Source: Candidatus Synechococcus calcipolaris G9 (GTDB taxonomy: Bacteria > Cyanobacteriota > Cyanobacteriia > Thermosynechococcales > Thermosynechococcaceae). From it: a DNA stretch of 64,000 bases. Both the position numbers and the translations under genes were made by a program. Below the pieces are notes generated by a model. That model saw only the letters and a program-made list of their open reading frames with translations, was not told the origin of the DNA and did no database searches. Shown one piece after another: positions 1 through 64,000 of this stretch (position 1 is the stretch's first letter; every line of letters begins with the position of its first letter). The stretch lies in contig NZ_JAKKUT010000002.1 of the NCBI RefSeq assembly GCF_029582805.1, forward strand, positions 1,016,001-1,080,000, given 5' to 3'.

Positions 1-1250
1 GTATGTTGGGTAAAACCGGAATTATCCCTGCCGCAGAGGCGGAGCAGTTGGTGGCTGGTCTTGAGCAAATCCGCCAAGAGTATCGCCGAGGTGAGTTTCA
101 GCCGGGAATTGATGCGGAAGATGTTCACTTTGCCGTAGAGCGTCGCCTCACGGAATTGATTGGGGATGTGGGCAAAAAACTTCACACGGGGCGATCGCGC
201 AATGATCAGGTAGGGACGGATACGCGCCTTTACTTGCGGGAACAGGTTCGCCTGATCCAGGATCAACTCCGCCAATGGCAACGCACCTTACTGGATCTGG
301 CTGAACCCCATATTGAAACCCTGATTCCTGGCTATACCCACCTGCAACGGGCCCAACCCCTCAGTTTAGCCCACCATCTTCTTGCCTATGTGGAGATGGC
401 CCAGCGGGATTGGCAACGGTTGGATCAACTGTATGAGCGGGTTAATGTTTCACCCTTGGGTAGTGGGGCCTTGGCCGGAACGACCTTTCCCATCGATCGC
501 CATTACAGTGCCGAACTGTTAAATTTTGGTGGGGTCTACCGCAATAGTTTAGATGGGGTCAGCGATCGCGACTTTGCCATTGAATTTCTCTGTGCCGCAA
601 GTTTAATTATGGTGCATTTATCACGGCTGGCGGAGGAAGTCATTCTCTGGGCATCGGAAGAGTTTGCCTTTGTGAAGCTCACGGATAGTTGTGCCACTGG
701 CTCCAGTATTATGCCCCAGAAAAAGAATCCAGATGTGCCGGAACTGGTGCGGGGAAAAACGGGGCGGGTCTTTGGGCATTTGCAGGGGATGCTCGTACTC
801 ATGAAGGGACTGCCCCTGGCCTATAACAAGGATTTACAGGAGGATAAGGAAGCACTCTTTGATGGGGTGGATACGGTGTCTGCCTGCTTAGAGGCGATGA
901 CTATTTTGATGGCGGAGGGACTCACCTTCCGGGGCGATCGCCTGGCGGTGGCGGTGGAGAGTGATTTTGCCAATGCAACGGATGTGGCAGATTATTTGGC
1001 CGGCAAGGGTATACCGTTCCGGGAAGCCTATAATCTGGTGGGCCAAGTGGTGAAAACCTGTTTAGCCCAGGGCAAGATACTCAAGGAACTCAGTCTGGAG
1101 GAATGGCAAGCACTCCATCCTAAGTTTGATGCGGATATTTACGCAGCGATCGCCCCGCGTCAGGTGGTAGCAGCCCGCAATAGTTTTGGGGGCACAGGTT
1201 TTGAGCAAGTTCGCCAAGCGATCGCCGTCGCTAGACAAGCTATTTCATGA
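1..1250 (+). CDS. argH: Argininosuccinate lyase, 5' partial
   Basis: Splits argininosuccinate into arginine and fumarate, the last step of arginine synthesis, in the cytosol. The visible 415 residues carry the family signature [11 protein letters not shown] and the conserved [11 protein letters not shown] block near the front. The family is about 460 aa, so roughly 45 N-terminal residues lie left of the window and the ATG at base 3 is probably an internal methionine. HIP1 sites occur inside the gene, as in native DNA. The stop is followed by a PIN/antitoxin pair on the same strand. Confidence 0.96.
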
Positions 1251-1291
1251 GTTAATTCAGTAGTAATAAGGCTGATGGGACTATATCTCTG

Positions 1292-1732
1292 ATGCTGCCA
1301 CCCATACCCATTCCCCAAATTGTGATCGATACAAATGTCGTTGTTGCTGGGCTACGATCTAGAAACGGAAGTGCTTTTCGTCTATTGGGATTGGTTGGTA
1401 GTGAGCAGTTTCAGATCAATCTTTCTGTGCCGCTAGTTTTGGAGTACGAAGAAGTCTTATTGCGGGAACTGCCAAATCTGGCCATGAATGTCTCAGATAT
1501 ACAAGATTTTCTTGATTTTCACTGCGCGGTTGCGACCCATCAGCAGATTTTTTTCCTTTGGCGACCTTTCTTGCTTGATCCAAAGGATGACATGGTTTTG
1601 GAACTGGCAGTTAACGCCAGGTGTGATAGCGTAGTGACATACAATATCCGCGATTTTGTAGGCATTGAGCAGTTTGGGGTAAATGCCATGACACCAGCAA
1701 AGTTCCTAGAGTCTATTGGAGCACTGTCTTGA
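1292..1732 (+). CDS. PIN-domain toxin (type II toxin-antitoxin)
   Basis: A 146-aa protein with a PIN-fold start (VIDTNVVVAG, catalytic Asp near residue 13) and a later acidic block, DPKDDMVLELA, followed by VVTYNIRDF. Known PIN toxins are Mg-dependent ribonucleases that cleave RNA until held by an antitoxin. The next gene overlaps by 4 nt (TTGA) and encodes a ribbon-helix-helix-like protein, so the order is toxin first. No HIP1 site lies in the pair, which suggests acquisition. RNA target unknown. Confidence 0.85.
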   Translation: MLPPIPIPQIVIDTNVVVAGLRSRNGSAFRLLGLVGSEQFQINLSVPLVLEYEEVLLRELPNLAMNVSDIQDFLDFHCAVATHQQIFFLWRPFLLDPKDDMVLELAVNARCDSVVTYNIRDFVGIEQFGVNAMTPAKFLESIGALS

Positions 1733-1974
1733 GCACATTAAGCATCCAGCTACCTGACTCCCTATACAAAAGCTTGCAAAGACTGGCAAAGCAGAATGGG
1801 GTTTCCTTAGATCAGTTTATTGCCATGGCCGTGGCCGAGAAAATTTCAGCCTTAACGACTGAGGGATATTTGCAAGAGCGGGCAAGTCGTGGTGAACGGA
1901 CAAAATATGAGGCTGTGTTGGCTAAAGTCGCTGATGTTGAGCCAGAACTTGATAACCAGTTGCCGCCAGCATAA
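1729..1974 (+). CDS. Ribbon-helix-helix type antitoxin
   Basis: An 81-aa protein starting at TTG inside the stop region of the PIN gene, which implies translational coupling. The N-terminus (LSIQLPDSLYKSLQRLAKQNGVSL) has the beta strand and helices of a small ribbon-helix-helix DNA-binding domain. The acidic C-terminal tail would contact the toxin. By analogy it neutralises the PIN RNase and represses its own operon. The assignment rests on pairing and fold pattern. Confidence 0.75.
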   Translation: MSTLSIQLPDSLYKSLQRLAKQNGVSLDQFIAMAVAEKISALTTEGYLQERASRGERTKYEAVLAKVADVEPELDNQLPPA

Positions 1975-2081
1975 CAACCTGCCTGCACCCAGTATATTGT
2001 AGGCTCCCTAACCGAGTCACAAAGATCAGTGTCAGTCTACGGGGCCGGTGAGGAGACAAACTCCGCTTGGCGAAATCAGCT

Positions 2082-3956
2082 TCAGAATGTAAATGTGGTG
2101 CGGATATTACCGATCAGCACCGCCGGATTGTTATTATCTTGGTTGGGAGCGGTCAGAATAATGAAGCCGGGAGTGACAGAAATACCATCATTCACCTGAT
2201 ACTTGTAAAAAGCTTCCAGATGCAGAGGAACATCAACATTAAAGGGCTGGGGATTACCCCCCGTGAACCGGTTTAGATAGGGTTCGGCCCCCAAAACCAG
2301 GCCCAGGAGATTTCCCTTGCGCCCCATATCCGGAAAGGCAAACGTCAACGCATAGTTGAAAATTTCCCCATTGCCTTGCCCAATTAACGTCGGATAACTA
2401 GCCCCAAACCAGGCACTGAGCGTAAATTTTGGGCTGAACTGGTAGGTGAATTGCCCCCCATAGGAATCAACCCTTACTCCGCCCAGATTGAATAATTCCG
2501 GGAATTCTGTCAGACGTGATTGTCCAGCCAACGTATTGGCAACAGCAGTGCCGGTAATATTAAGGGCATTGTAGTTAAAACCAAACCGTCCGGGCAGAAA
2601 GTAGGAATGGACATAGGTAGCAGCAAAGCCTAACTGTTGGGTGGGTCGCCAAGTTACTTGGCCCAGAGCGGCATAGCCACCGTTAATAAATCCCTTGTTT
2701 GGATTCGGGGCTGAGAGGAAATCCGACAGATAGGCTGCTGTGATATCCACCTGTGGAGTGGCTTGAAAATTGAGACCAATGCCAGTACCGCCACCGAGAG
2801 CACTGATTGCATTGCCTTGCCCAAAGGCGGAGAGGGCACCGGTACCGGCAAAACTGTCTGCTAGGTAAGGATTCAGGACGGGGGCAATGCTAAAAAGAGT
2901 GCCAATATTACTGACTGCATCTACACGCAGTTTCTGAGTGACCGGGAAGCTGTATCGCAGAATAGCCATATAGAGTTGGTTATTACTATTAGCGGCAAAT
3001 TGGGTGGACAGAGTACCTTCCGCCGAAGCAATCGGAATGCCATTTACGATTTCGCCGGGGAGATTAAACCCTGTACCTAAGGGGGGGACATTACCGGCAA
3101 ACAGGCTAGTAGCGAGCAAATCCTTGCCAGTAAAGCTGGTGAGCAGGTTCAGGTTGACACGATATTGAACGACCGGATTATTATTGTTAAATGCCGCCTG
3201 AGCTAGGGGATTATTACTAGAAAAACCCGTTCCCGTTGCTCCGGCAAACCACATATTGGTAACGCCCAATAGTTTAGTCGTGGTCGAGAAATGCTGGGCT
3301 TCCAATTGGGCAGTGCGGGCTTCCATGCTATCCACCCGTCCCCGCAGCGTCGTCAGTTCGGCGCTAAACTGCTCCTGTAACTTTCGCGCCGTTTCTAGGT
3401 CTTCTTTTGTGGCAAAGCGATCGCTGAAAACATCCAGACAGGCATTGAGTGCAGCGGCCAGTTCAAAACGAGTCACAGCCCGGTTGCCTCGAAGCGTGCC
3501 ATCGGGATAGCCAACAACACAACCGTATTTTTCTACCAGGGATTGTACCGCCTGAAAAGCCCAGTCCGTAGGTTGGACATCAGACAATTGTGTAACGGAG
3601 GTCATCTGGCCAAGGGGCTGTATCGCCTGAAAGGCCCAGTCCGCAGATTGGGCATCAGACAACTGGGAAACGGAGGTCACCCGTCTGAGGGATTTGGGCG
3701 GGGGAATTTCTGGCAACAGTGGCGCATTTTGGGTATGGGGATTAACAATTAACGGAACCGTAGGGACTGTCTGTGTCGGCATTAAGGGTTCGGACTGAAC
3801 TGCGCTGGCGGCAACGCTGGCATTAGTTTGGTTAGCAATTGTTCCAGTTTTTTGGGGGGGTAAAGACTCTGCAAATGCGGGAGCTGAAACGGCACAGGCA
3901 ATCGCCAAAGCACCACTGATTCTACTCCACCAATGATCCTTGATCTGCTGTTTCAT
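2082..3956 (-). CDS. SLH-domain OprB-type iron uptake porin
   Basis: Outer-membrane porin of the cyanobacterial SomA/SomB family: signal peptide (ends near APAFAES), a spacer, an SLH domain (YPDGTLRGNRAVTRFELAAAL) that binds peptidoglycan/secondary polymer, a short coiled coil (about residues 190-225) and a C-terminal carbohydrate-selective OprB barrel ending in Phe. Members let iron and small solutes through the outer membrane. A GTG lies upstream at 3977, but ATG at 3956 has GGAG 7 nt before it and gives a normal signal peptide. The linker holds a 25-residue tandem duplication. Confidence 0.9.
   Translation of the reverse strand: MKQQIKDHWWSRISGALAIACAVSAPAFAESLPPQKTGTIANQTNASVAASAVQSEPLMPTQTVPTVPLIVNPHTQNAPLLPEIPPPKSLRRVTSVSQLSDAQSADWAFQAIQPLGQMTSVTQLSDVQPTDWAFQAVQSLVEKYGCVVGYPDGTLRGNRAVTRFELAAALNACLDVFSDRFATKEDLETARKLQEQFSAELTTLRGRVDSMEARTAQLEAQHFSTTTKLLGVTNMWFAGATGTGFSSNNPLAQAAFNNNNPVVQYRVNLNLLTSFTGKDLLATSLFAGNVPPLGTGFNLPGEIVNGIPIASAEGTLSTQFAANSNNQLYMAILRYSFPVTQKLRVDAVSNIGTLFSIAPVLNPYLADSFAGTGALSAFGQGNAISALGGGTGIGLNFQATPQVDITAAYLSDFLSAPNPNKGFINGGYAALGQVTWRPTQQLGFAATYVHSYFLPGRFGFNYNALNITGTAVANTLAGQSRLTEFPELFNLGGVRVDSYGGQFTYQFSPKFTLSAWFGASYPTLIGQGNGEIFNYALTFAFPDMGRKGNLLGLVLGAEPYLNRFTGGNPQPFNVDVPLHLEAFYKYQVNDGISVTPGFIILTAPNQDNNNPAVLIGNIRTTFTF
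3550..3682 (-). repeat. 75-bp tandem duplication inside the porin gene
   Basis: Two imperfect copies begin at 3550 and 3625, a period of 75 bp or 25 codons. Each encodes TSV(S/T)QLSD(A/V)Q followed by DWAFQA. The second protein copy runs into the SLH domain, so the first half of an SLH repeat has been duplicated in the linker. Confidence 0.85.
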
Positions 3957-4120
3957 TGTCTCACTCCACACACTCACGACGATATCTCACTTTAACAAGC
4001 CTTAGGGTCAGGTTCACGCCCGCTGTCAACCGAGAATGTGTTTATCCTGAAAAGGGCTTGCGAGAAAAGATAATGTTTTTGCAACTGTCTGAGTATCCCA
4101 AAATTCCAACATTTGGCTAA

Positions 4121-4399
4121 TTAAGCTGGTGATCGCTGTAATGTGACTGAAGGTGACTCACCAAACATATGTTTATAGTCAGTAGAAAAATGTCCCATGT
4201 GCCAGAAGCCGTAGCGGTTAGCAATGCCCATCACCGAATCTGATTCTGGATTGCTCTTTTTCAGAGCGTTGCGTACCCCTTTGAGCCGTTGAATTTTGAG
4301 GTAGGCTATTGAACTCATGCCAAAAATATCCTGGAATCCATAGGACAAAGCACTTTTGCTCACTTTTAAGGCTTGATAAACTTTAAGAGTTTTGTCCAC
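4121..4399 (-). pseudogene. AraC-family regulator, C-terminal HTH fragment
   Basis: About 90 residues match the DNA-binding end of AraC/XylS regulators: one HTH (SKSALSYGFQDIFGMS) then the second with the family's RYGFWHMGHFSTDYK block. The sensor domain is absent. The open frame begins at a GTG that lies inside a 26-bp IS3-type end (4393-4418), so an insertion or deletion at that end removed the N-terminus. It is probably not expressed as a working regulator, although an isolated HTH domain cannot be excluded. Confidence 0.85.
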
Positions 4400-4418
4400 T
4401 TTTTTTTGGTCAGGGTCA
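4393..4418 (+). repeat. IS3-type terminal repeat, copy A
   Basis: TGTCCACT-T(7)-GGTCAGGGTCA, a diverged copy of the 25-bp end found at 4428, 7292 and 27372. It forms the boundary of the AraC fragment. It has the TG...CA outer bases usual for IS3-family ends. Confidence 0.7.
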
Positions 4419-4427
4419 TGATTTCAC

Positions 4428-4452
4428 TGTCCACTTTTTTCAGTCAGGGTCA
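4428..4452 (+). repeat. IS3-type terminal repeat, copy B
   Basis: A 25-bp copy (TGTCCACTTTTTTCAG then TCAGGGTCA). It is the exact reverse complement of copy C at 7292-7316, and the two bracket the DUF1254/DUF1214 gene pair. The stop codon of the left cargo gene lies only 3 bp inside it. Confidence 0.8.
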
Positions 4453-4455
4453 GAC

Positions 4456-5973
4456 TTATGGCTTGTAGTTGCTCATGCCCGGGCCGGTCTTGTCGAAGAC
4501 GTTGAAATGTTCGTCCGGCATGATGGTGGCCACGCCGCCTTCGGGAGTTTCGATCAGGTCCTGCTCCAGGGTGACCACCCGAACTTTCCACCCTTCGGGA
4601 AGCTCCTTATACATGGCTGCTCCGTTGGCAATGAAGTCGTCGTAAGTGTGTTTGGGTTGAAGGCCGAGTTGGAAGCCCTTCATGATCCATGTGTTGCCAT
4701 CGGGATCGTCGAGAAGCACCACCGTAGTTCCCTTCTTCCAACCGATGCTGCTGGTCCGAGCAATGGTAATTGGTTGGTAGGGAGGGGTGGCTTCTTCCAC
4801 TCCGGCAGAACCGTCTCCCCCCATGTTCAATTGAGCAATCCATGATGCCGGGATCCCGTTGAAGTTCCGCTCCACCCCGACCGTGAATTCACTCCAGTCC
4901 GGCGTCCAAAACTTCGGGCCGTTGAGCGACACGCCAAGGACGCCAAATTCTTCTTTCAGCTTCTCGAAATCCAGTCCTTCGAGCAATTCCTGGGGAGACG
5001 TGTCCTTCGATGCTGGGATGCCCCGGGCACTAAACATGGAATTGTAAACCGCAGCGACTACCTCCCCAGTTTCGGGGGAACGACCCGCGAGCATCATCTC
5101 AATATAGCGAGTCCCATGCAGGTCGTCGAAACGCACACTCTTGGCATTCGCGCCATCGGACAACACATTGGCGGGTTTAGATGCAGCATGGTTGTACTGA
5201 TAGTTGCCCTCAAGCTCGTCGAGAACAATGGTGTTAGGCGGTTCAGAATCGGCGGCGGACGTCAGAGTCATGTCTTGCTCCAACTGGCGTGCCCTGAAAT
5301 TCCATCCGTTCGGCAAATTCAGGCGCTCGCCAAGGGTGGGCAGATTTTCGATGGTGTTATCGGGATCAATCTTCAGGGACAGACTGAACATGGTGTATAC
5401 GGCGCCCTCGGGGGTGATGAGCTCATACACCGTTTCGCCCGCGTTGAAGCTAAATGTATTGCTACGTTTGGAAACCAGCACCTGGTATGAAGGAAGGTTT
5501 CCGGCAACGGCCTTACTGAGGTCAGGGGTTTCGAAGATGCCGAAAACCCGATAGGGAATCGTGGCGACCACTCTCTCCTTGCAGCCATCCCAAGCCATCC
5601 CGGTTATGCCGTTCGTCACGAGACGGCGCGGACCATTGAAGAGGATGCCATCGCTCCCGTATTCCTTTTTCAAGGTGTCTGCATCCAGAGCACGGAAGCG
5701 GGCGTCCATCACGTCGTTGGATGCCTCAAGGTCCTTGCCGATGGAATTGTAGTAGAAGCCAACCCCACTGCCATCGGCCAGGCGGTTCATGAACAAAATT
5801 TCGTAGAAGGCCTTGCCGCGCCAGTTCTCTATCTGGATTGGGCAGGGATCCTTCAGTTCAACTTTCTGTTCGGCCAAGACTGCTGTAGTAGTGCCTATCA
5901 GCCCAAGCGCCAGTGCAGTTACTTGCACGGTCATGATTATCTTTCTCTTAATGCCGCTTCTCATTGTTTTCAT
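4456..5973 (-). CDS. Secreted DUF1254/DUF1214-associated protein with tandem domain
   Basis: A 505-aa exported protein of unknown function. An N-terminal signal peptide (MKTMRSGIKRK, hydrophobic stretch, AVLAEQ) is followed by two similar halves. Each half has a block near GxxLNGP(R/K) and a later block LP(N/E)GW then LEQD, so the mature protein looks like an internal duplication. The open frame runs back to 6135, overlapping the upstream gene, but ATG 5973 has AAGGAAAAGAT just before it and fits the signal peptide. It lies 74 bp downstream of the DUF1254/DUF1214 gene and is probably cotranscribed. No HIP1 sites occur, which suggests transfer. Confidence 0.75.
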   Translation of the reverse strand: MKTMRSGIKRKIIMTVQVTALALGLIGTTTAVLAEQKVELKDPCPIQIENWRGKAFYEILFMNRLADGSGVGFYYNSIGKDLEASNDVMDARFRALDADTLKKEYGSDGILFNGPRRLVTNGITGMAWDGCKERVVATIPYRVFGIFETPDLSKAVAGNLPSYQVLVSKRSNTFSFNAGETVYELITPEGAVYTMFSLSLKIDPDNTIENLPTLGERLNLPNGWNFRARQLEQDMTLTSAADSEPPNTIVLDELEGNYQYNHAASKPANVLSDGANAKSVRFDDLHGTRYIEMMLAGRSPETGEVVAAVYNSMFSARGIPASKDTSPQELLEGLDFEKLKEEFGVLGVSLNGPKFWTPDWSEFTVGVERNFNGIPASWIAQLNMGGDGSAGVEEATPPYQPITIARTSSIGWKKGTTVVLLDDPDGNTWIMKGFQLGLQPKHTYDDFIANGAAMYKELPEGWKVRVVTLEQDLIETPEGGVATIMPDEHFNVFDKTGPGMSNYKP

Positions 5974-6047
5974 TGATCTTTTCCTTGTTGATTTTCGCTT
6001 TGCAGCGATTTCAATAGCTTGATTACTACACTTGTTGATTATGCCTC

Positions 6048-7073
6048 TCACTGCACTGGCACTGCGGCTGGAAATTCCCACGATCCATCTATAACTTCCC
6101 GTTTTGGCTGATACATCCGTACGATGTAGCTCCAACCCGGAGTGATCGGGAGGTAGTTCGGCTGATCGGGGTCTCCCCCGAAGTGAACCGTCACTGACCC
6201 ATCAGGGTTCCGCTTGGCGGTCACGTTGTTTACCGAATAGGCATCCAGGTCGTTTTTTTCCATAAAGCCTTTGGCATTGTAAACGGTGATCGACGCAAAC
6301 CCGTCTACAGGAATCGCCTCCGATACCGTCAGAACATAGGGCGTCTTGCCGTCGTTTTTTTCGGGGACGACATTGACATAAACCGCATCTATATCCGGAT
6401 TCCCACCCCAGCCGTAAGCTGTGCCCAGCAGATGACTGATAGGATCAATCTCATTCTTGTTGCCGAACATGCCCTTGGCTGTAGGCCTGGTACCCGCAAG
6501 AATATTGATGGCATCGCGAACCTTCGCCAGGGAGTCTTTGTTCCAATCCGGTACCTCAAAAACCCCCGGAGTTTTCTGCCGGACTTCGATTTTGTCTTGT
6601 ATCTCGTTAGCGACTCTTATATCGGCCGGGTCACTTGCATCCACGAAGGTTCGAATGAGAATACACAGGTAGCGCGTTCCGGTATCCTCCTTTGTAAAGG
6701 TAAAGGTAGTTTTGCCATCGCCGTAATAGACCGCAAGCGTGTAGTGATCCTGATTGATGACCTGCATGGACTGAAACCGCCCCTTGCTGTCAGGCATTAC
6801 GATGGTGACCGGCTCGGTGAGATCGAAAACACCGATGGAATAGATTGTATCGCGATTCATGCGAATCACTTTCTGCTGATCAATTGGCGTCGGCTGACGA
6901 ATATGCAGGAATTTGCCGAAAGCACCCTGCTTGACGTAGGCACTTAGAGTTGTATCGGTCTCGGCGCGGACGTAGGTATCCACGGTGACTTTTTCGGATG
7001 CTGAACTCAGGACTGGATTGGGGAGTATCATTCCCAAAATCGCGAGAAAGAATAGTAATAGTGGTCGCTTCAT
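6048..7073 (-). CDS. DUF1254/DUF1214 domain secreted protein
   Basis: A 341-aa protein with a signal peptide (MKRPLLLFFLAIL...SSASE), then a region like DUF1254 (IRMNRDTIYSIGVFDL) and a C-terminal DUF1214-like part (YNAKGFMEKND, then NYLPITPGWSYIVRMYQP). These families are periplasmic or exported proteins of unclear role. It leads a two-gene unit with the 505-aa protein, flanked by inverted IS3-type ends and free of HIP1. AAAGGA sits unusually close to the ATG. A foreign origin is inferred from base pattern and flanks. Confidence 0.8.
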   Translation of the reverse strand: MKRPLLLFFLAILGMILPNPVLSSASEKVTVDTYVRAETDTTLSAYVKQGAFGKFLHIRQPTPIDQQKVIRMNRDTIYSIGVFDLTEPVTIVMPDSKGRFQSMQVINQDHYTLAVYYGDGKTTFTFTKEDTGTRYLCILIRTFVDASDPADIRVANEIQDKIEVRQKTPGVFEVPDWNKDSLAKVRDAINILAGTRPTAKGMFGNKNEIDPISHLLGTAYGWGGNPDIDAVYVNVVPEKNDGKTPYVLTVSEAIPVDGFASITVYNAKGFMEKNDLDAYSVNNVTAKRNPDGSVTVHFGGDPDQPNYLPITPGWSYIVRMYQPKREVIDGSWEFPAAVPVQ

Positions 7074-7291
7074 TCCTTTATGCCCCCTATTCGTTTTGTG
7101 CAGCCCAATGGATCCGAAATAAGCAGAACCCCGACTTGAATGATGAGATTGTATCAGACGACGAAGGGGTGAAGTGCAACTGAGTCCGAAGGATTCCGCT
7201 TTATCGAGTGGTTGGGCATCGCGATCGCAGTACCTTGATTAATCATACAGAATCCCTAACGACTGGATGAAGTATCGGGTCCATTGGGTGA

Positions 7292-7316
7292 TGACCCTGA
7301 CTGAAAAAAGTGGACA
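7292..7316 (-). repeat. IS3-type terminal repeat, copy C
   Basis: TGACCCTGACTGAAAAAAG followed by TGGACA. This is the left end of the IS remnant whose orfA starts 35 bp further on, which ties the whole repeat family to an IS3-type element. It is a perfect inverted match to copy B. Confidence 0.8.
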
Positions 7317-7351
7317 AACTCCAAGAGTCGCCAATGAAGGAGAATGTCCAA

Positions 7352-7562
7352 ATGACCCAAAAACCAAGACGAACATTTACTGCCGAACAAAAAGCTGATT
7401 TCTGTGACCATAGGTCAGTAGCTGTGGCAATTGTGAAACAGTCAGGCAGAGCCACATCAGCCAAGTCGCCCAGGAAATGGGTTTAACAGAAAGTGCCCTA
7501 CGCCAATGGGTCAAACAAGCAACCATTGACCAAGGTGGTGATAGCCAAGGGGCATTAACCAC
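7352..7562 (+). pseudogene. IS3-family orfA transposase remnant
   Basis: Starts ATG-ACC-CAA-AAA with RRTFTAEQKAD, typical of the HTH_Tnp_1/IS911 OrfA start. After frame disruption it continues as ISQVAQEMGLTESALRQWVKQA, the canonical leucine-zipper-side motif. It breaks off near 7562. There is no orfB, so the element cannot move by itself. Confidence 0.85.
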
Positions 7563-7628
7563 GCAGTCCTGCCGTCACGTCATGGGATACTCGATCGGTG
7601 GCGATCGCGTAGCGGAAGACCTGGGATA

Positions 7629-7736
7629 TTAGGGTTTTAACCGGTGGGCCGTCTCGATAGAGCCACGGGCAACAATGCGGTTCAGAACGGCTAAAACCTC
7701 TTGGGCTGTGATGTCAGTAATGGGGCGATCGCCGTG
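7629..7736 (-). pseudogene. P4-type tyrosine integrase remnant
   Basis: An open stretch of about 35 codons (GDRPITDITAQEVLAVLNRI then ARGSIETAHRLK) matches the core-binding segment of P4/CP4-57-type integrases. It ends at TAA 7629 and lacks both the DUF4102 start and the catalytic domain. It lies next to the IS3 remnant, so an integrated element once reached this spot. Confidence 0.75.
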
Positions 7737-7759
7737 GCTAGACAAACCCTTTCACTGAG

Positions 7760-8926
7760 TTAATCGGGCGAGTTATGAGAATCATCAACTGACCAAACCA
7801 TTGCATATCCTGGTCGTCTACTCACTCGATTGTTACTTTGTCGTAATATACTGGTCGGTCGGTGCCCCCGATCCCCGTCTCGCATGCTCCGATCAAACAG
7901 CAGTTCTCCACCAGACACCACCCTACTGGTTGAACTTAGACCCATGGCTAAACGATTGCCATCGGCATCAAATACCAACCGACTGGGTGGATTGCTCAGG
8001 TCAAACCGTTCTACCATTTGCCTTGTGGTGACATCGAAGATACCAATAGCTCCATTATTAAATCCCACCGCTAATCGATCGCCCATGGGACTGAAGGCTA
8101 CTGCGGTGACATCTTGTTCCTCCGGCTCCACTGCCATCACTAGGGAACCATCCGCGGTCTGCCAGACATAGGTTCCCTCCCGCCCCCGTACCGCAATCAG
8201 GGAGCCATCATCACTTAACTGTAGAAAATTGCGATCGCGACTTATTCGCGCCAAGGGTAAACTATCTTCCCGAATCACGACCCCATCCCTTAAGCGTTGG
8301 AGAGGCCAAACCATAATCCGTTTCTCCGCCTCATTATAGGCCGCCACGTAGTCGCCATTGGCGGATGTTGCAACCCGCATATAGCCATCCCCTTCCCGCA
8401 GCCATGCAATTAGGGTTCCATCCCCATGACGAACGGAAACCCCGGCCTCTTCTGCCACCAAAAAACCCTTGAGAAGGGGTACCCTAACAACATCATGAAT
8501 AGTCGTTTCCGCCTCTGGGGTCCAAATCCCCACAAGCTCTCCATCCCAATCAAAGACTTTGACGTTATTTTGATTGTAGGCAATGATTTCGTTGCGATCG
8601 CTGGCAATACTATAGCGATAATCCTTATCAACAGGATTTAAGCGTTTCAGGATTTTACCATTGGTAGCATCATGGATCAGAGTATGTTCACCACGACTCA
8701 ACAAACGGGAGTTGTCACCGGAAAAACCCCACACGGAAACCAAGTTTCGGCCATTGACTACACCGTATAAACAGCCAGGATAGTTGGAACAGGCTCCCAT
8801 GGCAGTGATGCGCGGGCCTACCACACTGGAAAAAAAGGCATAGATGATGAACCCAGGGATAATAATGCCACAGGGCATCATGGTGATCAGGAAGCAGGTT
8901 CGTAGGATTTGTTTGATGTTCGCCAT
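7760..8926 (-). CDS. Membrane-anchored WD40-repeat protein
   Basis: A protein of about 388 aa. Residues 8-40 form one hydrophobic membrane anchor. The rest shows WD40/beta-propeller strands, clearest at VTAVAFSPMGDRLAVGFNNGAIGIFD and RLVFDADGNRLAMGL. The propeller would face the periplasm or cytosol as a binding scaffold; no enzyme motif is seen. ATG 8926 (AAAGG upstream) is preferred over TTG 8941. HIP1 copies mark it as native DNA. It borders the mobile debris on its 3' side. Partner unknown. Confidence 0.75.
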   Translation of the reverse strand: MANIKQILRTCFLITMMPCGIIIPGFIIYAFFSSVVGPRITAMGACSNYPGCLYGVVNGRNLVSVWGFSGDNSRLLSRGEHTLIHDATNGKILKRLNPVDKDYRYSIASDRNEIIAYNQNNVKVFDWDGELVGIWTPEAETTIHDVVRVPLLKGFLVAEEAGVSVRHGDGTLIAWLREGDGYMRVATSANGDYVAAYNEAEKRIMVWPLQRLRDGVVIREDSLPLARISRDRNFLQLSDDGSLIAVRGREGTYVWQTADGSLVMAVEPEEQDVTAVAFSPMGDRLAVGFNNGAIGIFDVTTRQMVERFDLSNPPSRLVFDADGNRLAMGLSSTSRVVSGGELLFDRSMRDGDRGHRPTSILRQSNNRVSRRPGYAMVWSVDDSHNSPD

Positions 8927-9055
8927 GGTGCCTTTATTCAATACAAACCAGGGTAGGATTGTTCTTAGCTAGGACATTGTACCTCCAATAAGATATATGC
9001 CCAGATAAAAATCCTTACCTTATCAGCAACCTAACATGATTTTGGACAGGTTGCC

Positions 9056-9406
9056 TTAGGAACCCGTATACTTTTCTGCCACTAATGCTGCAATTCCTTG
9101 ACAGATAGACTCCATATTAGCGATCAGGGAACCTGCCTCAGAGAGATCATTTTCCTTTGCCTGTTGTTCCAATTCCGTGGCTAATCCTTGAATGGTTGTG
9201 GCTCCAACATTGCCGCCGGAGCCTTTGAGGTGATGGGCTTCCCGCTTGATTTGGTCAATATTATTGTCTGCTAGGGCTGTTTTGGCCGCGCTCAGATGCA
9301 GTTGGGCATCCTCCACAAAGGTGAGGAGCAGTTCCTGTTCAAATTCTGTATCACCGCCGGAGAGTTGGGAAAGGTAGTCCCAATCAATTAAAGCGTCTGT
9401 ACCCAT
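9056..9406 (-). CDS. Histidine phosphotransfer (Hpt) domain protein
   Basis: A 116-aa stand-alone Hpt module. It carries the phosphate in multistep phosphorelays between a hybrid kinase receiver and a response regulator. The motif AHHLKGSGGNVGA places the acceptor at His58, within a four-helix bundle pattern. No kinase or regulator gene sits beside it, so its partners are elsewhere. Confidence 0.9.
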   Translation of the reverse strand: MGTDALIDWDYLSQLSGGDTEFEQELLLTFVEDAQLHLSAAKTALADNNIDQIKREAHHLKGSGGNVGATTIQGLATELEQQAKENDLSEAGSLIANMESICQGIAALVAEKYTGS

Positions 9407-9467
9407 AATGGTTTTATGCTGCTAGAGATCGACACAGGAATAATACCGCAAACCCAAACAGGCTGGG

Positions 9468-10049
9468 TTAGTTGCCCTCACCATTGGGCAAAAACGGCAG
9501 CACGGTATCGGTAATATTGGCACCGCTTAAATTTGCCCGGGATAGATCCGCCTCGGTGAGGTTCGCCCCCGTCAGATTCACATCAATCATATTGGCTCCC
9601 ATGAGTTGGGCCCGGGTGAGATTGGTTTGGCTAAGGTTAGCATTGACTAGGTTGGCAATCGTTAGCCGCGCCCCTTCTAGTTGGGCATGGCTCAGGTCGG
9701 CATTCACCAAAATAGCCAAATACAAATTGGCCCGATTCAGGTTAGCGTTTTGCAGGTTGGCTCCAAAAAAATTGACCCCCGCTAAATAGGCCCCCTCCAG
9801 ATTAGCCCCCGCTAGGTTGGCCTTAAACAAATTGGCATCCATGAGGTTGGCTCCCCTGAGGTCACAATTGGGACATTGCCGGGTCTCTAGAAGTTGGCGC
9901 ACATGGGCCGGATTTTCGGCGATCGCCGGGCCCGCCACCAACCCAGTGGCAAAGAATATCCCCAGGATCCAGCACCAAGAAAATGGGGGTCTGGGGAGGG
10001 GAATTTGGACATTCATCCACGATTGTTCGATCCCTTGGCCATCATCCAT
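9468..10049 (-). CDS. Exported pentapeptide-repeat protein
   Basis: A 193-aa protein with a signal-like hydrophobic segment (WILGIFFATGLVAGPAIAE), a short Cys pair (CPNC) and about 22 pentapeptide repeats of the A(N/D)Lxx type, which fold into a right-handed quadrilateral beta helix. Cyanobacteria have many of these in lumen or periplasm, with mostly unknown roles. Met12 (10016) is an alternative start. It is divergently oriented from the ABC permease gene at 10108. Confidence 0.85.
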   Translation of the reverse strand: MDDGQGIEQSWMNVQIPLPRPPFSWCWILGIFFATGLVAGPAIAENPAHVRQLLETRQCPNCDLRGANLMDANLFKANLAGANLEGAYLAGVNFFGANLQNANLNRANLYLAILVNADLSHAQLEGARLTIANLVNANLSQTNLTRAQLMGANMIDVNLTGANLTEADLSRANLSGANITDTVLPFLPNGEGN

Positions 10050-10107
10050 CTATAATTCCTGTATTCTTCCTGTATAAAAGGTTGTAGGAGCCACGCACCC
10101 ATTTATT

Positions 10108-11415
10108 ATGGTTGGTTATCTGATTTCCCTCGGCATCTTCACCGCCACCTTTGCCCTCTTCAGTCTGGGGCTAAATCTTCAGTGGGGGTTTACCGGCCTG
10201 ATCAATTTTGGCCATGTGGGCTTTTTGGCGATCGGCTCCTACACCACAATTCTACTGAGTTTAATGAATGTTCCCATGGCCGTGGCCGTGATCGCCGGCA
10301 TGATCCTAGCCATGGTGTTGGGCTTGATTATGGGCATGACGACCCTGCGGCTGCGGGAAGATTATTTAGCCATTGTCACGATTGGGATGGCGGAAATTGT
10401 CCGGTTAATTGCCCTCAATGAGGAGTGGTTAACCCGTGGGGCCCGGGGGGTCTTTGGATTTCCCTTGCCCTTAGATCGCCTTGAACCTAGTCTGCCCCTG
10501 AAGATGGCCATGATTGGGGTATTGACGGCCATTGGGGTTGGGGTTGGCTGGCATTGGTGGCAATGGCTAGGACGATTACGCCCCGATCTCTCCCTGCGAT
10601 CGCCCTGGTTAAACCGAGGCTTTTTTGTGGGGTTTTTGGTCTGTGTTGCTGGCCTGGAATGGGGACTATGGCAAACCATCGAACCCCTAAGTTTAGGCAG
10701 GGGCTTGAATGTGGTGATGGTACTCCTGACCCTGATCATGGGGGCGATCGCCCTAGGGATTCTCATCACCCGCTGGCAGAGTGACATTCCGCTGCGGCAG
10801 TATGCTAATCTAGCAACCCTGCGGCAATTCCCCCTCCTGACTTTGTTGACCCATACCTTGGGGTTTGGTTTGGTGGCCATGCTTTACTGGGCCAATGTGG
10901 CCGGTCTCTGGAATTACACCTATCGGGCTGGACTTCTCTGGTTATTACTCATTGTCCTGGTGATCGTCTTTTGGCAATTGGAGCAGTGGGTGCGTTCCCC
11001 CTGGGGTCGGGTCTTAAAATCCATTCGCGAAGATGAAGACGTGGCCAAGGCCCTAGGGAAAAATGTCTTTTTCTATAAGTTGCAATCCTTAATGCTGGGG
11101 GGGGCGATCGCCGCCTTAGCGGGTTCCTTCTATGCCTGGCAACTCACATTTATTAATCCCGAAGGATTTACATCATTGTTAACCTTTCAGGCCTGGACTA
11201 TTGTTGTTTTAGGCGGAGCAGGTAATAATGTGGGCACAATCTTGGGTGCGACCATCTTCTGGGCCTATACGGCCCTCACCCGTTTTCTACCCCTGGATGG
11301 CGGCCGCCTAGAAGCCCTGCGCATGATGGTAATTGGTTTGTTACTAATTATTCTTATGATGTGGCGACCCCAAGGTATCTTAGGCAAAAAGGAGGAACTG
11401 AGCCTTGGCCGATAA
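10108..11415 (+). CDS. Branched-chain/neutral amino acid ABC permease (LivM/NatC-D type)
   Basis: Integral inner-membrane permease of the LivM class. It has about ten hydrophobic segments, the opening GLNLQWGFTGLINFGHVGFLAIGSY typical of the family, and the loop RSPWGRVLKSIREDEDVAKALGKN that contacts the ATPase. In cyanobacteria this family forms the Nat neutral amino-acid importers. It is 435 aa, longer than E. coli LivM because of an insert around residues 150-260. Its stop overlaps the TTG start of the ATPase gene. Confidence 0.88.
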   Translation: MVGYLISLGIFTATFALFSLGLNLQWGFTGLINFGHVGFLAIGSYTTILLSLMNVPMAVAVIAGMILAMVLGLIMGMTTLRLREDYLAIVTIGMAEIVRLIALNEEWLTRGARGVFGFPLPLDRLEPSLPLKMAMIGVLTAIGVGVGWHWWQWLGRLRPDLSLRSPWLNRGFFVGFLVCVAGLEWGLWQTIEPLSLGRGLNVVMVLLTLIMGAIALGILITRWQSDIPLRQYANLATLRQFPLLTLLTHTLGFGLVAMLYWANVAGLWNYTYRAGLLWLLLIVLVIVFWQLEQWVRSPWGRVLKSIREDEDVAKALGKNVFFYKLQSLMLGGAIAALAGSFYAWQLTFINPEGFTSLLTFQAWTIVVLGGAGNNVGTILGATIFWAYTALTRFLPLDGGRLEALRMMVIGLLLIILMMWRPQGILGKKEELSLGR

Positions 11416-12217
11416 ACTCTCTGTTTCAATGTCAACGATGGATCCTGCCACCCGGACAACGACTCCCCTCCTGGCAGCCAGCGGCCTGTGTAAATCCTTT
11501 GGCGGCATAAGGGCAGTGGATCAGGCGGAGATTGCCGTACCGGCGGGGAGTATTACCGGCTTAATTGGCCCCAACGGTGCGGGGAAAACCACGCTTTTTA
11601 ACCTGTTGTGTAACTTTATTCCCAGCGATCGCGGCCGGGTGATCTTTGACGGCGAACCCATTAACCACCTCCAACCCCACCAAGTTGCTCTCCAGGGCCT
11701 ACTGCGTACCTTCCAAGTCGCCCGGGTTCTCTCCAAGCTGTCGGTTTTAGAAAATATGCTCCTCGCCGCCCCCCACCAAACCGGCGAAAAACTTTGGAAT
11801 AGTTGGTTTCGCCCCCTCCGCATCCGCCAAGAAGAGCAGGAACTGAAGCAACGGGCCTGGGATATTTTAGAATCCGTGGGACTGGCGGCAAAAGCCAATG
11901 ACTACGCCGGCGCCCTTTCGGGGGGACAACGCAAGCTTTTAGAAATGGCGCGGGTGTTAATGCATCAGCCCCGTTTAGTTCTCCTAGATGAACCCGCTGC
12001 CGGTGTTAATCCAACCCTGATCAACCAAATCTGTGAGCATATTGTGCGCTGGAATCAGGAGGGGGTGACCTTTTTAATTATTGAACACAATATGGATGTG
12101 ATCATGTCCCTGTGCGATCGCGTGTGGGTTTTGGCCGAAGGGAAAAATCTCGCCGCCGGGCCACCCACTGATATCCAAAATAATCCAGAGGTTCTCACCG
12201 CCTACCTAGGGCAATAA
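11405..12217 (+). CDS. Branched-chain/neutral amino acid ABC ATPase (LivG/NatA type)
   Basis: Cytosolic ATPase that powers the permease just upstream. Walker A is GPNGAGKTT, the signature is LSGGQRKLLEMARVL, Walker B is LVLLDEPAAGVNP, and the switch His is in IIEHNMD. GGAGG at 11391-11395 sits 9 nt before the TTG at 11405, which supports that start although it overlaps the permease; ATG codons follow at 11429 and 11438. The LivF-type ATPase, second permease and binding protein are not nearby. Confidence 0.88.
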   Translation: MADKLSVSMSTMDPATRTTTPLLAASGLCKSFGGIRAVDQAEIAVPAGSITGLIGPNGAGKTTLFNLLCNFIPSDRGRVIFDGEPINHLQPHQVALQGLLRTFQVARVLSKLSVLENMLLAAPHQTGEKLWNSWFRPLRIRQEEQELKQRAWDILESVGLAAKANDYAGALSGGQRKLLEMARVLMHQPRLVLLDEPAAGVNPTLINQICEHIVRWNQEGVTFLIIEHNMDVIMSLCDRVWVLAEGKNLAAGPPTDIQNNPEVLTAYLGQ

Positions 12218-12330
12218 TACCCTTCCCCCAATTCTGATCACACCGAGTTGGATAAAGGAGAGTCTGATCAAAAAAATGCTCGCTACTTATTGCGAATTAT
12301 TCCTAAAACCCCTACACTGAAAATCAAGGT

Positions 12331-12355
12331 AAAAAAATACCCCACAGAGGGGGTA
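12331..12355 (-). terminator. Rho-independent terminator of dps
   Basis: On the minus strand, TACCCC-CTCTG-TGGGGTA is followed by seven T. It sits 28 bp after the dps stop, a textbook stem-loop with a U tract. Confidence 0.85.
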
Positions 12356-12382
12356 AGGGAATTCATGGTCAGCGTCAATACC

Positions 12383-12913
12383 CTACAGTTTCAGGCTGTC
12401 GTTTGCCAGAAAATGATCCAGGTGGTAGGCCCGCTCTTCGGTCTTCAGCAAGATTTGATCGTAAAGATAGGCCGTCGCCCGATCTCCCAGGGTTTCCGCC
12501 TGACTGGCCTGTTGCCTCAACAGTTGAATCACCGCCTGCTCACAGGTGAGATCATTTTGCACCATCTGGCGGCTACTAAAGGCTCCATCTGCCTCTGGAG
12601 TGAAACAACACAGGTTTGCCAATCCCGTAAAGCTGGCCACGGGGACTCCCCCCAAGCCATTCAATCGTTCTCCCAGTTCGTGGACATGATCTTGGACTTC
12701 GCCGTAGCAATCCTGGAAAAACTCATGGAGTTGGTAAAACTCAGCACCTTCAACCACAAAATGATGCTTCTGATATTGCAAATAAAGGGCTTGAAAACTG
12801 GCCAACAGTCGATTCATCCCCTCGCAAACCGGCTCCGTACTTTCCTTTTCCAGGAGAACAACATTGGCAGCAACATCGCCAAAACTGTGCATGGGAATTT
12901 GAGTCGTCGTCAT
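12383..12913 (-). CDS. dps: Dps-family DNA-protection ferritin
   Basis: A 176-aa Dps. It forms a 12-subunit shell that oxidises Fe(II) with peroxide, stores iron and shields DNA. The inter-subunit ferroxidase site is visible as [18 protein letters not shown] with the later Asp/His/Glu in [16 protein letters not shown]. This His-rich form resembles DpsA proteins of thermophilic Synechococcus types. It is a single gene, ended by a clear terminator. Probably stress or iron controlled, but I see no certain operator. Confidence 0.93.
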
Positions 12914-13022
12914 ATCGACCTCCCTGGTGGATTAGATTTGGGTCTACCTCCTTTTCTTAACACATTTAACTATTTAATGATTCCAAAAATCTTGATCTAC
13001 CCGATCTCGGAGTGTACAAAAT

Positions 13023-13268
13023 ATGACCTCTAATCGACAGATGATTGCTGTGCCCTGGCAATATCGCTGGCAGGTGTATTATCGCTTGAGTCGCCTAGGG
13101 ATTTCCTGCTGGTACGCCCCCTATCAACCCCTCTACGGTGAAATTACAACGCCCCTAGCGGCAATCCAGGTGTGGAGTGTGGTGCAACAGATCACGGCAT
13201 CTCGACAAAGTTTAGTCCATTGGCTAAATGACTGCTGGAATCATTCTTGTTTATCCGGCGATCGCTAA
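13023..13268 (+). CDS. Conserved cyanobacterial small protein
   Basis: An 81-aa protein rich in Trp and Tyr (VPWQYRWQVYYRLSRLGI), with no signal or membrane segment. It resembles short hypothetical proteins I associate only with cyanobacteria. It lies divergent from dps. No function can be read from it. Confidence 0.65.
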   Translation: MTSNRQMIAVPWQYRWQVYYRLSRLGISCWYAPYQPLYGEITTPLAAIQVWSVVQQITASRQSLVHWLNDCWNHSCLSGDR

Positions 13269-13314
13269 TCACTATTTTTCTAACAATTCGCTAATAACAA
13301 AATTAGCCCATCAA

Positions 13315-14448
13315 CTAGCTCTGTAATTGCAAAATCAAGGGGCGATCGCCATCGATACATTTACCCGCCATGCCCAGGGGCAAGGAACTCGCTCCCCATA
13401 CAAGGCCGACACTGCCGGAGGGCAACACCTTGAGACTCTTGGGAGCTGCCGTTAGCCAAAGCATCGGTTCCTGCGGGCAGGGATGACTCTCCGGTTCGGG
13501 ATGAATTTCCGCTAGGGTTCTTAAAATTCGAGATTGCCCCTGAATCATGCCCGTACGATGACTCCAAAACTGAACTGGAACCTGTTGCTCCGTACTGAAA
13601 ACGACGAGGGATGCGGTAGCAATGACGGCCTGTTCAAAGTGATCTGCGGCCCAGCCAACGGAATTGTCTAGGGCGATGGTGATGGCGGCTCCGCCCCTAA
13701 AGGTATCCAGTTCCCTCACCCGCAGTTCCCCATAGCGGGCACTGGTGCGCCAATGGACGAGTCGGAGTGGATCCCCCCAGCGGTAGGGCCGCAGCGATCG
13801 GGTCAGGCCATCGCTACTCAGTTGTCTATGCATCTGGCGATCGCGCCATTCCTGGGTTTGATCTTGGCCCAGTTGATCCAATAGGGGGCAGGTCTTTAGG
13901 GTCAAAATGCGAGGATAGACCACCACCGTCATCGGTATTTGCCAGAACCGCCGACACCAAAAGAGTCCCAAGGGAGCGGCCGTACGCAGAGAAACCCGTT
14001 GCCAGCTAAAGACCCCCCGTTCTTCTGGGGTAAAGGTGTAGTCACATCGATATTGCCCGTGGCAGGGTAACTCGGCGATCGCCCCTAGGGGTGGCTGCTC
14101 TAGAAATGTTCCCAGGGTTTTGGGTACATGATCCTGAACTTGTAGTAACTGTCGCCCTTCCCCACTGGGATTCTCAATGATGATGCTCAAACTGAGGCGA
14201 TCGCCGGCATGAACGGGAGCAGGGGTCAAACGACTAATAGCCAAGCCCTTGAGGACGCGGGGGGGGGTAATCGCCGCCACCATCAACAGAGCCAGCATCA
14301 CCCCCGTAATCACGTAGAGCCAACCGGCCATGGAGTTGACTGCGGCCGCAAACAGGAAGAAACTTAGCCCCATGAGTAAGGCTCCGCCAAACCCCGGTGT
14401 CACCCAACGAGTTTCTAGATAACGATTGGCATGGGTAAGGCGATTCAC
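13315..14448 (-). CDS. DUF58 domain membrane protein
   Basis: A 377-aa protein with two membrane helices at the start (about residues 17-65), then the DUF58 core SLRPYRWGDPLRLVHWRTSARYGELRVRE and a vWA-like stretch (ITIALDNSV). DUF58 proteins often partner MoxR ATPases in complex assembly or stress responses; no MoxR gene is adjacent here. The start is a GTG. tRNA-Cys follows on its 5' side. Confidence 0.85.
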   Translation of the reverse strand: MNRLTHANRYLETRWVTPGFGGALLMGLSFFLFAAAVNSMAGWLYVITGVMLALLMVAAITPPRVLKGLAISRLTPAPVHAGDRLSLSIIIENPSGEGRQLLQVQDHVPKTLGTFLEQPPLGAIAELPCHGQYRCDYTFTPEERGVFSWQRVSLRTAAPLGLFWCRRFWQIPMTVVVYPRILTLKTCPLLDQLGQDQTQEWRDRQMHRQLSSDGLTRSLRPYRWGDPLRLVHWRTSARYGELRVRELDTFRGGAAITIALDNSVGWAADHFEQAVIATASLVVFSTEQQVPVQFWSHRTGMIQGQSRILRTLAEIHPEPESHPCPQEPMLWLTAAPKSLKVLPSGSVGLVWGASSLPLGMAGKCIDGDRPLILQLQS

Positions 14449-14522
14449 AGCTAAAGACCGATACGAACAATGCCTCCCATGTTAAATCCATATTCAATGA
14501 ACTGAACAACCCGAAGATTTGA

Positions 14523-14594
<72 letters not shown>

Positions 14595-14696
14595 ATATTT
14601 ATTAATGCAGTCTATCATTATACAATGAGGCAGAGAGCTATAACAATGGTTTTTAACCATCGCCTAGGGGAAACCCATACTCAATTGGCAACGATA

Positions 14697-14720
14697 CGAG
14701 CAATTTTTCGAGGTGCCCTT
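14697..14720 (-). repeat. GGGCACCTCG repeat, copy 1
   Basis: On the minus strand AAGGGCACCTCGAAAAATTG then CTCG. It sits directly after the stop of the oxidoreductase gene. It is nearly identical to the copy at 17707-17729, and its core recurs at 50461. Confidence 0.7.
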
Positions 14721-14723
14721 GAT

Positions 14724-15875
14724 TCAAATTTTATTCGAGTTTGCTAAGAGGGCTGTCACAAGAAGATCACAAATCCTTAGGGCGGTGATCGGAGCCAGTA
14801 ATATACCGTTGCGATAATGACCCGTTGCCCACCAAGCGTTAGTATAGGATGCCACGGCTTGAATAACTGGAGCACCTTGGTTTTGGGGCCGGGGGCGTAG
14901 TCCTTGCCAGGTGTAAAGGATTTTGGTTGATTCCAGGCTGGGACATAGGGCGATCGCCTGCTCATATACCTTCCGTAAGCAATCTGGATCTGCCACGGGT
15001 TGGCATGGATCTAATAGACCCGAACTCGAATCCGGCTGCGGATCAGGATTAAATTCTAGGGTTGCCCCTACCCAAAATTGGCCAGGATGGATCGGTACAA
15101 TATGCACGTCTTCCCCCTGAATCACGGGAGATATGGGCCCATGGGGGCGATCGCTCCCTAGACATAGAGCCTGGCCGAGGACGGGCTGTAGGGGGAGGGA
15201 CTGACCCAGGGTTTGACTGAGGGCCGTTGTTCCCAAACCCGCCGCCAAGACAATGGCATCTATTGGGTACACCTCATTGAGGGTATGGAGATGGGTAATA
15301 GTTTGTTCCCGCTGGCTAAAGTGGGTAACGGTTTGGTTGTAGTGAAATTGAGCACCCCGGAGTTGGGCCCCCTCCCGTAATCCTTGGGTGAGGCTCAGGG
15401 GATCCACCTGGCGATCGCTCCGGCAGAATATCCCACCCTGGAGGAGAGAACCGGTGCAGGAGGTGGCACCAGCTACCATCGGATAGTGCTGTCCAACCTG
15501 GTCTGGGGGTAATAATTCTAGGAAAATACCCTGATCAGCCTGGGCTAAATCCTGCCATTGTTGCCAATCGGCGGCATTAAAACAAAGTTCTAAAATGCCC
15601 TGGCGGTTGTAGGGAATCTGCCGTTGGATCAGGGCTTCCAATTCGGGAATGAGCGATTCATAACGTTGGAGGCTGGCCTGCCGTAGACAAAAATTACGCC
15701 CCTTGCGCCGCCGACTTAAACCTACTATTAAAATCCCCAGGGCCGCTCCGGTGGCGTGCCATTGATCTGGGGGATTCTGGTCAAAAACAATGACATTGTA
15801 ATCGGGCTGGGCAGTCAGTTCATAGGCGATCGCCGAACCAACAACCCCGGCCCCAATCACCGCAATAGTCAGCAA
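14724..15875 (-). CDS. FAD-dependent amino-acid oxidase (DAO family)
   Basis: A 383-aa flavoenzyme. The N-terminal dinucleotide fold is VIGAGVVGSAIAYEL, and the C-terminal family block is YTWQGLRPRPQNQGAPVI. Members oxidise D-amino acids, glycine or sarcosine to imines with peroxide. A glycine-oxidase (ThiO-like) role is possible, but substrate residues cannot be settled by eye. The start is TTG. The C-terminal tail (SNKI) ends at the GGGCACCTCG repeat, which may have replaced the natural end. Confidence 0.82.
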   Translation of the reverse strand: MLTIAVIGAGVVGSAIAYELTAQPDYNVIVFDQNPPDQWHATGAALGILIVGLSRRRKGRNFCLRQASLQRYESLIPELEALIQRQIPYNRQGILELCFNAADWQQWQDLAQADQGIFLELLPPDQVGQHYPMVAGATSCTGSLLQGGIFCRSDRQVDPLSLTQGLREGAQLRGAQFHYNQTVTHFSQREQTITHLHTLNEVYPIDAIVLAAGLGTTALSQTLGQSLPLQPVLGQALCLGSDRPHGPISPVIQGEDVHIVPIHPGQFWVGATLEFNPDPQPDSSSGLLDPCQPVADPDCLRKVYEQAIALCPSLESTKILYTWQGLRPRPQNQGAPVIQAVASYTNAWWATGHYRNGILLAPITALRICDLLVTALLANSNKI

Positions 15876-15926
15876 CGTTTTAACTCAGCAACGTCTAAAC
15901 TCAATAAAGTTTGGACATCCAGGAGT

Positions 15927-16391
15927 CTAGGAGGCATCCGCCAAGGGCATGAGTTTTAGGTAGAGTTCAAAATCCTGCTCGGCAGCACTTAATCCTTTCT
16001 GAGCAGCAATGGTATTTTTACTGTCAGCGGCCTGGTCAATATCTACAAAATGATCAAAGAGAGATCGGGTTAATTTTGTAGCAATGGGTTGATCCTTGGG
16101 TAATAGATTCCGATTTAAGAAACGCATATCCTGAAGCATCGCCCCCAAGGGGCCCCGCATAATCCCTTGAACGTCTTGCCAATCACCCGTGGCAATGTCC
16201 TGTTCTAACTCAGCAAAGCGTTGCGCATTGGCCTCAATACCCATCAGATAGTCATCAATTCGAGTCAACTGCTCTGGGGTATAGGTCGGTGGGGGCTGAA
16301 TTGCCGCTGGGGGGGCACCACAACTTACTAAAACCACGGCAATCAGGCCTAAGACCAATGGAAGCCAATTTTTCAAACGAAAAGCCGTCAT
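15927..16391 (-). CDS. psbQ: Photosystem II protein PsbQ (CyanoQ lipoprotein)
   Basis: A lumenal lipoprotein that binds the donor side of photosystem II and stabilises the oxygen-evolving complex. It has a signal peptide with lipobox VLVSC, a Pro-rich linker and a four-helix bundle containing DWQDVQGIMRGPLGAMLQDMR. ATG 16391 is chosen because AAGGA lies 9 nt upstream; the frame also reaches a TTG at 16415. About 154 aa, normal for CyanoQ. Confidence 0.88.
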   Translation of the reverse strand: MTAFRLKNWLPLVLGLIAVVLVSCGAPPAAIQPPPTYTPEQLTRIDDYLMGIEANAQRFAELEQDIATGDWQDVQGIMRGPLGAMLQDMRFLNRNLLPKDQPIATKLTRSLFDHFVDIDQAADSKNTIAAQKGLSAAEQDFELYLKLMPLADAS

Positions 16392-16451
16392 AAAATCTGT
16401 CCTTACTTGTATCAATCGTTCGCTCCTATTCTGCCATGGTTAACGCTGAAC

Positions 16452-17420
16452 TCAATGGCTAGTGGCAATACCCCGTTGACGCAGTTGCTCTACAAAAAAT
16501 TCCTCTAGGGACGGTCGGGCTAGCTGGAGTTTCAAAATCTGTCCTCCCATTTCTGCCACCAGGGTTAAAAATCGCTCCGGTGCCATGGTAATGGTTCCTT
16601 GCCAGCGATCGCCCTGAATTTCTAAAGGATTGACCCACTGTTGTAAACCATCAATATGACCACCCTTGCCCTGAACATGATAGGCTTCCGTTACTCCCAG
16701 TAAATCCATCACCGAACCTTGGCAAATGAGTTCCCCCTGGGCGAGAATAGCCACGCGATCGCAAATGGCCTCCACATCGGAAAGAACATGACTATTAAAG
16801 AAAATTGTCTTGCCTTGCTTTCTTAGAGAAACAATAATTTCTCGGATTTGAAAGCGGCCGAGGGGATCCAAGCCCGACATCGGTTCATCTAAAAAGACTA
16901 AATCGGGATCATTAATTAAGGCTTGGGCCATGCCTACCCGTTGCAGCATTCCCTTAGAGTAGCGGCGCATTTGTTTTTTGCGAGCATCCTTTTGGGGTAG
17001 ACCCACCATTTCCAGGAGTAGGGAAATCCGCTGTCGTTGCACAGAGGCAGGAACTTGAAATAACCCGGCCGCAAACTCTAAAAATTCCCAGCCCGTCAAA
17101 TAATCATAAAAATAGGGATTTTCCGGTAGGTAGCCAATTTTTTGCCGTACCTGGCGATCGCCCAAGGGATAACCAAAGATTCGACCGGAACCCGCCGATG
17201 GGGACACCAAACCTAAGAGAGTTTTTAATAGTGTGGTCTTACCTGCACCATTGGGGCCCAACAGACCAAAGGTTTCTCCTTGATGCACCCGAAGGGAGCA
17301 GGATTTAAGGGGGGTAATTTTTTGATTTAGCCAAAAGCCAGTGCGATAGGATTTTTGGAGATTTTCGACCTCAAGGACAATGGGATGTTCCTCAGGGATG
17401 GGGGATACAGGTTCAGTCAC
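16452..17420 (-). CDS. ABC transporter ATP-binding protein (CcmA/NatA type exporter)
   Basis: A 322-aa ATPase with Walker A GPNGAGKTT, signature YSKGMLQRVGMAQALI, Walker B LVFLDEPMSGLDP and switch SHVLSDVEAICD. After about residue 240 a C-terminal extension is typical of ABC-2 type exporters. A membrane partner is expected but none is adjacent. Two HIP1 sites are present, so it is native. Substrate unknown. Confidence 0.85.
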   Translation of the reverse strand: MTEPVSPIPEEHPIVLEVENLQKSYRTGFWLNQKITPLKSCSLRVHQGETFGLLGPNGAGKTTLLKTLLGLVSPSAGSGRIFGYPLGDRQVRQKIGYLPENPYFYDYLTGWEFLEFAAGLFQVPASVQRQRISLLLEMVGLPQKDARKKQMRRYSKGMLQRVGMAQALINDPDLVFLDEPMSGLDPLGRFQIREIIVSLRKQGKTIFFNSHVLSDVEAICDRVAILAQGELICQGSVMDLLGVTEAYHVQGKGGHIDGLQQWVNPLEIQGDRWQGTITMAPERFLTLVAEMGGQILKLQLARPSLEEFFVEQLRQRGIATSH

Positions 17421-17563
17421 CAGAGAACTCCTTCAACAGTCTTATCAAAAAGTCTACTAAAATTTAAGCGGTAATTTCCCAGAATCGGAGTCGCTGTTTG
17501 CACCTCTGGGCGTTCCCCATCCAAGAATCAAGCTGCTATAATGGCTAAGGCTTAAAGGATTTA

Positions 17564-17636
17564 GGGCGGTTAGCTCAGTTGGTAGAGCGTCTCGTTTACA
17601 CCGAGGTTGTCGGGGGTTCGAGTCCCTCACCGCCCA
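17564..17636 (+). tRNA. tRNA-Val (TAC)
   Basis: Cloverleaf with acceptor GGGCGGT/ACCGCCC, discriminator A and anticodon loop TTTACAC (anticodon TAC). A consensus -10 TATAAT lies at 17537-17542, 22 nt upstream. The gene forms the left edge of a HIP1-free island. Confidence 0.96.
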
Positions 17637-17697
17637 TAGGATAATAATCTGAGACAGTCTGAGAATGTTCGTGCAGCAAGGGTTTCAGCCTCTATTT

Positions 17698-17811
17698 TTA
17701 GCAAATCGAGCAATTTTCGAGGTGCCCTTTAGAGAGTCTAAGGCAGGCTGCTTTGATTTCTTCTTTTGTAGCATCGGGAGCAAGTTCCAATATTTCAAAG
17801 TATTCGTTCAT
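17698..17811 (-). pseudogene. J-domain protein stub cut by a repeat
   Basis: A 37-codon frame, MNEYFEILELAPDATKEEIK then AACLRLSK, is the first half of a DnaJ J-domain. The homology stops at codon 28 where the sequence becomes the GGGCACCTCG repeat (17707-17729), before the HPD motif. The remaining codons are encoded by the repeat. A J-domain without HPD cannot stimulate Hsp70. Confidence 0.8.
17707..17729 (-). repeat. GGGCACCTCG repeat, copy 2
   Basis: AAGGGCACCTCGAAAATTGC then TCG on the minus strand, one A shorter than copy 1. It replaces the rest of the J-domain gene, so it behaves like an element or recombination end. Confidence 0.7.
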
Positions 17812-17990
17812 TTTCGGGTATGTTAGGTAACGGTAAATTTCAAATGTTCTAAGTTTTTAAGGCTCTCTTAGGTCTAGGGTCAAAACTGGAAGGACAAAAA
17901 ACTAAAACTTATACTAGGCAATCATTGCAAGTCTCTTGACACGGAGCCTGATTTAATCCGCCACCATACTTCTAAGAGAGCCACAAAAGA

Positions 17991-19319
17991 CTACGAATAC
18001 TTATTCTGAAATTGAATGCCATTATCGCCAGGATAGGGGTTTTGATGTAGGTTATATCCTTGCCAAATGTCATCCGGTATTCCTTGCAAGAAAGCCTTGC
18101 ACGTTCTCTTTACTCCTTCAATATTTTGATCGTTCAAATGATAACAGTTACTACAAACTGGACTAAACCTATAACTCTCTACATCTGAAACGTTGCTGGG
18201 TGGAAGTTGAGGTGGCGAATAAATTTGCCGATGACTACCTGTGTATTCCAGCAACAGGGACGAATAATCTCCGTTTGAACCAATTAGGTGATATATATCT
18301 CTCAAGAAATCTTGTATTGTCTTTATAACTTTTCGGAAATACTCGATAGATTTGAGAATATTATCCCTTTTTTCAGTGTCACCTTTTTGGGAAATATATT
18401 CTTCATTAACTTGATCTTCAAGAGACCGTAGTGATTTCGTTAAGCCCATAACTACAGATTCACCTAAAGCATAAGCAACCTTTTCATCATAAGCTTCTAT
18501 TTCTCGAATAGTGGCGATGAGTTTCGCTCCATAGAGAACAACCATATCAGGGGACTCTTTAAGCAAATTACCTAAAACTCCACCTGTCACACCTCCCAAA
18601 AGTGCGCCACCACCAACTACGACAACAAAGCCCCCAGCCATACCAAAGCCGCCAGCCGCTAATGCACCTCCGCCTAATGCCGCAAGAACCGAGCTAGTTG
18701 CAGCAGCACCATAAAGTCCAGCAGGTGCTAAAAGTCCAACAATTGCTGGAATTGCAAGAGGAGCCAACAAAGCAAATAAAATAATTCCTACAAGTACCCA
18801 AATAAATATATTCCCATCACTTTTAATTTTCTTGACTGCCTCTTCAAAGTAAGTCTTAATTCGTTGCGGGGAGCCACTTCTTAGTCCAAGATAGAATGCA
18901 ATACTGCTTATTGCTTTAAGCCAATGATCTTCATCAAACCACCCCCCACGATTGGGCTTTAAGTCTTTATATTTATCTTCATCAGAACTCTTCTTGATTT
19001 CCAAAGAAAAGTATGGAGTAAAAACCACTAATTCGGTCAAAATCGTTACTCTATCAATTAATTTTGATTTAGGTTCTAATAGATTCTTAGAAAAATTAAA
19101 TAATTCCTCGTCTTCCAATAATTCGAGTTTTTTACCTGCGGATTCACTAACGAAACGCTCAATTTCTACCTTCCACTTGCGTAACCACTCTCTCTTAAGC
19201 AATCGAGTATCTTGAGCTTCTTCCCTGTCAACATCTTTTTTAGTTAAGTAATACTGAAAGCTTGACATGACCAAATATTCTGGCCACTGCAATTTGAATA
19301 AGTCTTCATGCTGACTCAT
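17991..19319 (-). CDS. Gly-rich membrane protein with C-terminal Cys motif, unknown function
   Basis: A 442-aa protein that I cannot place in a named family. Residues 1-165 are charged and helical. Residues 171-250 form a long hydrophobic, Gly/Ala-rich stretch able to insert in membranes (two or more segments, GGG repeats). Residues 255-350 look helical or coiled. The tail has CxxC (389/392), Cys407 and CKAFLQGIPDDI then PYPGDNGIQF, a short module I know from many phage and accessory proteins, probably metal binding. It lies in a HIP1-free island with an LRAT-type protein that also has Gly-rich membrane repeats. A conflict or toxin role is inference only. Confidence 0.7.
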   Translation of the reverse strand: MSQHEDLFKLQWPEYLVMSSFQYYLTKKDVDREEAQDTRLLKREWLRKWKVEIERFVSESAGKKLELLEDEELFNFSKNLLEPKSKLIDRVTILTELVVFTPYFSLEIKKSSDEDKYKDLKPNRGGWFDEDHWLKAISSIAFYLGLRSGSPQRIKTYFEEAVKKIKSDGNIFIWVLVGIILFALLAPLAIPAIVGLLAPAGLYGAAATSSVLAALGGGALAAGGFGMAGGFVVVVGGGALLGGVTGGVLGNLLKESPDMVVLYGAKLIATIREIEAYDEKVAYALGESVVMGLTKSLRSLEDQVNEEYISQKGDTEKRDNILKSIEYFRKVIKTIQDFLRDIYHLIGSNGDYSSLLLEYTGSHRQIYSPPQLPPSNVSDVESYRFSPVCSNCYHLNDQNIEGVKRTCKAFLQGIPDDIWQGYNLHQNPYPGDNGIQFQNKYS

Positions 19320-19349
19320 GTTCGTACCCCAAAATTTTTGTGATTATGT

Positions 19350-19643
19350 CTAAATTGACAACATAGATAAAGATTGAAAAGCCTCCAGCATTGCCGATTC
19401 CCCACCCCAAGCCTGACGAACATCATCAGGGTCAAGAATCCGACAGTTGCCAAATACATTATTTCGTTGCAACCGCCAGCCGCCCACATTCGCAATGTTC
19501 GTCCAAAATATATGACCCCCCATTGTTGGCATCGGAATATTGGGTAACTCGCCTAACTGTTCTAACAATCGTCCAATGGCCTGGGGGTCATCTGCTAACC
19601 GAGTTAAGACTTGAATCGCTAATATTTCAGGGATTCGGTACAT
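19350..19643 (-). CDS. Hypothetical 97-aa protein
   Basis: A soluble small protein with the pattern GGWRLQRNNVFGNCRILDPDDVRQAWG, seen in short cyanobacterial hypotheticals of unknown role. It lies 30 bp upstream of the 442-aa membrane protein gene in the same direction, so the two may be cotranscribed. No domain is recognised. Confidence 0.6.
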   Translation of the reverse strand: MYRIPEILAIQVLTRLADDPQAIGRLLEQLGELPNIPMPTMGGHIFWTNIANVGGWRLQRNNVFGNCRILDPDDVRQAWGGESAMLEAFQSLSMLSI

Positions 19644-19915
19644 AATCTATGCCACCTATAAATATGGAATAATGCACTACCCCCCCCCTATCCTAGCCAG
19701 CAAATCCCAGAAAGGAGTATCGAATTAAACAAAAATCCTTAATGTGACAAAAATGTATAAAACTGTAAAACTTTTTCTTGTTTATTCATATTCGCTTACA
19801 AAAAAGAACCTGCTCTGATTCTCTTGTCAAGATGGGACAATTCAGTAATCCCCCGGTATGAGAATCTTGCAAATCGGGGAAGACTAAAGCAATACCTATT
19901 GAGGTTCATACAACG

Positions 19916-20788
19916 ATGTCTAGCTTCACCCCCAAAGTTGGCGACCATATTTACTACGGATGTGGAACACACGCCCATCACGGCATCTACTGCGGCGACT
20001 TTATGTATAAGGAACGAACATTCAAAGATGTTGTTATTCATTGCGAAGGCAAAGCAAAAGGCGGACGGATCAAAGGATTAAGCTATACCAAATTTGCAGC
20101 GGGCCATGATGTCAAATTAGTTAAGTACGCCCCAGGAGCCTGTTTTGACACCGAAACCGTTGTTAAGCGAGCCATCAGTCGTCTGGGTGAATATGGCTAT
20201 GACCTCCTGGATAACAACTGTGAACACTTTGCGACTTGGTGCAAAACGGGCAAACATAAAAGCGAACAAGTAGAACACGGGGTTGCAGTTGGGGCTGGTG
20301 CGCCATTAGCTGGAGCCGCTGTTGCTGGTAGTTTGGGAGTTGTCAGTGGGGTTGGAGCCGCTGCCGGACTGAGTGGGGCTGGAATTATGTCAGGACTCGC
20401 TACCGTTGGTGGTGTAGTTGGTGGTGGAGCCGTTGCTGGTGTTGGTGCATTGGGAGCCTTACCAGCTTTAGCGACAACAGGAATGATGTACAACGTCCTT
20501 AACGATGATGAAAGCTTACCCCAAGATGAGCGAGATGCTAGAAGTGCGGGAAGGGTTGCAACAACGGCTGGTGCGGTAGGAGGTAGTGCATTAGCTTTAG
20601 GTGCAATTGCTGGTGCTGGAACTGCTGGAGTTAGTGCAGCCGGAATTACCAGTGGTTTGGCTGCGATTGGTGGCACTGTTGGAGGAGGTATGGCGGCTGG
20701 TGTTGGTCTTACGGTTGCGGCTCCGGCTGTTGCTGCTGCTGCATTGGGTTTTGGCGTTTACAAGGCCTGGCAATGGTTAAGCGAGTAA
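19916..20788 (+). CDS. LRAT-fold (NlpC/P60-like) protein with Gly-rich membrane repeats
   Basis: A 290-aa protein. Residues 1-110 form an LRAT domain: the His of the HHGIYCGD block (residues 21-28) and the NCEHF box with catalytic Cys102. Known LRAT-fold proteins are thiol acyltransferases or lipases acting on lipids. Residues 121-285 are almost wholly Gly/Ala/Val and contain two similar units (about 147-190 and 233-280, each with SGLA then GGxxGGG), split by a charged loop with DERDAR. The tail looks membrane-inserting, so the enzyme may act on lipid in or at the membrane. It is divergent from the 442-aa gene. Confidence 0.8.
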   Translation: MSSFTPKVGDHIYYGCGTHAHHGIYCGDFMYKERTFKDVVIHCEGKAKGGRIKGLSYTKFAAGHDVKLVKYAPGACFDTETVVKRAISRLGEYGYDLLDNNCEHFATWCKTGKHKSEQVEHGVAVGAGAPLAGAAVAGSLGVVSGVGAAAGLSGAGIMSGLATVGGVVGGGAVAGVGALGALPALATTGMMYNVLNDDESLPQDERDARSAGRVATTAGAVGGSALALGAIAGAGTAGVSAAGITSGLAAIGGTVGGGMAAGVGLTVAAPAVAAAALGFGVYKAWQWLSE

Positions 20789-20789
20789 C

Positions 20790-21068
20790 TCATCCCTCTG
20801 CCCGCCGTACCCTATCCCAGGAGCTTAGTCTGTTGGGAAATAACCCTGACCAGGCCTGTAGTTCTTCAACATCTTCAAAGTTAAGTAGTGCTTTACCAAG
20901 CAAATCTAACTGCTCAGAAGATAGAGATTTAATTTGAGACTCAAGCGAAAAATCAATACTTCCCATTTTATAGCGAAGTTGACAGATAATCATTTGCGAT
21001 TCGCCTTCTCTAAAAACATCGTGGTAAAACCTTGTGTGGCTGAGGTCTTCTGCTTGTAGTCCAAGCAT
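20790..21068 (-). pseudogene. DUF4351-type nuclease C-terminal fragment, copy 1
   Basis: Starts at MLGLQAEDLSHTRFYHDV and continues into the DUF4351 core (LGKALLNFEDVEELQAW), the tail of Rpn/DUF2887-type PD-(D/E)XK proteins that promote recombination. The nuclease domain is absent. After ELQAW the frame is supplied by a 39-bp repeat (20822-20860), so the end is artificial. It is a partial duplicate of the next fragment. Confidence 0.75.
20822..20860 (+). repeat. 39-bp direct repeat, left copy
   Basis: AGCTTAGTCTGTTGGGAAAT then AACCCTGACCAGGCCTGTA. It matches 21718-21756 with about three differences. The two copies bracket most of the duplicated DUF4351 fragments. Confidence 0.8.
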
Positions 21069-21107
21069 TTTGCAAAACTGCTTACAAAAATCGAAGAGAT
21101 TTTACTG

Positions 21108-21563
21108 CTAACTTACTCTGGCTAACCAGGCCTGTAGTTCTGAAACATCTTCAAAGTGTACTATTGCTTTACCTAAGGCTTGAAGCTCCTCAGATGATAA
21201 TGCGGAAACTTGGTCTTCTAATTTAGGGGATAAGCTGCCAAACTTCTCAACCAAAAAATTCACCACAGAAAGAGTAATTCCCTGTTTAAGCACATCTTGA
21301 TAAAACCTGGTGTGGCTGAGATCTTCTGCTTGTAGTCCGAGCATTTTACGAATTCCCTCCAAATTTAGATCAGGAAACTTATTGCCTAATATAGCTTCAA
21401 TCAAACCTAGCCATTGGGTAAAATCAGGGGTGCTGGCTACAGATTGGACGAGTTTTTGAGCGGCTTCGGCGGTTTGGGAGGCTTCGATGACAATTAGCTG
21501 GAGTAACGCCAGGCCTGGGGATAAATCTGTTGCTATAAATCTGAAACCAAAAACACAAGCCTT
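21108..21563 (-). pseudogene. Rpn/DUF2887-DUF4351 nuclease fragment, copy 2
   Basis: The tail from MIEAILGNKFPDLNLEGIRK to LQAWLARVS is preceded, in the same frame and without a start codon, by SPGLALLQLIVIEASQTAEA, the middle part of this family. The frame is closed upstream by TAG at 21564. The PD-(D/E)XK catalytic part is missing. It shares a near-identical segment (MLGLQAEDLSHTRFY) with copy 1, so a tandem duplication decayed here. Confidence 0.75.
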
Positions 21564-21717
21564 CTAGCCGATTTTGGTAGGGCTATTTTCAGTATCTTGT
21601 CGAATAAAATTTTTGCCCCGCTCCCATTCGGCTTGACTCAGAAAGTTCCGTAACTTCATAATCTGCTCTCGGGCACTATCTTTTGGTTTGGTTTGAGTAT
21701 TTGTATTCAGCCCCAAA

Positions 21718-21756
21718 AGCTTAGTCCGTTGGGAAATAACCCTGACCAAGCCTGTT
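21718..21756 (+). repeat. 39-bp direct repeat, right copy
   Basis: AGCTTAGTCCGTTGGGAAAT then AACCCTGACCAAGCCTGTT, paired with 20822-20860. The region 21564-21830 around it holds an open frame but no recognisable protein. Confidence 0.8.
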
Positions 21757-21831
21757 CGGATAGACAGCACAACCTCAATACCTAGTGCTAGGGTTGACGA
21801 TACTAACGCCCTGCGATAGTATGAGCTTGTA

Positions 21832-22113
21832 ATCTTAAGTTTCAAATGTAACGAGACAAAGAAAGTCTTTGAGGGGTTTAAGTCTCGCCAGTTCCCTCCA
21901 GACATCCAGAATGTCGCCAGTCGAAAGCTCTTGATGATTCATGCTGCCGTTTCTATTGCAGACCTTAGAGTACCGCCAGGAAATCGGTTAGAAAAGCTAG
22001 TTGGTAATCGTGAAGGTCAGTACAGCATCCGTATTAACAATCAATGGAGGATTTGCTTCAACTGGACGGATGAAGGCAATGCTACTCAAGTTGAAATCGT
22101 GGACTATCACTAA
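21832..22113 (+). CDS. higB: HigB-type toxin (RelE fold), start codon unclear
   Basis: An mRNA-cleaving toxin that acts on ribosomes. Homology runs from SFKCNETKKVFEG through RLEKLVGNREGQYSIRINNQWRICF to EIVDYH, a full-length HigB. The expected start at 21832 is ATC; the codon before it is GTA and an in-frame stop lies just upstream. The first usual starts are TTG 21931 and ATG 21934, which would delete a third of the toxin. So it either uses ATC or has lost its start. TAATG overlap with higA. Confidence 0.8.
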   Translation: MLSFKCNETKKVFEGFKSRQFPPDIQNVASRKLLMIHAAVSIADLRVPPGNRLEKLVGNREGQYSIRINNQWRICFNWTDEGNATQVEIVDYH

Positions 22114-22421
22114 TGACAAAAGAACGCCTAGATAGGATTCACCCTGGCGAGATTCTAAAGTTAGAGTTTTTAGAACCTCTAGGAATTACCCCATACAAGC
22201 TAAGTAAAGACATACAGGTATCACAGACCCGGATCAGTGAAATCCTCAAGGGAAAACGCTCTATTACGGCGGATACGGCGTTACGTCTGTCCCGTTACTT
22301 TGGCACAAGCCCTGAGTTTTGGGTAAACCTACAGGCACATTATGACCTGACTCAAGCCCATGAGGACAATGCTGAAATCTATGAAAAGATTCGAGTAGCT
22401 CAATTTCCCGATGTAGCTTAA
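22113..22421 (+). CDS. higA: HigA-type antitoxin (XRE HTH)
   Basis: A 102-aa antitoxin with the HigA opening HPGEILKLEFLEPLGITPYKLS, an HTH (VSQTRISEILKGKRSIT) and the conserved SRYFGTSPEFWVNLQ. It neutralises HigB and represses the operon. The ATG overlaps the toxin stop by one base. It is intact, so it could persist alone if higB is dead. Confidence 0.92.
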   Translation: MTKERLDRIHPGEILKLEFLEPLGITPYKLSKDIQVSQTRISEILKGKRSITADTALRLSRYFGTSPEFWVNLQAHYDLTQAHEDNAEIYEKIRVAQFPDVA

Positions 22422-22434
22422 TCCTTAAGCAGTA

Positions 22435-22506
22435 AGCGGACGATGGGACTCGAACCCACGACGTTCAGCTTGGGAAGCTGACATTCTACCACTGAATTAC
22501 GTCCGC
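22435..22506 (-). tRNA. tRNA-Gly (CCC)
   Basis: Minus-strand cloverleaf with acceptor GCGGACG/CGTCCGC, discriminator T, anticodon stem TCAGC/GCTGA and loop TTCCCAA, giving anticodon CCC. It bounds the accessory island on the right, 14 bp after higA. Confidence 0.93.
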
Positions 22507-22614
22507 ACAGCTACTCAAAATCCTATCACGGAACTGGGGAGATGGGACTGGACTAAGAGAAAGCCATTCCCGCTCCCACCTTTTTGATTTTGGTGCTGAT
22601 TTCTTTCAGGGGGG

Positions 22615-23379
22615 TTATTCTTCATTCACTTTGCGACGGGTGCAGGTCGCATGTAACCATTGCCCAGCAAATAGGATCAAAAAAAGGGGGTTATTAATCA
22701 GATAACGCCCAGCGAGGCGGCGGGGTTCCTGACTCAAGCGAAAGAGCCATTCCAAGCCCAGGGCCATCATCCAGCGGGGGGCTTGGCGAACGTGGCCACT
22801 ATGAAAATTAAAGGCGGCTCCTACCCCCAACATGATCCCGTTGATCCGTTGCCGTTGCTGGTACATCCATTCTTCCTGTTTTGGACACCCCAAGCTCACA
22901 AAAATAATTTTGGCTCCAGAGGCACGAATGCGATCGCCATCGGCTTGGTATTCTTCAGGACTGAGGGGGCGAAAGGGGGGACAATGGCTACCGGCGATCG
23001 CTAAGTTAGGATAGTGGTTCAGGAGATTGATCGTCAGTTGCTCCATCACCCTGGGTTCACTGCCATATAGATAGATGGGCCACCCCCACTCCGTCACCTT
23101 GGCACAGAGAGCTAACATCAAATCCGGGCCATAGACCCGAACACTTTTTTCGTACCCCAATAGGCGTAGTCCCCAGACCAAGGGCATACCATCCGCCGTG
23201 ACCAGTTTGGCTTCATTAACCATGGTTTGAAATCTAGGCTGCCACACCCCCGTCATCACCACATGGACATTGGCCGGAATCACATAGCCCGATTCCCCTG
23301 ACTCAATCCAGGTTTTAATGCGATCGCAGGCCTGATCATAGGTCGTCAGATCAATGCGCGTACCTAAAATCTGGGGCAT
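22615..23379 (-). CDS. WecG/TagA/CpsF family glycosyltransferase
   Basis: Transfers a sugar (ManNAc or similar) to a lipid-linked precursor in polysaccharide synthesis. The family blocks are VTADGMPLVWGLR, VYGPDLML and VSLGCPKQEEWM, followed by GVGAAFNFHSG. ATG 23379 is chosen over 23415 because GAGGGGAG precedes it and the family starts there. It is 13 bp downstream of the sugar permease and last in a four-gene unit. Confidence 0.9.
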   Translation of the reverse strand: MPQILGTRIDLTTYDQACDRIKTWIESGESGYVIPANVHVVMTGVWQPRFQTMVNEAKLVTADGMPLVWGLRLLGYEKSVRVYGPDLMLALCAKVTEWGWPIYLYGSEPRVMEQLTINLLNHYPNLAIAGSHCPPFRPLSPEEYQADGDRIRASGAKIIFVSLGCPKQEEWMYQQRQRINGIMLGVGAAFNFHSGHVRQAPRWMMALGLEWLFRLSQEPRRLAGRYLINNPLFLILFAGQWLHATCTRRKVNEE

Positions 23380-23392
23380 GTATTGTCTCCCC

Positions 23393-24229
23393 TCAACCCT
23401 TGACACCACTGCCAATTTCTGAGGGAATAATATATCGCTGTAGGGCTAAGAAGACGAGTAAAACCGGCACAATGGAAATCACCGATCCAGCGGCAATTAA
23501 CCGCCAATCTAAGGAAAACATCCCGGCAAGGGTGGCCACGCCAATGGGAAGGGTATAGAGTTCCGGGCGATCCAGGACAATCAGGGGCCAGAGGAAATCA
23601 CTCCAGGCACCAATAAAGACAAAAATAGCTAGGGTAACTAGGGCTGGACGCACCGCCGGCAACATCACACACCACCAAATCCCCAGTTCTGAACAGCCAT
23701 CCAAGCGGGCCGCTTCCTCTAGTTCCTTGGGCACGCCTAAAAATGCTTGACGCAGTAGGAAAATGCCAAAGGCTGATGCGATCGCTGGAAAAATGACCCC
23801 AACATAGGTATTTCGCAGGCCCAACTGCACCGTCAAAATATAGAGGGGAATCATGACAATCTGAAAGGGAATCATAATTGTGGCCAGGATCAGGGCAAAA
23901 AGACTATCCCGACCGACAAAATTGAGCCGCGCTAAGGGATAGGCCGCCAAAGAGGAGGTGAGTAAATTGAGGGCCACCGTGAGGCTGGCCACCAGTGTAC
24001 TATTCCAGAGGTATTGGCCAAAGGGATGGGTCTGCCAAACCGTCTGAAAATTGGCCCAGGTTGGCTCTTGGGGCAGCCACTGGGGCGGAAAGGCAAAAAT
24101 ATTTTCATTGGGGGACTTAAACGCCGTACTCACTAACCAGATCAGGGGTAAAAGCATTCCCAGGGCGATCGCCAGCAGGAAGCCATAGGTGAGACCCGTC
24201 CGCAGATAACGCCCCAGAGTTGGATTCAC
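23393..24229 (-). CDS. Carbohydrate ABC permease (MalG type)
   Basis: A 278-aa inner-membrane permease with six predicted helices and the EAA loop EEAARLDGCSELGIWWCVMLP that docks the ATPase. It starts at GTG, sharing GTGA with the stop of a 40-aa ORF. Its usual partners (MalF, sugar-binding protein, ATPase) are not adjacent; instead an amino-acid type binding protein lies upstream. Confidence 0.9.
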   Translation of the reverse strand: MNPTLGRYLRTGLTYGFLLAIALGMLLPLIWLVSTAFKSPNENIFAFPPQWLPQEPTWANFQTVWQTHPFGQYLWNSTLVASLTVALNLLTSSLAAYPLARLNFVGRDSLFALILATIMIPFQIVMIPLYILTVQLGLRNTYVGVIFPAIASAFGIFLLRQAFLGVPKELEEAARLDGCSELGIWWCVMLPAVRPALVTLAIFVFIGAWSDFLWPLIVLDRPELYTLPIGVATLAGMFSLDWRLIAAGSVISIVPVLLVFLALQRYIIPSEIGSGVKG

Positions 24230-24348
24230 CGCTTTGTCCAGAGATTGGTAAACATCATCAAAAAGCCACCAATCACAATGGCGATCGCCAAGAGTCCAGC
24301 AATGAGGTCTAAATTGCCACTATCCAAGGTCAAAAGAACCATGACCAT
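24226..24348 (-). CDS. 40-aa single-helix membrane protein
   Basis: MVMVLLTLDSGNLDLIAGLL then AIAIVIGGFLMMFTNLWTKR: a short polar start, one hydrophobic helix and a basic end. The ATG overlaps the stop of the upstream binding-protein gene (TAATG) and its stop overlaps the GTG of the permease (GTGA). Such coupling on both sides strongly suggests translation. A HIP1 site lies inside. I do not recognise a family; it resembles small subunits of membrane complexes in size and shape. Confidence 0.75.
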   Translation of the reverse strand: MVMVLLTLDSGNLDLIAGLLAIAIVIGGFLMMFTNLWTKR

Positions 24349-25256
24349 TAACGGGGGGCCCGTTCAAACCCATTGAGAATGCCCTTATAGAAGTCAATAT
24401 TCAAGGCCTTGGGATAATTAATCACCCCATTGGCCCCAAACCAGCGATCGTACAATCCATTGGCCGTTGGATCATTGGCAACCACCGCTTCCATGTGGGA
24501 CAAAAGGGCCATATTCACCATATCTCGCCATAGGGATTGATTTTGTGGCACCATGCAGGCGTAGGCTTCCGCTTGAATGGGCCCGTCCGGTACAATTTTC
24601 ATCTGGGTTGCCCCCGGATTGGTTTTGAGAACGCCCTGGAGCAGGGCCCCATCACTGGCAAAGGCATCAATCTCTCCGGCCTGTAACTTGGCGATGCCAT
24701 CGGCGCGATCGCTGACGTAGACGACCGTTACTTCCGGGCGAATATTCCGCACTGCCCCTTCATTGGTCGTGCCCTGGATCACCCCCACCGTTTTGTCCCC
24801 TAGGGTAGCCGGCCCTTTAATGGCACTATTGGCAGGCACCAATAACTGGGTTCCGGTCAGGAAAAAGGGCACCGTAAAATCAACGTATCGCTCCCGCGCC
24901 CAGGTACTCGATGTGGCACCACACTCAATGTCAATCTGGCCCTCTTGCACCATGGGAATGCGGGTGCTCACATCCACGGGCTTGATTTCCAGCTTGACGG
25001 GCTTCCCTAGCTCCCGCTCTGCCCTGGCCCGAATTAGCTCTAGGATATCCACGGAATAGCCCACAAATTCGCCGTCCTTTACATAACCAAAGGGAACCGC
25101 ATCCTGGCGAGTACCCGCGGTCAAGACCCCGGTACGCCCAATTTTTTCCAAAATCGTCTCGGCCCACGCCGCCATGGGCATGGATAGGGCCAGCAGAGCC
25201 AAAACACCGGACACTGTGTAGCGACGGAAACGGGGAGAATTCAATAGAAGGCGCAT
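24348..25256 (-). CDS. Amino-acid ABC transporter substrate-binding protein (family 3)
   Basis: A periplasmic binding protein with signal peptide (LALLALSMPMAAWAE) and the SBP_bac_3 pattern: VLTAGTRQDAVPFGYVKDGEFVGYSVDI, then GATSSTWARERYVDFTVPFF. It should bind a polar amino acid for import. The start is uncertain: ATG 25256 gives a normal signal, and the frame extends to 25292. First gene of a unit that continues with the 40-aa ORF, a sugar-type permease and a glycosyltransferase, an unusual mix. Confidence 0.88.
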   Translation of the reverse strand: MRLLLNSPRFRRYTVSGVLALLALSMPMAAWAETILEKIGRTGVLTAGTRQDAVPFGYVKDGEFVGYSVDILELIRARAERELGKPVKLEIKPVDVSTRIPMVQEGQIDIECGATSSTWARERYVDFTVPFFLTGTQLLVPANSAIKGPATLGDKTVGVIQGTTNEGAVRNIRPEVTVVYVSDRADGIAKLQAGEIDAFASDGALLQGVLKTNPGATQMKIVPDGPIQAEAYACMVPQNQSLWRDMVNMALLSHMEAVVANDPTANGLYDRWFGANGVINYPKALNIDFYKGILNGFERAPR

Positions 25257-25493
25257 AGGCAAAACATCAGGGGGGTGGAAGGAGTAAAACAACTTAAAGC
25301 AAGTAAAAAAACAAGTAAAACACTTTTATTATCATGCCCAAGGGCACTCCCCTTACAGAGTATCAGAATTTTTCTCGGGGTTCGGGCGATCGCCCCTAGT
25401 TTTTCCAGTCCTTCTTCGAGGTGGGGGAATAAATATCACCAAGGTCTAGGGATGGCTGTACCTGCTACAGTAGAAGACTAACGCCCCTTCCGT

Positions 25494-26348
25494 ATGTCCG
25501 AAAGTTTTGATCCTATGCCTTGGCCCTTTTCCCGCTCTGCTCAAAAACAAATTGCCCGCATTGAAATCACCGGGGCGATCGCCAGTGGCACCCGAAAGCG
25601 TGTCCTCAAAGCTCTAAAAACCGTTGAAGAACGGGGATTTCCTGCCCTTCTCCTCCGCATTGACAGCCCTGGGGGGACGGTGGGAGATTCCCAAGAAATT
25701 TATGAAGCCCTGAAGCGACTACGGCAAAAGGTCAAGGTCGTGGCTAGTTTTGGCAATATTTCTGCCTCCGGTGGGGTCTACATTGGCGTTGGTGCCGATC
25801 ACATCATGGCCAATCCGGGAACCATTACCGGCAGTATTGGCGTGATCCTGCGGGGGAACAATCTCCAGCGACTACTGGATAAAATTGGGATTTCCTTCAA
25901 AGTGATTAAGTCGGGCCCTTACAAGGATATTCTCGCCTTTGACCGGGAACTGACGGACGCAGAAACAACCATCTTGCAAGAGTTAATTGATACTAGCTAT
26001 CACCAATTTGTCCAAACCGTGGCGGAGGGCCGCAAGCTGGACGAAGAAACGGTACGCAGTTTTGCCGATGGCCGCGTCTTTACCGGCCAACAGGCCCTCG
26101 CCCTTGGCCTGGTGGATCGTCTCGGAACCGAAGAAGATGCGCGGCGGTGGCTGGCGGAGTTAGTGGATTTAGACCCAGAGAAAGTCAAAACCTGCCCCAT
26201 TGAACAAAAAAAATCGCCCCTGATGCGTTTACTACCCGGCCAAGAGACGCAGGAAGAGCGATGGATGGGCCCTTGGCGATCGCAGTTGGACTGGCTAGAG
26301 TTTGAAATAGCCACCAGTGGTCTTCCCCTTTGGCTCTATCGCCCGTAA
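25494..26348 (+). CDS. sppA: Signal peptide peptidase SppA-like (S49)
   Basis: A 284-aa short-form SppA. The serine of SASGGVYI and the lysine in the SGPYKDI block (Ser/Lys dyad) are present, with RIDSPGGTVGDSQEIY. It digests leftover signal peptides and some membrane proteins. ATG 25494 and the later ATG at 25515 are both possible starts. In cyanobacteria SppA family members also take part in light acclimation. Confidence 0.92.
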   Translation: MSESFDPMPWPFSRSAQKQIARIEITGAIASGTRKRVLKALKTVEERGFPALLLRIDSPGGTVGDSQEIYEALKRLRQKVKVVASFGNISASGGVYIGVGADHIMANPGTITGSIGVILRGNNLQRLLDKIGISFKVIKSGPYKDILAFDRELTDAETTILQELIDTSYHQFVQTVAEGRKLDEETVRSFADGRVFTGQQALALGLVDRLGTEEDARRWLAELVDLDPEKVKTCPIEQKKSPLMRLLPGQETQEERWMGPWRSQLDWLEFEIATSGLPLWLYRP

Positions 26349-26388
26349 CCTTGGTAAAGTAGGCAGGTGATTCATGGAGGATGGAAAC

Positions 26389-26778
26389 GTGGGCTGGCGA
26401 GTCCGGGCAATTCGAGGGGCAACCACCGCCACCGAAAATTCAATTCCTGCGATTCGGGATGCGGTTATAGAACTGCTTCGGGAAATTGAGACCCGGAATA
26501 ACCTGGATTTGACGGAGGTGATTAGTGTTACATTCTCTGTCACCAAGGACTTGGATCAAATTTTTCCAGCGGCGATCGCCCGGGAATGTGAAGGATGGCA
26601 GCAGGTTCCCCTCCTAGATGTCCAGCAGATGCACGTTGAGGGCGGCCTACCCCGCTGTATTCGTTGCCTCATCTATATGAATACTCCCCATCCCCATCAC
26701 CGGATTTACCATGCCTATCTCCGCCATGCCCAAGGATTGCGCCCGGATCTGTCCCTCACCAATGCCCTATCCTCCTAA
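26389..26778 (+). CDS. aroH: Chorismate mutase, AroH class
   Basis: Converts chorismate to prephenate for Phe and Tyr synthesis. The AroH trimer family is shown by RVRAIRGATTATEN, IARECEGWQQVPLL and CIRCLIY. The start is set at GTG 26389 because GGAGG (26376-26380) is 8 nt upstream and the family begins there; an ATG at 26374 overlaps that ribosome site and is unlikely. 129 aa, normal length. Confidence 0.92.
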   Translation: MGWRVRAIRGATTATENSIPAIRDAVIELLREIETRNNLDLTEVISVTFSVTKDLDQIFPAAIARECEGWQQVPLLDVQQMHVEGGLPRCIRCLIYMNTPHPHHRIYHAYLRHAQGLRPDLSLTNALSS

Positions 26779-26810
26779 CTTTATTCTCTTAACCTTACTT
26801 TAACTGCACT

Positions 26811-27269
26811 ATGACTACTGCCCTCGTTCAAGACTACATGACTCCTCAACCCATTACGGTTCAGGAAGATGCGGCGATCGCCGATGCCATCAAACTCATG
26901 GAAGATCATCAAATTCGCGGCTTACCCGTCCTAGATCATCAAAATACCCTCGTGGGTTTGGTATCAGAGGCGGATCTCATCGTCCGTCAGGCCCCCCTAG
27001 AGCCACCGCTTTACCTCACCTTTCTGGGCAGTGTGATTTACTTTGAATCCCCTGAGTCTTTCCACCACCACCTCAAGAAAACCCTGGGCCAGCAGGTAAA
27101 AGATGTCATGAGCGATCGCCCCTTTACAATTAAAGCCACTGCTCCCATTTCCGAAGCCGCCCAATTAATTGTCAAGCACCACATCAGCCGTTTACCCGTT
27201 TTGGATGGGGAAAACAACCTCGTCGGTATTATTACCCGCCATGATCTGATGCGGGCCCTCCATCCCTAG
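26811..27269 (+). CDS. Tandem CBS-domain protein
   Basis: A 152-aa protein of two CBS domains (DYMTPQPITVQEDAAIADAI and DVMSDRPFTIKATAPISEAA), which usually sense adenine nucleotides. The insert between them (LYLTFLGSVIYF) is typical of cyanobacterial stand-alone versions. The partner enzyme is unknown. It is the last native gene before the second accessory patch. Confidence 0.9.
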   Translation: MTTALVQDYMTPQPITVQEDAAIADAIKLMEDHQIRGLPVLDHQNTLVGLVSEADLIVRQAPLEPPLYLTFLGSVIYFESPESFHHHLKKTLGQQVKDVMSDRPFTIKATAPISEAAQLIVKHHISRLPVLDGENNLVGIITRHDLMRALHP

Positions 27270-27371
27270 ATCAATCACCCAGTTGAGGGTTTGATCCACT
27301 AAGGTACGGAAGGGATTCGTGGGCTGGCTGGTTGGATTGTCAATCATTGAAAACTTTTGGGTCCGATATAC

Positions 27372-27396
27372 TGTCCACTTTTTTCACTCAGGGTCA
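27372..27396 (+). repeat. IS3-type terminal repeat, copy D
   Basis: TGTCCACTTTTTTCAC then TCAGGGTCA, one mismatch to copies B and C. It lies 20 kb away from them and directly abuts the truncated kinase gene. No transposase is left beside it. Confidence 0.8.
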
Positions 27397-27702
27397 GAAT
27401 TGAGCCCCAACCCAATCTCTAAAAAACCGCATAGTATCCCAAGAGTCAGTGTCTTCAGGATTGTAGAACTTTGCCTCGACCTTTTTAAGAATGAAACTTG
27501 AGGGTAGATCACGGACTGGATCGCTGAGACATCGCAGTAACAAATTCCGTCTTCCTCTCTTACTCAGGCGTTCAATCTCGTTGATGTGAATTTGACTACC
27601 TAATGTAGTCGATAGAACTTGCTCAGCAGCAGTGAGAAAAGGATCAAAGGCTTTTTTGTCCCTCCATCCAAAGAGATGGCTCATTAAATTCCATGTTGAC
27701 AT
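27394..27702 (-). pseudogene. Aminoglycoside-phosphotransferase-like kinase, N-terminal stub
   Basis: About 101 residues resemble the start of an APH/choline-kinase-fold phosphotransferase: RGRRNLLLRCL, LPSSFILKKV, then YNPEDTDSWDTMRFFRDWVGAQF. The catalytic loop is missing. The stop codon TGA is supplied by IS3-type end D, so insertion there cut the gene. An attC-like site ends 7 bp before the ATG. Confidence 0.75.
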
Positions 27703-27709
27703 GATATTT

Positions 27710-27814
27710 ACCTAACTAGGCTGGCAGTCCAACGGTGCCCATCACCCGCCGCAGATAACCTTTGCATCATAACCGATCACCTTCGGCGGTCGGTGTGCAT
27801 AGGCGTTGTTATGC
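27710..27814 (-). other. Integron attC-like recombination site (candidate)
   Basis: On the minus strand it runs from GCATAAC-AACGCC to TTGGAC then GTTAGGT, 105 nt, the range of attC sites. The right core GTTAGGT fits GTTRRRY. Inner arms ACCGCCG and CGGCGGGT can pair. It lies just after the SnoaL ORF and just before the kinase start, as expected between two gene cassettes. The left core is imperfect, so this is tentative. Confidence 0.4.
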
Positions 27815-27829
27815 GTGGATGCCTTAGTA

Positions 27830-28243
27830 TTAGCTACCAGATTGCTGAATCGGTTTAGATATATGCTGATGCACAATCTTCCACGCTTCGTCTATTTTCT
27901 TAAGACAGAAGGTAGCCCGAACCAAATCTTGAAACGTATGTCCGTCAGGCATTTTACCGCCACAACGAATAAAGCAATGTGCAAATGCAAGATCGGTACT
28001 GACTGTTACAGACAGATTCTCCAGTTCAAACTGACCATCACCCTGAGTTTCAGGCTGCCAACTATCCCAACTTTGGCGATAAGACTCAGCACTTTCATAT
28101 TTCATCGGTGATAGCACGTCAAAGATTACAAGATCAGGTACATGATTTTTGAGAATCTCGTCCTTGCGGTTTTGCCGTGTTGCCTTTGCCCAGTTTTCGA
28201 GAACTGCGTGAACCTGAATCTGTAACGCATTCATTTCACTCAT
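27830..28243 (-). CDS. SnoaL-like (NTF2 fold) protein
   Basis: A 137-aa protein with the NTF2/SnoaL pattern: a helix (LENWAKATRQNRKDEIL), then paired strands ending in AFAHCFIRCGGK and WKIVHQHIS. Members are small-molecule enzymes or binding proteins. ATG 28243 is preferred: AAGGAG is 7 nt upstream, and the longer frame to 28291 has no such site. It is flanked by an attC-like site and an inverted-repeat element, in HIP1-free DNA. Confidence 0.8.
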   Translation of the reverse strand: MSEMNALQIQVHAVLENWAKATRQNRKDEILKNHVPDLVIFDVLSPMKYESAESYRQSWDSWQPETQGDGQFELENLSVTVSTDLAFAHCFIRCGGKMPDGHTFQDLVRATFCLKKIDEAWKIVHQHISKPIQQSGS

Positions 28244-28259
28244 CACTGTTCTCCTTTTT

Positions 28260-28402
28260 AGTAAGTAGCTGGGTTCAATTAACCTAAACATGCTGACAGG
28301 GAAAAAGGCGATAATCTCCTTCCCTGGAGGCTACACTGCGATTCCCTTGTCTTACAAGTAATTGCGCCTACCTACTTATTTAATTGTGCCTAGCTACTTA
28401 CT
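28260..28402. repeat. Inverted-repeat element with internal tandem motif
   Basis: Left arm 28260-28282 and right arm 28380-28402 are inverted copies of a 23-bp sequence (AGTAAGTAGCT...CAATTAA, 4 mismatches), separated by 97 bp. A second, direct copy of the right arm, TAATTGCGCCTACCTACTTA, is at 28359-28378, 22 bp before the same motif at 28381-28400. The size and arms look like a MITE. It overlaps the last two bases of the neighbouring gene. Confidence 0.65.
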
Positions 28403-28781
28403 ACTTGTACTTTATCTTTAGCTTCATTGTACCTGAAGCACCCACAATAAACTCAATTGGAACACCATCAACATCTGAAGCTAGACCAACACCAGCTTTC
28501 TGAGACATTGTAATCTCTATTTCGTCTGCACCATTTTCTTTTCCTGCTCGAATAATGTCGATAGCTGCTTTCCTTTGTTCTGCAATCTCTTTTTCGTTAG
28601 CACCCGATGTCAGAGAGGAAATACCGTCAAATAAGGCTTTGCCAATCCAATAAGGGACGGGAAATATAATCTGGGTTATTGCAAGCGCAGCCTTGCGACC
28701 TTCTTCTGTAGTGAGATCGAATTTTTGGCTAGAATCACTCATTGATGTTTTGTCACTATCAAAATGATGAGGCTTCGGCAT
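28401..28781 (-). CDS. Hypothetical 126-aa protein
   Basis: Soluble, with one weakly hydrophobic helix (ITQIIFPVPYWIGKALFDGI), a basic/acidic helix and a C-terminal beta part (ADEIEITMSQKAGVGL, VIEF-like strand). I do not recognise a family. A shorter start at 28742 is possible. It sits in the HIP1-free patch with mobile debris. Confidence 0.55.
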   Translation of the reverse strand: MPKPHHFDSDKTSMSDSSQKFDLTTEEGRKAALAITQIIFPVPYWIGKALFDGISSLTSGANEKEIAEQRKAAIDIIRAGKENGADEIEITMSQKAGVGLASDVDGVPIEFIVGASGTMKLKIKYK

Positions 28782-28883
28782 AACTATTGATTAGACAGCG
28801 ATTAGCAGCCTAGCTAATTTAGTAATGAAAAACCAGAACTCTCTATTCACAACGATAAAACGCACCCTAGCACATGAATATAC

Positions 28884-29000
28884 AGGTGTCAAAAATTGCT
28901 GTATACCCAGGGGGAAATCATTGACGAACTCATGCAGAATATCCGTGAAGTAATCGAATTATGTCTTCAAGAGATCGAAGACGAATCAACCAAATTGTGA
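28884..29000 (+). pseudogene. HicB antitoxin C-terminal remnant
   Basis: About 37 in-frame codons end in YTQGEIIDELMQNIREVIEL then CLQEIEDESTKL, the C-terminal core of HicB antitoxins. The N-terminal half and the HicA toxin are missing. An in-frame TTG at 28896 could give a 34-residue peptide at most. Confidence 0.75.
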
Positions 29001-29043
29001 TACTCCCCGAAAACTTCACTGGGGTAGATATAGGGGAATCGAC

Positions 29044-30555
29044 CTAGGGGCTATATCGCCAAGCTAGGGCTGTGGTTATGATGAGGACGACTATGAACCA
29101 ATCTCCCCACCGCACATACAGCGTTTGACTCCGGCGCGGATAAATCGTTGATAGGTGAATTTCAAATACCTGAATCTGCGATCGCCAACGGGTCTGGCCC
29201 TGGGGACTAATGACCGCAGATAGCCCCGTATTAGTTGCCCGCACTAACCAGCGATCGCTTTCAATGGCACGCATCACATCCTGAGCATGGTGTTGAGCCA
29301 TCAGAGGATAGGTATAGGGATCATTATTAGCCAAGCTTAAAATCCACTCTCCCCCCAAGGCCGCCTGATCCCGAAAACGATAGGAAAACGCTGATTCAAA
29401 ACAAATACCGACAATGGCGGGCCCCAAAGGCGTTTGAAAGAGTTGATCCGCTGCCCCAGCACTCAAATTAGCACTTAGGGGTGAGAGTCGCTGCACCAAT
29501 CCCCCTAACCCTTCAGGAATATACTCTCCCAGGGGAACTAGCTTCACTTTTTTATAGACGCTATATACCTGACCATCGCCATCTAGGGTAATTAAGCTTT
29601 GATAAACATGATCGTTTCGCTCAATAAATGTACCCAGCCAAAGAGGAACTCCCTCAAGGGCGATCGCCCGGGTGAGAGGATTCACCTGATCGGGTTGCCA
29701 GCGAATGGGGAGAGCCGCTTCTGGGGTTAATACTGCATCGGCTCCCTGCTCCACTAATTGTTTGTAGCCTTGGCCATAGTGATCCCAGGCTTGACGAATA
29801 CCGGCGGCAGTGAGTTTCACTCGGGTGGGAATATTTCCCTGGATCAGACCAATGTTGAGGCGGGGAGCAACATCGACTGGGCTACTAGCCATGAGTATCC
29901 CCCCCAATCCATGGGCAGCAATAATGAGAAGTAGGGGTGGTATCCACAGGAATCGGGGTAGGGTACGGGAGCGCAGATAGACGATCGCCATTTCTGCAAT
30001 GAATCCATTGATTGCCACCACCACCACAGTTACGAGGGTCGGCCCCGACAGTTGCCCCAGATGAAGTAGCCAGAGATTTCCAGGACTTTGGGTGAGGGAG
30101 AAAGAAAGCCACCAGAGGGGAGAATGACTGCAAATGGCCTCTAGTACCCCCCAGATCGTCACCCCCCCTAATATTCGTAATCCCATGGGAGCGGCTTTAC
30201 CCCAGAGTGCAAACAACAGGGCCCAGGTTCCACTAAAAACGCCCCCCAATATACAGAGAAATAGCCATACCCCTAGGGCGATCGCCACAGAATTGGCTTC
30301 GGGAACCCCCATCCACATGAGCGGATGAAGATCTAAAATCCAGTTGAGACTTGTGCTATAAAAGCCAACGCCCCACAAAAATCCAGCGAAGGAGATGATC
30401 CACCAGTCCGGCGATCGCGGTTGGCAAATGTACATCCAGAGAGGCACAAGGGCAACCCAACCCAACCCCCAGATAGATGCGGGCGGAAAGGCCAGGGATG
30501 CAATCATTCCCCACAGAAAGAGTAGGGCTAAAACGAGAACGGGGAAACGGGACAA
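29044..30555 (-). CDS. lnt: Apolipoprotein N-acyltransferase
   Basis: Adds the third acyl chain to lipoproteins in the inner membrane. Six or more N-terminal helices precede a nitrilase-fold domain. The triad is visible: Glu in TPEAALPIR, Lys in YKKVKLVPLGEY and Cys in VGICFESAFSYR. 503 aa, normal. It helps mature lipoproteins such as the PsbQ and DUF192 proteins of this window. Confidence 0.95.
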   Translation of the reverse strand: MSRFPVLVLALLFLWGMIASLAFPPASIWGLGWVALVPLWMYICQPRSPDWWIISFAGFLWGVGFYSTSLNWILDLHPLMWMGVPEANSVAIALGVWLFLCILGGVFSGTWALLFALWGKAAPMGLRILGGVTIWGVLEAICSHSPLWWLSFSLTQSPGNLWLLHLGQLSGPTLVTVVVVAINGFIAEMAIVYLRSRTLPRFLWIPPLLLIIAAHGLGGILMASSPVDVAPRLNIGLIQGNIPTRVKLTAAGIRQAWDHYGQGYKQLVEQGADAVLTPEAALPIRWQPDQVNPLTRAIALEGVPLWLGTFIERNDHVYQSLITLDGDGQVYSVYKKVKLVPLGEYIPEGLGGLVQRLSPLSANLSAGAADQLFQTPLGPAIVGICFESAFSYRFRDQAALGGEWILSLANNDPYTYPLMAQHHAQDVMRAIESDRWLVRATNTGLSAVISPQGQTRWRSQIQVFEIHLSTIYPRRSQTLYVRWGDWFIVVLIITTALAWRYSP

Positions 30556-30653
30556 GGTGAAGCTCTCATTGATGCATTATTGGGCACACTTAACCTACAG
30601 TGTTAGCTAATAATCTGTTAGCTAAAATTAGGACATAAATTGGGGGCATTATC

Positions 30654-31160
30654 ATGATCCAAGTCATGGAGATCAAACGGTTTGCCTATACCATGGCAGG
30701 ATTAGGAGCCTTAACCGTGATCTTGGGGAGTTGTACCCAAGCCCGACAAACCGGCACAGACATTGGTACAGCGATTATTCAACCCCAAAACCAGGCAAAG
30801 GAAGCTGAAGCTCAAATCAGCCTGCGGGCAATGTTGCGGGGACAACAGGCCTATTTTATGGAAAATGGTCGATTTACGGAATCCTTAGGGGACTTAGGTT
30901 TAGGCCTACCCCAAGAAACAGGAACCTATCACTACGAAATTTCCCTGAAGAGTCCTCCAGGCAATGATCAACTTGTGATTGTGCGGGCGATCGCCCAGGA
31001 TAAAACCCTCAGAAATCATACCGCAGCCCTAGGGATGGGCACAGGGGGCAATATGACGGAGGTAATATGCCAATGCAAGCAGCCCGGTGAATCCATCTGG
31101 GATCCCAAGCTAATGAATGGGCAACTTCAATGTGGGACAGATAGTGAACCGATTATATAG
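30654..31160 (+). CDS. Lipoprotein with type IV pilin G/H-like domain
   Basis: A 168-aa protein with signal and lipobox (ALTVILGSC), then a pilin_GH-like region: AEAQISLRAMLRGQQAYFMENGRFTESLGDLGLG. Unlike true pilins it has a lipobox instead of a prepilin cleavage site, so it is probably a membrane-bound lipoprotein of the cyanobacterial PilA-like family. Four C-terminal Cys may form disulphides. Confidence 0.8.
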   Translation: MIQVMEIKRFAYTMAGLGALTVILGSCTQARQTGTDIGTAIIQPQNQAKEAEAQISLRAMLRGQQAYFMENGRFTESLGDLGLGLPQETGTYHYEISLKSPPGNDQLVIVRAIAQDKTLRNHTAALGMGTGGNMTEVICQCKQPGESIWDPKLMNGQLQCGTDSEPII

Positions 31161-31310
31161 TGAACGTATTTTTTGATGAATTTGGGACTGAACCCAATAG
31201 CAAAAATGACTACAGCACTGTTGGGAGTGTATATGGGCAATACATGAGAGGGGCGATCGCCGGTTTTTTGATCAAGATTAAGTTTTTTTGCTTATCATTA
31301 ATAATAGCAA

Positions 31311-31862
31311 ATGCTCCTTACTGGCACGTTCTCTATGCTGAGTGGCTTTTCTAATCATTCCCTACCCTGGATGGTGCGATTTCAGCGAATTTGGCGTTAC
31401 TACTACTTAAGTTTTTTGCGATCCCAAAGCAGTAGCCATGAATTAGCACGGGGTATGGCGATGGGAGTATTTGCCGGAATGCTCCCCCTCTTTGGTCTTC
31501 AGATTATCATTGCCATGGCCCTGGCCTTTGTGGTGCGGGGCAATAAACCCATGGCAGCCCTAACAACCTGGGTCAGTAATCCCCTGACCTATGCTCCCAT
31601 CTATTGGTTTAATTTTCAGGTGGGATGGTGGATCGTGGGTAAACCTGCTCTCGATATTCACACCGTTGACTCTTGGCGAGATGCCTTAACCCAGGGGGGA
31701 CTGGCGGCCTCTATTCTCATGCTCGGCAGTCTCTGGATGGCAGTCATCCTGTCAGCCCTAACCTACGGGATTGGCCTACGCCTTATTCCCTACTTAAAAC
31801 AGCGGCTTAAGGTTCGTCGTCGCTCTAAACAGAGCCAAATCAGGGATTGGCTAAAGAGGTAA
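31311..31862 (+). CDS. DUF2062 membrane protein
   Basis: A DUF2062 family protein (HELARGMAMGVFAGMLPLFGLQIIIA, then WVSNPLTYAPIYWFNFQVG). It has two or three membrane helices and a basic C-terminus (KVRRRSK). Function unknown; relatives sit near glycosyltransferases. The start is uncertain: ATG at 31311, 31335 or 31371, none with a clear ribosome site. Confidence 0.8.
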   Translation: MLLTGTFSMLSGFSNHSLPWMVRFQRIWRYYYLSFLRSQSSSHELARGMAMGVFAGMLPLFGLQIIIAMALAFVVRGNKPMAALTTWVSNPLTYAPIYWFNFQVGWWIVGKPALDIHTVDSWRDALTQGGLAASILMLGSLWMAVILSALTYGIGLRLIPYLKQRLKVRRRSKQSQIRDWLKR

Positions 31863-33540
31863 CCATTTGTTTTAGCTCAGAAATCAGGGATTGGGGGCCA
31901 CCATTCAATTGCCCCGAATTTAACCCCTCCAAGTGCTGGCGAACTTGATCCACCTTATCTTGAACAGGCTGCAAGAATTCCTGCAAGACAGCGACCCGGC
32001 CCCTTTGCTCCTTCAGGTTAAACTGCTCTAACTCCAAACGTTCCTGCCAATCTTTTAAGCCTTGTTCTCGCTGGTTTAGCTCTTGGTCTTGGCCGTCGAG
32101 ACTCTCACGCAGCGTGGATATTTCCTGTTCCAATTGCTGAATTTCTGCATCTAACCCTTGAAGAGTCTGACCTAGGCTGGCCCGCTGAGTTTCCATTTGT
32201 CCTAAAACGGGAATGAGGCTAATACTTTGCTGGGAAGATGGATCACGACGAGCTTGCAATACTTGCTCATGAAGGTCATAACTGGCCTGTTTTTCCTTCA
32301 GCCGTTGCCGCTGCCCCTCTAAGGTTTCATTCAGGAGGTTAAAGTTTTGCCGCTCTGATTCGAGTTCCGCTGAGAGTTCTAATCGCTCAAACTCGCTGAC
32401 TTGATTCATTTTGTCTTGAAGTTCCTGCACCGCTTGCTGCTGCATGGTGAGTTCTTCTTCTTGATCATTGACGAAGGAGGACATCCGTTGCAGTTCTTTT
32501 TGAACAGATGCGACTAGGCCCTCTAGTTCTGCCATGGGCATTTGTTGCAGGGCTTGGATATCAACTTCATCGGTAATACTACCGGCGATCGCCTCCCGTA
32601 ATTGTTGAATGATCGTGTCCTGCTGTTGCAGTTGCGATCGCAGTTGCTCCGCCTGCCCCGTTTTCCAAGTCAATAACTCATGCTGAACCCGTAGATTTTG
32701 CCGAGATTCTGCTAGGCTCCCATAACGTTGCTGCCACTCTTGCCGCTGTTGACTTAGTTCCCCAATCTGGCGATCGATGTCGCCTTGTTTCTCCTCTAAG
32801 GCTTGATTTTGTTGCTCCAATTGCTGCCAATAGTGACTTAGAACCCCCTGCTGTTGCTGAAGGGTATCTAAACAGGCCGAGACTTGACCGTTGCCATTGA
32901 GACTTTCCCCTAATTTTTGGAGAATGCCATCCACTTGCTGGAGTTGCTCACTGTTGAGGCCGGCTCCACCCCCCTCCCGTTTAATTTTTTCCCATCTCTC
33001 CTGTTCTTGGTGGAGAGTATGGCGCATATTTTCCACTTCTTGGCGATCGCGCTGGATATGCTCCTGTTGTTCCGCGTACTCGCCTCTGAGCTTATTCAGT
33101 TCGGCCAGTTGCTGATCGTAATTGGCAATTTGTTCTTCAATCTCTTGGAGTTCATCCCGCCGGGCATCAAACTCTGCTTCCCGCTGGTTCAGGGCCTCCG
33201 CCTGGTACATCAGGGATTGCTTCCAGCCCTCAATTTCTTCTTCCTGACTACGGGTTTTCTCCCGCATCCGCGTAAAACTTTGCAAAATACCGACAATGCG
33301 ATTAGCACCGCTATCAATGTGCTGAATATTGCGATTGGCGGCAAGCTCAATAAAAACTAAGACCCCATTGCCATAGTCATTACTGACATCATAGGAAATC
33401 AGTTCTTCACTGTTGGGAACTGGATGCCAGTATCCCGCCTGCTCCCGCATGAGCAGTTTTAACTGGGTCTTGGCTCCCATAAAACCAGTTGTCTTGATCA
33501 CTTCTGCTAGATACTGCACAGCGTTTGCCCTCGTGACCAA
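31840..33540 (-). CDS. hmpF: HmpF-like pilus motility coiled-coil protein
   Basis: A 566-aa cytosolic protein. The N-terminal about 95 residues match the conserved head of cyanobacterial HmpF (LAEVIKTTGFMGAKTQLKLL, NIQHIDSGANRIVGILQSF); the rest is a long Gln/Glu-rich coiled coil. In filamentous species HmpF localises to cell poles and is needed for type IV pilus motility. It starts at TTG. Its 3' end overlaps the converging DUF2062 gene by 23 bp. Confidence 0.82.
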   Translation of the reverse strand: MVTRANAVQYLAEVIKTTGFMGAKTQLKLLMREQAGYWHPVPNSEELISYDVSNDYGNGVLVFIELAANRNIQHIDSGANRIVGILQSFTRMREKTRSQEEEIEGWKQSLMYQAEALNQREAEFDARRDELQEIEEQIANYDQQLAELNKLRGEYAEQQEHIQRDRQEVENMRHTLHQEQERWEKIKREGGGAGLNSEQLQQVDGILQKLGESLNGNGQVSACLDTLQQQQGVLSHYWQQLEQQNQALEEKQGDIDRQIGELSQQRQEWQQRYGSLAESRQNLRVQHELLTWKTGQAEQLRSQLQQQDTIIQQLREAIAGSITDEVDIQALQQMPMAELEGLVASVQKELQRMSSFVNDQEEELTMQQQAVQELQDKMNQVSEFERLELSAELESERQNFNLLNETLEGQRQRLKEKQASYDLHEQVLQARRDPSSQQSISLIPVLGQMETQRASLGQTLQGLDAEIQQLEQEISTLRESLDGQDQELNQREQGLKDWQERLELEQFNLKEQRGRVAVLQEFLQPVQDKVDQVRQHLEGLNSGQLNGGPQSLISELKQMVTSLANP

Positions 33541-34008
33541 TGCAGATGCCTAAGAAACACAACTAAACCCTGAAAGTTAAAAAAAAAGAATGTTCCGAAC
33601 TAGAGCGTCCCAAAGTTATCAGTATAGCGATCATGATGATTAAATATGTTACTAGGGCTACATGTTACCAGGGTGACAGCGACCACTGAGTATTAGCGAT
33701 ATTCCTCGATCATGATGAACCATTTGCACAAAAACTAAAATAAAGCCGTGATTATTCTAGCTTGGTTATAACGCAATATTCTAAAACTGCTGGAACTATT
33801 TTGATCCTAACCTATGGTAGCCGTGGTGTTAATCTTTTTAGAAGATACATTATTCCCTTTTTGGGAGAGGATGATCACTCCCCTTAAGAAAATTTAACCC
33901 GCCCTAGGTGTCACTATTTTGCCCATTACCACACCCTCTTGGGGAAATGGCCAAGGGGCATAAGCCTCTAGGGTACAATGTAGCGAGTCCACCCTGGCGA
34001 TCCCATCT
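33541..34008. other. 468-bp intergenic region
   Basis: Divergent spacer between hmpF and ppx. AT-rich, no ORF of note. It contains two direct copies of CGATCATGATGA at 33628-33639 and 33707-33718. Otherwise nothing recognised. Confidence 0.6.
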
Positions 34009-35676
34009 ATGGCTATTGAACATCATCTTAATCTCTGGCGGCCCTTAAGTTTCACAGAGCGTGTGGTGGGGGCCATTGATGTGGGTACAAACTCGATTCA
34101 CATGGTTGTGGTGCAGGTTCAGCCTAATTTGCCTAGCTTTAAGATTATTGCCACTGAAAAAGATATGGTGCGGCTGGGGGAGCGGTGTCAGCGAACTGGC
34201 GAGTTAACAGATGTTGCCATGGAACGGGCGATCGCCACTCTACGGCGTTGTCGGGAATTGGCCGATGGACTCCATGCCGAAGAAGTTGTTGGTGTCGCCA
34301 CCAGTGCGGTGCGGGAAGCCCCCAATGGTCGGGAATTTTTAGAACGGGTTAAAAAGGAGATTGGCCTGGAGATTGATCTGATCCCTGGGGAAGAAGAGGC
34401 GCGGCGGATTTACCTAGGGGTGCTTTCGGGACTAGAATTTCAGGAAAAACCCCACATTATTATTGACATTGGTGGCGGCTCCACCGAACTTATTCTGGGG
34501 GATGGCCATGAACCCCGTTACCTCAGTAGTACGAAAGTTGGGGCCGTGCGTCTCACGGAGATGTTTGTCCAAAGTGACCCCATTAGCGATCGCGATTATG
34601 AATGTCTGCGGAGTTATGTGCGGGGAATGTTGGATTGGCCCACTGAAAGCCTTTGTGCCCATTTAGCCCCCGGAGAGACAGCCCAACTGGTGGGCACCTC
34701 TGGTACTATCGAAAGTCTGGTCATGGTTCACACCTGTGAAAAACAGGGGAATTGTCCCACGTCCTTACAGGGCTATGCCCTCACCCTAGAGGATTTACAG
34801 GCCCTCATTGATCGCCTACGGAAGCTAACCTTTACCCAACGGTGTCAGATTTTAGGAATGTCAGAGCGGCGGGCGGAAATTATTTTAGCGGGGGCCGTGA
34901 TTCTGCAAGAGGCGATGGTGCTACTGGGGCAATCTTCGTTGATTACCTGCGATCGCGCCCTGCGGGAAGGCATCATTGTGGATTGGATGCTCACCCATGG
35001 CCTAATTGAAGATCGGTTGCGGTATCAAAGTTCGGTGCGGCAGCGGAGTACCTACAGCTTAGGTGAAAAATTCCATGTCAATTTAAGCAGTAGTGAACGG
35101 GTGGCCGGTTTTGCCTTGGCCCTCTTTGATCAAACCCAAGAAATTTTACACTCATGGACGGAGGCAGAGCGGGAGCTACTCTGGTCAGCGGCAATTTTGC
35201 ATAACTGTGGTCACTATGTGAGCCATTCTGCCCACCACAAGCATTCCTACTATCTCGTTCGCCATGGTGGTTTACTGGGGTATACCGATGCGGAAATTGA
35301 AATCATTGCTAATCTATGTCGCTATCATCGCAAAAATACCCCCAAGAAAAAGCATGAAAACTATCGCAATCTTCAAGGGCGCCAACAACGCCACATTGTT
35401 GATCAACTGAGTGCGATTCTCCGCTTGGCGGCAGCCCTAGATCGACGACAAATTGGTGCAATTAATTCTCTACATTGTGAATGGAAGGCTCCTGAACGAG
35501 AACTAATTCTACATTTACAGGCCGTTAATCCCCAGGATCAGTGTGATTTAGAACTGTGGAGCTTAAATTACAAGAAAGAACCCTTTGAATCCGTCTTTAG
35601 TGTCAAGCTGAAGGCGGTTTTAGATTCCCCTCAACGACACTCTGAGATGCCGGTATCGACGGCGACTGTATCCTAA
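34009..35676 (+). CDS. ppx: Exopolyphosphatase (Ppx/GppA family)
   Basis: A 555-aa enzyme that removes terminal phosphate from polyphosphate (or pppGpp). The ASKHA fold shows GAIDVGTNSIHMVV, VVGVATSAVREAPNG and IDIGGGSTELIL. The C-terminal HD-like part has HNCGHYVSHSAHHKHSYYL and RYHRK. Links phosphate storage and stringent response. Typical length for cyanobacterial Ppx. Confidence 0.93.
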   Translation: MAIEHHLNLWRPLSFTERVVGAIDVGTNSIHMVVVQVQPNLPSFKIIATEKDMVRLGERCQRTGELTDVAMERAIATLRRCRELADGLHAEEVVGVATSAVREAPNGREFLERVKKEIGLEIDLIPGEEEARRIYLGVLSGLEFQEKPHIIIDIGGGSTELILGDGHEPRYLSSTKVGAVRLTEMFVQSDPISDRDYECLRSYVRGMLDWPTESLCAHLAPGETAQLVGTSGTIESLVMVHTCEKQGNCPTSLQGYALTLEDLQALIDRLRKLTFTQRCQILGMSERRAEIILAGAVILQEAMVLLGQSSLITCDRALREGIIVDWMLTHGLIEDRLRYQSSVRQRSTYSLGEKFHVNLSSSERVAGFALALFDQTQEILHSWTEAERELLWSAAILHNCGHYVSHSAHHKHSYYLVRHGGLLGYTDAEIEIIANLCRYHRKNTPKKKHENYRNLQGRQQRHIVDQLSAILRLAAALDRRQIGAINSLHCEWKAPERELILHLQAVNPQDQCDLELWSLNYKKEPFESVFSVKLKAVLDSPQRHSEMPVSTATVS

Positions 35677-35700
35677 GTTCCTTAATTGCCATGCCCTGAT

Positions 35701-36342
35701 CTAGGTTGCTTTAGAGGTGTTAGATTCCTGGATCTGGCGATCGCTAAATCGGCGTAACACCCCATTAATAAACCGATGCCCCCCCTCATCGCTATAGCGT
35801 TTGGCTAATTCGACGGCCTCATTAATCGCCACTTTCCGAGCCACATCTAAATACATCATCTCAGCGATCGCCAGTTGGAGAATCGTTCGATCAATATTGG
35901 CGAGACGATCCACCTGCCAATCCACCAGAGATTCCCCTAAGGTTTGATCCAGGGTTGCCTGATGGGTATTGAGGCAATTGAGTAAGGCTAGGGCATACAT
36001 TTGCACTTCGTCTTGGTGGGCAAAGTAGAGGATTTCGGGTAGCTCTAGGGCCGTACCCAGGCGGTTAATCGTGGATTCGGTTGTTTCAATGGCTTTTTGA
36101 AGATAGCTTTGAGCTTTTTTATATTCCGGGGCCGCTAACTCACTTTTGAGCAACAATCCATGGCTTTCATTCAGATCACTACTGGCTAACTCCAGGGACT
36201 CCCGCACCTCAAGGGCTAGGGTACGAATAGCGGCCAACATGAGACTACGGCAGTCCTGTTCCGAGAGGGTATGGGGTTGGCTAAGAACTTGGGCCGCACT
36301 AAGTAGGGCAAGTTCCCTAGCGGCACGACGAGGGGTAGTCAT
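35701..36342 (-). CDS. nusB: Transcription antitermination factor NusB
   Basis: An RNA-binding protein that acts with S10 in rRNA antitermination. The opening [16 protein letters not shown] and the C-terminal block [39 protein letters not shown] are family hallmarks. 213 aa, larger than the E. coli form, as is usual in cyanobacteria. It follows the DUF502 gene by 9 bp, an order seen in other cyanobacteria. Confidence 0.94.
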
Positions 36343-36351
36343 GGTGGTATC

Positions 36352-37095
36352 CTAGCTCATGCCTGGGGAGAGTGAATTGGGAGAAAGGGGTGGTTTGGGG
36401 GGTAAAACGTCAACGGATTCAGCTTCAGGACGGGCGATCGCCCCTGTTCCCCTAGATTTACCATTAAAACTATCGGGAATGACAATGCCACCGGAGATAA
36501 TTATCTTAAAGGCATCTTCAATGGAAATATCCAGATCAATCACATCTTCCTCGGAAACTAAGGTATACCATCCCGTTGTTGGATTGGGCGAGGTGGGGAT
36601 AAACAAACTGAGCATAGCCTGATTAAAGTTTTCTTGGAGCGTACCGCTCACATTGCCCGTGACAAATCCCAAGGACCACAGGCCCGTGCGCGGATATTCC
36701 ACGAGAACCACGCGGCGAAAGCGATTGCGAGAGTCCCGTAGGAGGGTTTCTAGCAGTTGTTGTAGAACCTTATACACCGATCCTGCTAGGGGAATACGCT
36801 TGAGAATATTTTCCCCGGTCTCCAGAAACCAGCGGCCGACAAAATTACGGGCCATTAAACCAATCAGGAGAATTCCCACCAGGGGAACCGTAATGCCAAT
36901 AAAGAAATTGAGCAGGTCTAGGAGCAGGGGATGCCAGGTTTTGAAGGGATTCAGTTGCTTGGGGACACGGGTAAACAGATTGATCACCCAGGTGGATACC
37001 GTAAAGGATAACCAGATAGTCGTGGCTAGGGGAATGACCACCAATAAACCGGCAATCAGATCATTCTTAATGGCTTGCTTCAGTCGTTGCAGCAC
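36352..37095 (-). CDS. DUF502 membrane protein
   Basis: A 247-aa protein with two N-terminal membrane helices (LIAGLLVVIPLATTIWLSF and a second near residue 60) and the conserved GETLLR-like DUF502 core (KRIPLAGSVYKVLQQLLETLL, then RRVVLVEYPRTGLWSLGFVT). Function unknown. Starts at GTG and is cotranscribed with nusB. Confidence 0.88.
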   Translation of the reverse strand: MLQRLKQAIKNDLIAGLLVVIPLATTIWLSFTVSTWVINLFTRVPKQLNPFKTWHPLLLDLLNFFIGITVPLVGILLIGLMARNFVGRWFLETGENILKRIPLAGSVYKVLQQLLETLLRDSRNRFRRVVLVEYPRTGLWSLGFVTGNVSGTLQENFNQAMLSLFIPTSPNPTTGWYTLVSEEDVIDLDISIEDAFKIIISGGIVIPDSFNGKSRGTGAIARPEAESVDVLPPKPPLSPNSLSPGMS

Positions 37096-37183
37096 AGATC
37101 CTCTCTAAGTTACAGACGGGGGTGTCTGTCTACCGCTATGGGATCTAGCTTACCGTACTGATTTACTTCAGGTTTAAGGTTCC

Positions 37184-37768
37184 TTAGAAATCCCCTTGAT
37201 TTTTAGCGATCTGGGCGATCGCCTGTTTCAGTATCTGGTGTTCTTGGACTTGGATGCGTTGATGGAGCTTTTCTGGAGTATCCCCCGCCAGGATAGGCAC
37301 CGCCGCCTGGGCAAGGATGGGGCCACTATCCACCTCTAGGCTCACCAGATGGACGGTACAGCCGGTTATTTTCACCCCTGCGGCCAAGGCCTGCTCCACC
37401 GCATGGAGCCCCTTAAAGCTGGGCAACAAACTGGGATGGAGATTAATCACCCGGTCAGAATAGGCCTGCAACAATACCGGCGTGACAATTCGCATCCAAC
37501 CCGCCATCACCACCCAATCTACGTCATAGGCCTGCAAGACCCGGACAATTGCCTCATCTAGGGCCTCTCGGCTTGGAAAATCTCGGTGATTGAGGAGTTC
37601 AGCCGGAATCTTCCAGGCTTGGGCCCGTTCAGCGACTTTAGCCTTGGGATTATTGTAAATCAACACATGAATTTGGGCGGGTAACTGATCCTGGGCAATG
37701 GCTTCAGCTAGGGCCGCAAAATTGGTACCTGAACCCGATGCCAATACACCTAAACGCAGGGGTTTCAT
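37184..37768 (-). CDS. purN: Phosphoribosylglycinamide formyltransferase
   Basis: Transfers formyl from 10-formyl-THF to GAR in purine synthesis. The active-site Asn and His are in VINLHPSLLPSFKG, the Asp in VHLVSLEVDSGPIL. The nucleotide loop is ASGSGTNFAAL. ATG 37768 is preferred to GTG 37774. Confidence 0.95.
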   Translation of the reverse strand: MKPLRLGVLASGSGTNFAALAEAIAQDQLPAQIHVLIYNNPKAKVAERAQAWKIPAELLNHRDFPSREALDEAIVRVLQAYDVDWVVMAGWMRIVTPVLLQAYSDRVINLHPSLLPSFKGLHAVEQALAAGVKITGCTVHLVSLEVDSGPILAQAAVPILAGDTPEKLHQRIQVQEHQILKQAIAQIAKNQGDF

Positions 37769-37837
37769 GAACACAACCTAAGGGAAAGTCCGTTAATATT
37801 AATGTTTAAGCAGAATAAAAAACAAGCCATCCCCATC

Positions 37838-39085
37838 TTAACGGGAGGAGCGTTGTTGAAGGATCAATAACTCTAGGGCCCGCAGCAGAACTGGATCCTG
37901 AACGGTAGCAATGGCGTGGGGATTGATCCGTAGCTGCATATCGGTGGCAGGATGACTGGGAACCAAGACATCAGGGGTAATCCCCCCCTCGGAAATATCC
38001 GTACCCTTTGGCGTGAGATACCGTGCCACGGTCACAACCAGGGCAGAACCATCCCCCATTTCATGGACGGCTTGAACGCGAACTTTACCAAAGGTGCGGG
38101 TTCCCACCACCTGGGCCCGGCCATGATCTTGCAGGGCCCCCGCTAAAATTTCACTGGCACTGGCGGAGGCCTGATTCACCAAAATAACTAGGGGTAAATC
38201 CGTAATTGCCCGTTGATTGGCCCGAATTTCATCTTCTTTATCACCATGCTGGATACGGACAATGACACCAGCAGGGAGCCACTGGCGGGTAATGTCAATA
38301 CCTGCTTCTAACAGCCCCCCTGGGTTATGGCGTAGATCCAGAATATAGCTCTGCACATTTTGTTCGGCCAATGTGGTGATGGCGGTTTCCATTTGTTCCT
38401 TGGAGTGGGAATTAAACCCATTCAAGCGAATGTAGCCAATCCGATTGGGGCCCACCACCATGACTTGGTAGAGAACTGTGGTGGGAATTTCGCCTTCCCG
38501 GGTGATTTCAACGGCAAAGATTTCGCCATCGCCCCTGCGGACAGAAAGAACCAGTTTTGTGCCCGCTGTTCCCCGCAATAGATAGGTAGCCCGTTCCAGG
38601 GTGAGGCGATCGCTACCACGACCATTGATGGCAACAATTTCATCCCCCACTTTTAGATCGGCCTTTGCGGCCATAGAACCGGAGGTGATTTCAGCAACTT
38701 GAAAACTTTCTCCCATTTCCGCTAGGGTTAGGCCCACATCAACCAGTTGTCCTTGGGTTTGGCGCAGGAGTTGGCCATATTCTTGGGGCGGTAAAAAACG
38801 GGTGTAGGGATCATTGAGCTTCGTCAGGGTTTGCTGGATGGTGCGATAGGCCTGCTGGCGATCGCCGTATTGACGAGATAACAACTCGGTACGAATCGAT
38901 GACCAATCTAACTGGTTAAACTGGGGATCAATGTAATTCTTATTAATAAACTGCCAGGCTTCATCCACTAGGGCCTTAGGGGAATCCTTGAGGGTGGTGG
39001 TGGCAGCGGTGGCGGCTGAACCAACCAGAAAAATGAATGGTAGACATCCACTAATCGCCCGTGCCAGTCCAGTTTTCAAACCCAT
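37838..39085 (-). CDS. C-terminal processing protease (S41, Ctp family)
   Basis: A periplasmic or lumenal Ser/Lys protease: signal peptide, a helical head (YIDPQFNQLDWSSIR), PDZ domain (VDVGLTLAEMGESFQVAEITSGSMAAKADLKVGDEIV) and the S41 core with Ser in NQASASASEILAGAL and Lys in TFGKVRVQ. Relatives include CtpA, which matures the D1 protein, and CtpB/CtpC; paralogue unclear. The usual Gly after TFGK is Val here. ATG 39085 has AGGAG 9 nt upstream. Confidence 0.9.
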   Translation of the reverse strand: MGLKTGLARAISGCLPFIFLVGSAATAATTTLKDSPKALVDEAWQFINKNYIDPQFNQLDWSSIRTELLSRQYGDRQQAYRTIQQTLTKLNDPYTRFLPPQEYGQLLRQTQGQLVDVGLTLAEMGESFQVAEITSGSMAAKADLKVGDEIVAINGRGSDRLTLERATYLLRGTAGTKLVLSVRRGDGEIFAVEITREGEIPTTVLYQVMVVGPNRIGYIRLNGFNSHSKEQMETAITTLAEQNVQSYILDLRHNPGGLLEAGIDITRQWLPAGVIVRIQHGDKEDEIRANQRAITDLPLVILVNQASASASEILAGALQDHGRAQVVGTRTFGKVRVQAVHEMGDGSALVVTVARYLTPKGTDISEGGITPDVLVPSHPATDMQLRINPHAIATVQDPVLLRALELLILQQRSSR

Positions 39086-39140
39086 CGCCAAATGCTCCTG
39101 TTAATTTAACCTATATGGAATAAAGTATCTGTACCTTGAT

Positions 39141-39299
39141 TTATACTTTGTCAAACTTTTCATCAATCGTGTTGAATTTTTCCCTAGTTTCTGTTTGATT
39201 AACCTTAACCTCTAGGGTTAGGTTCTGAATCTGGGACTGCATGGGCCGGATACCATCCAACACCTGGCTTAGTTCCGATTGAGTTGTTGAATCACTCAT
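39141..39299 (-). CDS. 52-aa coiled-coil protein
   Basis: A short ORF (MSDSTTQSELSQVLDGIR then PMQSQIQNLTLEVKVNQTE and REKFNTIDEKFDKV) with heptad-like hydrophobics. It resembles small cyanobacterial coiled-coil hypotheticals. A possible ATG also lies at 39305. It fills an otherwise empty 280-bp gap between the Ctp and amidase genes. Confidence 0.6.
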   Translation of the reverse strand: MSDSTTQSELSQVLDGIRPMQSQIQNLTLEVKVNQTETREKFNTIDEKFDKV

Positions 39300-39368
39300 G
39301 ACCATGACCTACCATGTTGTTTCGGGCTGGTTTGTCAGACAGATTGACTCACATTATAGGGCGATCGC

Positions 39369-41159
39369 CTAGGGGTGTGGCACGAGAACGGTGTCTAGCC
39401 ATTCCTGAATGCCCTGGGCCAATGTGCGGGATAGGGCTGCTTGGGCCTGGGGATCCGTAATCCATTCAAATTCTTCGGGATTAATCATGAATCCCAACTC
39501 CAAGAGTACCGCTGGGGCTACGGTAGGACGGGTTAGGGCTAAGTTATTCCAAAACACACCATAGCGGGGACGGTTCAGGCGACGGCTGAGGTATTCCTCT
39601 AGAAAGATGGCTAAACTGTGGCTTTGGGGTTCATACCAAAACGTACCAATTCCCTGGGTATTCCAGGCATCCCCCGCATCGGGTAAGGCATTGTAATGAA
39701 TACTTAGGGCCAGGGTCGGCTCAGTGGCATCAATGAGGGCAACGCGCTCAGGCAAGTCTAAATCCCGATCATCCTCGAGAGTCAAGATGACGGTGGCCCC
39801 TAGCTGTTCCATATCCCGCGCCAAGTGCTGGGACAAAATTAGGGTCATTTCTTTTTCTGGGGTACCATCGGGCCCCCGTGCCCCTAGGTCTTCTGGGCCG
39901 CCATGGCCCGGATCCAAGAGAATTTTAATACCGCTGAGGGGTTGATTGCCCCGTGGTTGGGGCGGCGGATGGCGGAGACTTACAATAAGTTGATTCCCCT
40001 CATACCGGAGGCGATAGCCCCACTGCTGCGGAGAATGGAGCTGGAAACGATATTGCACCTGGCTAGGACTGACTTGGGCCCAGTCGAGGCGTTGAATCAC
40101 TGGGTCAGGATCCAGGCGAATGACATCGGTTTGGGCCGTGGTGTTGTGGAGAGTCAAGGTAAAGTGGCGATCGCCCTGGGTAACGGTCACGGGGACAGGC
40201 AACTCTAGGGGAAAGGTAATCTCTGTCCAACCGGATTGGGGGCGGGCAATAATACTACGAATCCTAGCCTGGGTGGGTGTTGCCAGGGGCAGCGATTGGG
40301 TTTCTGAGGCACGAATCCAGCCACCATAATCTAAACGTAACCAATCCCCCGTGCGTCCAGTTACCTGGGCCCGGGTTCCGGGGGGTAAGGGGGTCAACCG
40401 AGAATAATCTGTCCCTGGGCCGGTGCGGGCAATGCCGCCTTCGGGGCGAATGACTGTAATCCTGGGGAGTTGGGCTGGATCCAGAATCTCCAGGGTTGTG
40501 CCGGGTTCGACGGTTTGGTCACTAGAACCTTGGCCCAGATGCCAGCGAATTTGGCCGTAGTCCCCAGGGGTATCAAGGGCGGTACAGCCCCGATAGGTTT
40601 GGCTGGGGGAGGAATAGACCGTGGTTTGATCAATTAACGCCGCTGTATTTGGAGCTAAAATGCCTGAACCATCAATGGCGGATAAATTAACGGTTTTGGG
40701 GCCAACTTGAACCCGCAGGCGATCGCCCGGACTAGCCAGAGCTGTAAAACAGAGGGGTTCCCCCGGTTGCCGTGCTAGGTTTGCCGTGGGTTCTAAAATC
40801 CGAAAACCTGCGGCGGTGGTGAGTCCATCGGGTTCAAGGGCTTGGCGATGAATTTGAAATGTGAGGGTTTGCTCCCCAGCCTGAAGGGTGATCTGATTCT
40901 CGCCCCACTGCAAGGGAATGGATGGGGAAAAATGACCCGCCGGCGATCGCTGCTCAATCACCTGGCCATTTAGGAGAACGGGTAAATTGGGGTTGGCGGT
41001 ACCAATAAAGAAAATTTGGGCGGCCGTGGTTCGGTGCGTTTGGGGCGGATAGACAACATTCAGGGGGCGATCGCCCCAACTGGGCTGGGCGGCAAAGCAA
41101 ACCATGGGTAGAGCCAAGGTGGTCGTGGCCAAAAATTTTAAGCTAACGGATGCTGGCAA
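39369..41159 (-). CDS. N-acetylmuramoyl-L-alanine amidase (AmiC type) with SH3b
   Basis: Cell-wall amidase: signal peptide, N-terminal beta domains, an SH3b-like domain (GIARTGPGTDYSRLTPLPPGTRAQ), an AMIN-like region and a C-terminal Amidase_3 domain. The Zn ligands and catalytic Glu are visible in LLDPGHGG, EKEMTL, SIHYNA and LLELGFM. The frame opens at TTG 41186, but TTG 41159 has GGGAGGAG right before it and starts the signal peptide properly. It overlaps the GFA gene by 17 nt. Confidence 0.9.
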   Translation of the reverse strand: MPASVSLKFLATTTLALPMVCFAAQPSWGDRPLNVVYPPQTHRTTAAQIFFIGTANPNLPVLLNGQVIEQRSPAGHFSPSIPLQWGENQITLQAGEQTLTFQIHRQALEPDGLTTAAGFRILEPTANLARQPGEPLCFTALASPGDRLRVQVGPKTVNLSAIDGSGILAPNTAALIDQTTVYSSPSQTYRGCTALDTPGDYGQIRWHLGQGSSDQTVEPGTTLEILDPAQLPRITVIRPEGGIARTGPGTDYSRLTPLPPGTRAQVTGRTGDWLRLDYGGWIRASETQSLPLATPTQARIRSIIARPQSGWTEITFPLELPVPVTVTQGDRHFTLTLHNTTAQTDVIRLDPDPVIQRLDWAQVSPSQVQYRFQLHSPQQWGYRLRYEGNQLIVSLRHPPPQPRGNQPLSGIKILLDPGHGGPEDLGARGPDGTPEKEMTLILSQHLARDMEQLGATVILTLEDDRDLDLPERVALIDATEPTLALSIHYNALPDAGDAWNTQGIGTFWYEPQSHSLAIFLEEYLSRRLNRPRYGVFWNNLALTRPTVAPAVLLELGFMINPEEFEWITDPQAQAALSRTLAQGIQEWLDTVLVPHP

Positions 41160-41541
41160 TATTCTCCTCCCAGGCCCGGCCCTCAAAAGCTACCACCTCA
41201 AATTTTTCCCGCAGGTTCGGCTCGTCCAAACAATTCAGATTCACATCAATCTGATCCGGGTGGGAGCGGGGATGGTAAAAGGGATGAATCCCACAGTGTT
41301 GACAAAATAAATGTTGGGCCGTGCCTGTATTGAAGCGGTAGGTCGTAAGGTCATCGTCCCCCTGTAATAATTCAAAATCTGAGGGAGGAACAATGTGGTG
41401 CAAAAATCCTTTCTTTGTGCAGATCGAACAGTTACAGGCGATCGCCCGCCATTGACGAATCTTTACCCGAAACCGAACAGACCCACAGTGGCAACCTCCC
41501 CCATAGACCTGCTCACTTGAATCATGACTCGTTTGGAGCAT
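41143..41541 (-). CDS. GFA/CENP-V family zinc protein
   Basis: A 132-aa GFA-domain protein. Zn-binding cysteines appear in GGCHCGSVRF, CNCSICTKKG and LFCQHCGIHPFYH. The family was named for glutathione-dependent formaldehyde-activating enzyme, but most members have no known substrate. Upstream partner of the amidase, likely cotranscribed. Confidence 0.9.
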   Translation of the reverse strand: MLQTSHDSSEQVYGGGCHCGSVRFRVKIRQWRAIACNCSICTKKGFLHHIVPPSDFELLQGDDDLTTYRFNTGTAQHLFCQHCGIHPFYHPRSHPDQIDVNLNCLDEPNLREKFEVVAFEGRAWEENIASIR

Positions 41542-41547
41542 GACTGG

Positions 41548-41649
41548 TTAATCATCGGGAGTTAGGCGCAGCAAGAGATAGCCGAGACCAAGACCGACAA
41601 GAACAAGCGTAAAGGAAATAACAGAGGTATTGAAAATTTCTTGCCCCAT
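41548..41649 (-). CDS. 33-aa single-helix membrane protein, PetM-like candidate
   Basis: MGQEIFNTSVISFTLVLVGL then GLGYLLLRLTPDD: one membrane helix with short polar ends. The layout E-x-x-N-x-x-x-x-SF-x-L-x-x-VG-x-x-LG-x-LLL matches small cytochrome b6f subunit VII (PetM) proteins as I remember them. GGAG lies about 12 nt upstream. It would sit in the thylakoid membrane. Coding is likely; the PetM name is less sure because the usual QGAE-type end is absent. Confidence 0.55.
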   Translation of the reverse strand: MGQEIFNTSVISFTLVLVGLGLGYLLLRLTPDD

Positions 41650-41740
41650 GATCGCGATGTCTCCAGTTAAACAAAATTCATTTTATCGTGAGTCTGACCA
41701 CCCTAGAAAAGAAAGAACCCAAAAATAATCCAAGGCATCC

Positions 41741-42229
41741 TCAAAGAAATCGCCTTAGGCGAACTAAAATCGGCTGGTAGACATCTAAACAGAGACGCAG
41801 AACAACGCCTAAATGGGCACAAAACGTCAGACCCACCCAAACCAGGGGAAACCAGTGTCCCGGCGCATCCGGTAAGGGAGGAAAGGTATGATACCCCAGC
41901 CAGACCAAGGCCGGTGGCATCAGCACAAATAGAATACCGAGTACCACCACCGTATAGGTAAATTCCATGGGGCGTTGATGGAGAGATCGCCAACCCTGAC
42001 CCATCCACTGCCAACGAAACCCCTGGCTACTATCTTCTAGGCGAACGGTTTGGGTTTCAAAGTTAACGGAGAGAATATGGCGGCAAAAGTTGCAGGCAAA
42101 GGCATCCATCAGAACCATTTGGGAAATTTGCCCATGGCGACATACGGGACAGATATAGACCCCACTCGCCTCTAACGGCATACGTTTAGAGACAGGATCG
42201 ATGGGACCGCCAGGGACAAAATCAACCAT
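41741..42229 (-). CDS. Zinc-ribbon membrane protein, unknown
   Basis: A 162-aa protein. A zinc ribbon (CPVC near residue 27 and CNFC near 46) is followed by two membrane helices (VVVLGILFVLMPPALVWLGY and WVGLTFCAHLGVVLRLCLDV). Of the type conserved in cyanobacteria with no known role. Only 2 bp separate it from the L,D-transpeptidase gene upstream. Confidence 0.75.
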   Translation of the reverse strand: MVDFVPGGPIDPVSKRMPLEASGVYICPVCRHGQISQMVLMDAFACNFCRHILSVNFETQTVRLEDSSQGFRWQWMGQGWRSLHQRPMEFTYTVVVLGILFVLMPPALVWLGYHTFPPLPDAPGHWFPLVWVGLTFCAHLGVVLRLCLDVYQPILVRLRRFL

Positions 42230-42231
42230 GC

Positions 42232-42831
42232 CTAAGGCTGGACAATGACCGCCATTCCCACTTCCACTTTCTCAAATAGGGCACGAATATCGTTATTTTT
42301 CATCCGCACACAACCGTGGGACACCGCCTGACCAATTAATGACTCATTGGTGGTGCCATGAAAGCCGACAAAACCTTTATTGCCCATGGGCGCAAAGACA
42401 ATCAGGCGATCGCCCAAGGGATTATTAGGCCCTGGCTGGACAACATTGCCATTAAAGGGATTTTGCCAAATGGGATCAACTACTTTGTGGGACACCTGAA
42501 AAGACCCTTGGGGCGTTTCCCAACCCGCTCGACCAATGGCAACCGGATAGCTGGCGAGAACCTGTTCCCCTTCATATAGATAAACGCGGCGATCGCTCAG
42601 CCGCAACACCAATTTACGCTCCATGGTAGGAAGGAAGGGAGAAGCTTCGCGGAGGGCCGGCAGTTCCAGTAAGGCAATATCCGGTAATAGTAACGGATTT
42701 GGCTCTGTCCTGGGGGCCCGACTCACTGCGGTTTCTAAGGCTGCGGTTCCTAGGGGCAGGGCCAAACCAGGCAAGGCTGCTAACCCAACTAAACCCGATG
42801 CTAAGATGCCTGACTGTAACCAACGCAACAT
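42232..42831 (-). CDS. L,D-transpeptidase (YkuD)
   Basis: Periplasmic enzyme that makes 3-3 peptidoglycan cross-links or anchors proteins. The YkuD motif HGTTN...SHGCVRM is intact with catalytic Cys. Signal peptide at the start (LASGLVGLAALPGLALP). ATG 42831 follows GGGAGGAG by a good distance; TTG 42837 opens the frame. Confidence 0.93.
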   Translation of the reverse strand: MLRWLQSGILASGLVGLAALPGLALPLGTAALETAVSRAPRTEPNPLLLPDIALLELPALREASPFLPTMERKLVLRLSDRRVYLYEGEQVLASYPVAIGRAGWETPQGSFQVSHKVVDPIWQNPFNGNVVQPGPNNPLGDRLIVFAPMGNKGFVGFHGTTNESLIGQAVSHGCVRMKNNDIRALFEKVEVGMAVIVQP

Positions 42832-42909
42832 CATCAACTCCTCCCTTCCAAATGTGAAGAAACAAAATAACTAGGTCATTAAATTAATGCAGCTAATACA
42901 ACCCCAGAC

Positions 42910-43341
42910 CTAGTAGAAAAGGATCTGCGGTGGTGGGGGTTGGGGAGCAGGCGGCGGCGCAACCACAGGACGGGGAGGTGGGGCACTCACAGCGGGAATT
43001 TGCAGAGGTTGCACAGCAACGTAGGGCGGAGCCGGTACAATGGCTGCACAAAGAATCTTGGCCGTAGGCTCTTGATAGCGAGGATCAAGAATAACGGCTA
43101 GATCCATCCCTTCTTCAACTTCAGCCCGGAAGGGACGCTGACGATGTTTGCGATCGAAAACAACCACAATATCTTCGCCCCAAGGTTGGCGCATCGTTAC
43201 TAGATCACCATCAATATTGGTGACAACACCCCGAACAGCCTTTGCACTCTGGGCCTCGGCCTCAGGAACCATTCCCACTAACCCTAGGCCCGTTGCTGCA
43301 ATTGCTAAAGCAGCTAAAGCGGTATGACGCAATTTGAACAC
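42910..43341 (-). CDS. Exported Pro-rich protein, unknown
   Basis: A 143-aa protein with signal peptide (ALAALAIAATGLGLVGMVPEAEA), an OB-like strand region (VRGVVTNIDGDLVTMRQPWGEDIVVVFDRK) and a Pro-rich tail (PPPRPVVAPPPAPQPPPPQ). Likely periplasmic. No family recognised. Confidence 0.7.
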   Translation of the reverse strand: MFKLRHTALAALAIAATGLGLVGMVPEAEAQSAKAVRGVVTNIDGDLVTMRQPWGEDIVVVFDRKHRQRPFRAEVEEGMDLAVILDPRYQEPTAKILCAAIVPAPPYVAVQPLQIPAVSAPPPRPVVAPPPAPQPPPPQILFY

Positions 43342-43718
43342 AGTTTTACTCCTGTTAATCCTAAATCCAAACCATATGGAAGCCAGTTTTTTAGTTAAGT
43401 ACCCTAGACACGACCGGATACGGGAACCTGGCGAAACAGCATTGAGTCCTAATTGCTAAGCCTTAAAACTGAATGCTGGATTTTGCATAGATGAAGAGTG
43501 AATATCTACTCTGCATTCTACGAATCTGGATTAGCCTCGTCAAGGTTTTGCTACGAATCTTGATATAACCGGCTTTGGCCCCACTGTGACCCCCAAGTGA
43601 CCTATGCCAATTCAATGAATTCCTAAATACTTGAAATCGGTTTTGACGGTTTCCAGGGAACTGCATCCCTAGACGTTTTGATGCCTATATATCCAGCTAG
43701 AGGTCAAGGTAAAGCTAG
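43342..43718. other. 377-bp intergenic region
   Basis: Between two divergent genes. No convincing ORF, RNA or terminator. A CTACGAATCT decamer occurs twice, near 43519 and 43551. Otherwise nothing recognised. Confidence 0.5.
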
Positions 43719-45416
43719 TTGACTAGAATACTCTTGTTGGATTCTGGTTTTACCTTGGTGATGTACGCCCTGATTGCCCTCGTCCCCATTGTGACGGTGT
43801 TCCTGTTGCTGATCGGGGCACGCTGGCCTGCCAATCGAGCGATGCCGGTAGCCTATGGAGTCACGGTGATCATTGCCTTGGTTTTGTGGCGAGTTCCCTT
43901 TCATTGGGTGGCCGCGGCGACGGTGCAGGGTGGGGTCATTGCCCTAGAGATTTTATATATTGTCTTTGGCGCGATTTTGCTATTAAACACGCTCCAGTTA
44001 TCGGGGGCAATTCCGGCCATTCGCCACAGTCTCACGTCGATTACGGAGGATCGGCGGATCCAAGTGATGATTATTGCCTGGCTGTTTGGTAGCTTTATTG
44101 AGGGAGCCTCTGGATTTGGCACCCCAGCGGTCATTTGCGTCCCTTTGATGGTGGCGATCGGGTTTCCAGCCCTAGCGGCGGTGATGATGGCCCTCATCAT
44201 TCAAAGTACCCCTTCCACCTTTGGGGCAGTGGGTACGCCAATTGTGATTGGCATCCGGGCAGGCCTAGAGAGCGTTCCGGCATTTGAGGAGGTTTTGAGT
44301 CATTTTGGTGGTAACGTTGATCTCTTTTTGAAGCAGGTGGGGATTTCTGCGGCAATTATTCACACCATAGTGGGTACCTTTATTCCCTTGATTTTGGCGG
44401 TGACTCTCACCCAGTTTTTTGGAGCCGAAAGGTCTTGGCGGGCAGGACTCGGGGCTTGGAAATTTGCGCTGTTTGCGGGTTTGGCCTTTACGATTCCCTA
44501 TTTACTAACGGCGATTTTCATTGGCCCAGAATTTCCCACCTTAGTTGGCGGCTTGCTTGGCCTAGGGATAACGATTTTTGTGGCAAAACAGAAGTGGCTG
44601 GTTCCAGCAGACCCATGGGATTTTCCAGCGCGAGGCCAATGGCCAGACTTTTGGGGGAGCAACCGTCCCGAAGACTCTCCAGAAATGATAAATTCAGGAA
44701 CCCAATTAATGAATCCGATCTTGGCCTGGTTACCCTATGGACTAGTGGGTGTATGTCTCGTGCTATCGCGGATTGTGCCCCCCTTAAAAAATGGACTCCA
44801 GGCCTGGCAAATTACGATTTCTAATTTATTGGGTACCACCTTAACGGTAACAACCCAACCCCTGTATTTACCGCCAACAATTTTGTTATTTGTGGTAGGA
44901 ATAACGTATTTCCTGCATCGGATGGAATGGAGAAAATTTCAATACGCCGTCAAAAGTACGGTTCCAATTCTCTTAAATGTCAGCTTGGCCTTGGGCGCCG
45001 CCGTTTTGTTGGCAAGGGTATTTATTAACTCGGGAAGCAATGGCTTAGGGCTAAAGAGTATGCCCTTGGAATTAGCTGATGGACTGGCATTGATCGTGGG
45101 AGACAGTTGGCCTCTATTTGCTCCAGTGGTTGGATTAATTGGAGCCTTTGTCGCCGGCAGTGTCACAGTGAGTAATATGATGTTTTCCCTATTTCAGTTT
45201 GGCATGGCAGAAAAAATCAACCTGTCGCAACCACTCATTTTAGCGTTGCAATGTGTTGGGGCTTCGGCGGGAAATATCATTTGTGTGCCTAATATTGTGG
45301 CAGCGGCGGCAACGGTGGGCCTGTTGGGGATGGAGGGCGTTTTAATTCGCTGGTTATTGACTCCAGCGGTCTACTACATTGGCTTGGCGGGTCTTGTAGG
45401 ACTGGTCTTGAGTTAG
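43719..45416 (+). CDS. lctP: L-lactate permease family transporter
   Basis: A 12-helix-type secondary transporter of the LctP/LldP/GlcA family (lactate or glycolate with protons). Family marks are GSFIEGASGFGTPAVI and ALVVAL-like helices, with FGAVGTPIVIG and ASAGNIICVPNIVAA. The frame starts at TTG 43719, but family members begin near MYALIAL (ATG 43761). Glycolate uptake would suit a phototroph, but substrate is unproven. Confidence 0.9.
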   Translation: MTRILLLDSGFTLVMYALIALVPIVTVFLLLIGARWPANRAMPVAYGVTVIIALVLWRVPFHWVAAATVQGGVIALEILYIVFGAILLLNTLQLSGAIPAIRHSLTSITEDRRIQVMIIAWLFGSFIEGASGFGTPAVICVPLMVAIGFPALAAVMMALIIQSTPSTFGAVGTPIVIGIRAGLESVPAFEEVLSHFGGNVDLFLKQVGISAAIIHTIVGTFIPLILAVTLTQFFGAERSWRAGLGAWKFALFAGLAFTIPYLLTAIFIGPEFPTLVGGLLGLGITIFVAKQKWLVPADPWDFPARGQWPDFWGSNRPEDSPEMINSGTQLMNPILAWLPYGLVGVCLVLSRIVPPLKNGLQAWQITISNLLGTTLTVTTQPLYLPPTILLFVVGITYFLHRMEWRKFQYAVKSTVPILLNVSLALGAAVLLARVFINSGSNGLGLKSMPLELADGLALIVGDSWPLFAPVVGLIGAFVAGSVTVSNMMFSLFQFGMAEKINLSQPLILALQCVGASAGNIICVPNIVAAAATVGLLGMEGVLIRWLLTPAVYYIGLAGLVGLVLS

Positions 45417-45439
45417 TGAGCTAGAGTTAGTGAGTTAGA

Positions 45440-45902
45440 ATGAACCCTATGGATATTGAACTCCTTGGCATGAACTTGGCTAGCTTGGTGCGGGCCTTAA
45501 GTGGCATTTTAATCAGTACTTGCCAACTATTGGCAATTTTTGTTATTTCTGTGGGTATTGTTCGCGCCTTACGTTATTTTTCTTGAAGTCGTCTCTATTC
45601 AAGGCCCAAACCCCGGTCACGTTTCAACGTAGTCGCCTTGCCATGGATATCTTTCCCTAGGACTGAGTTTTTGTTGGGGTAGCATTCTCAAAACGATGCT
45701 GTCCAGTCAGTGGGAAGATATTGCTCGTTTGGTCATCATCATTGCAGTACGCACAACCCTAAACCTACTCTTAGAGCGTGCGATCCGCAGTGGTCAAGAT
45801 ATGAACACAATGATCGAGGATTCGCAGACCCAGACCAATCGTTCACTAAAACCTGATCAAACTGTTTCCCCAGAAGTGGCGATCGGGGTGGATTTCTCCT
45901 AA
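45440..45902 (+). pseudogene. DUF1622 membrane protein, frame-disrupted
   Basis: Frame 1 gives the start (MNPMDIELLGMN...VRALRYFS), stops at TGA 45584, frame 2 continues KSSLFKAQTPVTFQRSRLAM, and frame 3 gives GYLSLGLSF then LSSQWEDIARLVIIIAVRTTLNLLLER. Joined, these match DUF1622 from end to end. The usual GLEFLLGADIL block also needs small indels to read through. So the gene is broken in several places. Confidence 0.8.
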
Positions 45903-45929
45903 GCTCTTTCGATGAATATGATGTAAATA

Positions 45930-46874
45930 TCAAGTTTTCAAGGCATGTTTTTGCTTCATATTTTTAGTCTCTCGCCACCAGCCTAGGAGGGTACTGGCCA
46001 CAAAGATACTAGAGTAGGCTCCCATGACAAAACCAATAATCAGGGCCAGGGCAAAGTAGCGCAGGGTTTCACCACCAAAGATGAAAATGGCGATTAGGGG
46101 CAACAGGGTCGTCATGGTGGTGTTGATGGATCGCCCCAGAGTTTGATTGACGGCGGTATCTACAATTTCGTTAATGGGTAAGTCGCTATGGATTTTAATA
46201 TTCTCGCGGATGCGATCGTAGATGACAACGGTATCGTTAACGGAAAAGCCAATGATCGTTAGCAGGGCAACCACAAATAGACTATCCACTTCAATGCCTA
46301 GGACGAGGCCCAAAATGGCAAAAATTCCCATCGTGACAAAGACATCATGGACTAGGGCTACGAGGGCAAAAAAGGCATAGTCAAACTGAAAGCGAATGGT
46401 TAAATAAATCGTAATGCCAATAAAGGATACAAATAAGGCTAAAAGACCAGAATTTAGGATTTGGCGACCTAGGGTGGGGCCCACGGTTTCAATCTGCACT
46501 TGCTGGGGGTCAAAGGTGCCCAGGGTTGCTTCCAGCTTGTCTTTGAGGCGGGTGCGTTGATTAACGTCTAGGGGTAGGGTGCGAATGGAGAGGCCGTATT
46601 GATCCAAGACCTGAATACTGCTATTGCCTAGCCCTTCTTGGGTGAGGATTTCCCGGGCTTGACTGAGGTCAATGGGGCGATCGCAGGTTTGGGTTGTGGT
46701 ACATTCCAGTTCAAATTGCAGCCGTGTCCCACCAATAAAATCTAGGCCGGGCCGAAGGGGGGCGCGAATCTCTGGATTACTCCAGGAGATCACCATGGCA
46801 ATGATGCCACTGACCAAGAAAACAATGGAAATTCCCCACCAGAGCGATCGCTGTTTCACCACACTAAAGGTCAT
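45930..46874 (-). CDS. secF: Protein translocase subunit SecF
   Basis: Works with SecD to use the proton motive force in late export through SecYEG. Six helices, with family blocks [32 protein letters not shown] and GIMIGTYSS-like [15 protein letters not shown] 46874 overlaps the SecD stop as ATGA, so that start is preferred over 46898. Confidence 0.95.
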
Positions 46875-48301
46875 TTCACCGCCTCCAATTTGGGACAAAA
46901 CCAGCGGGGCCGCCGCAAACTGGGAATGGTAATCACGTAGAACAAAAAGGTGCGGCTACAGGTGAGTGCCGTAAACATACTCACACCAACCCCGATCGCC
47001 AGGGTAACGGCAAACCCGCGCACTAGGCCGGTTCCGAGCCAAAAGAGGGCCCCACAGGCAATCAGAGTGGTAATATTACTGTCTAAAATACTGGAAAAGG
47101 CCCGATCAAAGCCTGCTTCTACGGAGCGATAAAGAGTACGTCCGGCCCGCAGTTCTTCTCGAGTCCGCTCAAAAATCAGGACATTGGCATCCACCGCCAT
47201 GCCAATACTGAGAATAAATCCGGCAATACCTGGCAGGGTTAAGGTGACACCAAAGAGCAAAAATACCGCATAGGTAAACGTGGCATAGAGAATTAACGCC
47301 ACATCGGCGATCGCCCCCGGTAAACGGTAGTAGGCCACCATAAAGATCAGCACTAAGACCAATCCCCCCAAGCCGGCAATCAAGCTTTTACGAATACTAT
47401 CTTGACCCAGGGTTGCTCCCACGGTGCGATTTTCCACCACTTCAAGGGGAACAGGCAAGGCTCCACCCTGGAGTTGTACTGCTAGATCATTGGCACTTTG
47501 GGCATTAAAGCCACCGGAAATTTCGGCACTACCCCCGGCAATACCGGTTTGGGCATACTCCACGGATACGGTGGGGGCACTAATCAGGCGATCGTCCAGG
47601 AAAATACCAATGGATCGGCCCGTGCCCGCGATTTCCCTGGTCAGATTAGCAAATAGCTCTGAACCTTGGGTGTCAAAGCGAACCACCACACTCCAATTGG
47701 GCGAACCGGGGGCCACCGGACTGGCAAAGGCTTCCCGCAACATTGCCCCCGTCAAGTCGGTTTTTTGGAAGAGGTCGGCGATCGCCTGCTCACTTTTTTC
47801 TAGAGAGTCACGATTTTCTTCTAAGGCTGCTTCGTTTTCGGCTAAGACCGTAGCATTCCCCTGATTGTCCGACTGAGCTATTAGGAGTTGGGCCTGCTGT
47901 AGTAAAAGTTCTGATTGGAGTTGCCGCTCAATTTGGAGTTGGGCATCGGTTCCGGGTTTTTGAAAACGAAAATCTAGTTGGGCCGTCCCCTGGAGCACCC
48001 GCTCCGCCTGTTGGGGATCACTCACCCCTGGCAGTTGCACTAGCAGCTTATCCTCTCCAGAGGTTTGGACAACCGCCTCGGCCACCCCTAAACCATTAAT
48101 CCGGTTTTCGACAACCCGCTGTACCGCTTCTAAAACAAGGGGGGTTATTTGGGGTACTTTTTCCGTCGTTTCCACCTGCAAGGTTAGCTGGGCCCCACCA
48201 CGCAAGTCCAAACCTAATCGGGGTGGAGTTCGGGCAATTACCCAGGTTGCCGCCAAGAGTAAAACTAAAATAACAGCAATCCAGCCTCGATGCTTACCCA
48301 T
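46871..48301 (-). CDS. secD: Protein translocase subunit SecD
   Basis: A 476-aa SecD with the P1 periplasmic domain ([38 protein letters not shown]) and six C-terminal helices ([39 protein letters not shown]). It is 3 bp after pdhB and overlaps secF, the conserved cyanobacterial pdhB-secD-secF unit. Confidence 0.96.
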
Positions 48302-48304
48302 GAA

Positions 48305-49288
48305 TTACACCTGCCCTGTAACCATTTTTTGCACCGCTTCCACGATTTGGGGAGGTTGCACAATGGTTAAATTTTCTAGTTTGCCATTGTAGGGAGTGGG
48401 AATATCCTGGGAAGAGAGCCGCAAAACAGGGGCATCCAACTCATCAAAGTACCGCTCCGTAATCGAGGCAACCAGTTCCGCGCCAATCCCGCCGGTTTTC
48501 ATACATTCTTCGACGATGATCACCCGATGGGTCTTGGTAATGGAGGGGCCAATCGTGGCAAAATCAATGGGCTTAAGGGAAATTAAATCAATGACCTCGG
48601 GATCGTAGCCCTCTTTTTCCAGGGTCTTCACCGCTTGGAGAACATGGTGTCGCATCCGTGAGTAGGTGAGAATAGTGACATCCTTGCCAGGGCGAACAAT
48701 TTCTGCTTTATCCAAAGGAACTAAATATTCGTGATCCGGTAGGTCTTCCTTCAGGTTGTAAAGGAGGACATGCTCAAAAAATAGAACGGGGTTTTCATCC
48801 CGGATGGCTGATTTCAAGAGTCCCTTGGCATTGTAGGCCGTTGAGCAGGCGACAATTTTTAAGCCGGGCACTGCCTGAAAATAGGCCTCTAGCCGCTGGG
48901 AATGTTCTGCCCCCAGTTGGCGACCGACACCGCCGGGGCCACGAATCACAATGGGAATTTTGAAGTTGCCGCCGGATGTGTAACGTAGCATCCCAGCATT
49001 ATTGGCAATTTGATTAAAGGCCAGGAGTAAAAAGCCCATATTCATGCCTTCGACGATGGGCCGCAGTCCAGTCATTGCGGCTCCCACGGCCATCCCCGTA
49101 AAGCTATTTTCAGCAATGGGGGTATCTAAAAGGCGCAAGTCCCCATACTTTTTATATAGATCCTTCGTCACTTTATAGGAGCCGCCGTAGTGGCCCACGT
49201 CTTCCCCCATCACCAGTACGGTGGGATCCCGCTCCATTTCTTCGTCAATGGCTGCCCGGAGGGCATTAAACATTAACATTTCTGACAT
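48305..49288 (-). CDS. pdhB: Pyruvate dehydrogenase E1 beta subunit
   Basis: Makes acetyl-CoA with E1 alpha, E2 and E3. Key blocks are [35 protein letters not shown] and [17 protein letters not shown]. 327 aa, standard. The alpha subunit is elsewhere. First gene before secDF. Confidence 0.96.
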
Positions 49289-49327
49289 TGCGGTTTCCTA
49301 AGGGCTGTAACTGGACTATTCTTTAGG

Positions 49328-50341
49328 TTAGTCGAAACTTGACCATTTTTGATAGCGTTTCCAATCGGTTCCTAGGGGCTGTGGTTCACTCTCAGGTTCA
49401 CTAGGGGCACTATTGTGCAGCAAAACCGTAAATGCCCCTGCCCCTAAACCACTTTGGGGCCAGAGGCGATAGCAGGGAAATGGGGCAAGGTGGGATTGCC
49501 AATCCTTCAGGGCGAGAACCGCTTGGGGCTGAAATTGGGGAAATTTGCTTAAAAACCAGGCGATCGCCCCTTCGTTTTCCGCCTTTGAGAATGTACAGGT
49601 AGAGTAGAGTAACCACCCCTGGGGAGCTACTAGGTCAGCAGCAGCGGCCAAAATACGCTTTTGACGGCGTTGATTATGGCGAATGGTTACTGGATGAAAG
49701 CATCCCTCCACCTTTGTCCTTTTAGCGAGAAGCGATTGACCGGAACAGGGAGCATCTACAATTACCACGTCTGCGGATTGGCAGAGGACGGGAGCTAAGG
49801 TGGCCACATCTCCATGGAGTACCGCCACCGGATCCACCTGACAGCGTTTCAGATTTGAAATGAGCATCCCTAGGCGTTTGCCAATGACTTCATTGCAGAG
49901 GAGGAGGTCGGGTTGGATACTACGCCAAGCAAAGAGACTTTTTCCACCGGGGGCGGCACAGAGATCCACCACAAGATTGGTTTTAGGGGCTTTTGCGGCG
50001 AGTTCCATTAGGGGTACGGCAGCAAAAACAGAGGAAAGGTCTAAACAGTAGTAGGCCCCTTGGTCATGGAGGGGATGCTTGCCGGGCTTGCTCTCTAAAC
50101 TGAGGCGATCGACAAAGGAGGGTTGCCAGGCAACGGCTGGGGCGATCGCAAAGGGGAGAACGGCTGGCTTTGGTTGAATCCAAAGAATCGCCGGTGGATA
50201 GGGTTGGGGCTGAAGCAGTGCTTGTATAAATTGTTCCTGATCGGGCAGTTTTGGAAACAGGTTTTGACTCAGGGTTTGCAGGAGCCGCGAAGGAGAATTA
50301 GGCACTGGTATAAACTTTAGGGCACTCCGAAAAATTGGCAA
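49328..50341 (-). CDS. RNA m5C methyltransferase (RsmB/NOP2 family)
   Basis: Methylates cytosine C5 in RNA with SAM. Motif I is VVDLCAAPGGKSLFAW, motif IV DAPCSGQSLLAKR, motif VI YSTCTFSKAENEGAI. Both catalytic cysteines are present. The usual RNA-binding N-terminal domain is short or absent, so the target rRNA site is unclear. Confidence 0.9.
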   Translation of the reverse strand: MPIFRSALKFIPVPNSPSRLLQTLSQNLFPKLPDQEQFIQALLQPQPYPPAILWIQPKPAVLPFAIAPAVAWQPSFVDRLSLESKPGKHPLHDQGAYYCLDLSSVFAAVPLMELAAKAPKTNLVVDLCAAPGGKSLFAWRSIQPDLLLCNEVIGKRLGMLISNLKRCQVDPVAVLHGDVATLAPVLCQSADVVIVDAPCSGQSLLAKRTKVEGCFHPVTIRHNQRRQKRILAAAADLVAPQGWLLYSTCTFSKAENEGAIAWFLSKFPQFQPQAVLALKDWQSHLAPFPCYRLWPQSGLGAGAFTVLLHNSAPSEPESEPQPLGTDWKRYQKWSSFD

Positions 50342-50460
50342 AGGCGGTGTGGCTATGCGCTCATACTAAAGTCGATAGCATGGTTTGATGTGAACGATGG
50401 GACAACAAAAAGGGTTTGGGATCCATGCCATTGATTCAAGGGAAAACAGTGGATTTTTAT

Positions 50461-50478
50461 AGGGCACCTCGATTAATT
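50461..50478 (+). repeat. GGGCACCTCG repeat, copy 3 (partial)
   Basis: AGGGCACCTCGATTAATT. The first 11 bases match copies at 14697 and 17707, after which it diverges. It lies 38 bp beyond the HNH gene stop, again next to the 3' end of a minus-strand gene. Confidence 0.5.
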
Positions 50479-50515
50479 CAAAATTTGGGGCGATCGCGTA
50501 CATCATCGGATGATC

Positions 50516-51547
50516 CTAGCAATTGTTACTTGATACTCGACTAGGTGGCAAAAACAACACCAATGGAACATCGTCTGATAATGGGCCAGGGGGAGGCAGT
50601 TTAGCTTTTTGCTGTTGCAGCCAAGTGGACACCTCTAGGTTTTGGGGGTGGAACTCATGGACATAGTTAATGAAATCATCTACGGTGCAAGGCTTTTGCT
50701 TACCCCCTAGGCTTTGATGAAAATGATTATGGACGTTTTGGGCAATAGTGATGATATTGTCAACTGACCCAGCTAGGTGGGGATAATGGGCCGCAGCATA
50801 TAGGTGATGGGAAGCCAGATTAGGGGAGTTGATCACAGATGGTTTGAGTCCAGTGACAAGACAGGTATTTTTATCCCGTCGTCTGGCTTGCTTTTTGGCT
50901 TTCTCGATTTCTTTGCCTCGATTTAGAATCTTTTTAACAATGGTGTTGATGGTGGGTTGGATTTCATCGCCCATCTGTTTACACCATTCCTGCCGATTCC
51001 TCCTCACTAAGCTTTGACTAAATTCTTTAGATAGGATCAGAATCCCTGACAAGGAATAGTAACGAATGTCTTTATCAATGTCATGGTAATAGTCTTGACC
51101 CACAATCAAGGACGGTTCGGCTTGAGCCGCCATCCTCCTGAGGAAGTCACGCCGAGTTGCAAAAATAGCTACAATATCGCGTTCATTGAGGAAAAATCTG
51201 TCACTTCTACGGACTAAGGACGAACTATTGTAGAGGATGCTTTGATGGATGAAGGCTCGTCTAACGTCTTTTTTGAATTGTTTTAGAAGTTGCCGAAACC
51301 AGCTCAGGAAACCCTTATCCCGTTGTTTGTCTTTGAAGGCAATGTAAGAGGCGATCGCATAGGCTCCGGTGTCGGAATAATCCCGTAAGCCGGTGGTTTG
51401 GTTGATCACTCGATAATCACGATCTGGGCGTAATTCCCATCTGTCGTTAGGATCGCTATCGAAAAAATCTTGGATGTCCAGCAACTCTTGTTCCGTGATG
51501 TTAAGAACCTTGATTAGTTTTTCAGCCGTGATCCAGACTTTGGGCAT
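50516..51547 (-). CDS. HNH-like nuclease protein
   Basis: A 343-aa protein. The C-terminal part (about 235-300) shows an HNH-like core: ARRRDKNTCLVTGLK, then NLASHHLYAAAHYPHL and DNIITIAQNVHNHFHQ, with two His, an Asn and a last His. The long N-terminus is charged and unassigned. TAATG overlaps it with the J-domain gene upstream, so the two are made together. A homing, repair or defence nuclease are options; none is proven. Confidence 0.75.
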   Translation of the reverse strand: MPKVWITAEKLIKVLNITEQELLDIQDFFDSDPNDRWELRPDRDYRVINQTTGLRDYSDTGAYAIASYIAFKDKQRDKGFLSWFRQLLKQFKKDVRRAFIHQSILYNSSSLVRRSDRFFLNERDIVAIFATRRDFLRRMAAQAEPSLIVGQDYYHDIDKDIRYYSLSGILILSKEFSQSLVRRNRQEWCKQMGDEIQPTINTIVKKILNRGKEIEKAKKQARRRDKNTCLVTGLKPSVINSPNLASHHLYAAAHYPHLAGSVDNIITIAQNVHNHFHQSLGGKQKPCTVDDFINYVHEFHPQNLEVSTWLQQQKAKLPPPGPLSDDVPLVLFLPPSRVSSNNC

Positions 51548-52095
51548 TAGCCTTTCCCCAATAGACTCCGGTAGAATACATTTAGGCGATTGAAAATGTC
51601 TGGATTCCCCGTGGGCTGGTCAGGGTGGTAGGTTTTGCTGAGTTCCCGGTAGGCTGCCTTGATGTCGTTGTCTGTGGCAGTATGCCGGTCTAGTCCAAAC
51701 ACTCGCCAGGGCAAATCGTAGTCGAAAATGTTGATGCCATTAATGCAATTGTCCCCGGTCACGCCGTCTTCATCCGGTAGAACCCCGATCCAACGACGAT
51801 AGATTTTTTTCCAAGATTCCTTCTGGCTGAGGCTCAAATTCATGCCATCGGTGGCCATCTGGAATGAACCCGACGCCTTTAATTTTGGGGTTGAACTAAC
51901 TTGAAAGTGTCGATAAACTGCTTTTTTGAGTTCAGGCAACGTTAATTGTAGTTTTTTGCCTTTGACAAAGGAGGCAAACTGAATAAGGATCGCCTTATCA
52001 TAGCCGTGTAGGTTAACGAGTCTATCTATTTCTGCTTGAATGGAACTGACACTGGGGGCGCGTGGCATTGTTTTCCATGGATTAACTGGCTCCAT
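51547..52095 (-). CDS. J-domain protein with C-terminal J domain
   Basis: A 182-aa protein with an uncharacterised N-terminal about 115 residues and a J domain at the end (WRVFGLDRHTATDNDIKAAYRELSKTYHPDQ) with intact HPD. It would recruit Hsp70/DnaK. The J domain at the C-terminus is unusual. The start may be ATG 52095 (14-nt overlap with cbiQ stop) or ATG 52068. Coupled to the HNH-like gene, so it may deliver or load that protein. Confidence 0.8.
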   Translation of the reverse strand: MEPVNPWKTMPRAPSVSSIQAEIDRLVNLHGYDKAILIQFASFVKGKKLQLTLPELKKAVYRHFQVSSTPKLKASGSFQMATDGMNLSLSQKESWKKIYRRWIGVLPDEDGVTGDNCINGINIFDYDLPWRVFGLDRHTATDNDIKAAYRELSKTYHPDQPTGNPDIFNRLNVFYRSLLGKG

Positions 52096-52843
52096 AGTAG
52101 TACATTACAATTCCCACCAGCCAACAAACACCAATGCCCAAGCCATGGTAAGAATACAGCCGAGGATAGGTGCGTTTTTGCTGTCGCGATCGCAGCCCAT
52201 ACCCCCGTAACCGCATGGCCCGATAGACCTGTTCAGAGCGATCGTAACTGCGAATTAAAAAAGTGCCAATTAAGGCCGCAATGCGCCCCAACCGCCGCCA
52301 ATGGGGACGAAACCCCCGCAACATCATGGACTGCTGCATCCGCACCAACATCGGCCGCAACTCAAAAATATATCGATAGCTCAACACCAACACATCCGTC
52401 AGAAAGGGGGGGATGCCAAAGGTACGTAAAACCTGGAGCCATGCTGAAAATGTGGTCGTTTCCAGTAACACCATGGCAAGGGTGGCAAGGGTGATCAACC
52501 GCCCCGCCAAAACCAGAGCCGCCCGCAATCCCTCCCAAAAAATTACCAGTCCCCCCCACCGCAACCATGGGGTTTCCCCCCCCTGAAACAACAGGAGTAA
52601 TCCTAGCCCTAGGAAAAATACCGCCAGCACCGCCAGTCGTTGCCACCATCGCCGCCACGAGAGACCCGCACCCCCATACACCAGTGCCATTCCCCCCAGG
52701 GCGATCGCCAACACCGATAGGCGATCGATCGCCGCAATCACAAAAAGAAGCGGCAACAGACCCAAGACCTTACATTCAGGCTGCCAACGATGAAAAATCG
52801 ACATACCATAGAACATATCGCCCCACAGGTTCCCCCATGCCAT
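52082..52843 (-). CDS. Energy-coupling factor transporter T component (CbiQ/EcfT)
   Basis: A membrane T subunit of an ECF importer (cobalt, biotin or vitamin type). Signature blocks: MMLRGFRPHWRR and YRAMRLRGYGLRSRQ, the two Ala/Gly-Arg-Gly motifs that contact the ATPases. ATG 52843, 52816 or 52804 could be the start; the frame extends to 52885 but would overlap the divergent gene. The S component and ATPases are elsewhere. Confidence 0.88.
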   Translation of the reverse strand: MAWGNLWGDMFYGMSIFHRWQPECKVLGLLPLLFVIAAIDRLSVLAIALGGMALVYGGAGLSWRRWWQRLAVLAVFFLGLGLLLLFQGGETPWLRWGGLVIFWEGLRAALVLAGRLITLATLAMVLLETTTFSAWLQVLRTFGIPPFLTDVLVLSYRYIFELRPMLVRMQQSMMLRGFRPHWRRLGRIAALIGTFLIRSYDRSEQVYRAMRLRGYGLRSRQQKRTYPRLYSYHGLGIGVCWLVGIVMYYYGAS

Positions 52844-53523
52844 GATCAAGACAATTAGTTTATTTACCCTTTGGTTGGCATTCATGGGCTATGGTTTTTT
52901 CCTGGCTCCACCGGATCACCCCGATACCTTGGATCTGATTGGGCGACTGATCCGCGGCCCCTGGCAGGGCATTAACCCCCTAGTCATTGCCTTATTTAAT
53001 CTGATGGGGATTTGGCCGTTCATTTATACGGCGGTTGTGCTAGTGGATGGCCGCGGACAAAAATTACCTGGGTGGCTCTTTGCCGCAGGTGGCTTTTTGT
53101 TGGGAGCCTTTGCCCTCATTCCCTACCTAGCCCTTCGTCGCCCTAATCCGACGTTTCAGGGCCCCCTAGACTGGGGATTGCGGATATGGGAATGGCGCGG
53201 TACGGGTATTCTGCTGCTACTGGCAACAGTTGGGTTGGTGGGCTATGGTGTCACCCAGGGCAATTGGGCTGATTTTTGGCATCAATGGCAGACCCGCCGC
53301 TTTATTCACCTAATGAGCATCGTATTTTTGTCTACTGACCCTACTATTTCCCTTACTTTTGGGGGATGATCTGGCTCGACGACAACCCAGCTTCCAGGGG
53401 CTAGGGGTCTTGGCCAGTTTCCCCCTTTTTGGCCCATTACTGTATCTATGTTTACGTCCTAGGCTCATTAACACCGATAAAGTGTATCATGAGATACAAA
53501 ATACAGGGCCACAATCCGTTTAA
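52842..53523 (+). pseudogene. Cyanobacterial membrane protein with frameshift
   Basis: Frame A (52842-53369) gives a three- or four-helix protein (SLFTLWLAFMGYGFFLAPPDH, GINPLVIALFNLMGIWPFIY). At about 53322 one extra T seems to shift it: frame B continues FCLLTLLFPLLLGDDLARR, then GPLLYLCLRP, to TAA 53521. Removing one base restores a 226-residue protein. It is of the type conserved in cyanobacteria, often listed as a DUF2834-like protein (name unsure). It is either a pseudogene or a sequencing error. Confidence 0.7.
53484..53497 (+). promoter_or_regulatory. NtcA binding site (GTA-N8-TAC)
   Basis: GTATCATGAGATAC, a perfect palindromic NtcA box 164 bp before the ntcA start. ntcA is autoregulated in other cyanobacteria, so this fits its own promoter. 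It lies inside the tail of the frame-shifted gene. I see only a weak -10 (TTTAAC region) at the proper spacing. Confidence 0.75.
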
Positions 53524-53660
53524 CTAAAACTCCAATGGCAAGAATCTGATTACAGAGTCTGAGCATACAGTAGATGCACCATGGCAGGGTTAGATGGATG
53601 CTCTTCCCTTGCCTTTACTAACAGTCATTTAACCTATGGCACAGGATAGTCAACCAATCT

Positions 53661-54332
53661 ATGGTAACTACTAGCGATCAACCGCTGGCCGCCATTTTTC
53701 GGCAGATGGCCAGTGGGATGTTCCCGACCGCAACGGAAGTCTTTGACCGGGGTAAAACCATCTTTTTCCCGGGTGATCCGGCTGAGAAAGTGTACTTCTT
53801 ACTGAAGGGTGCGGTGAAGTTATCGCGGGTCTACGAGGCAGGGGAAGAGATTACGGTTGCGCTTTTACGGGAAAATAGCGTCTTTGGGGTGTTGTCCCTG
53901 GCTACGGGAACTCGCTCCGATCGCTTTTACCATGCGGTTGCCTTTACGCCGACGGAATTGCTTTCCGTGCCCATTGAGCAGGTTGAAAAGGCCATGCACG
54001 AGGATCCCACCCTACCGATGCTGATGATTCAGGGTCTATCCTCCCGAATTTTACAAACGGAAATGATGATTGAAACCCTGGCCCATCGAGATATGGGGTC
54101 ACGTCTCGTCAGCTTTTTACTGATTCTTTGCCGCGATTTTGGGATTCCGGGGGCAACTGGGGTCACGGTGGATTTGAAACTCTCCCACCAAGCGATCGCC
54201 GAGGCCATTGGTTCAACCCGTGTCACCGTTACCCGGCTGCTAGGGGAATTACGGGATCAAAATATGATTTCGATCCAGAAGAAAAAAATTACGGTTCATA
54301 ACCCCTTGATGCTCAGTCAGCAGTTCACCTAA
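53661..54332 (+). CDS. ntcA: Global nitrogen regulator NtcA
   Basis: A CRP-family activator of nitrogen-assimilation genes that binds 2-oxoglutarate and PipX. The 223-aa protein has an N-terminal effector domain ([29 protein letters not shown]) and a C-terminal HTH ([25 protein letters not shown]), both typical of NtcA. In the region it may control its own gene through the box at 53484. Confidence 0.97.
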
Positions 54333-54462
54333 GGGTTAATCCAGACCAGGATTCAGGACAGAATTATGCCCTGATTACCCTTCTTTGAGATGGGAAACTT
54401 GTTTAGGGTGCGTTTCGTCCCTAGGTCAAGGTACGTTAGAGGTGGCCTGATTTTCTGAGCCT

Positions 54463-55173
54463 ATGGAACCTACCTTTGCGATCGCCGCCCCGCGAATTTT
54501 ATTGGTCATGACTGACTCGGCCCTCGCCCAGCAAATTGGCCAAGACCTACAACAGGCGGGGTATGACCCGGTAACGGCGGCAACGTTTGCGGACTGTCAG
54601 TTGGCCTGCCAGGAATGGCAACCGGCCCTAGTGATTGTGGACGACCTGGCCATGGAGCATCGCCCCGATAACGTGAGCGGCCTAGATCTGTGTCGTAAAA
54701 TCCGTCAGGAAAAAATTACCTTACCACTCCTGTTAATCATGGAGAGCGATCGCCTAGAGGATCGGGTGAACTGTTTAGAAGCCGGAGCCGATGACTATCT
54801 CCTCAAGCCCTACCGCGATCAACAGTTTTTAGACATGGTTCAGCTTTACCTGAAACCAACGGCCCCAAGTGGGGAACAACTGCGATTTGAGACCCTGGTT
54901 CTGGATTTAGCCACGCGGCGGGCCGAGCGGAATGGTCGCTTGATAGATTTAACGATGAAGGAATACGAACTCCTGAAATTTTTAATGGAGCATCCCCGCC
55001 AAGTTCTTAGTCGAGACAAGATTTTAGAGAATGTCTGGGGCTATGACTTCCTGGGGGAGTCCAATGTCATTGAGGTTTATGTCCGTTATTTACGGCTAAA
55101 AATTGAACCCGATGGCGAAAAACGATTGATCCATACGGTGCGAGGGGTGGGGTATGTTCTCCGGGAAGCTTAA
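54463..55173 (+). CDS. nblR: OmpR-type response regulator, NblR-like
   Basis: A 236-aa regulator with receiver domain (LVIVDDLAMEHRP, KPYR with the switch Lys) and winged-helix output (LTMKEYELLKFLMEHPRQVLSRDKILENVWGYDFLGESNVIEVYVRYLRLKIEPDGEKRLI). It resembles NblR, which promotes phycobilisome breakdown under starvation. The usual acidic pair at the receiver front is changed (LLVMTDSA), so phosphorylation may be weak. The gene overlaps the next by 20 nt. The NblR name is a best match, not certain. Confidence 0.75.
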   Translation: MEPTFAIAAPRILLVMTDSALAQQIGQDLQQAGYDPVTAATFADCQLACQEWQPALVIVDDLAMEHRPDNVSGLDLCRKIRQEKITLPLLLIMESDRLEDRVNCLEAGADDYLLKPYRDQQFLDMVQLYLKPTAPSGEQLRFETLVLDLATRRAERNGRLIDLTMKEYELLKFLMEHPRQVLSRDKILENVWGYDFLGESNVIEVYVRYLRLKIEPDGEKRLIHTVRGVGYVLREA

Positions 55174-55693
55174 ATTTAAGCAGGTTAAGCAGATTTACTC
55201 ATTTTTTTTAGCCCTAGGGGTGGCATTGACGGTTATCGGCTGTCAAGCCCTTGAGCAACCTAGTCTAAATTCTCAAAATTCTAATGTGGCGATCGCTGGG
55301 GTTTCCCAAATTTTGCCGATTACGGCCCAGGCGATCATTGGCGAGACGGTTATTGATCTGGAAGTCGCCAAAACTCCTGCCCAGCAAGCCCTAGGATTGA
55401 TGTATCGCAGTGAATTAGCGGATAATCGGGGGATGTTATTTCCCTTTGATCCGCCCCAATTGGTAAGCTTCTGGATGAAAAATTGCCTTATTTCCTTGGA
55501 TCTGATTTTTATCTATGAGGGGGAAGTTATTGATATTGCTGAAAATGCCCCCCCCTGTTATGACGATCCCTGCCCCACCTACGGCCCGAATCAAATCATC
55601 GATCATGTGTTAGAACTGCGGGGTGGTCGGGCCGCTGAAATTAGCCTTGCCGTGGGCGATCGCCTCAAAATCAAGCCCCTTGAGCAATCCTAG
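55154..55693 (+). CDS. DUF192 lipoprotein
   Basis: A 179-aa exported lipoprotein: signal with lipobox (ALTVIGC), then the DUF192 core (VAKTPAQQALGLMYRSELADNRGMLFPF, FWMKNCLISLDLIFI, VLELRGGRA). The family is widespread with unknown role. It starts inside the end of the regulator gene (20-nt overlap). Confidence 0.88.
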   Translation: MFSGKLKFKQVKQIYSFFLALGVALTVIGCQALEQPSLNSQNSNVAIAGVSQILPITAQAIIGETVIDLEVAKTPAQQALGLMYRSELADNRGMLFPFDPPQLVSFWMKNCLISLDLIFIYEGEVIDIAENAPPCYDDPCPTYGPNQIIDHVLELRGGRAAEISLAVGDRLKIKPLEQS

Positions 55694-55856
55694 GAACCTG
55701 TGGGATAAACCGGTCAACTATTCCTAACCCATTGCTATCCAACGATCCAAGGGTATTTCATCCGATAGGGTATGTCATCTAAGGATGCCAAGGATATCAG
55801 ATATGTAGTGTTAGAGTAAGAGTATCTGTTAGTTTTTTTAGTAATCAATTAGTGCC

Positions 55857-56429
55857 ATGGCCATCTCTGCAACTCTCTCCGTTGAAAAAGAAAAAGTTAA
55901 AAAACCTCCCTTCAAAATTCACGTCCTCGGCGATCGGGTACTGCGCCAGCCCGCTAAACGGATTAGCCAAGTCAATGACAGTATCCGCCAAACCGTACGG
56001 GATATGCTACAAACCATGTACAGTGCCGATGGCATTGGCCTGGCCGCCCCCCAGGTGGGGATTAATAAACAGCTTTTAGTCATTGATCTTCACCCCGATG
56101 AAGCCGCCAATCCGCCCCTGATTATGATCAACCCGGTGATCCGCGAAGCCAGTCCCTTGTTGGAATTGGGTCAAGAAGGCTGCTTGAGTATTCCTGGGGT
56201 CTTTTTGGATGTGAAGCGGCCGGAAATGATTGAGGTCAGCTACAAGGACGAGTGGGGCCGCCCCCAACTACTTTATGCCAGCGGCTTGCTATGCCGGGCC
56301 ATCCAGCATGAAATTGACCACCTCACAGGGGTGATGTTTGTGGATCGGGTGGAAAATAAATTACTCCTGAATCAAGAATTATCGGAGCATGGTTTTTCCC
56401 GCAATGCCGTTCGCCCCGTGGCAGGTTGA
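55857..56429 (+). CDS. def: Peptide deformylase
   Basis: Removes the formyl group from new proteins. All three metal motifs are present: GIGLAAPQVG, EGCLSIPG and QHEIDHLTGVMF. 190 aa, normal. A TTGA overlap couples it to a small membrane protein. Confidence 0.96.
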   Translation: MAISATLSVEKEKVKKPPFKIHVLGDRVLRQPAKRISQVNDSIRQTVRDMLQTMYSADGIGLAAPQVGINKQLLVIDLHPDEAANPPLIMINPVIREASPLLELGQEGCLSIPGVFLDVKRPEMIEVSYKDEWGRPQLLYASGLLCRAIQHEIDHLTGVMFVDRVENKLLLNQELSEHGFSRNAVRPVAG

Positions 56430-56632
56430 GGTTCGGCGTGGTTGCTAAAAGTTATGTATTTTTAGGTGGGGCCTGCATTGCCTTTATTGCGACCGTGGGC
56501 TGCATCTTTGAGTTATCCTCTGGAGAGGCCCAACTGGGTTTTGGGGTGACATCGGCTATTTTAGCCCTGGCATTGCCCCTCGGTATTGGCCTATTTGTGG
56601 CCGCCGTTAGGCTCGGCCGGGCCGACCCCTGA
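56426..56632 (+). CDS. Small two-helix membrane protein
   Basis: A 68-aa protein: two hydrophobic helices (YVFLGGACIAFIATVGCIFEL and SAILALALPLGIGLFVAAVRL) in a hairpin. Starts at TTG overlapping the def stop, or GTG 56438. Probably cotranscribed with def. No family recognised. Confidence 0.6.
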   Translation: MRFGVVAKSYVFLGGACIAFIATVGCIFELSSGEAQLGFGVTSAILALALPLGIGLFVAAVRLGRADP

Positions 56633-56670
56633 GATGATAATAAAAGAAACCACGGCAGTGAGATGAGTCT

Positions 56671-57063
56671 ATGACCTTAGAGTACCCGGATGATCTTCAA
56701 TACCTGGATAGTCATGAGTATGTGCGTATTGAAGGGGAAATCGCCACCATTGGCATTAGTGCCTTTGCGGTCGATCAACTGGGAGATATTGTCTTTATTG
56801 AAATTCCCCAGGAAGGCGATAAATTAATCCAAGGGGAACGCTTTGGCACCATTGAGTCGGTGAAGGCCGTTGAGGAAATGTATTCCCCCGTAACCGGAAC
56901 GGTGATTGAAAGTAACCAGGCGATCGCCGATACCCCAGAAGAATTAGCCGCAGATCCCTACGGCGAAGGCTGGCTCGTGAAAGTACGCCTAGATAATGAA
57001 GATGACATCGAAGGGGCCCTGACGGCCACCGCCTACCAAGCCCTAGTGGAGGGAGATGAGTAG
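56671..57063 (+). CDS. gcvH: Glycine cleavage system H protein
   Basis: Lipoyl carrier of the glycine cleavage system, needed for photorespiratory glycine. The lipoylated Lys is in [13 protein letters not shown]. 130 aa. It is 3 bp before gatB. Confidence 0.96.
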
Positions 57064-57066
57064 TTT

Positions 57067-58728
57067 ATGGCAAAGGCAGCACGAAAAAAATCCAAGAAAA
57101 AAAATAACCTGGATCATGATGATCAGACTCCCCTGTCAGAGGTGAAATCACCCTCCCCGACCCTGGCCAAGAATGCCCCGGTTGAGAATACATCCCCAGA
57201 GCCACCGCCGTCCGCACCCATTGAACCCGACATTAATCCTGAGAACCCTGATCCTGAAAATACGGTGTACGAAGCGGTAATTGGCCTGGAAATTCACTGT
57301 CAACTCAGCACCAACACCAAGATTTTCTCCAGTAGCTCCAGCGCGTTTGGAGCAGATCCCAATACCCACATTGATCCCATTTGTTTGGGCCTACCGGGTA
57401 CCTTGCCCGTCCTCAATGCCAAAGTCTTAGAGTATGCCGTCAAGGCAGGGTTAGCTCTCAATTGCCACATTGCCCCCTACAGCAAATTCGATCGCAAGCA
57501 GTATTTCTACCCTGATTTACCCAAGAACTACCAAATTTCCCAGTACGATTTACCCATTGCTGAGCAGGGTTTCTTAGAAATTGAACTCATTGACGAGAAT
57601 GATCAGCCCCGCCGCAAACGAATTGGCATTACCCGCCTGCACATGGAAGAAGATGCCGGAAAATTAGTCCATGCAGGCAGCGATCGCCTCTCGGGGTCGA
57701 CCTATTCCCTGGTGGATTTGAACCGGGCCGGAGTTCCCCTAGCGGAAATTGTCTCCGAGCCGGATCTGCGATCGGGCCAGGAAGCGGCGGAATATGCCCA
57801 GGAATTGCGGCGAATTTTGCGTTATTTGGGTGTATGTGATGGGAATATGCAGGAAGGTTCCCTCCGCTGTGATGTGAATATTTCCGTCCGTCCTGAAGGC
57901 AGAGAAGCCTTTGGCACGAAGGTGGAAATTAAGAATATGAACTCCTTTAATGCCATTCAACGGGCGATTGACTTTGAAATTGATCGCCAAATTACGGCCA
58001 TTAAGGCGGGAGAAAAAATTATTCAAGAAACCCGGCTCTGGGACGAAAATACCCAAGCCACGTTTACGATGCGGGTCAAGGAAGGATCTAGCGATTATCG
58101 ATATTTTCCTGAGCCAGATCTGGGGCCCATTGAGGTGAGTGAGCAGCAGCGGGATCTTTGGCGCAGTGAACTACCGGAATTACCGGCCCAGAAGCGTCAT
58201 CGTTACCAAGAAGACTGGGGTCTGTCTGCCTACGATAGTCGGGTCTTAACCGATGAACGGGGCACCGCTGAATATTTGGAAGCCACCATTGCCGCCGGAG
58301 CCGTAGCCAAACAGGCCGCCAACTGGATCATGGGGGACATGACGGCCTATGCCAAAGAGACTAAGCAATCCATTCGGGATTTGCCCCTAACCCCGGATCA
58401 TTTAGCCGAACTCATTGCCCTAATCGAAGATGGCACGATCAGCAGCAAAATTGCCAAGGATATGCTGCCTGAACTCCTGAAAAACGGCGGGTCTGCGAAG
58501 GCCCTAGTGGAGAAAAAAGGACTCAGCCAAATTTCTGATGCCGGCACCCTCAACGCCATCATTGATGAGCTATTGGCGGCCCATCCCCAGGAACTAGAGC
58601 AATACCGAGCTGGCAAAACCAAGCTCCAGGGCTTTTTTGTGGGGCAGATGATGAAAAAAACGGGCGGGCGGGCGGATCCAAAATTAACCAATCAGTTATT
58701 AGTTGCCAAACTCAATCCCCCCGGCTAA
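57067..58728 (+). CDS. gatB: Asp/Glu-tRNA amidotransferase subunit B with N-terminal extension
   Basis: Amidates mischarged Glu-tRNA(Gln) with GatA and GatC. The core ([29 protein letters not shown], then the tail domain [33 protein letters not shown]) is complete. About 66 extra residues, first Lys-rich then Pro/Glu-rich, precede the normal start. No internal methionine gives the usual start, so the extension is probably translated. Confidence 0.95.
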
Positions 58729-58855
58729 AGCATAATTCCCGGCAAAGATTCTAGTCGAGGACTGCCAGGACGTGACCGCAGATGTGATAATGGGCTTAAC
58801 AAACGTAATTATTTACGCCTGTAGATTGTAGATTCCTTAGTAAACTCCGTAAACC

Positions 58856-59395
58856 ATGGCTCAAGTCTCTGGAACGTCTGATGTGCCCGATATGGGCCGT
58901 CGTCAATTTATGAACCTGCTCACCTTCGGTACCATCACCGGTACTGCGTTGGGAGCCTTATATCCGGTCATTCGCTATTTTATTCCTCCCTCGGCCGGTG
59001 GGACAGGAGGGGGGGTCATCGCTAAAGATGCCCTTGGCAATGCCATTAATGTCACTGATTACCTGAGTAAGCACCTCGCGGGCGATCGCTCCCTGGCCCA
59101 AGGCATTAAGGGAGATCCCACCTACATTGTCATTGAAGAGGATCACACCATTGCCAACTATGGCTTAAATGCGGTCTGTACCCATTTGGGCTGCGTGGTT
59201 CCCTGGAATGTCAGTGAGAATAAGTTTATCTGCCCTTGTCATGGCTCCCAGTACGACAGCACGGGTAAGGTGGTGCGTGGCCCGGCTCCTCTGTCGTTGG
59301 CCCTTGCCCAAACAACCGTAACCGATGACAAACTCGTCTTCACCCCTTGGACGGATACGGACTTCCGGACGGGTAAAGAGCCTTGGTGGACGTAA
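58856..59395 (+). CDS. petC: Cytochrome b6f Rieske iron-sulfur protein
   Basis: The 2Fe-2S subunit that takes electrons from plastoquinol. One N-terminal helix with twin-Arg-like start ([10 protein letters not shown]) and cluster ligands CTHLGC and CPCHGS. 179 aa. 15 bp before petA, the conserved cyanobacterial petC-petA operon. Confidence 0.97.
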
Positions 59396-59410
59396 GGACA
59401 GGTAATCTTC

Positions 59411-60367
59411 ATGAAATTTTTGATGAAATCAATGAAATCGTTGATCGCATTTTTCTGCCTCTGTGGGGCCCTTTTAATCGGCCAACTTTGGCTGGCTACC
59501 CCCCCAGCCCAGGCCTATCCCTTCTATGCCCAGCAGGGATACGATAGCCCCAGGGAAGCCACGGGTCGCATTGTCTGTGCTAACTGTCACCTGGCGGCCA
59601 AGCCCACGGAAATCGAAGTCCCCCAAGCGGTGACACCGGACTCAGTTTTTGAAGCCGTCGTCAAAATTCCCTATGATACCAGTGTGCAGCAGGTGTTAGG
59701 GGATGGCTCCAAGGGGGGCCTTAATGTTGGGGCGGTGTTGATGCTACCGGAGGGCTTTACCATTGCCCCAGCGGATCGCATCCCGGAAGAACTTCAGGAA
59801 AAGGTTTCTGGGGTCTATTACCAGCCCTACAGTGACGATAAGCAAAATATTATTCTGGTGGGCCCCTTGCCCGGTGAGCAGTATCAAGAAATTGTCTTTC
59901 CGGTACTTGCTCCCAATCCCGCTAATGATAAGACCATTCACTTTGGTAAATACTCGGTTCATGCTGGCGGCAATCGGGGCCGGGGTCAGGTCTATCCCAC
60001 CGGGGACAAAACCAATAACACCGTTTATACCGCTGCGATCGCCGGCACGGTAAGCCTCACCACTGGGGACGATGGTAGTTTAGTGGCCACCATTACCTCT
60101 GATAGTGGCGAATCCGTTGCCGAAACCATTCCTGCGGGACCAGAATTGATCGTCTCTGATGGTCAAGTGGTGGCTGCGGGGGAAGCTCTGACCACCAATC
60201 CCAATGTGGGTGGTTTTGGTCAAAAGGATACGGAAATTGTCCTCCAGGATCCCAACCGGATTAAGTGGCTATTGGTCTTCTTTGCGGCCATTACCCTCTC
60301 CCAAATCCTCTTGGTTCTGAAGAAGAAGCAGGTGGAAAAGGTGCAGGCGGCGGAGATGAATTTTTAG
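59411..60367 (+). CDS. petA: Cytochrome f
   Basis: Passes electrons to plastocyanin or cytochrome c6. It has a signal peptide ending ...[13 protein letters not shown], where Tyr becomes the N-terminal heme ligand, heme site CANCH, the large and small lumenal domains, and a C-terminal anchor ([22 protein letters not shown]). 318 aa. Confidence 0.97.
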
Positions 60368-60398
60368 CGTTTAGTCTCTAACGTTTAATTTCTAAAAT

Positions 60399-61814
60399 GT
60401 GAATCGATCCTCAACCATTGCAGCGATCGCAACGGCTATTGTTCCCCAGCAGGGCAGTATTGGTATTGTCCGTCTGTCGGGGCCCGAGTCCGTGGCGATC
60501 GCTCAGTCACTTTTCCACGCCCCTGGACACCAAGCCTGGCAGAGTCATCGTATTCTCTATGGCCACATCAGGGATCCCCAGGGCGAACAGATCATTGATG
60601 AAGCTCTTCTCCTCTTGATGCTGGCTCCCCGCTCCTATACCCGCGAAGATGTGGTGGAGTTTCACTGCCACGGGGGGATGATGCCGGTGCAGCAGGTTCT
60701 CCAACTGTGCCTGAGCCAAGGGGCCCAACTCGCCCAACCCGGAGAATTTACCCTACGGGCTTTTTTGAATGGCCGCCTAGATCTGACCCAAGCGGAAAGC
60801 GTGGCGGATCTGGTGGGAGCGAAATCCCCCCAAGCGGCCCAGTATGCCCTGGCCGGTCTACAAGGAAAACTCACCCAACCCCTAGGGCAAATTCGCGCCG
60901 CCTGTTTAGAATTGCTGACGGAAATTGAAGCCCGTCTGGATTTTGCCGATGACCTACCCCCTTTGAATGGGGAGCAGGTACGCCAGGACATCCTTGGACT
61001 CCATCACCAGGTTCAGCACATTTTAGCAACGGCCGATCGCGGCGAGTTAATTCGCACGGGCCTCAAGGTGGCGATCGTTGGTCAGCCCAATGTGGGGAAG
61101 TCCAGTTTATTAAATGCTTGGAGCCGCTGCGATCGCGCCATTGTCACGGATTTACCGGGCACCACCCGGGATGTGGTGGAATCTCAGCTAGTGGTGGGGG
61201 GGATTCCCATTCAAGTCTTGGATACGGCGGGGATTCGGGCCACGGAGGATCGGGTAGAGCAATTGGGGGTAGAGCGATCCACCCAGGCGGCGGCCCAAGC
61301 GGATTTAGTTCTATTTGTGGTGGATGCCCAACAGGGTTGGACCGATGGGGAACAGGCCATATACGATCGCCTCTGTAGTGGACACCGGCCAAGGGGTAAA
61401 AAAATTCTCATTGTGATCAATAAAATCGATCTAGTTGATCCCAATGTTCAACCCCAAGCCCTTCTAGAATCGTTGGCTGAACTATCCTTACGTAGCCTAC
61501 CTATTGTTTGCCTGTCTGCCCTGCAACACCAAGGAATTCTAGAGCTTGAGCAGGGGATTTTGCACTTAATGACCCAAGGGGATTTACAGGCAACTAATTT
61601 AGATCTGGCCATTAATCAACGCCAAGCCAGTATTCTCGCTCAGGTGAGTCAATTTTTGGAGCATACTATTGAGGCGATCGCCGCCGACTTACCCCTAGAT
61701 TTTTGGACAATTGATCTGCGGGCTGCGGCCCGGGCCCTTGGGGAACTTACCGGCGAAGATGTGAATGAGTCGGTTTTAGATCAAATTTTTAGTCGATTTT
61801 GCATTGGTAAATAA
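60399..61814 (+). CDS. mnmE: tRNA modification GTPase MnmE
   Basis: With MnmG it adds the cmnm5 group to U34 of tRNAs. It has a THF-binding N-domain, G1 [13 protein letters not shown]3 LDTAGIR, G4 NKIDLVD and the C-terminal catalytic Cys in FCIGK. 471 aa. Starts at GTG. Confidence 0.96.
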
Positions 61815-61844
61815 GTCTGGCAAAAATTTGGCTGGGATATAGTA

Positions 61845-63770
61845 TTAACGCCGTCCGCCAAAGAGCCACTGGATATTCACCCCTACCCCTGGGGAACTTT
61901 GGCCAATTAATCCGCCGACGGCCATATTCTGACCCGCTGCATTACTGCCATAGACATCAATACCCACATTCCACTGGGGAATCAGATAACGCATCCCTAC
62001 ACTAAACACACTCCGCTCACCGGTGACAATGGGGGTTGCTTCACCAATGAACTGTAATCCAGGCACAACCTCGTAGTTGACCCCCAAGCCGACCCCGCCC
62101 ACGCGAGTATCCCCAGTTAGAAGACCAAACTTAGGATTTAGAAACAAGGCTAGGGGTTCGATGGGACGGTAGGTAAAGGGAAGTTCTAGTACCGCCACCG
62201 AGCGACTACCAAAATTCTCCTCTCCCTGTAAAAAGCCGCGATTAAAGGATCCCTTAAAGGCAAAGGAAAAGGGATCCCCCTGGACTTGATCTAAAAAGCG
62301 TAATTTAGCCGCCAGTCCAAGGTTGAGATTACCGCTGTAGTCCACATTTTCAAGTAAATCTACCCCTGGCTCTAACTGCTCAACGGCCACTTCAAATTGG
62401 GCATCATGGACTACACCGATGGCAATATTAACCCCCTGACCCACATCCCCGGCACTGCCGCGCACCCGTAGCATACCTGGGGGCAGGGTATCTGCCGTTG
62501 GAATCGTAATTCCATCTAACAATAACTGGCGATCGCGCTGATCCAAGGGTTGACGGGGGCCGCTACGAAAACTAGGTAAAAAACTCGGCGCATAGTCTAA
62601 ACCCAGATCCGGGGTATAGGTCAAGCCCGCCCGCAGGGCAATGTGATCGCCATCGGGCAAAAAGGCCAGGGTGCGCGTTGTCGGTGTCACCCCAAAACTA
62701 TTGGTGGCCGCCAGATCCATGCTCACCGCCGGGTTAACCAGGAACCGAACGCCCGCACTCCAGACCGGAAAATTGGTGATGGCCCCATCACTGGCCCGCA
62801 CCGTATTGCCACCGGGGCCCACCGGCATAATAATATCCGTGAAAAAGTTGACCCGCTCGTGGGGTTGCCAACTCAGGCCGGTTCCAAAACTAATATTGGT
62901 GCCATAGAAGTCCGCACCATTGACATTTTCAGGTAAAAAAGCAACGGCCGGTGTAAAGTGCCATTGGAGTTGGGGTGTCACCCTATAGGTGAGGGGCATT
63001 TCCAAAGAGCCAGCGGCGGTGTAGGAACCTTGCACCTCTGCGCTAGAGGCAAACATAAAATTATCGGAGCGCACCCGCAGCAATTCAACACCACCCATAA
63101 TGGCGATCGCTAGATTGTCACTGTTATGGAAGCGGTATTTGAGACTGGCTCCCACTGCGCCATACTGGAGATCAGGTTGCAAACCATTCACCAAACGCCC
63201 TAGGGGATCATCAAAGTAGTTCCCCGTGAGGCTAATTTGCATATCTTCGTTCAGGCCAAAATCCACGGTTCCGTAGAAGATTTGCAACCCTGCACCGCCG
63301 CCACTGACTTCATCACTGCGGAAAGTGGTGAGACCGCCACTCAGTTGCAGCATTCCAGGGGGCAATAGGTTGGCAGTTTCTATATTGTAGAGACGAATGG
63401 GCGGCCGCATTAGGGGCGGAATCGTGTACTCCGGATCGGAAATGGCCACAGGAGGTAGGGGCTGGACGGGGTCATCGGCAACCGTGGGCGTGGTTGGCTC
63501 ATCGGCATGCTGCTCTAGGGGATCGGGGGTTTCGACAAAGACCGGGCTAGAACTGGGGGGTGATGGAATAGATACGGGCCCCGTCGGTGTGACTTCTTGC
63601 CATTGAGGTGTGTTGGTATCCTGGGGAGCAACATCAAAGGAGGGGCCACTGGTGGTGGTGGGGACTTCCTGCCACTGGGGAGCCGATGGATCCGTGGCTT
63701 GGGCCCAGGTAGGTGGGGTGATGCCCACACCCATCAAAGCAAGAATGGCTGTCCAGGAAAATACTTTCAT
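61845..63770 (-). CDS. Exported outer-membrane barrel-like protein, unknown
   Basis: A 641-aa protein with signal peptide (FSWTAILALMGVGITPPTWA) and a Pro/Thr-rich low-complexity front to about residue 130. Two similar beta-rich halves follow, each opened by T(A)xxLPPGML(Q/R) at about residues 134 and 425, with many alternating strands. It ends NIQWLFGGRR, a weak barrel end. I know no family name. Probably outer-membrane. The ATG 63770 start is the natural signal; the frame also opens at 63776. Confidence 0.7.
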   Translation of the reverse strand: MKVFSWTAILALMGVGITPPTWAQATDPSAPQWQEVPTTTSGPSFDVAPQDTNTPQWQEVTPTGPVSIPSPPSSSPVFVETPDPLEQHADEPTTPTVADDPVQPLPPVAISDPEYTIPPLMRPPIRLYNIETANLLPPGMLQLSGGLTTFRSDEVSGGGAGLQIFYGTVDFGLNEDMQISLTGNYFDDPLGRLVNGLQPDLQYGAVGASLKYRFHNSDNLAIAIMGGVELLRVRSDNFMFASSAEVQGSYTAAGSLEMPLTYRVTPQLQWHFTPAVAFLPENVNGADFYGTNISFGTGLSWQPHERVNFFTDIIMPVGPGGNTVRASDGAITNFPVWSAGVRFLVNPAVSMDLAATNSFGVTPTTRTLAFLPDGDHIALRAGLTYTPDLGLDYAPSFLPSFRSGPRQPLDQRDRQLLLDGITIPTADTLPPGMLRVRGSAGDVGQGVNIAIGVVHDAQFEVAVEQLEPGVDLLENVDYSGNLNLGLAAKLRFLDQVQGDPFSFAFKGSFNRGFLQGEENFGSRSVAVLELPFTYRPIEPLALFLNPKFGLLTGDTRVGGVGLGVNYEVVPGLQFIGEATPIVTGERSVFSVGMRYLIPQWNVGIDVYGSNAAGQNMAVGGLIGQSSPGVGVNIQWLFGGRR

Positions 63771-63922
63771 GCACACAATATACTCACACCTATCCGTACA
63801 GTTAAACAGATTCCAGACCTAAAACGCAACTCCAGAAAACGGCATGATTGGGTATGCAAATTGGGCCTGGAATCCTAAATCGGTATACTAGAAGCTGATT
63901 ATCATAAAAAGTCTATGAATTT

Positions 63923-63996
63923 GGGGCTGTAGCTCAGCAGGATAGAGCGAGTGCCTCCTAAGCACTAGGTCGTGCGTTCGAATCGCACCAGTCCCG
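63923..63996 (+). tRNA. tRNA-Arg (CCT)
   Basis: Cloverleaf with acceptor GGGGCTG/CAGTCCC, discriminator G, anticodon stem AGTGC/GCACT and loop CTCCTAA, so anticodon CCT (reads AGG). Confidence 0.95.
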
Positions 63997-64000
63997 TTCC

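What the first reader, a model, noticed from the sequence alone, without database searches (positions are those of the whole stretch)
50516..52095. Coupled J-domain protein and HNH-like nuclease
A TAATG overlap joins a protein with a C-terminal J domain to an HNH-like protein. A chaperone adaptor paired with a nuclease is unusual and could be a self-standing defence, repair or mobile module. A J-domain stub elsewhere in the window (17698) hints at more such genes.
Basis: partly seen in the sequence, partly recalled or inferred. Interest (0 to 1): 0.6.

Follow-up and report, generated by a model that had tools for sequence, protein, structure and literature searches.

The report
Paired J-domain chaperone and HNH nuclease
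A two-gene unit found only in cyanobacteria welds a chaperone-recruiting J-domain protein to a DNA-binding HNH nuclease, and some viruses that appear to infect cyanobacteria carry a relative of the chaperone part, which points to an undescribed chaperone-controlled nuclease module, probably used against viruses or invading DNA.

Summary
Window 51547-52095(-) encodes a protein with a C-terminal J domain (Pfam DnaJ, HPD present). It is joined by TAATG to 50516-51547(-), a 343-aa protein that models well (pLDDT 93) as two winged helices, a long helix and an HNH domain. The pair is strongly conserved. The same genome has a second, diverged pair. In 386 cyanobacterial genomes the two genes co-occur in 28 (Fisher p 5e-35), and no full-length HNH gene occurs without a full-length J gene. 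In 41 full pairs the median gap is 2 bp. HPD and the HNH residues are invariant or nearly so, dN/dS is below 1, neighbours are unrelated, and near-identical Microcystis copies sit at three or more places. The pair was not found in known phages, plasmids or other phyla. However, uncultivated viral contigs related to Synechococcus phages carry a homologue of the J partner, without the nuclease, in the head-tail gene cluster. Best reading: a mobile nuclease effector gated by its own co-chaperone through host DnaK, most likely for anti-phage or anti-DNA conflict. Defence, the direction of J control and nuclease activity are untested. The 17698 'stub' is a J fragment without HPD, outside this family.

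The parts
51547..52095 (-). J-domain protein gene (182 aa as listed; probable true start at 52068, 173 aa)
   Evidence: AlphaFold pLDDT 87.5
51712..51813 (-). family-specific pre-J region (residues 95-128, WxxlYRxxxxxLPxE....CINGINIFxY), nearly invariant, also present in viral homologues
51559..51711 (-). J domain (residues 129-179), HPD at 51619-51627 invariant in 41 homologues
51545..51549 (-). TAATG stop/start overlap of the two genes
   Evidence: tight or overlapping junctions in homologues
50516..51547 (-). tandem winged-helix HNH nuclease gene (343 aa)
   Evidence: AlphaFold pLDDT 92.9, pTM 0.82
51317..51541 (-). MerR-like winged helix 1 (residues 3-77); allele-swapped in Microcystis homologues
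51008..51235 (-). winged helix 2, BRO-N/antirepressor-like (residues 105-180)
50588..50935 (-). HNH nuclease domain (residues 205-320): H247 50807-50809, H248 50804-50806, N264 50756-50758, H273 50729-50731, H277 50717-50719

Best explanation
It is a mobile two-gene conflict module of cyanobacteria: a dedicated J-domain co-chaperone and a DNA-targeted HNH nuclease, made in a fixed ratio by translational coupling. Shown here: the pairing, the order, the domain layout, the conserved HPD and HNH residues, purifying selection on both genes, patchy distribution, relocation between genomic sites, and a viral homologue of the J component. Inferred: the J protein (made first) binds the nuclease protein and hands it to host DnaK through the HPD motif, which gates the nuclease's folding, oligomeric state or DNA binding; the two winged helices aim it at DNA, with winged helix 1 as the exchangeable specificity part; when infection or stress disturbs the chaperone loop, the nuclease cuts phage or invading DNA, or the cell's own DNA. 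My split: two-gene functional module 0.97; catalytically active DNase 0.8; conflict role (defence or toxin-antitoxin-like) 0.6; J mainly restrains rather than activates the nuclease 0.55.
For: Co-occurrence 28 both / 4 HNH only (all fragments) / 3 J only in 386 genomes, p=5e-35. 37 of 47 J loci from a scan of about 85,000 species genomes have a full-length HNH gene next door; median gap 2 bp over 41 pairs. HPD invariant in 41 J proteins; H247, H248, N264 and H277 invariant in 40 HNH proteins, H273 97%. HNH fold matches VcaM4I Z 6.8, EcoKMcrA 6.7, Cap5 6.5 and many Cas9 HNH domains. dN/dS below 1 for both genes in most close pairs of other genera. Same-genome paralogous pair. Near-identical Microcystis modules at three or more places, sharing only about 150 bp of leader. 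Winged helix 1 exchanged between two allele classes. Viral J homologue with the same pre-J motif, 84-90 bits against 23-32 bits for the genome's five other J proteins, in a terminase-portal-head-tail cluster. Precedents: host DnaJ is needed for phage sensing by bNACHT25 (PMC12169576); MerR-like CbpM, encoded downstream of cbpA, binds its J domain (PMC4063869).
Against: No experiment. The window's own pair and most homologues lie among housekeeping genes, not in defence islands; only a few flanking genes are methylase, PIN or Uma2 types. No PADLOC model for the two window proteins. The viral J protein could serve virion assembly rather than counter-defence. No clean empty site was found for the mobile unit. 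DnaK binding and J-HNH contact were not modelled.
Confidence: 0.5

Rival explanations
1. Toxin-antitoxin-like unit: the HNH protein is a DNase toxin, and the J protein (first gene) is the antitoxin, sequestering it through DnaK; anti-phage action, if any, is secondary.
For: Order J first, coupled. Losses are one-sided: full-length J without intact HNH in G050, G142 and G433/L055, never full-length HNH without J. In Microcystis the C-terminal half of J shows 0-2 nonsynonymous changes per pair while HNH accumulates them.
Against: Few independent loss events, so the asymmetry alone is weak; HNH is under purifying selection elsewhere; antitoxins are usually less conserved than toxins, here the J domain is the more conserved part (61% against 42% mean pairwise identity for the HNH domain).
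Confidence: 0.3
2. Self-mobilising element: the HNH protein is a free-standing homing or transposition nuclease with its own DNA-binding domains, and J helps it fold.
For: Different genomic positions in Microcystis with a sharp left boundary; patchy distribution; phage HNH enzymes are the nearest sequence families.
Against: No recurrent insertion site or neighbours, no ends or target duplication recognised, absent as a pair from phages, plasmids and viral contigs, long-term purifying selection on J.
Confidence: 0.12
3. CbpA-CbpM-like stress regulation: the MerR-like domain of the second protein binds the partner's J domain or the operon's promoter, and the HNH domain has a DNA-processing or repair role under stress.
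For: Same gene order as cbpA-cbpM; residues 3-77 match MerR-type winged helices including CbpM (3ucs_B Z 5.3, RacA Z 6.8); palindromes overlap a promoter-like site upstream of J in Microcystis.
Against: Present in only about 8% of cyanobacterial genomes, so not housekeeping; winged helix 1 differs between Microcystis alleles while J hardly changes, which does not fit a J-binding surface; CbpM is not closer than other MerR proteins.
Confidence: 0.12

Closest known systems
CbpA-CbpM (E. coli) and the related HspR regulators
   Same: J-domain gene followed by a gene for a MerR-like protein in one operon; CbpM binds the J domain (PMC4063869)
   Different: here the MerR-like part is fused to a second winged helix and an HNH nuclease, the J domain is C-terminal, and the J protein lacks the CbpA substrate domains
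HNH effectors of restriction and defence systems (VcaM4I, EcoKMcrA, CBASS Cap5, Septu PtuB)
   Same: HNH fold and catalytic residues; Cap5 and McrA match at Z about 6.5; PtuB and type II REase models match some homologues weakly
   Different: no SAVED, SRA-like, ATPase or methylase partner; the partner is a J-domain protein; two N-terminal winged helices
Toxin-antitoxin-chaperone (TAC) systems with SecB-like chaperones
   Same: a chaperone encoded with, and controlling, a toxic effector (idea discussed in PMC7159879)
   Different: two genes, not three; J-domain co-chaperone presumably acting through Hsp70, not SecB; nuclease effector
bNACHT25 and host DnaJ
   Same: a J-domain protein needed for a defence response (PMC12169576)
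   Different: there the chaperone is the host's general DnaJ; here it is dedicated and encoded in the module

Membership tests
J-domain proteins (PF00226) | Pfam score above gathering cut-off | tested here: met
   33.2 against 27.8 bits
J-domain proteins (PF00226) | HPD motif between helices II and III | tested here: met
   H157-P158-D159 invariant in 41 sequences
J-domain proteins (PF00226) | J fold | tested here: met
   residues 126-182 match the DnaK-bound DnaJ J domain 5nro Z 6.9, 2.2 A over 56 residues; most rows are J domains
J-domain proteins (PF00226) | stimulates Hsp70 ATPase | not testable with these tools
   needs biochemistry
HNH nucleases | His-His/Asn/His catalytic and metal residues | tested here: met
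   H247, H248, N264, H277 invariant, H273 97% in 40 sequences
HNH nucleases | HNH (beta-beta-alpha metal) fold | tested here: met
   202-317 aligned with VcaM4I Z 6.8; most matching rows for that stretch are HNH enzymes; single Z values are middling
HNH nucleases | Pfam HNH model matched by this protein | tested here: not met
   none for the window protein; PF13391 HNH_2 at E below 0.01 in 5 of 40 homologues
HNH nucleases | DNA cleavage | not testable with these tools
   needs biochemistry
CbpA-CbpM | MerR-like partner encoded directly downstream of the J gene | tested here: met
CbpA-CbpM | partner is specifically CbpM-like by sequence | tested here: inconclusive
   no CbpM family match; fold match no better than other MerR proteins
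CbpA-CbpM | partner binds the J domain | not tested
   complex not modelled
Known anti-phage systems (PADLOC-DB 2.0) | match to a system model | tested here: not met
   no match for either window protein; weak REase_II and PtuB matches in some homologues
Toxin-antitoxin | effector never kept without its partner | tested here: inconclusive
   no intact HNH without intact J, three intact J without intact HNH; few events
Homing endonuclease | fixed allelic insertion site | tested here: not met
   flanks differ between genomes and within Microcystis

The most novel reading that the evidence does not exclude
A new class of immune module in which the nuclease effector is gated by its own J-domain co-chaperone through host Hsp70, and which cyanophages answer with a virus-encoded copy of that co-chaperone acting as a decoy or inhibitor.
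Probability: 0.25. Interest if true: 0.88.

Novelty: new variant of a known kind. Interest (0 to 1): 0.63.

Why it matters
Chaperones are turning out to sit inside bacterial immune circuits (DnaJ for bNACHT25, SecB in TAC systems), but a dedicated J-domain partner for a nuclease was not found described in the papers and libraries searched here. If the module works as proposed, it gives a two-gene, testable system for asking how Hsp70 controls a DNA-cutting effector, and the viral J homologue gives a direct handle on possible counter-defence in cyanobacteria.

Tried and rejected
Genome-wide scan with the HNH protein alone as query found nothing, since its peptide patterns are too variable; the J alignment worked. 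Empty-site search with joined flanks of the L052 Microcystis copy: the two flanks exist in relatives but are not adjacent (18 kb apart in G328), so no clean empty site. Orthologues of the preceding gene cbiQ were found in some relatives but not in G016, which carries both pairs, so no synteny test was possible. Search of solved structures by HNH profile gave only chance matches. Full-model Foldseek searches of the HNH protein gave no significant whole-chain match, as expected for a multi-domain protein; the fold of the J protein's N-terminal helical half was not tested apart. A shared operator upstream of J across the family was sought: palindromes exceed shuffles (18 against 6) but are not conserved between groups. 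Cultivated phages: no homologue of the viral J protein at E 1e-3/1e-4. Literature: no paper in the held library combines J-domain, HNH and cyanobacteria or defence in this sense; subscription papers and newer defence catalogues were not searchable.

Full report
OBSERVATION. The minus strand carries cbiQ (52082-52885), then a J-domain gene (51547-52095) and an HNH gene (50516-51547) joined by TAATG. The J domain passes Pfam's cut-off. The HNH protein has no significant Pfam, NCBIfam or PADLOC match, only PHROG HNH families. The J protein's start is probably the internal ATG at 52068, where homologues begin; this is an inference.

CONSERVATION OF THE PAIR. The window's genome (99.97% complete) holds a second pair on another contig, 55% (J) and 32% (HNH) identical, in the same order. 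In its family, J and HNH genes co-locate in every genome that has both. A scan of about 85,000 species genomes with a J alignment returned 47 loci, all cyanobacterial; 37 have a full-length HNH gene directly downstream, the rest are at contig ends or decayed. In an even sample of 386 cyanobacterial genomes, HNH is in 32 and J in 31, both in 28 (p=5e-35). The four HNH-only cases are fragments; of three J-only cases two are full-length. Over 41 pairs the gap has a median of 2 bp and is 6 bp or less, overlaps included, in 88%.

PROTEINS. In 41 J proteins HPD is invariant, and a stretch before the J domain (W95, Y99 R100, L106 P107 E109, C117 I118 N119 G120, P129 W130) is nearly so. In 40 HNH proteins H247, H248, N264, H277 and C229 are invariant and H273 is 97%. 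The AlphaFold model of the HNH protein (pLDDT 92.9) shows winged helix 1 (MerR-like: RacA Z 6.8, NmlR 6.2, CbpM 5.3), winged helix 2 (4ye7 Z 6.4; BRO/KilA-N-type viral matches), a long helix and an HNH domain (VcaM4I 6.8, EcoKMcrA 6.7, Cap5 6.5, Cas9 HNH about 5.5). These Z values are individually middling; what convinces is that the HNH stretch draws HNH enzymes and carries the invariant residues. The J model matches J domains including the DnaK-bound one.

EVOLUTION. Trees of J and HNH show broadly the same groups, with three different lineages inside one Prochloron genome and two in the window's genome. Neighbours are not shared and are mostly housekeeping, with a few methylase, PIN and Uma2 genes. 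In Microcystis, copies that differ by only a few per cent outside winged helix 1 sit beside at least three different right-hand flanks and many left-hand flanks, sharing only about 135-160 bp of leader. Winged helix 1 falls into two allele classes (synonymous 20/47, nonsynonymous 35/193 sites), i.e. a swapped recognition part; the changes lie on the helix-turn-helix and wing. In other genera both genes are under purifying selection in nearly all close pairs.

VIRUSES. The pair is absent from cultivated phages, plasmids and viral contigs. But a wider J alignment found uncultivated viral contigs (L206-L209, then L210 and L211, with some contigs seen twice) with a J protein that shares the pre-J motif (WEKLYR...INGIDI...FRPWQVFGLNPKTATRDDV...HPD), scoring 84-90 bits against 23-32 bits for the genome's five other J proteins. 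In L211 it stands after terminase, sigma factor, portal and head protease genes and before a tail protein gene; relatives of the tail protein of L208 are Synechococcus and Prochlorococcus siphoviruses. No HNH partner is beside it. It may be a counter-defence mimic or a virion-assembly J protein; the data do not decide.

MECHANISM. Translational coupling and gene order imply that J is made first and in proportion; the conserved HPD implies use of DnaK. The simplest model is that J presents the nuclease protein to DnaK, which gates its fold, oligomer or DNA contact, and that the winged helices aim it. CbpM (a MerR-like protein encoded downstream of cbpA) binds a J domain (PMC4063869), and host DnaJ is needed for phage sensing by bNACHT25 (PMC12169576): both make the idea reasonable, neither tests it. 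Against winged helix 1 being the J-binding face: it is swapped in Microcystis while J hardly changes. One-sided loss (J kept without HNH, never the reverse) leans to restraint, on few events.

VERDICT. A real two-gene module, unnamed in the libraries and papers searched; conflict role probable, exact function unproven.

Noticed in passing
window 17698-17811 (-): 37-aa J-domain start (helices I-II) without HPD, about 60 bp from a tRNA-Val gene; a decayed fragment, not part of the J-HNH family.
   Followed up: yes
G000:C8:81161-82617 (L002, L020): Second J-HNH pair in the same genome, between a peroxiredoxin gene and a DM13-domain gene, a few kb from a carboxysome ccmM-like gene.
   Followed up: yes
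L206-L211 (viral contigs): Several viral structural-cluster genes, the J protein included, share an N-terminal motif YxRDxxGRFxSTPGGG; possibly a virion or packaging signal.
   Followed up: no
Microcystis loci L051-L056, L076, L089, L154, L156, about 110-150 bp upstream of J: Palindromes CCACTTGACAAAGTGG and CCAC(AGCA/TGCT)GTGG overlap a TTGACA-18-TATTAA promoter-like site; the second palindrome's loop is found in both orientations.
   Followed up: partly
L052 upstream flank (query 457-600): A repeat with dozens of copies in the Microcystis genomes ends right at the left border of the module.
   Followed up: no
L137 (G142) 5589-7964: A lone intact J gene of this family sits between an Rpn/PD-(D/E)XK-like fragment and a HEPN-MNT-like gene pair (judged by eye from the translation).
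   Followed up: no
L093/L096 with L120/L125 (G114, G098): Mosaic pair: the J ends are nearly identical (dS about 0.2) while the middle of J and the whole HNH gene are saturated, a second sign of recombination inside the module.
   Followed up: partly
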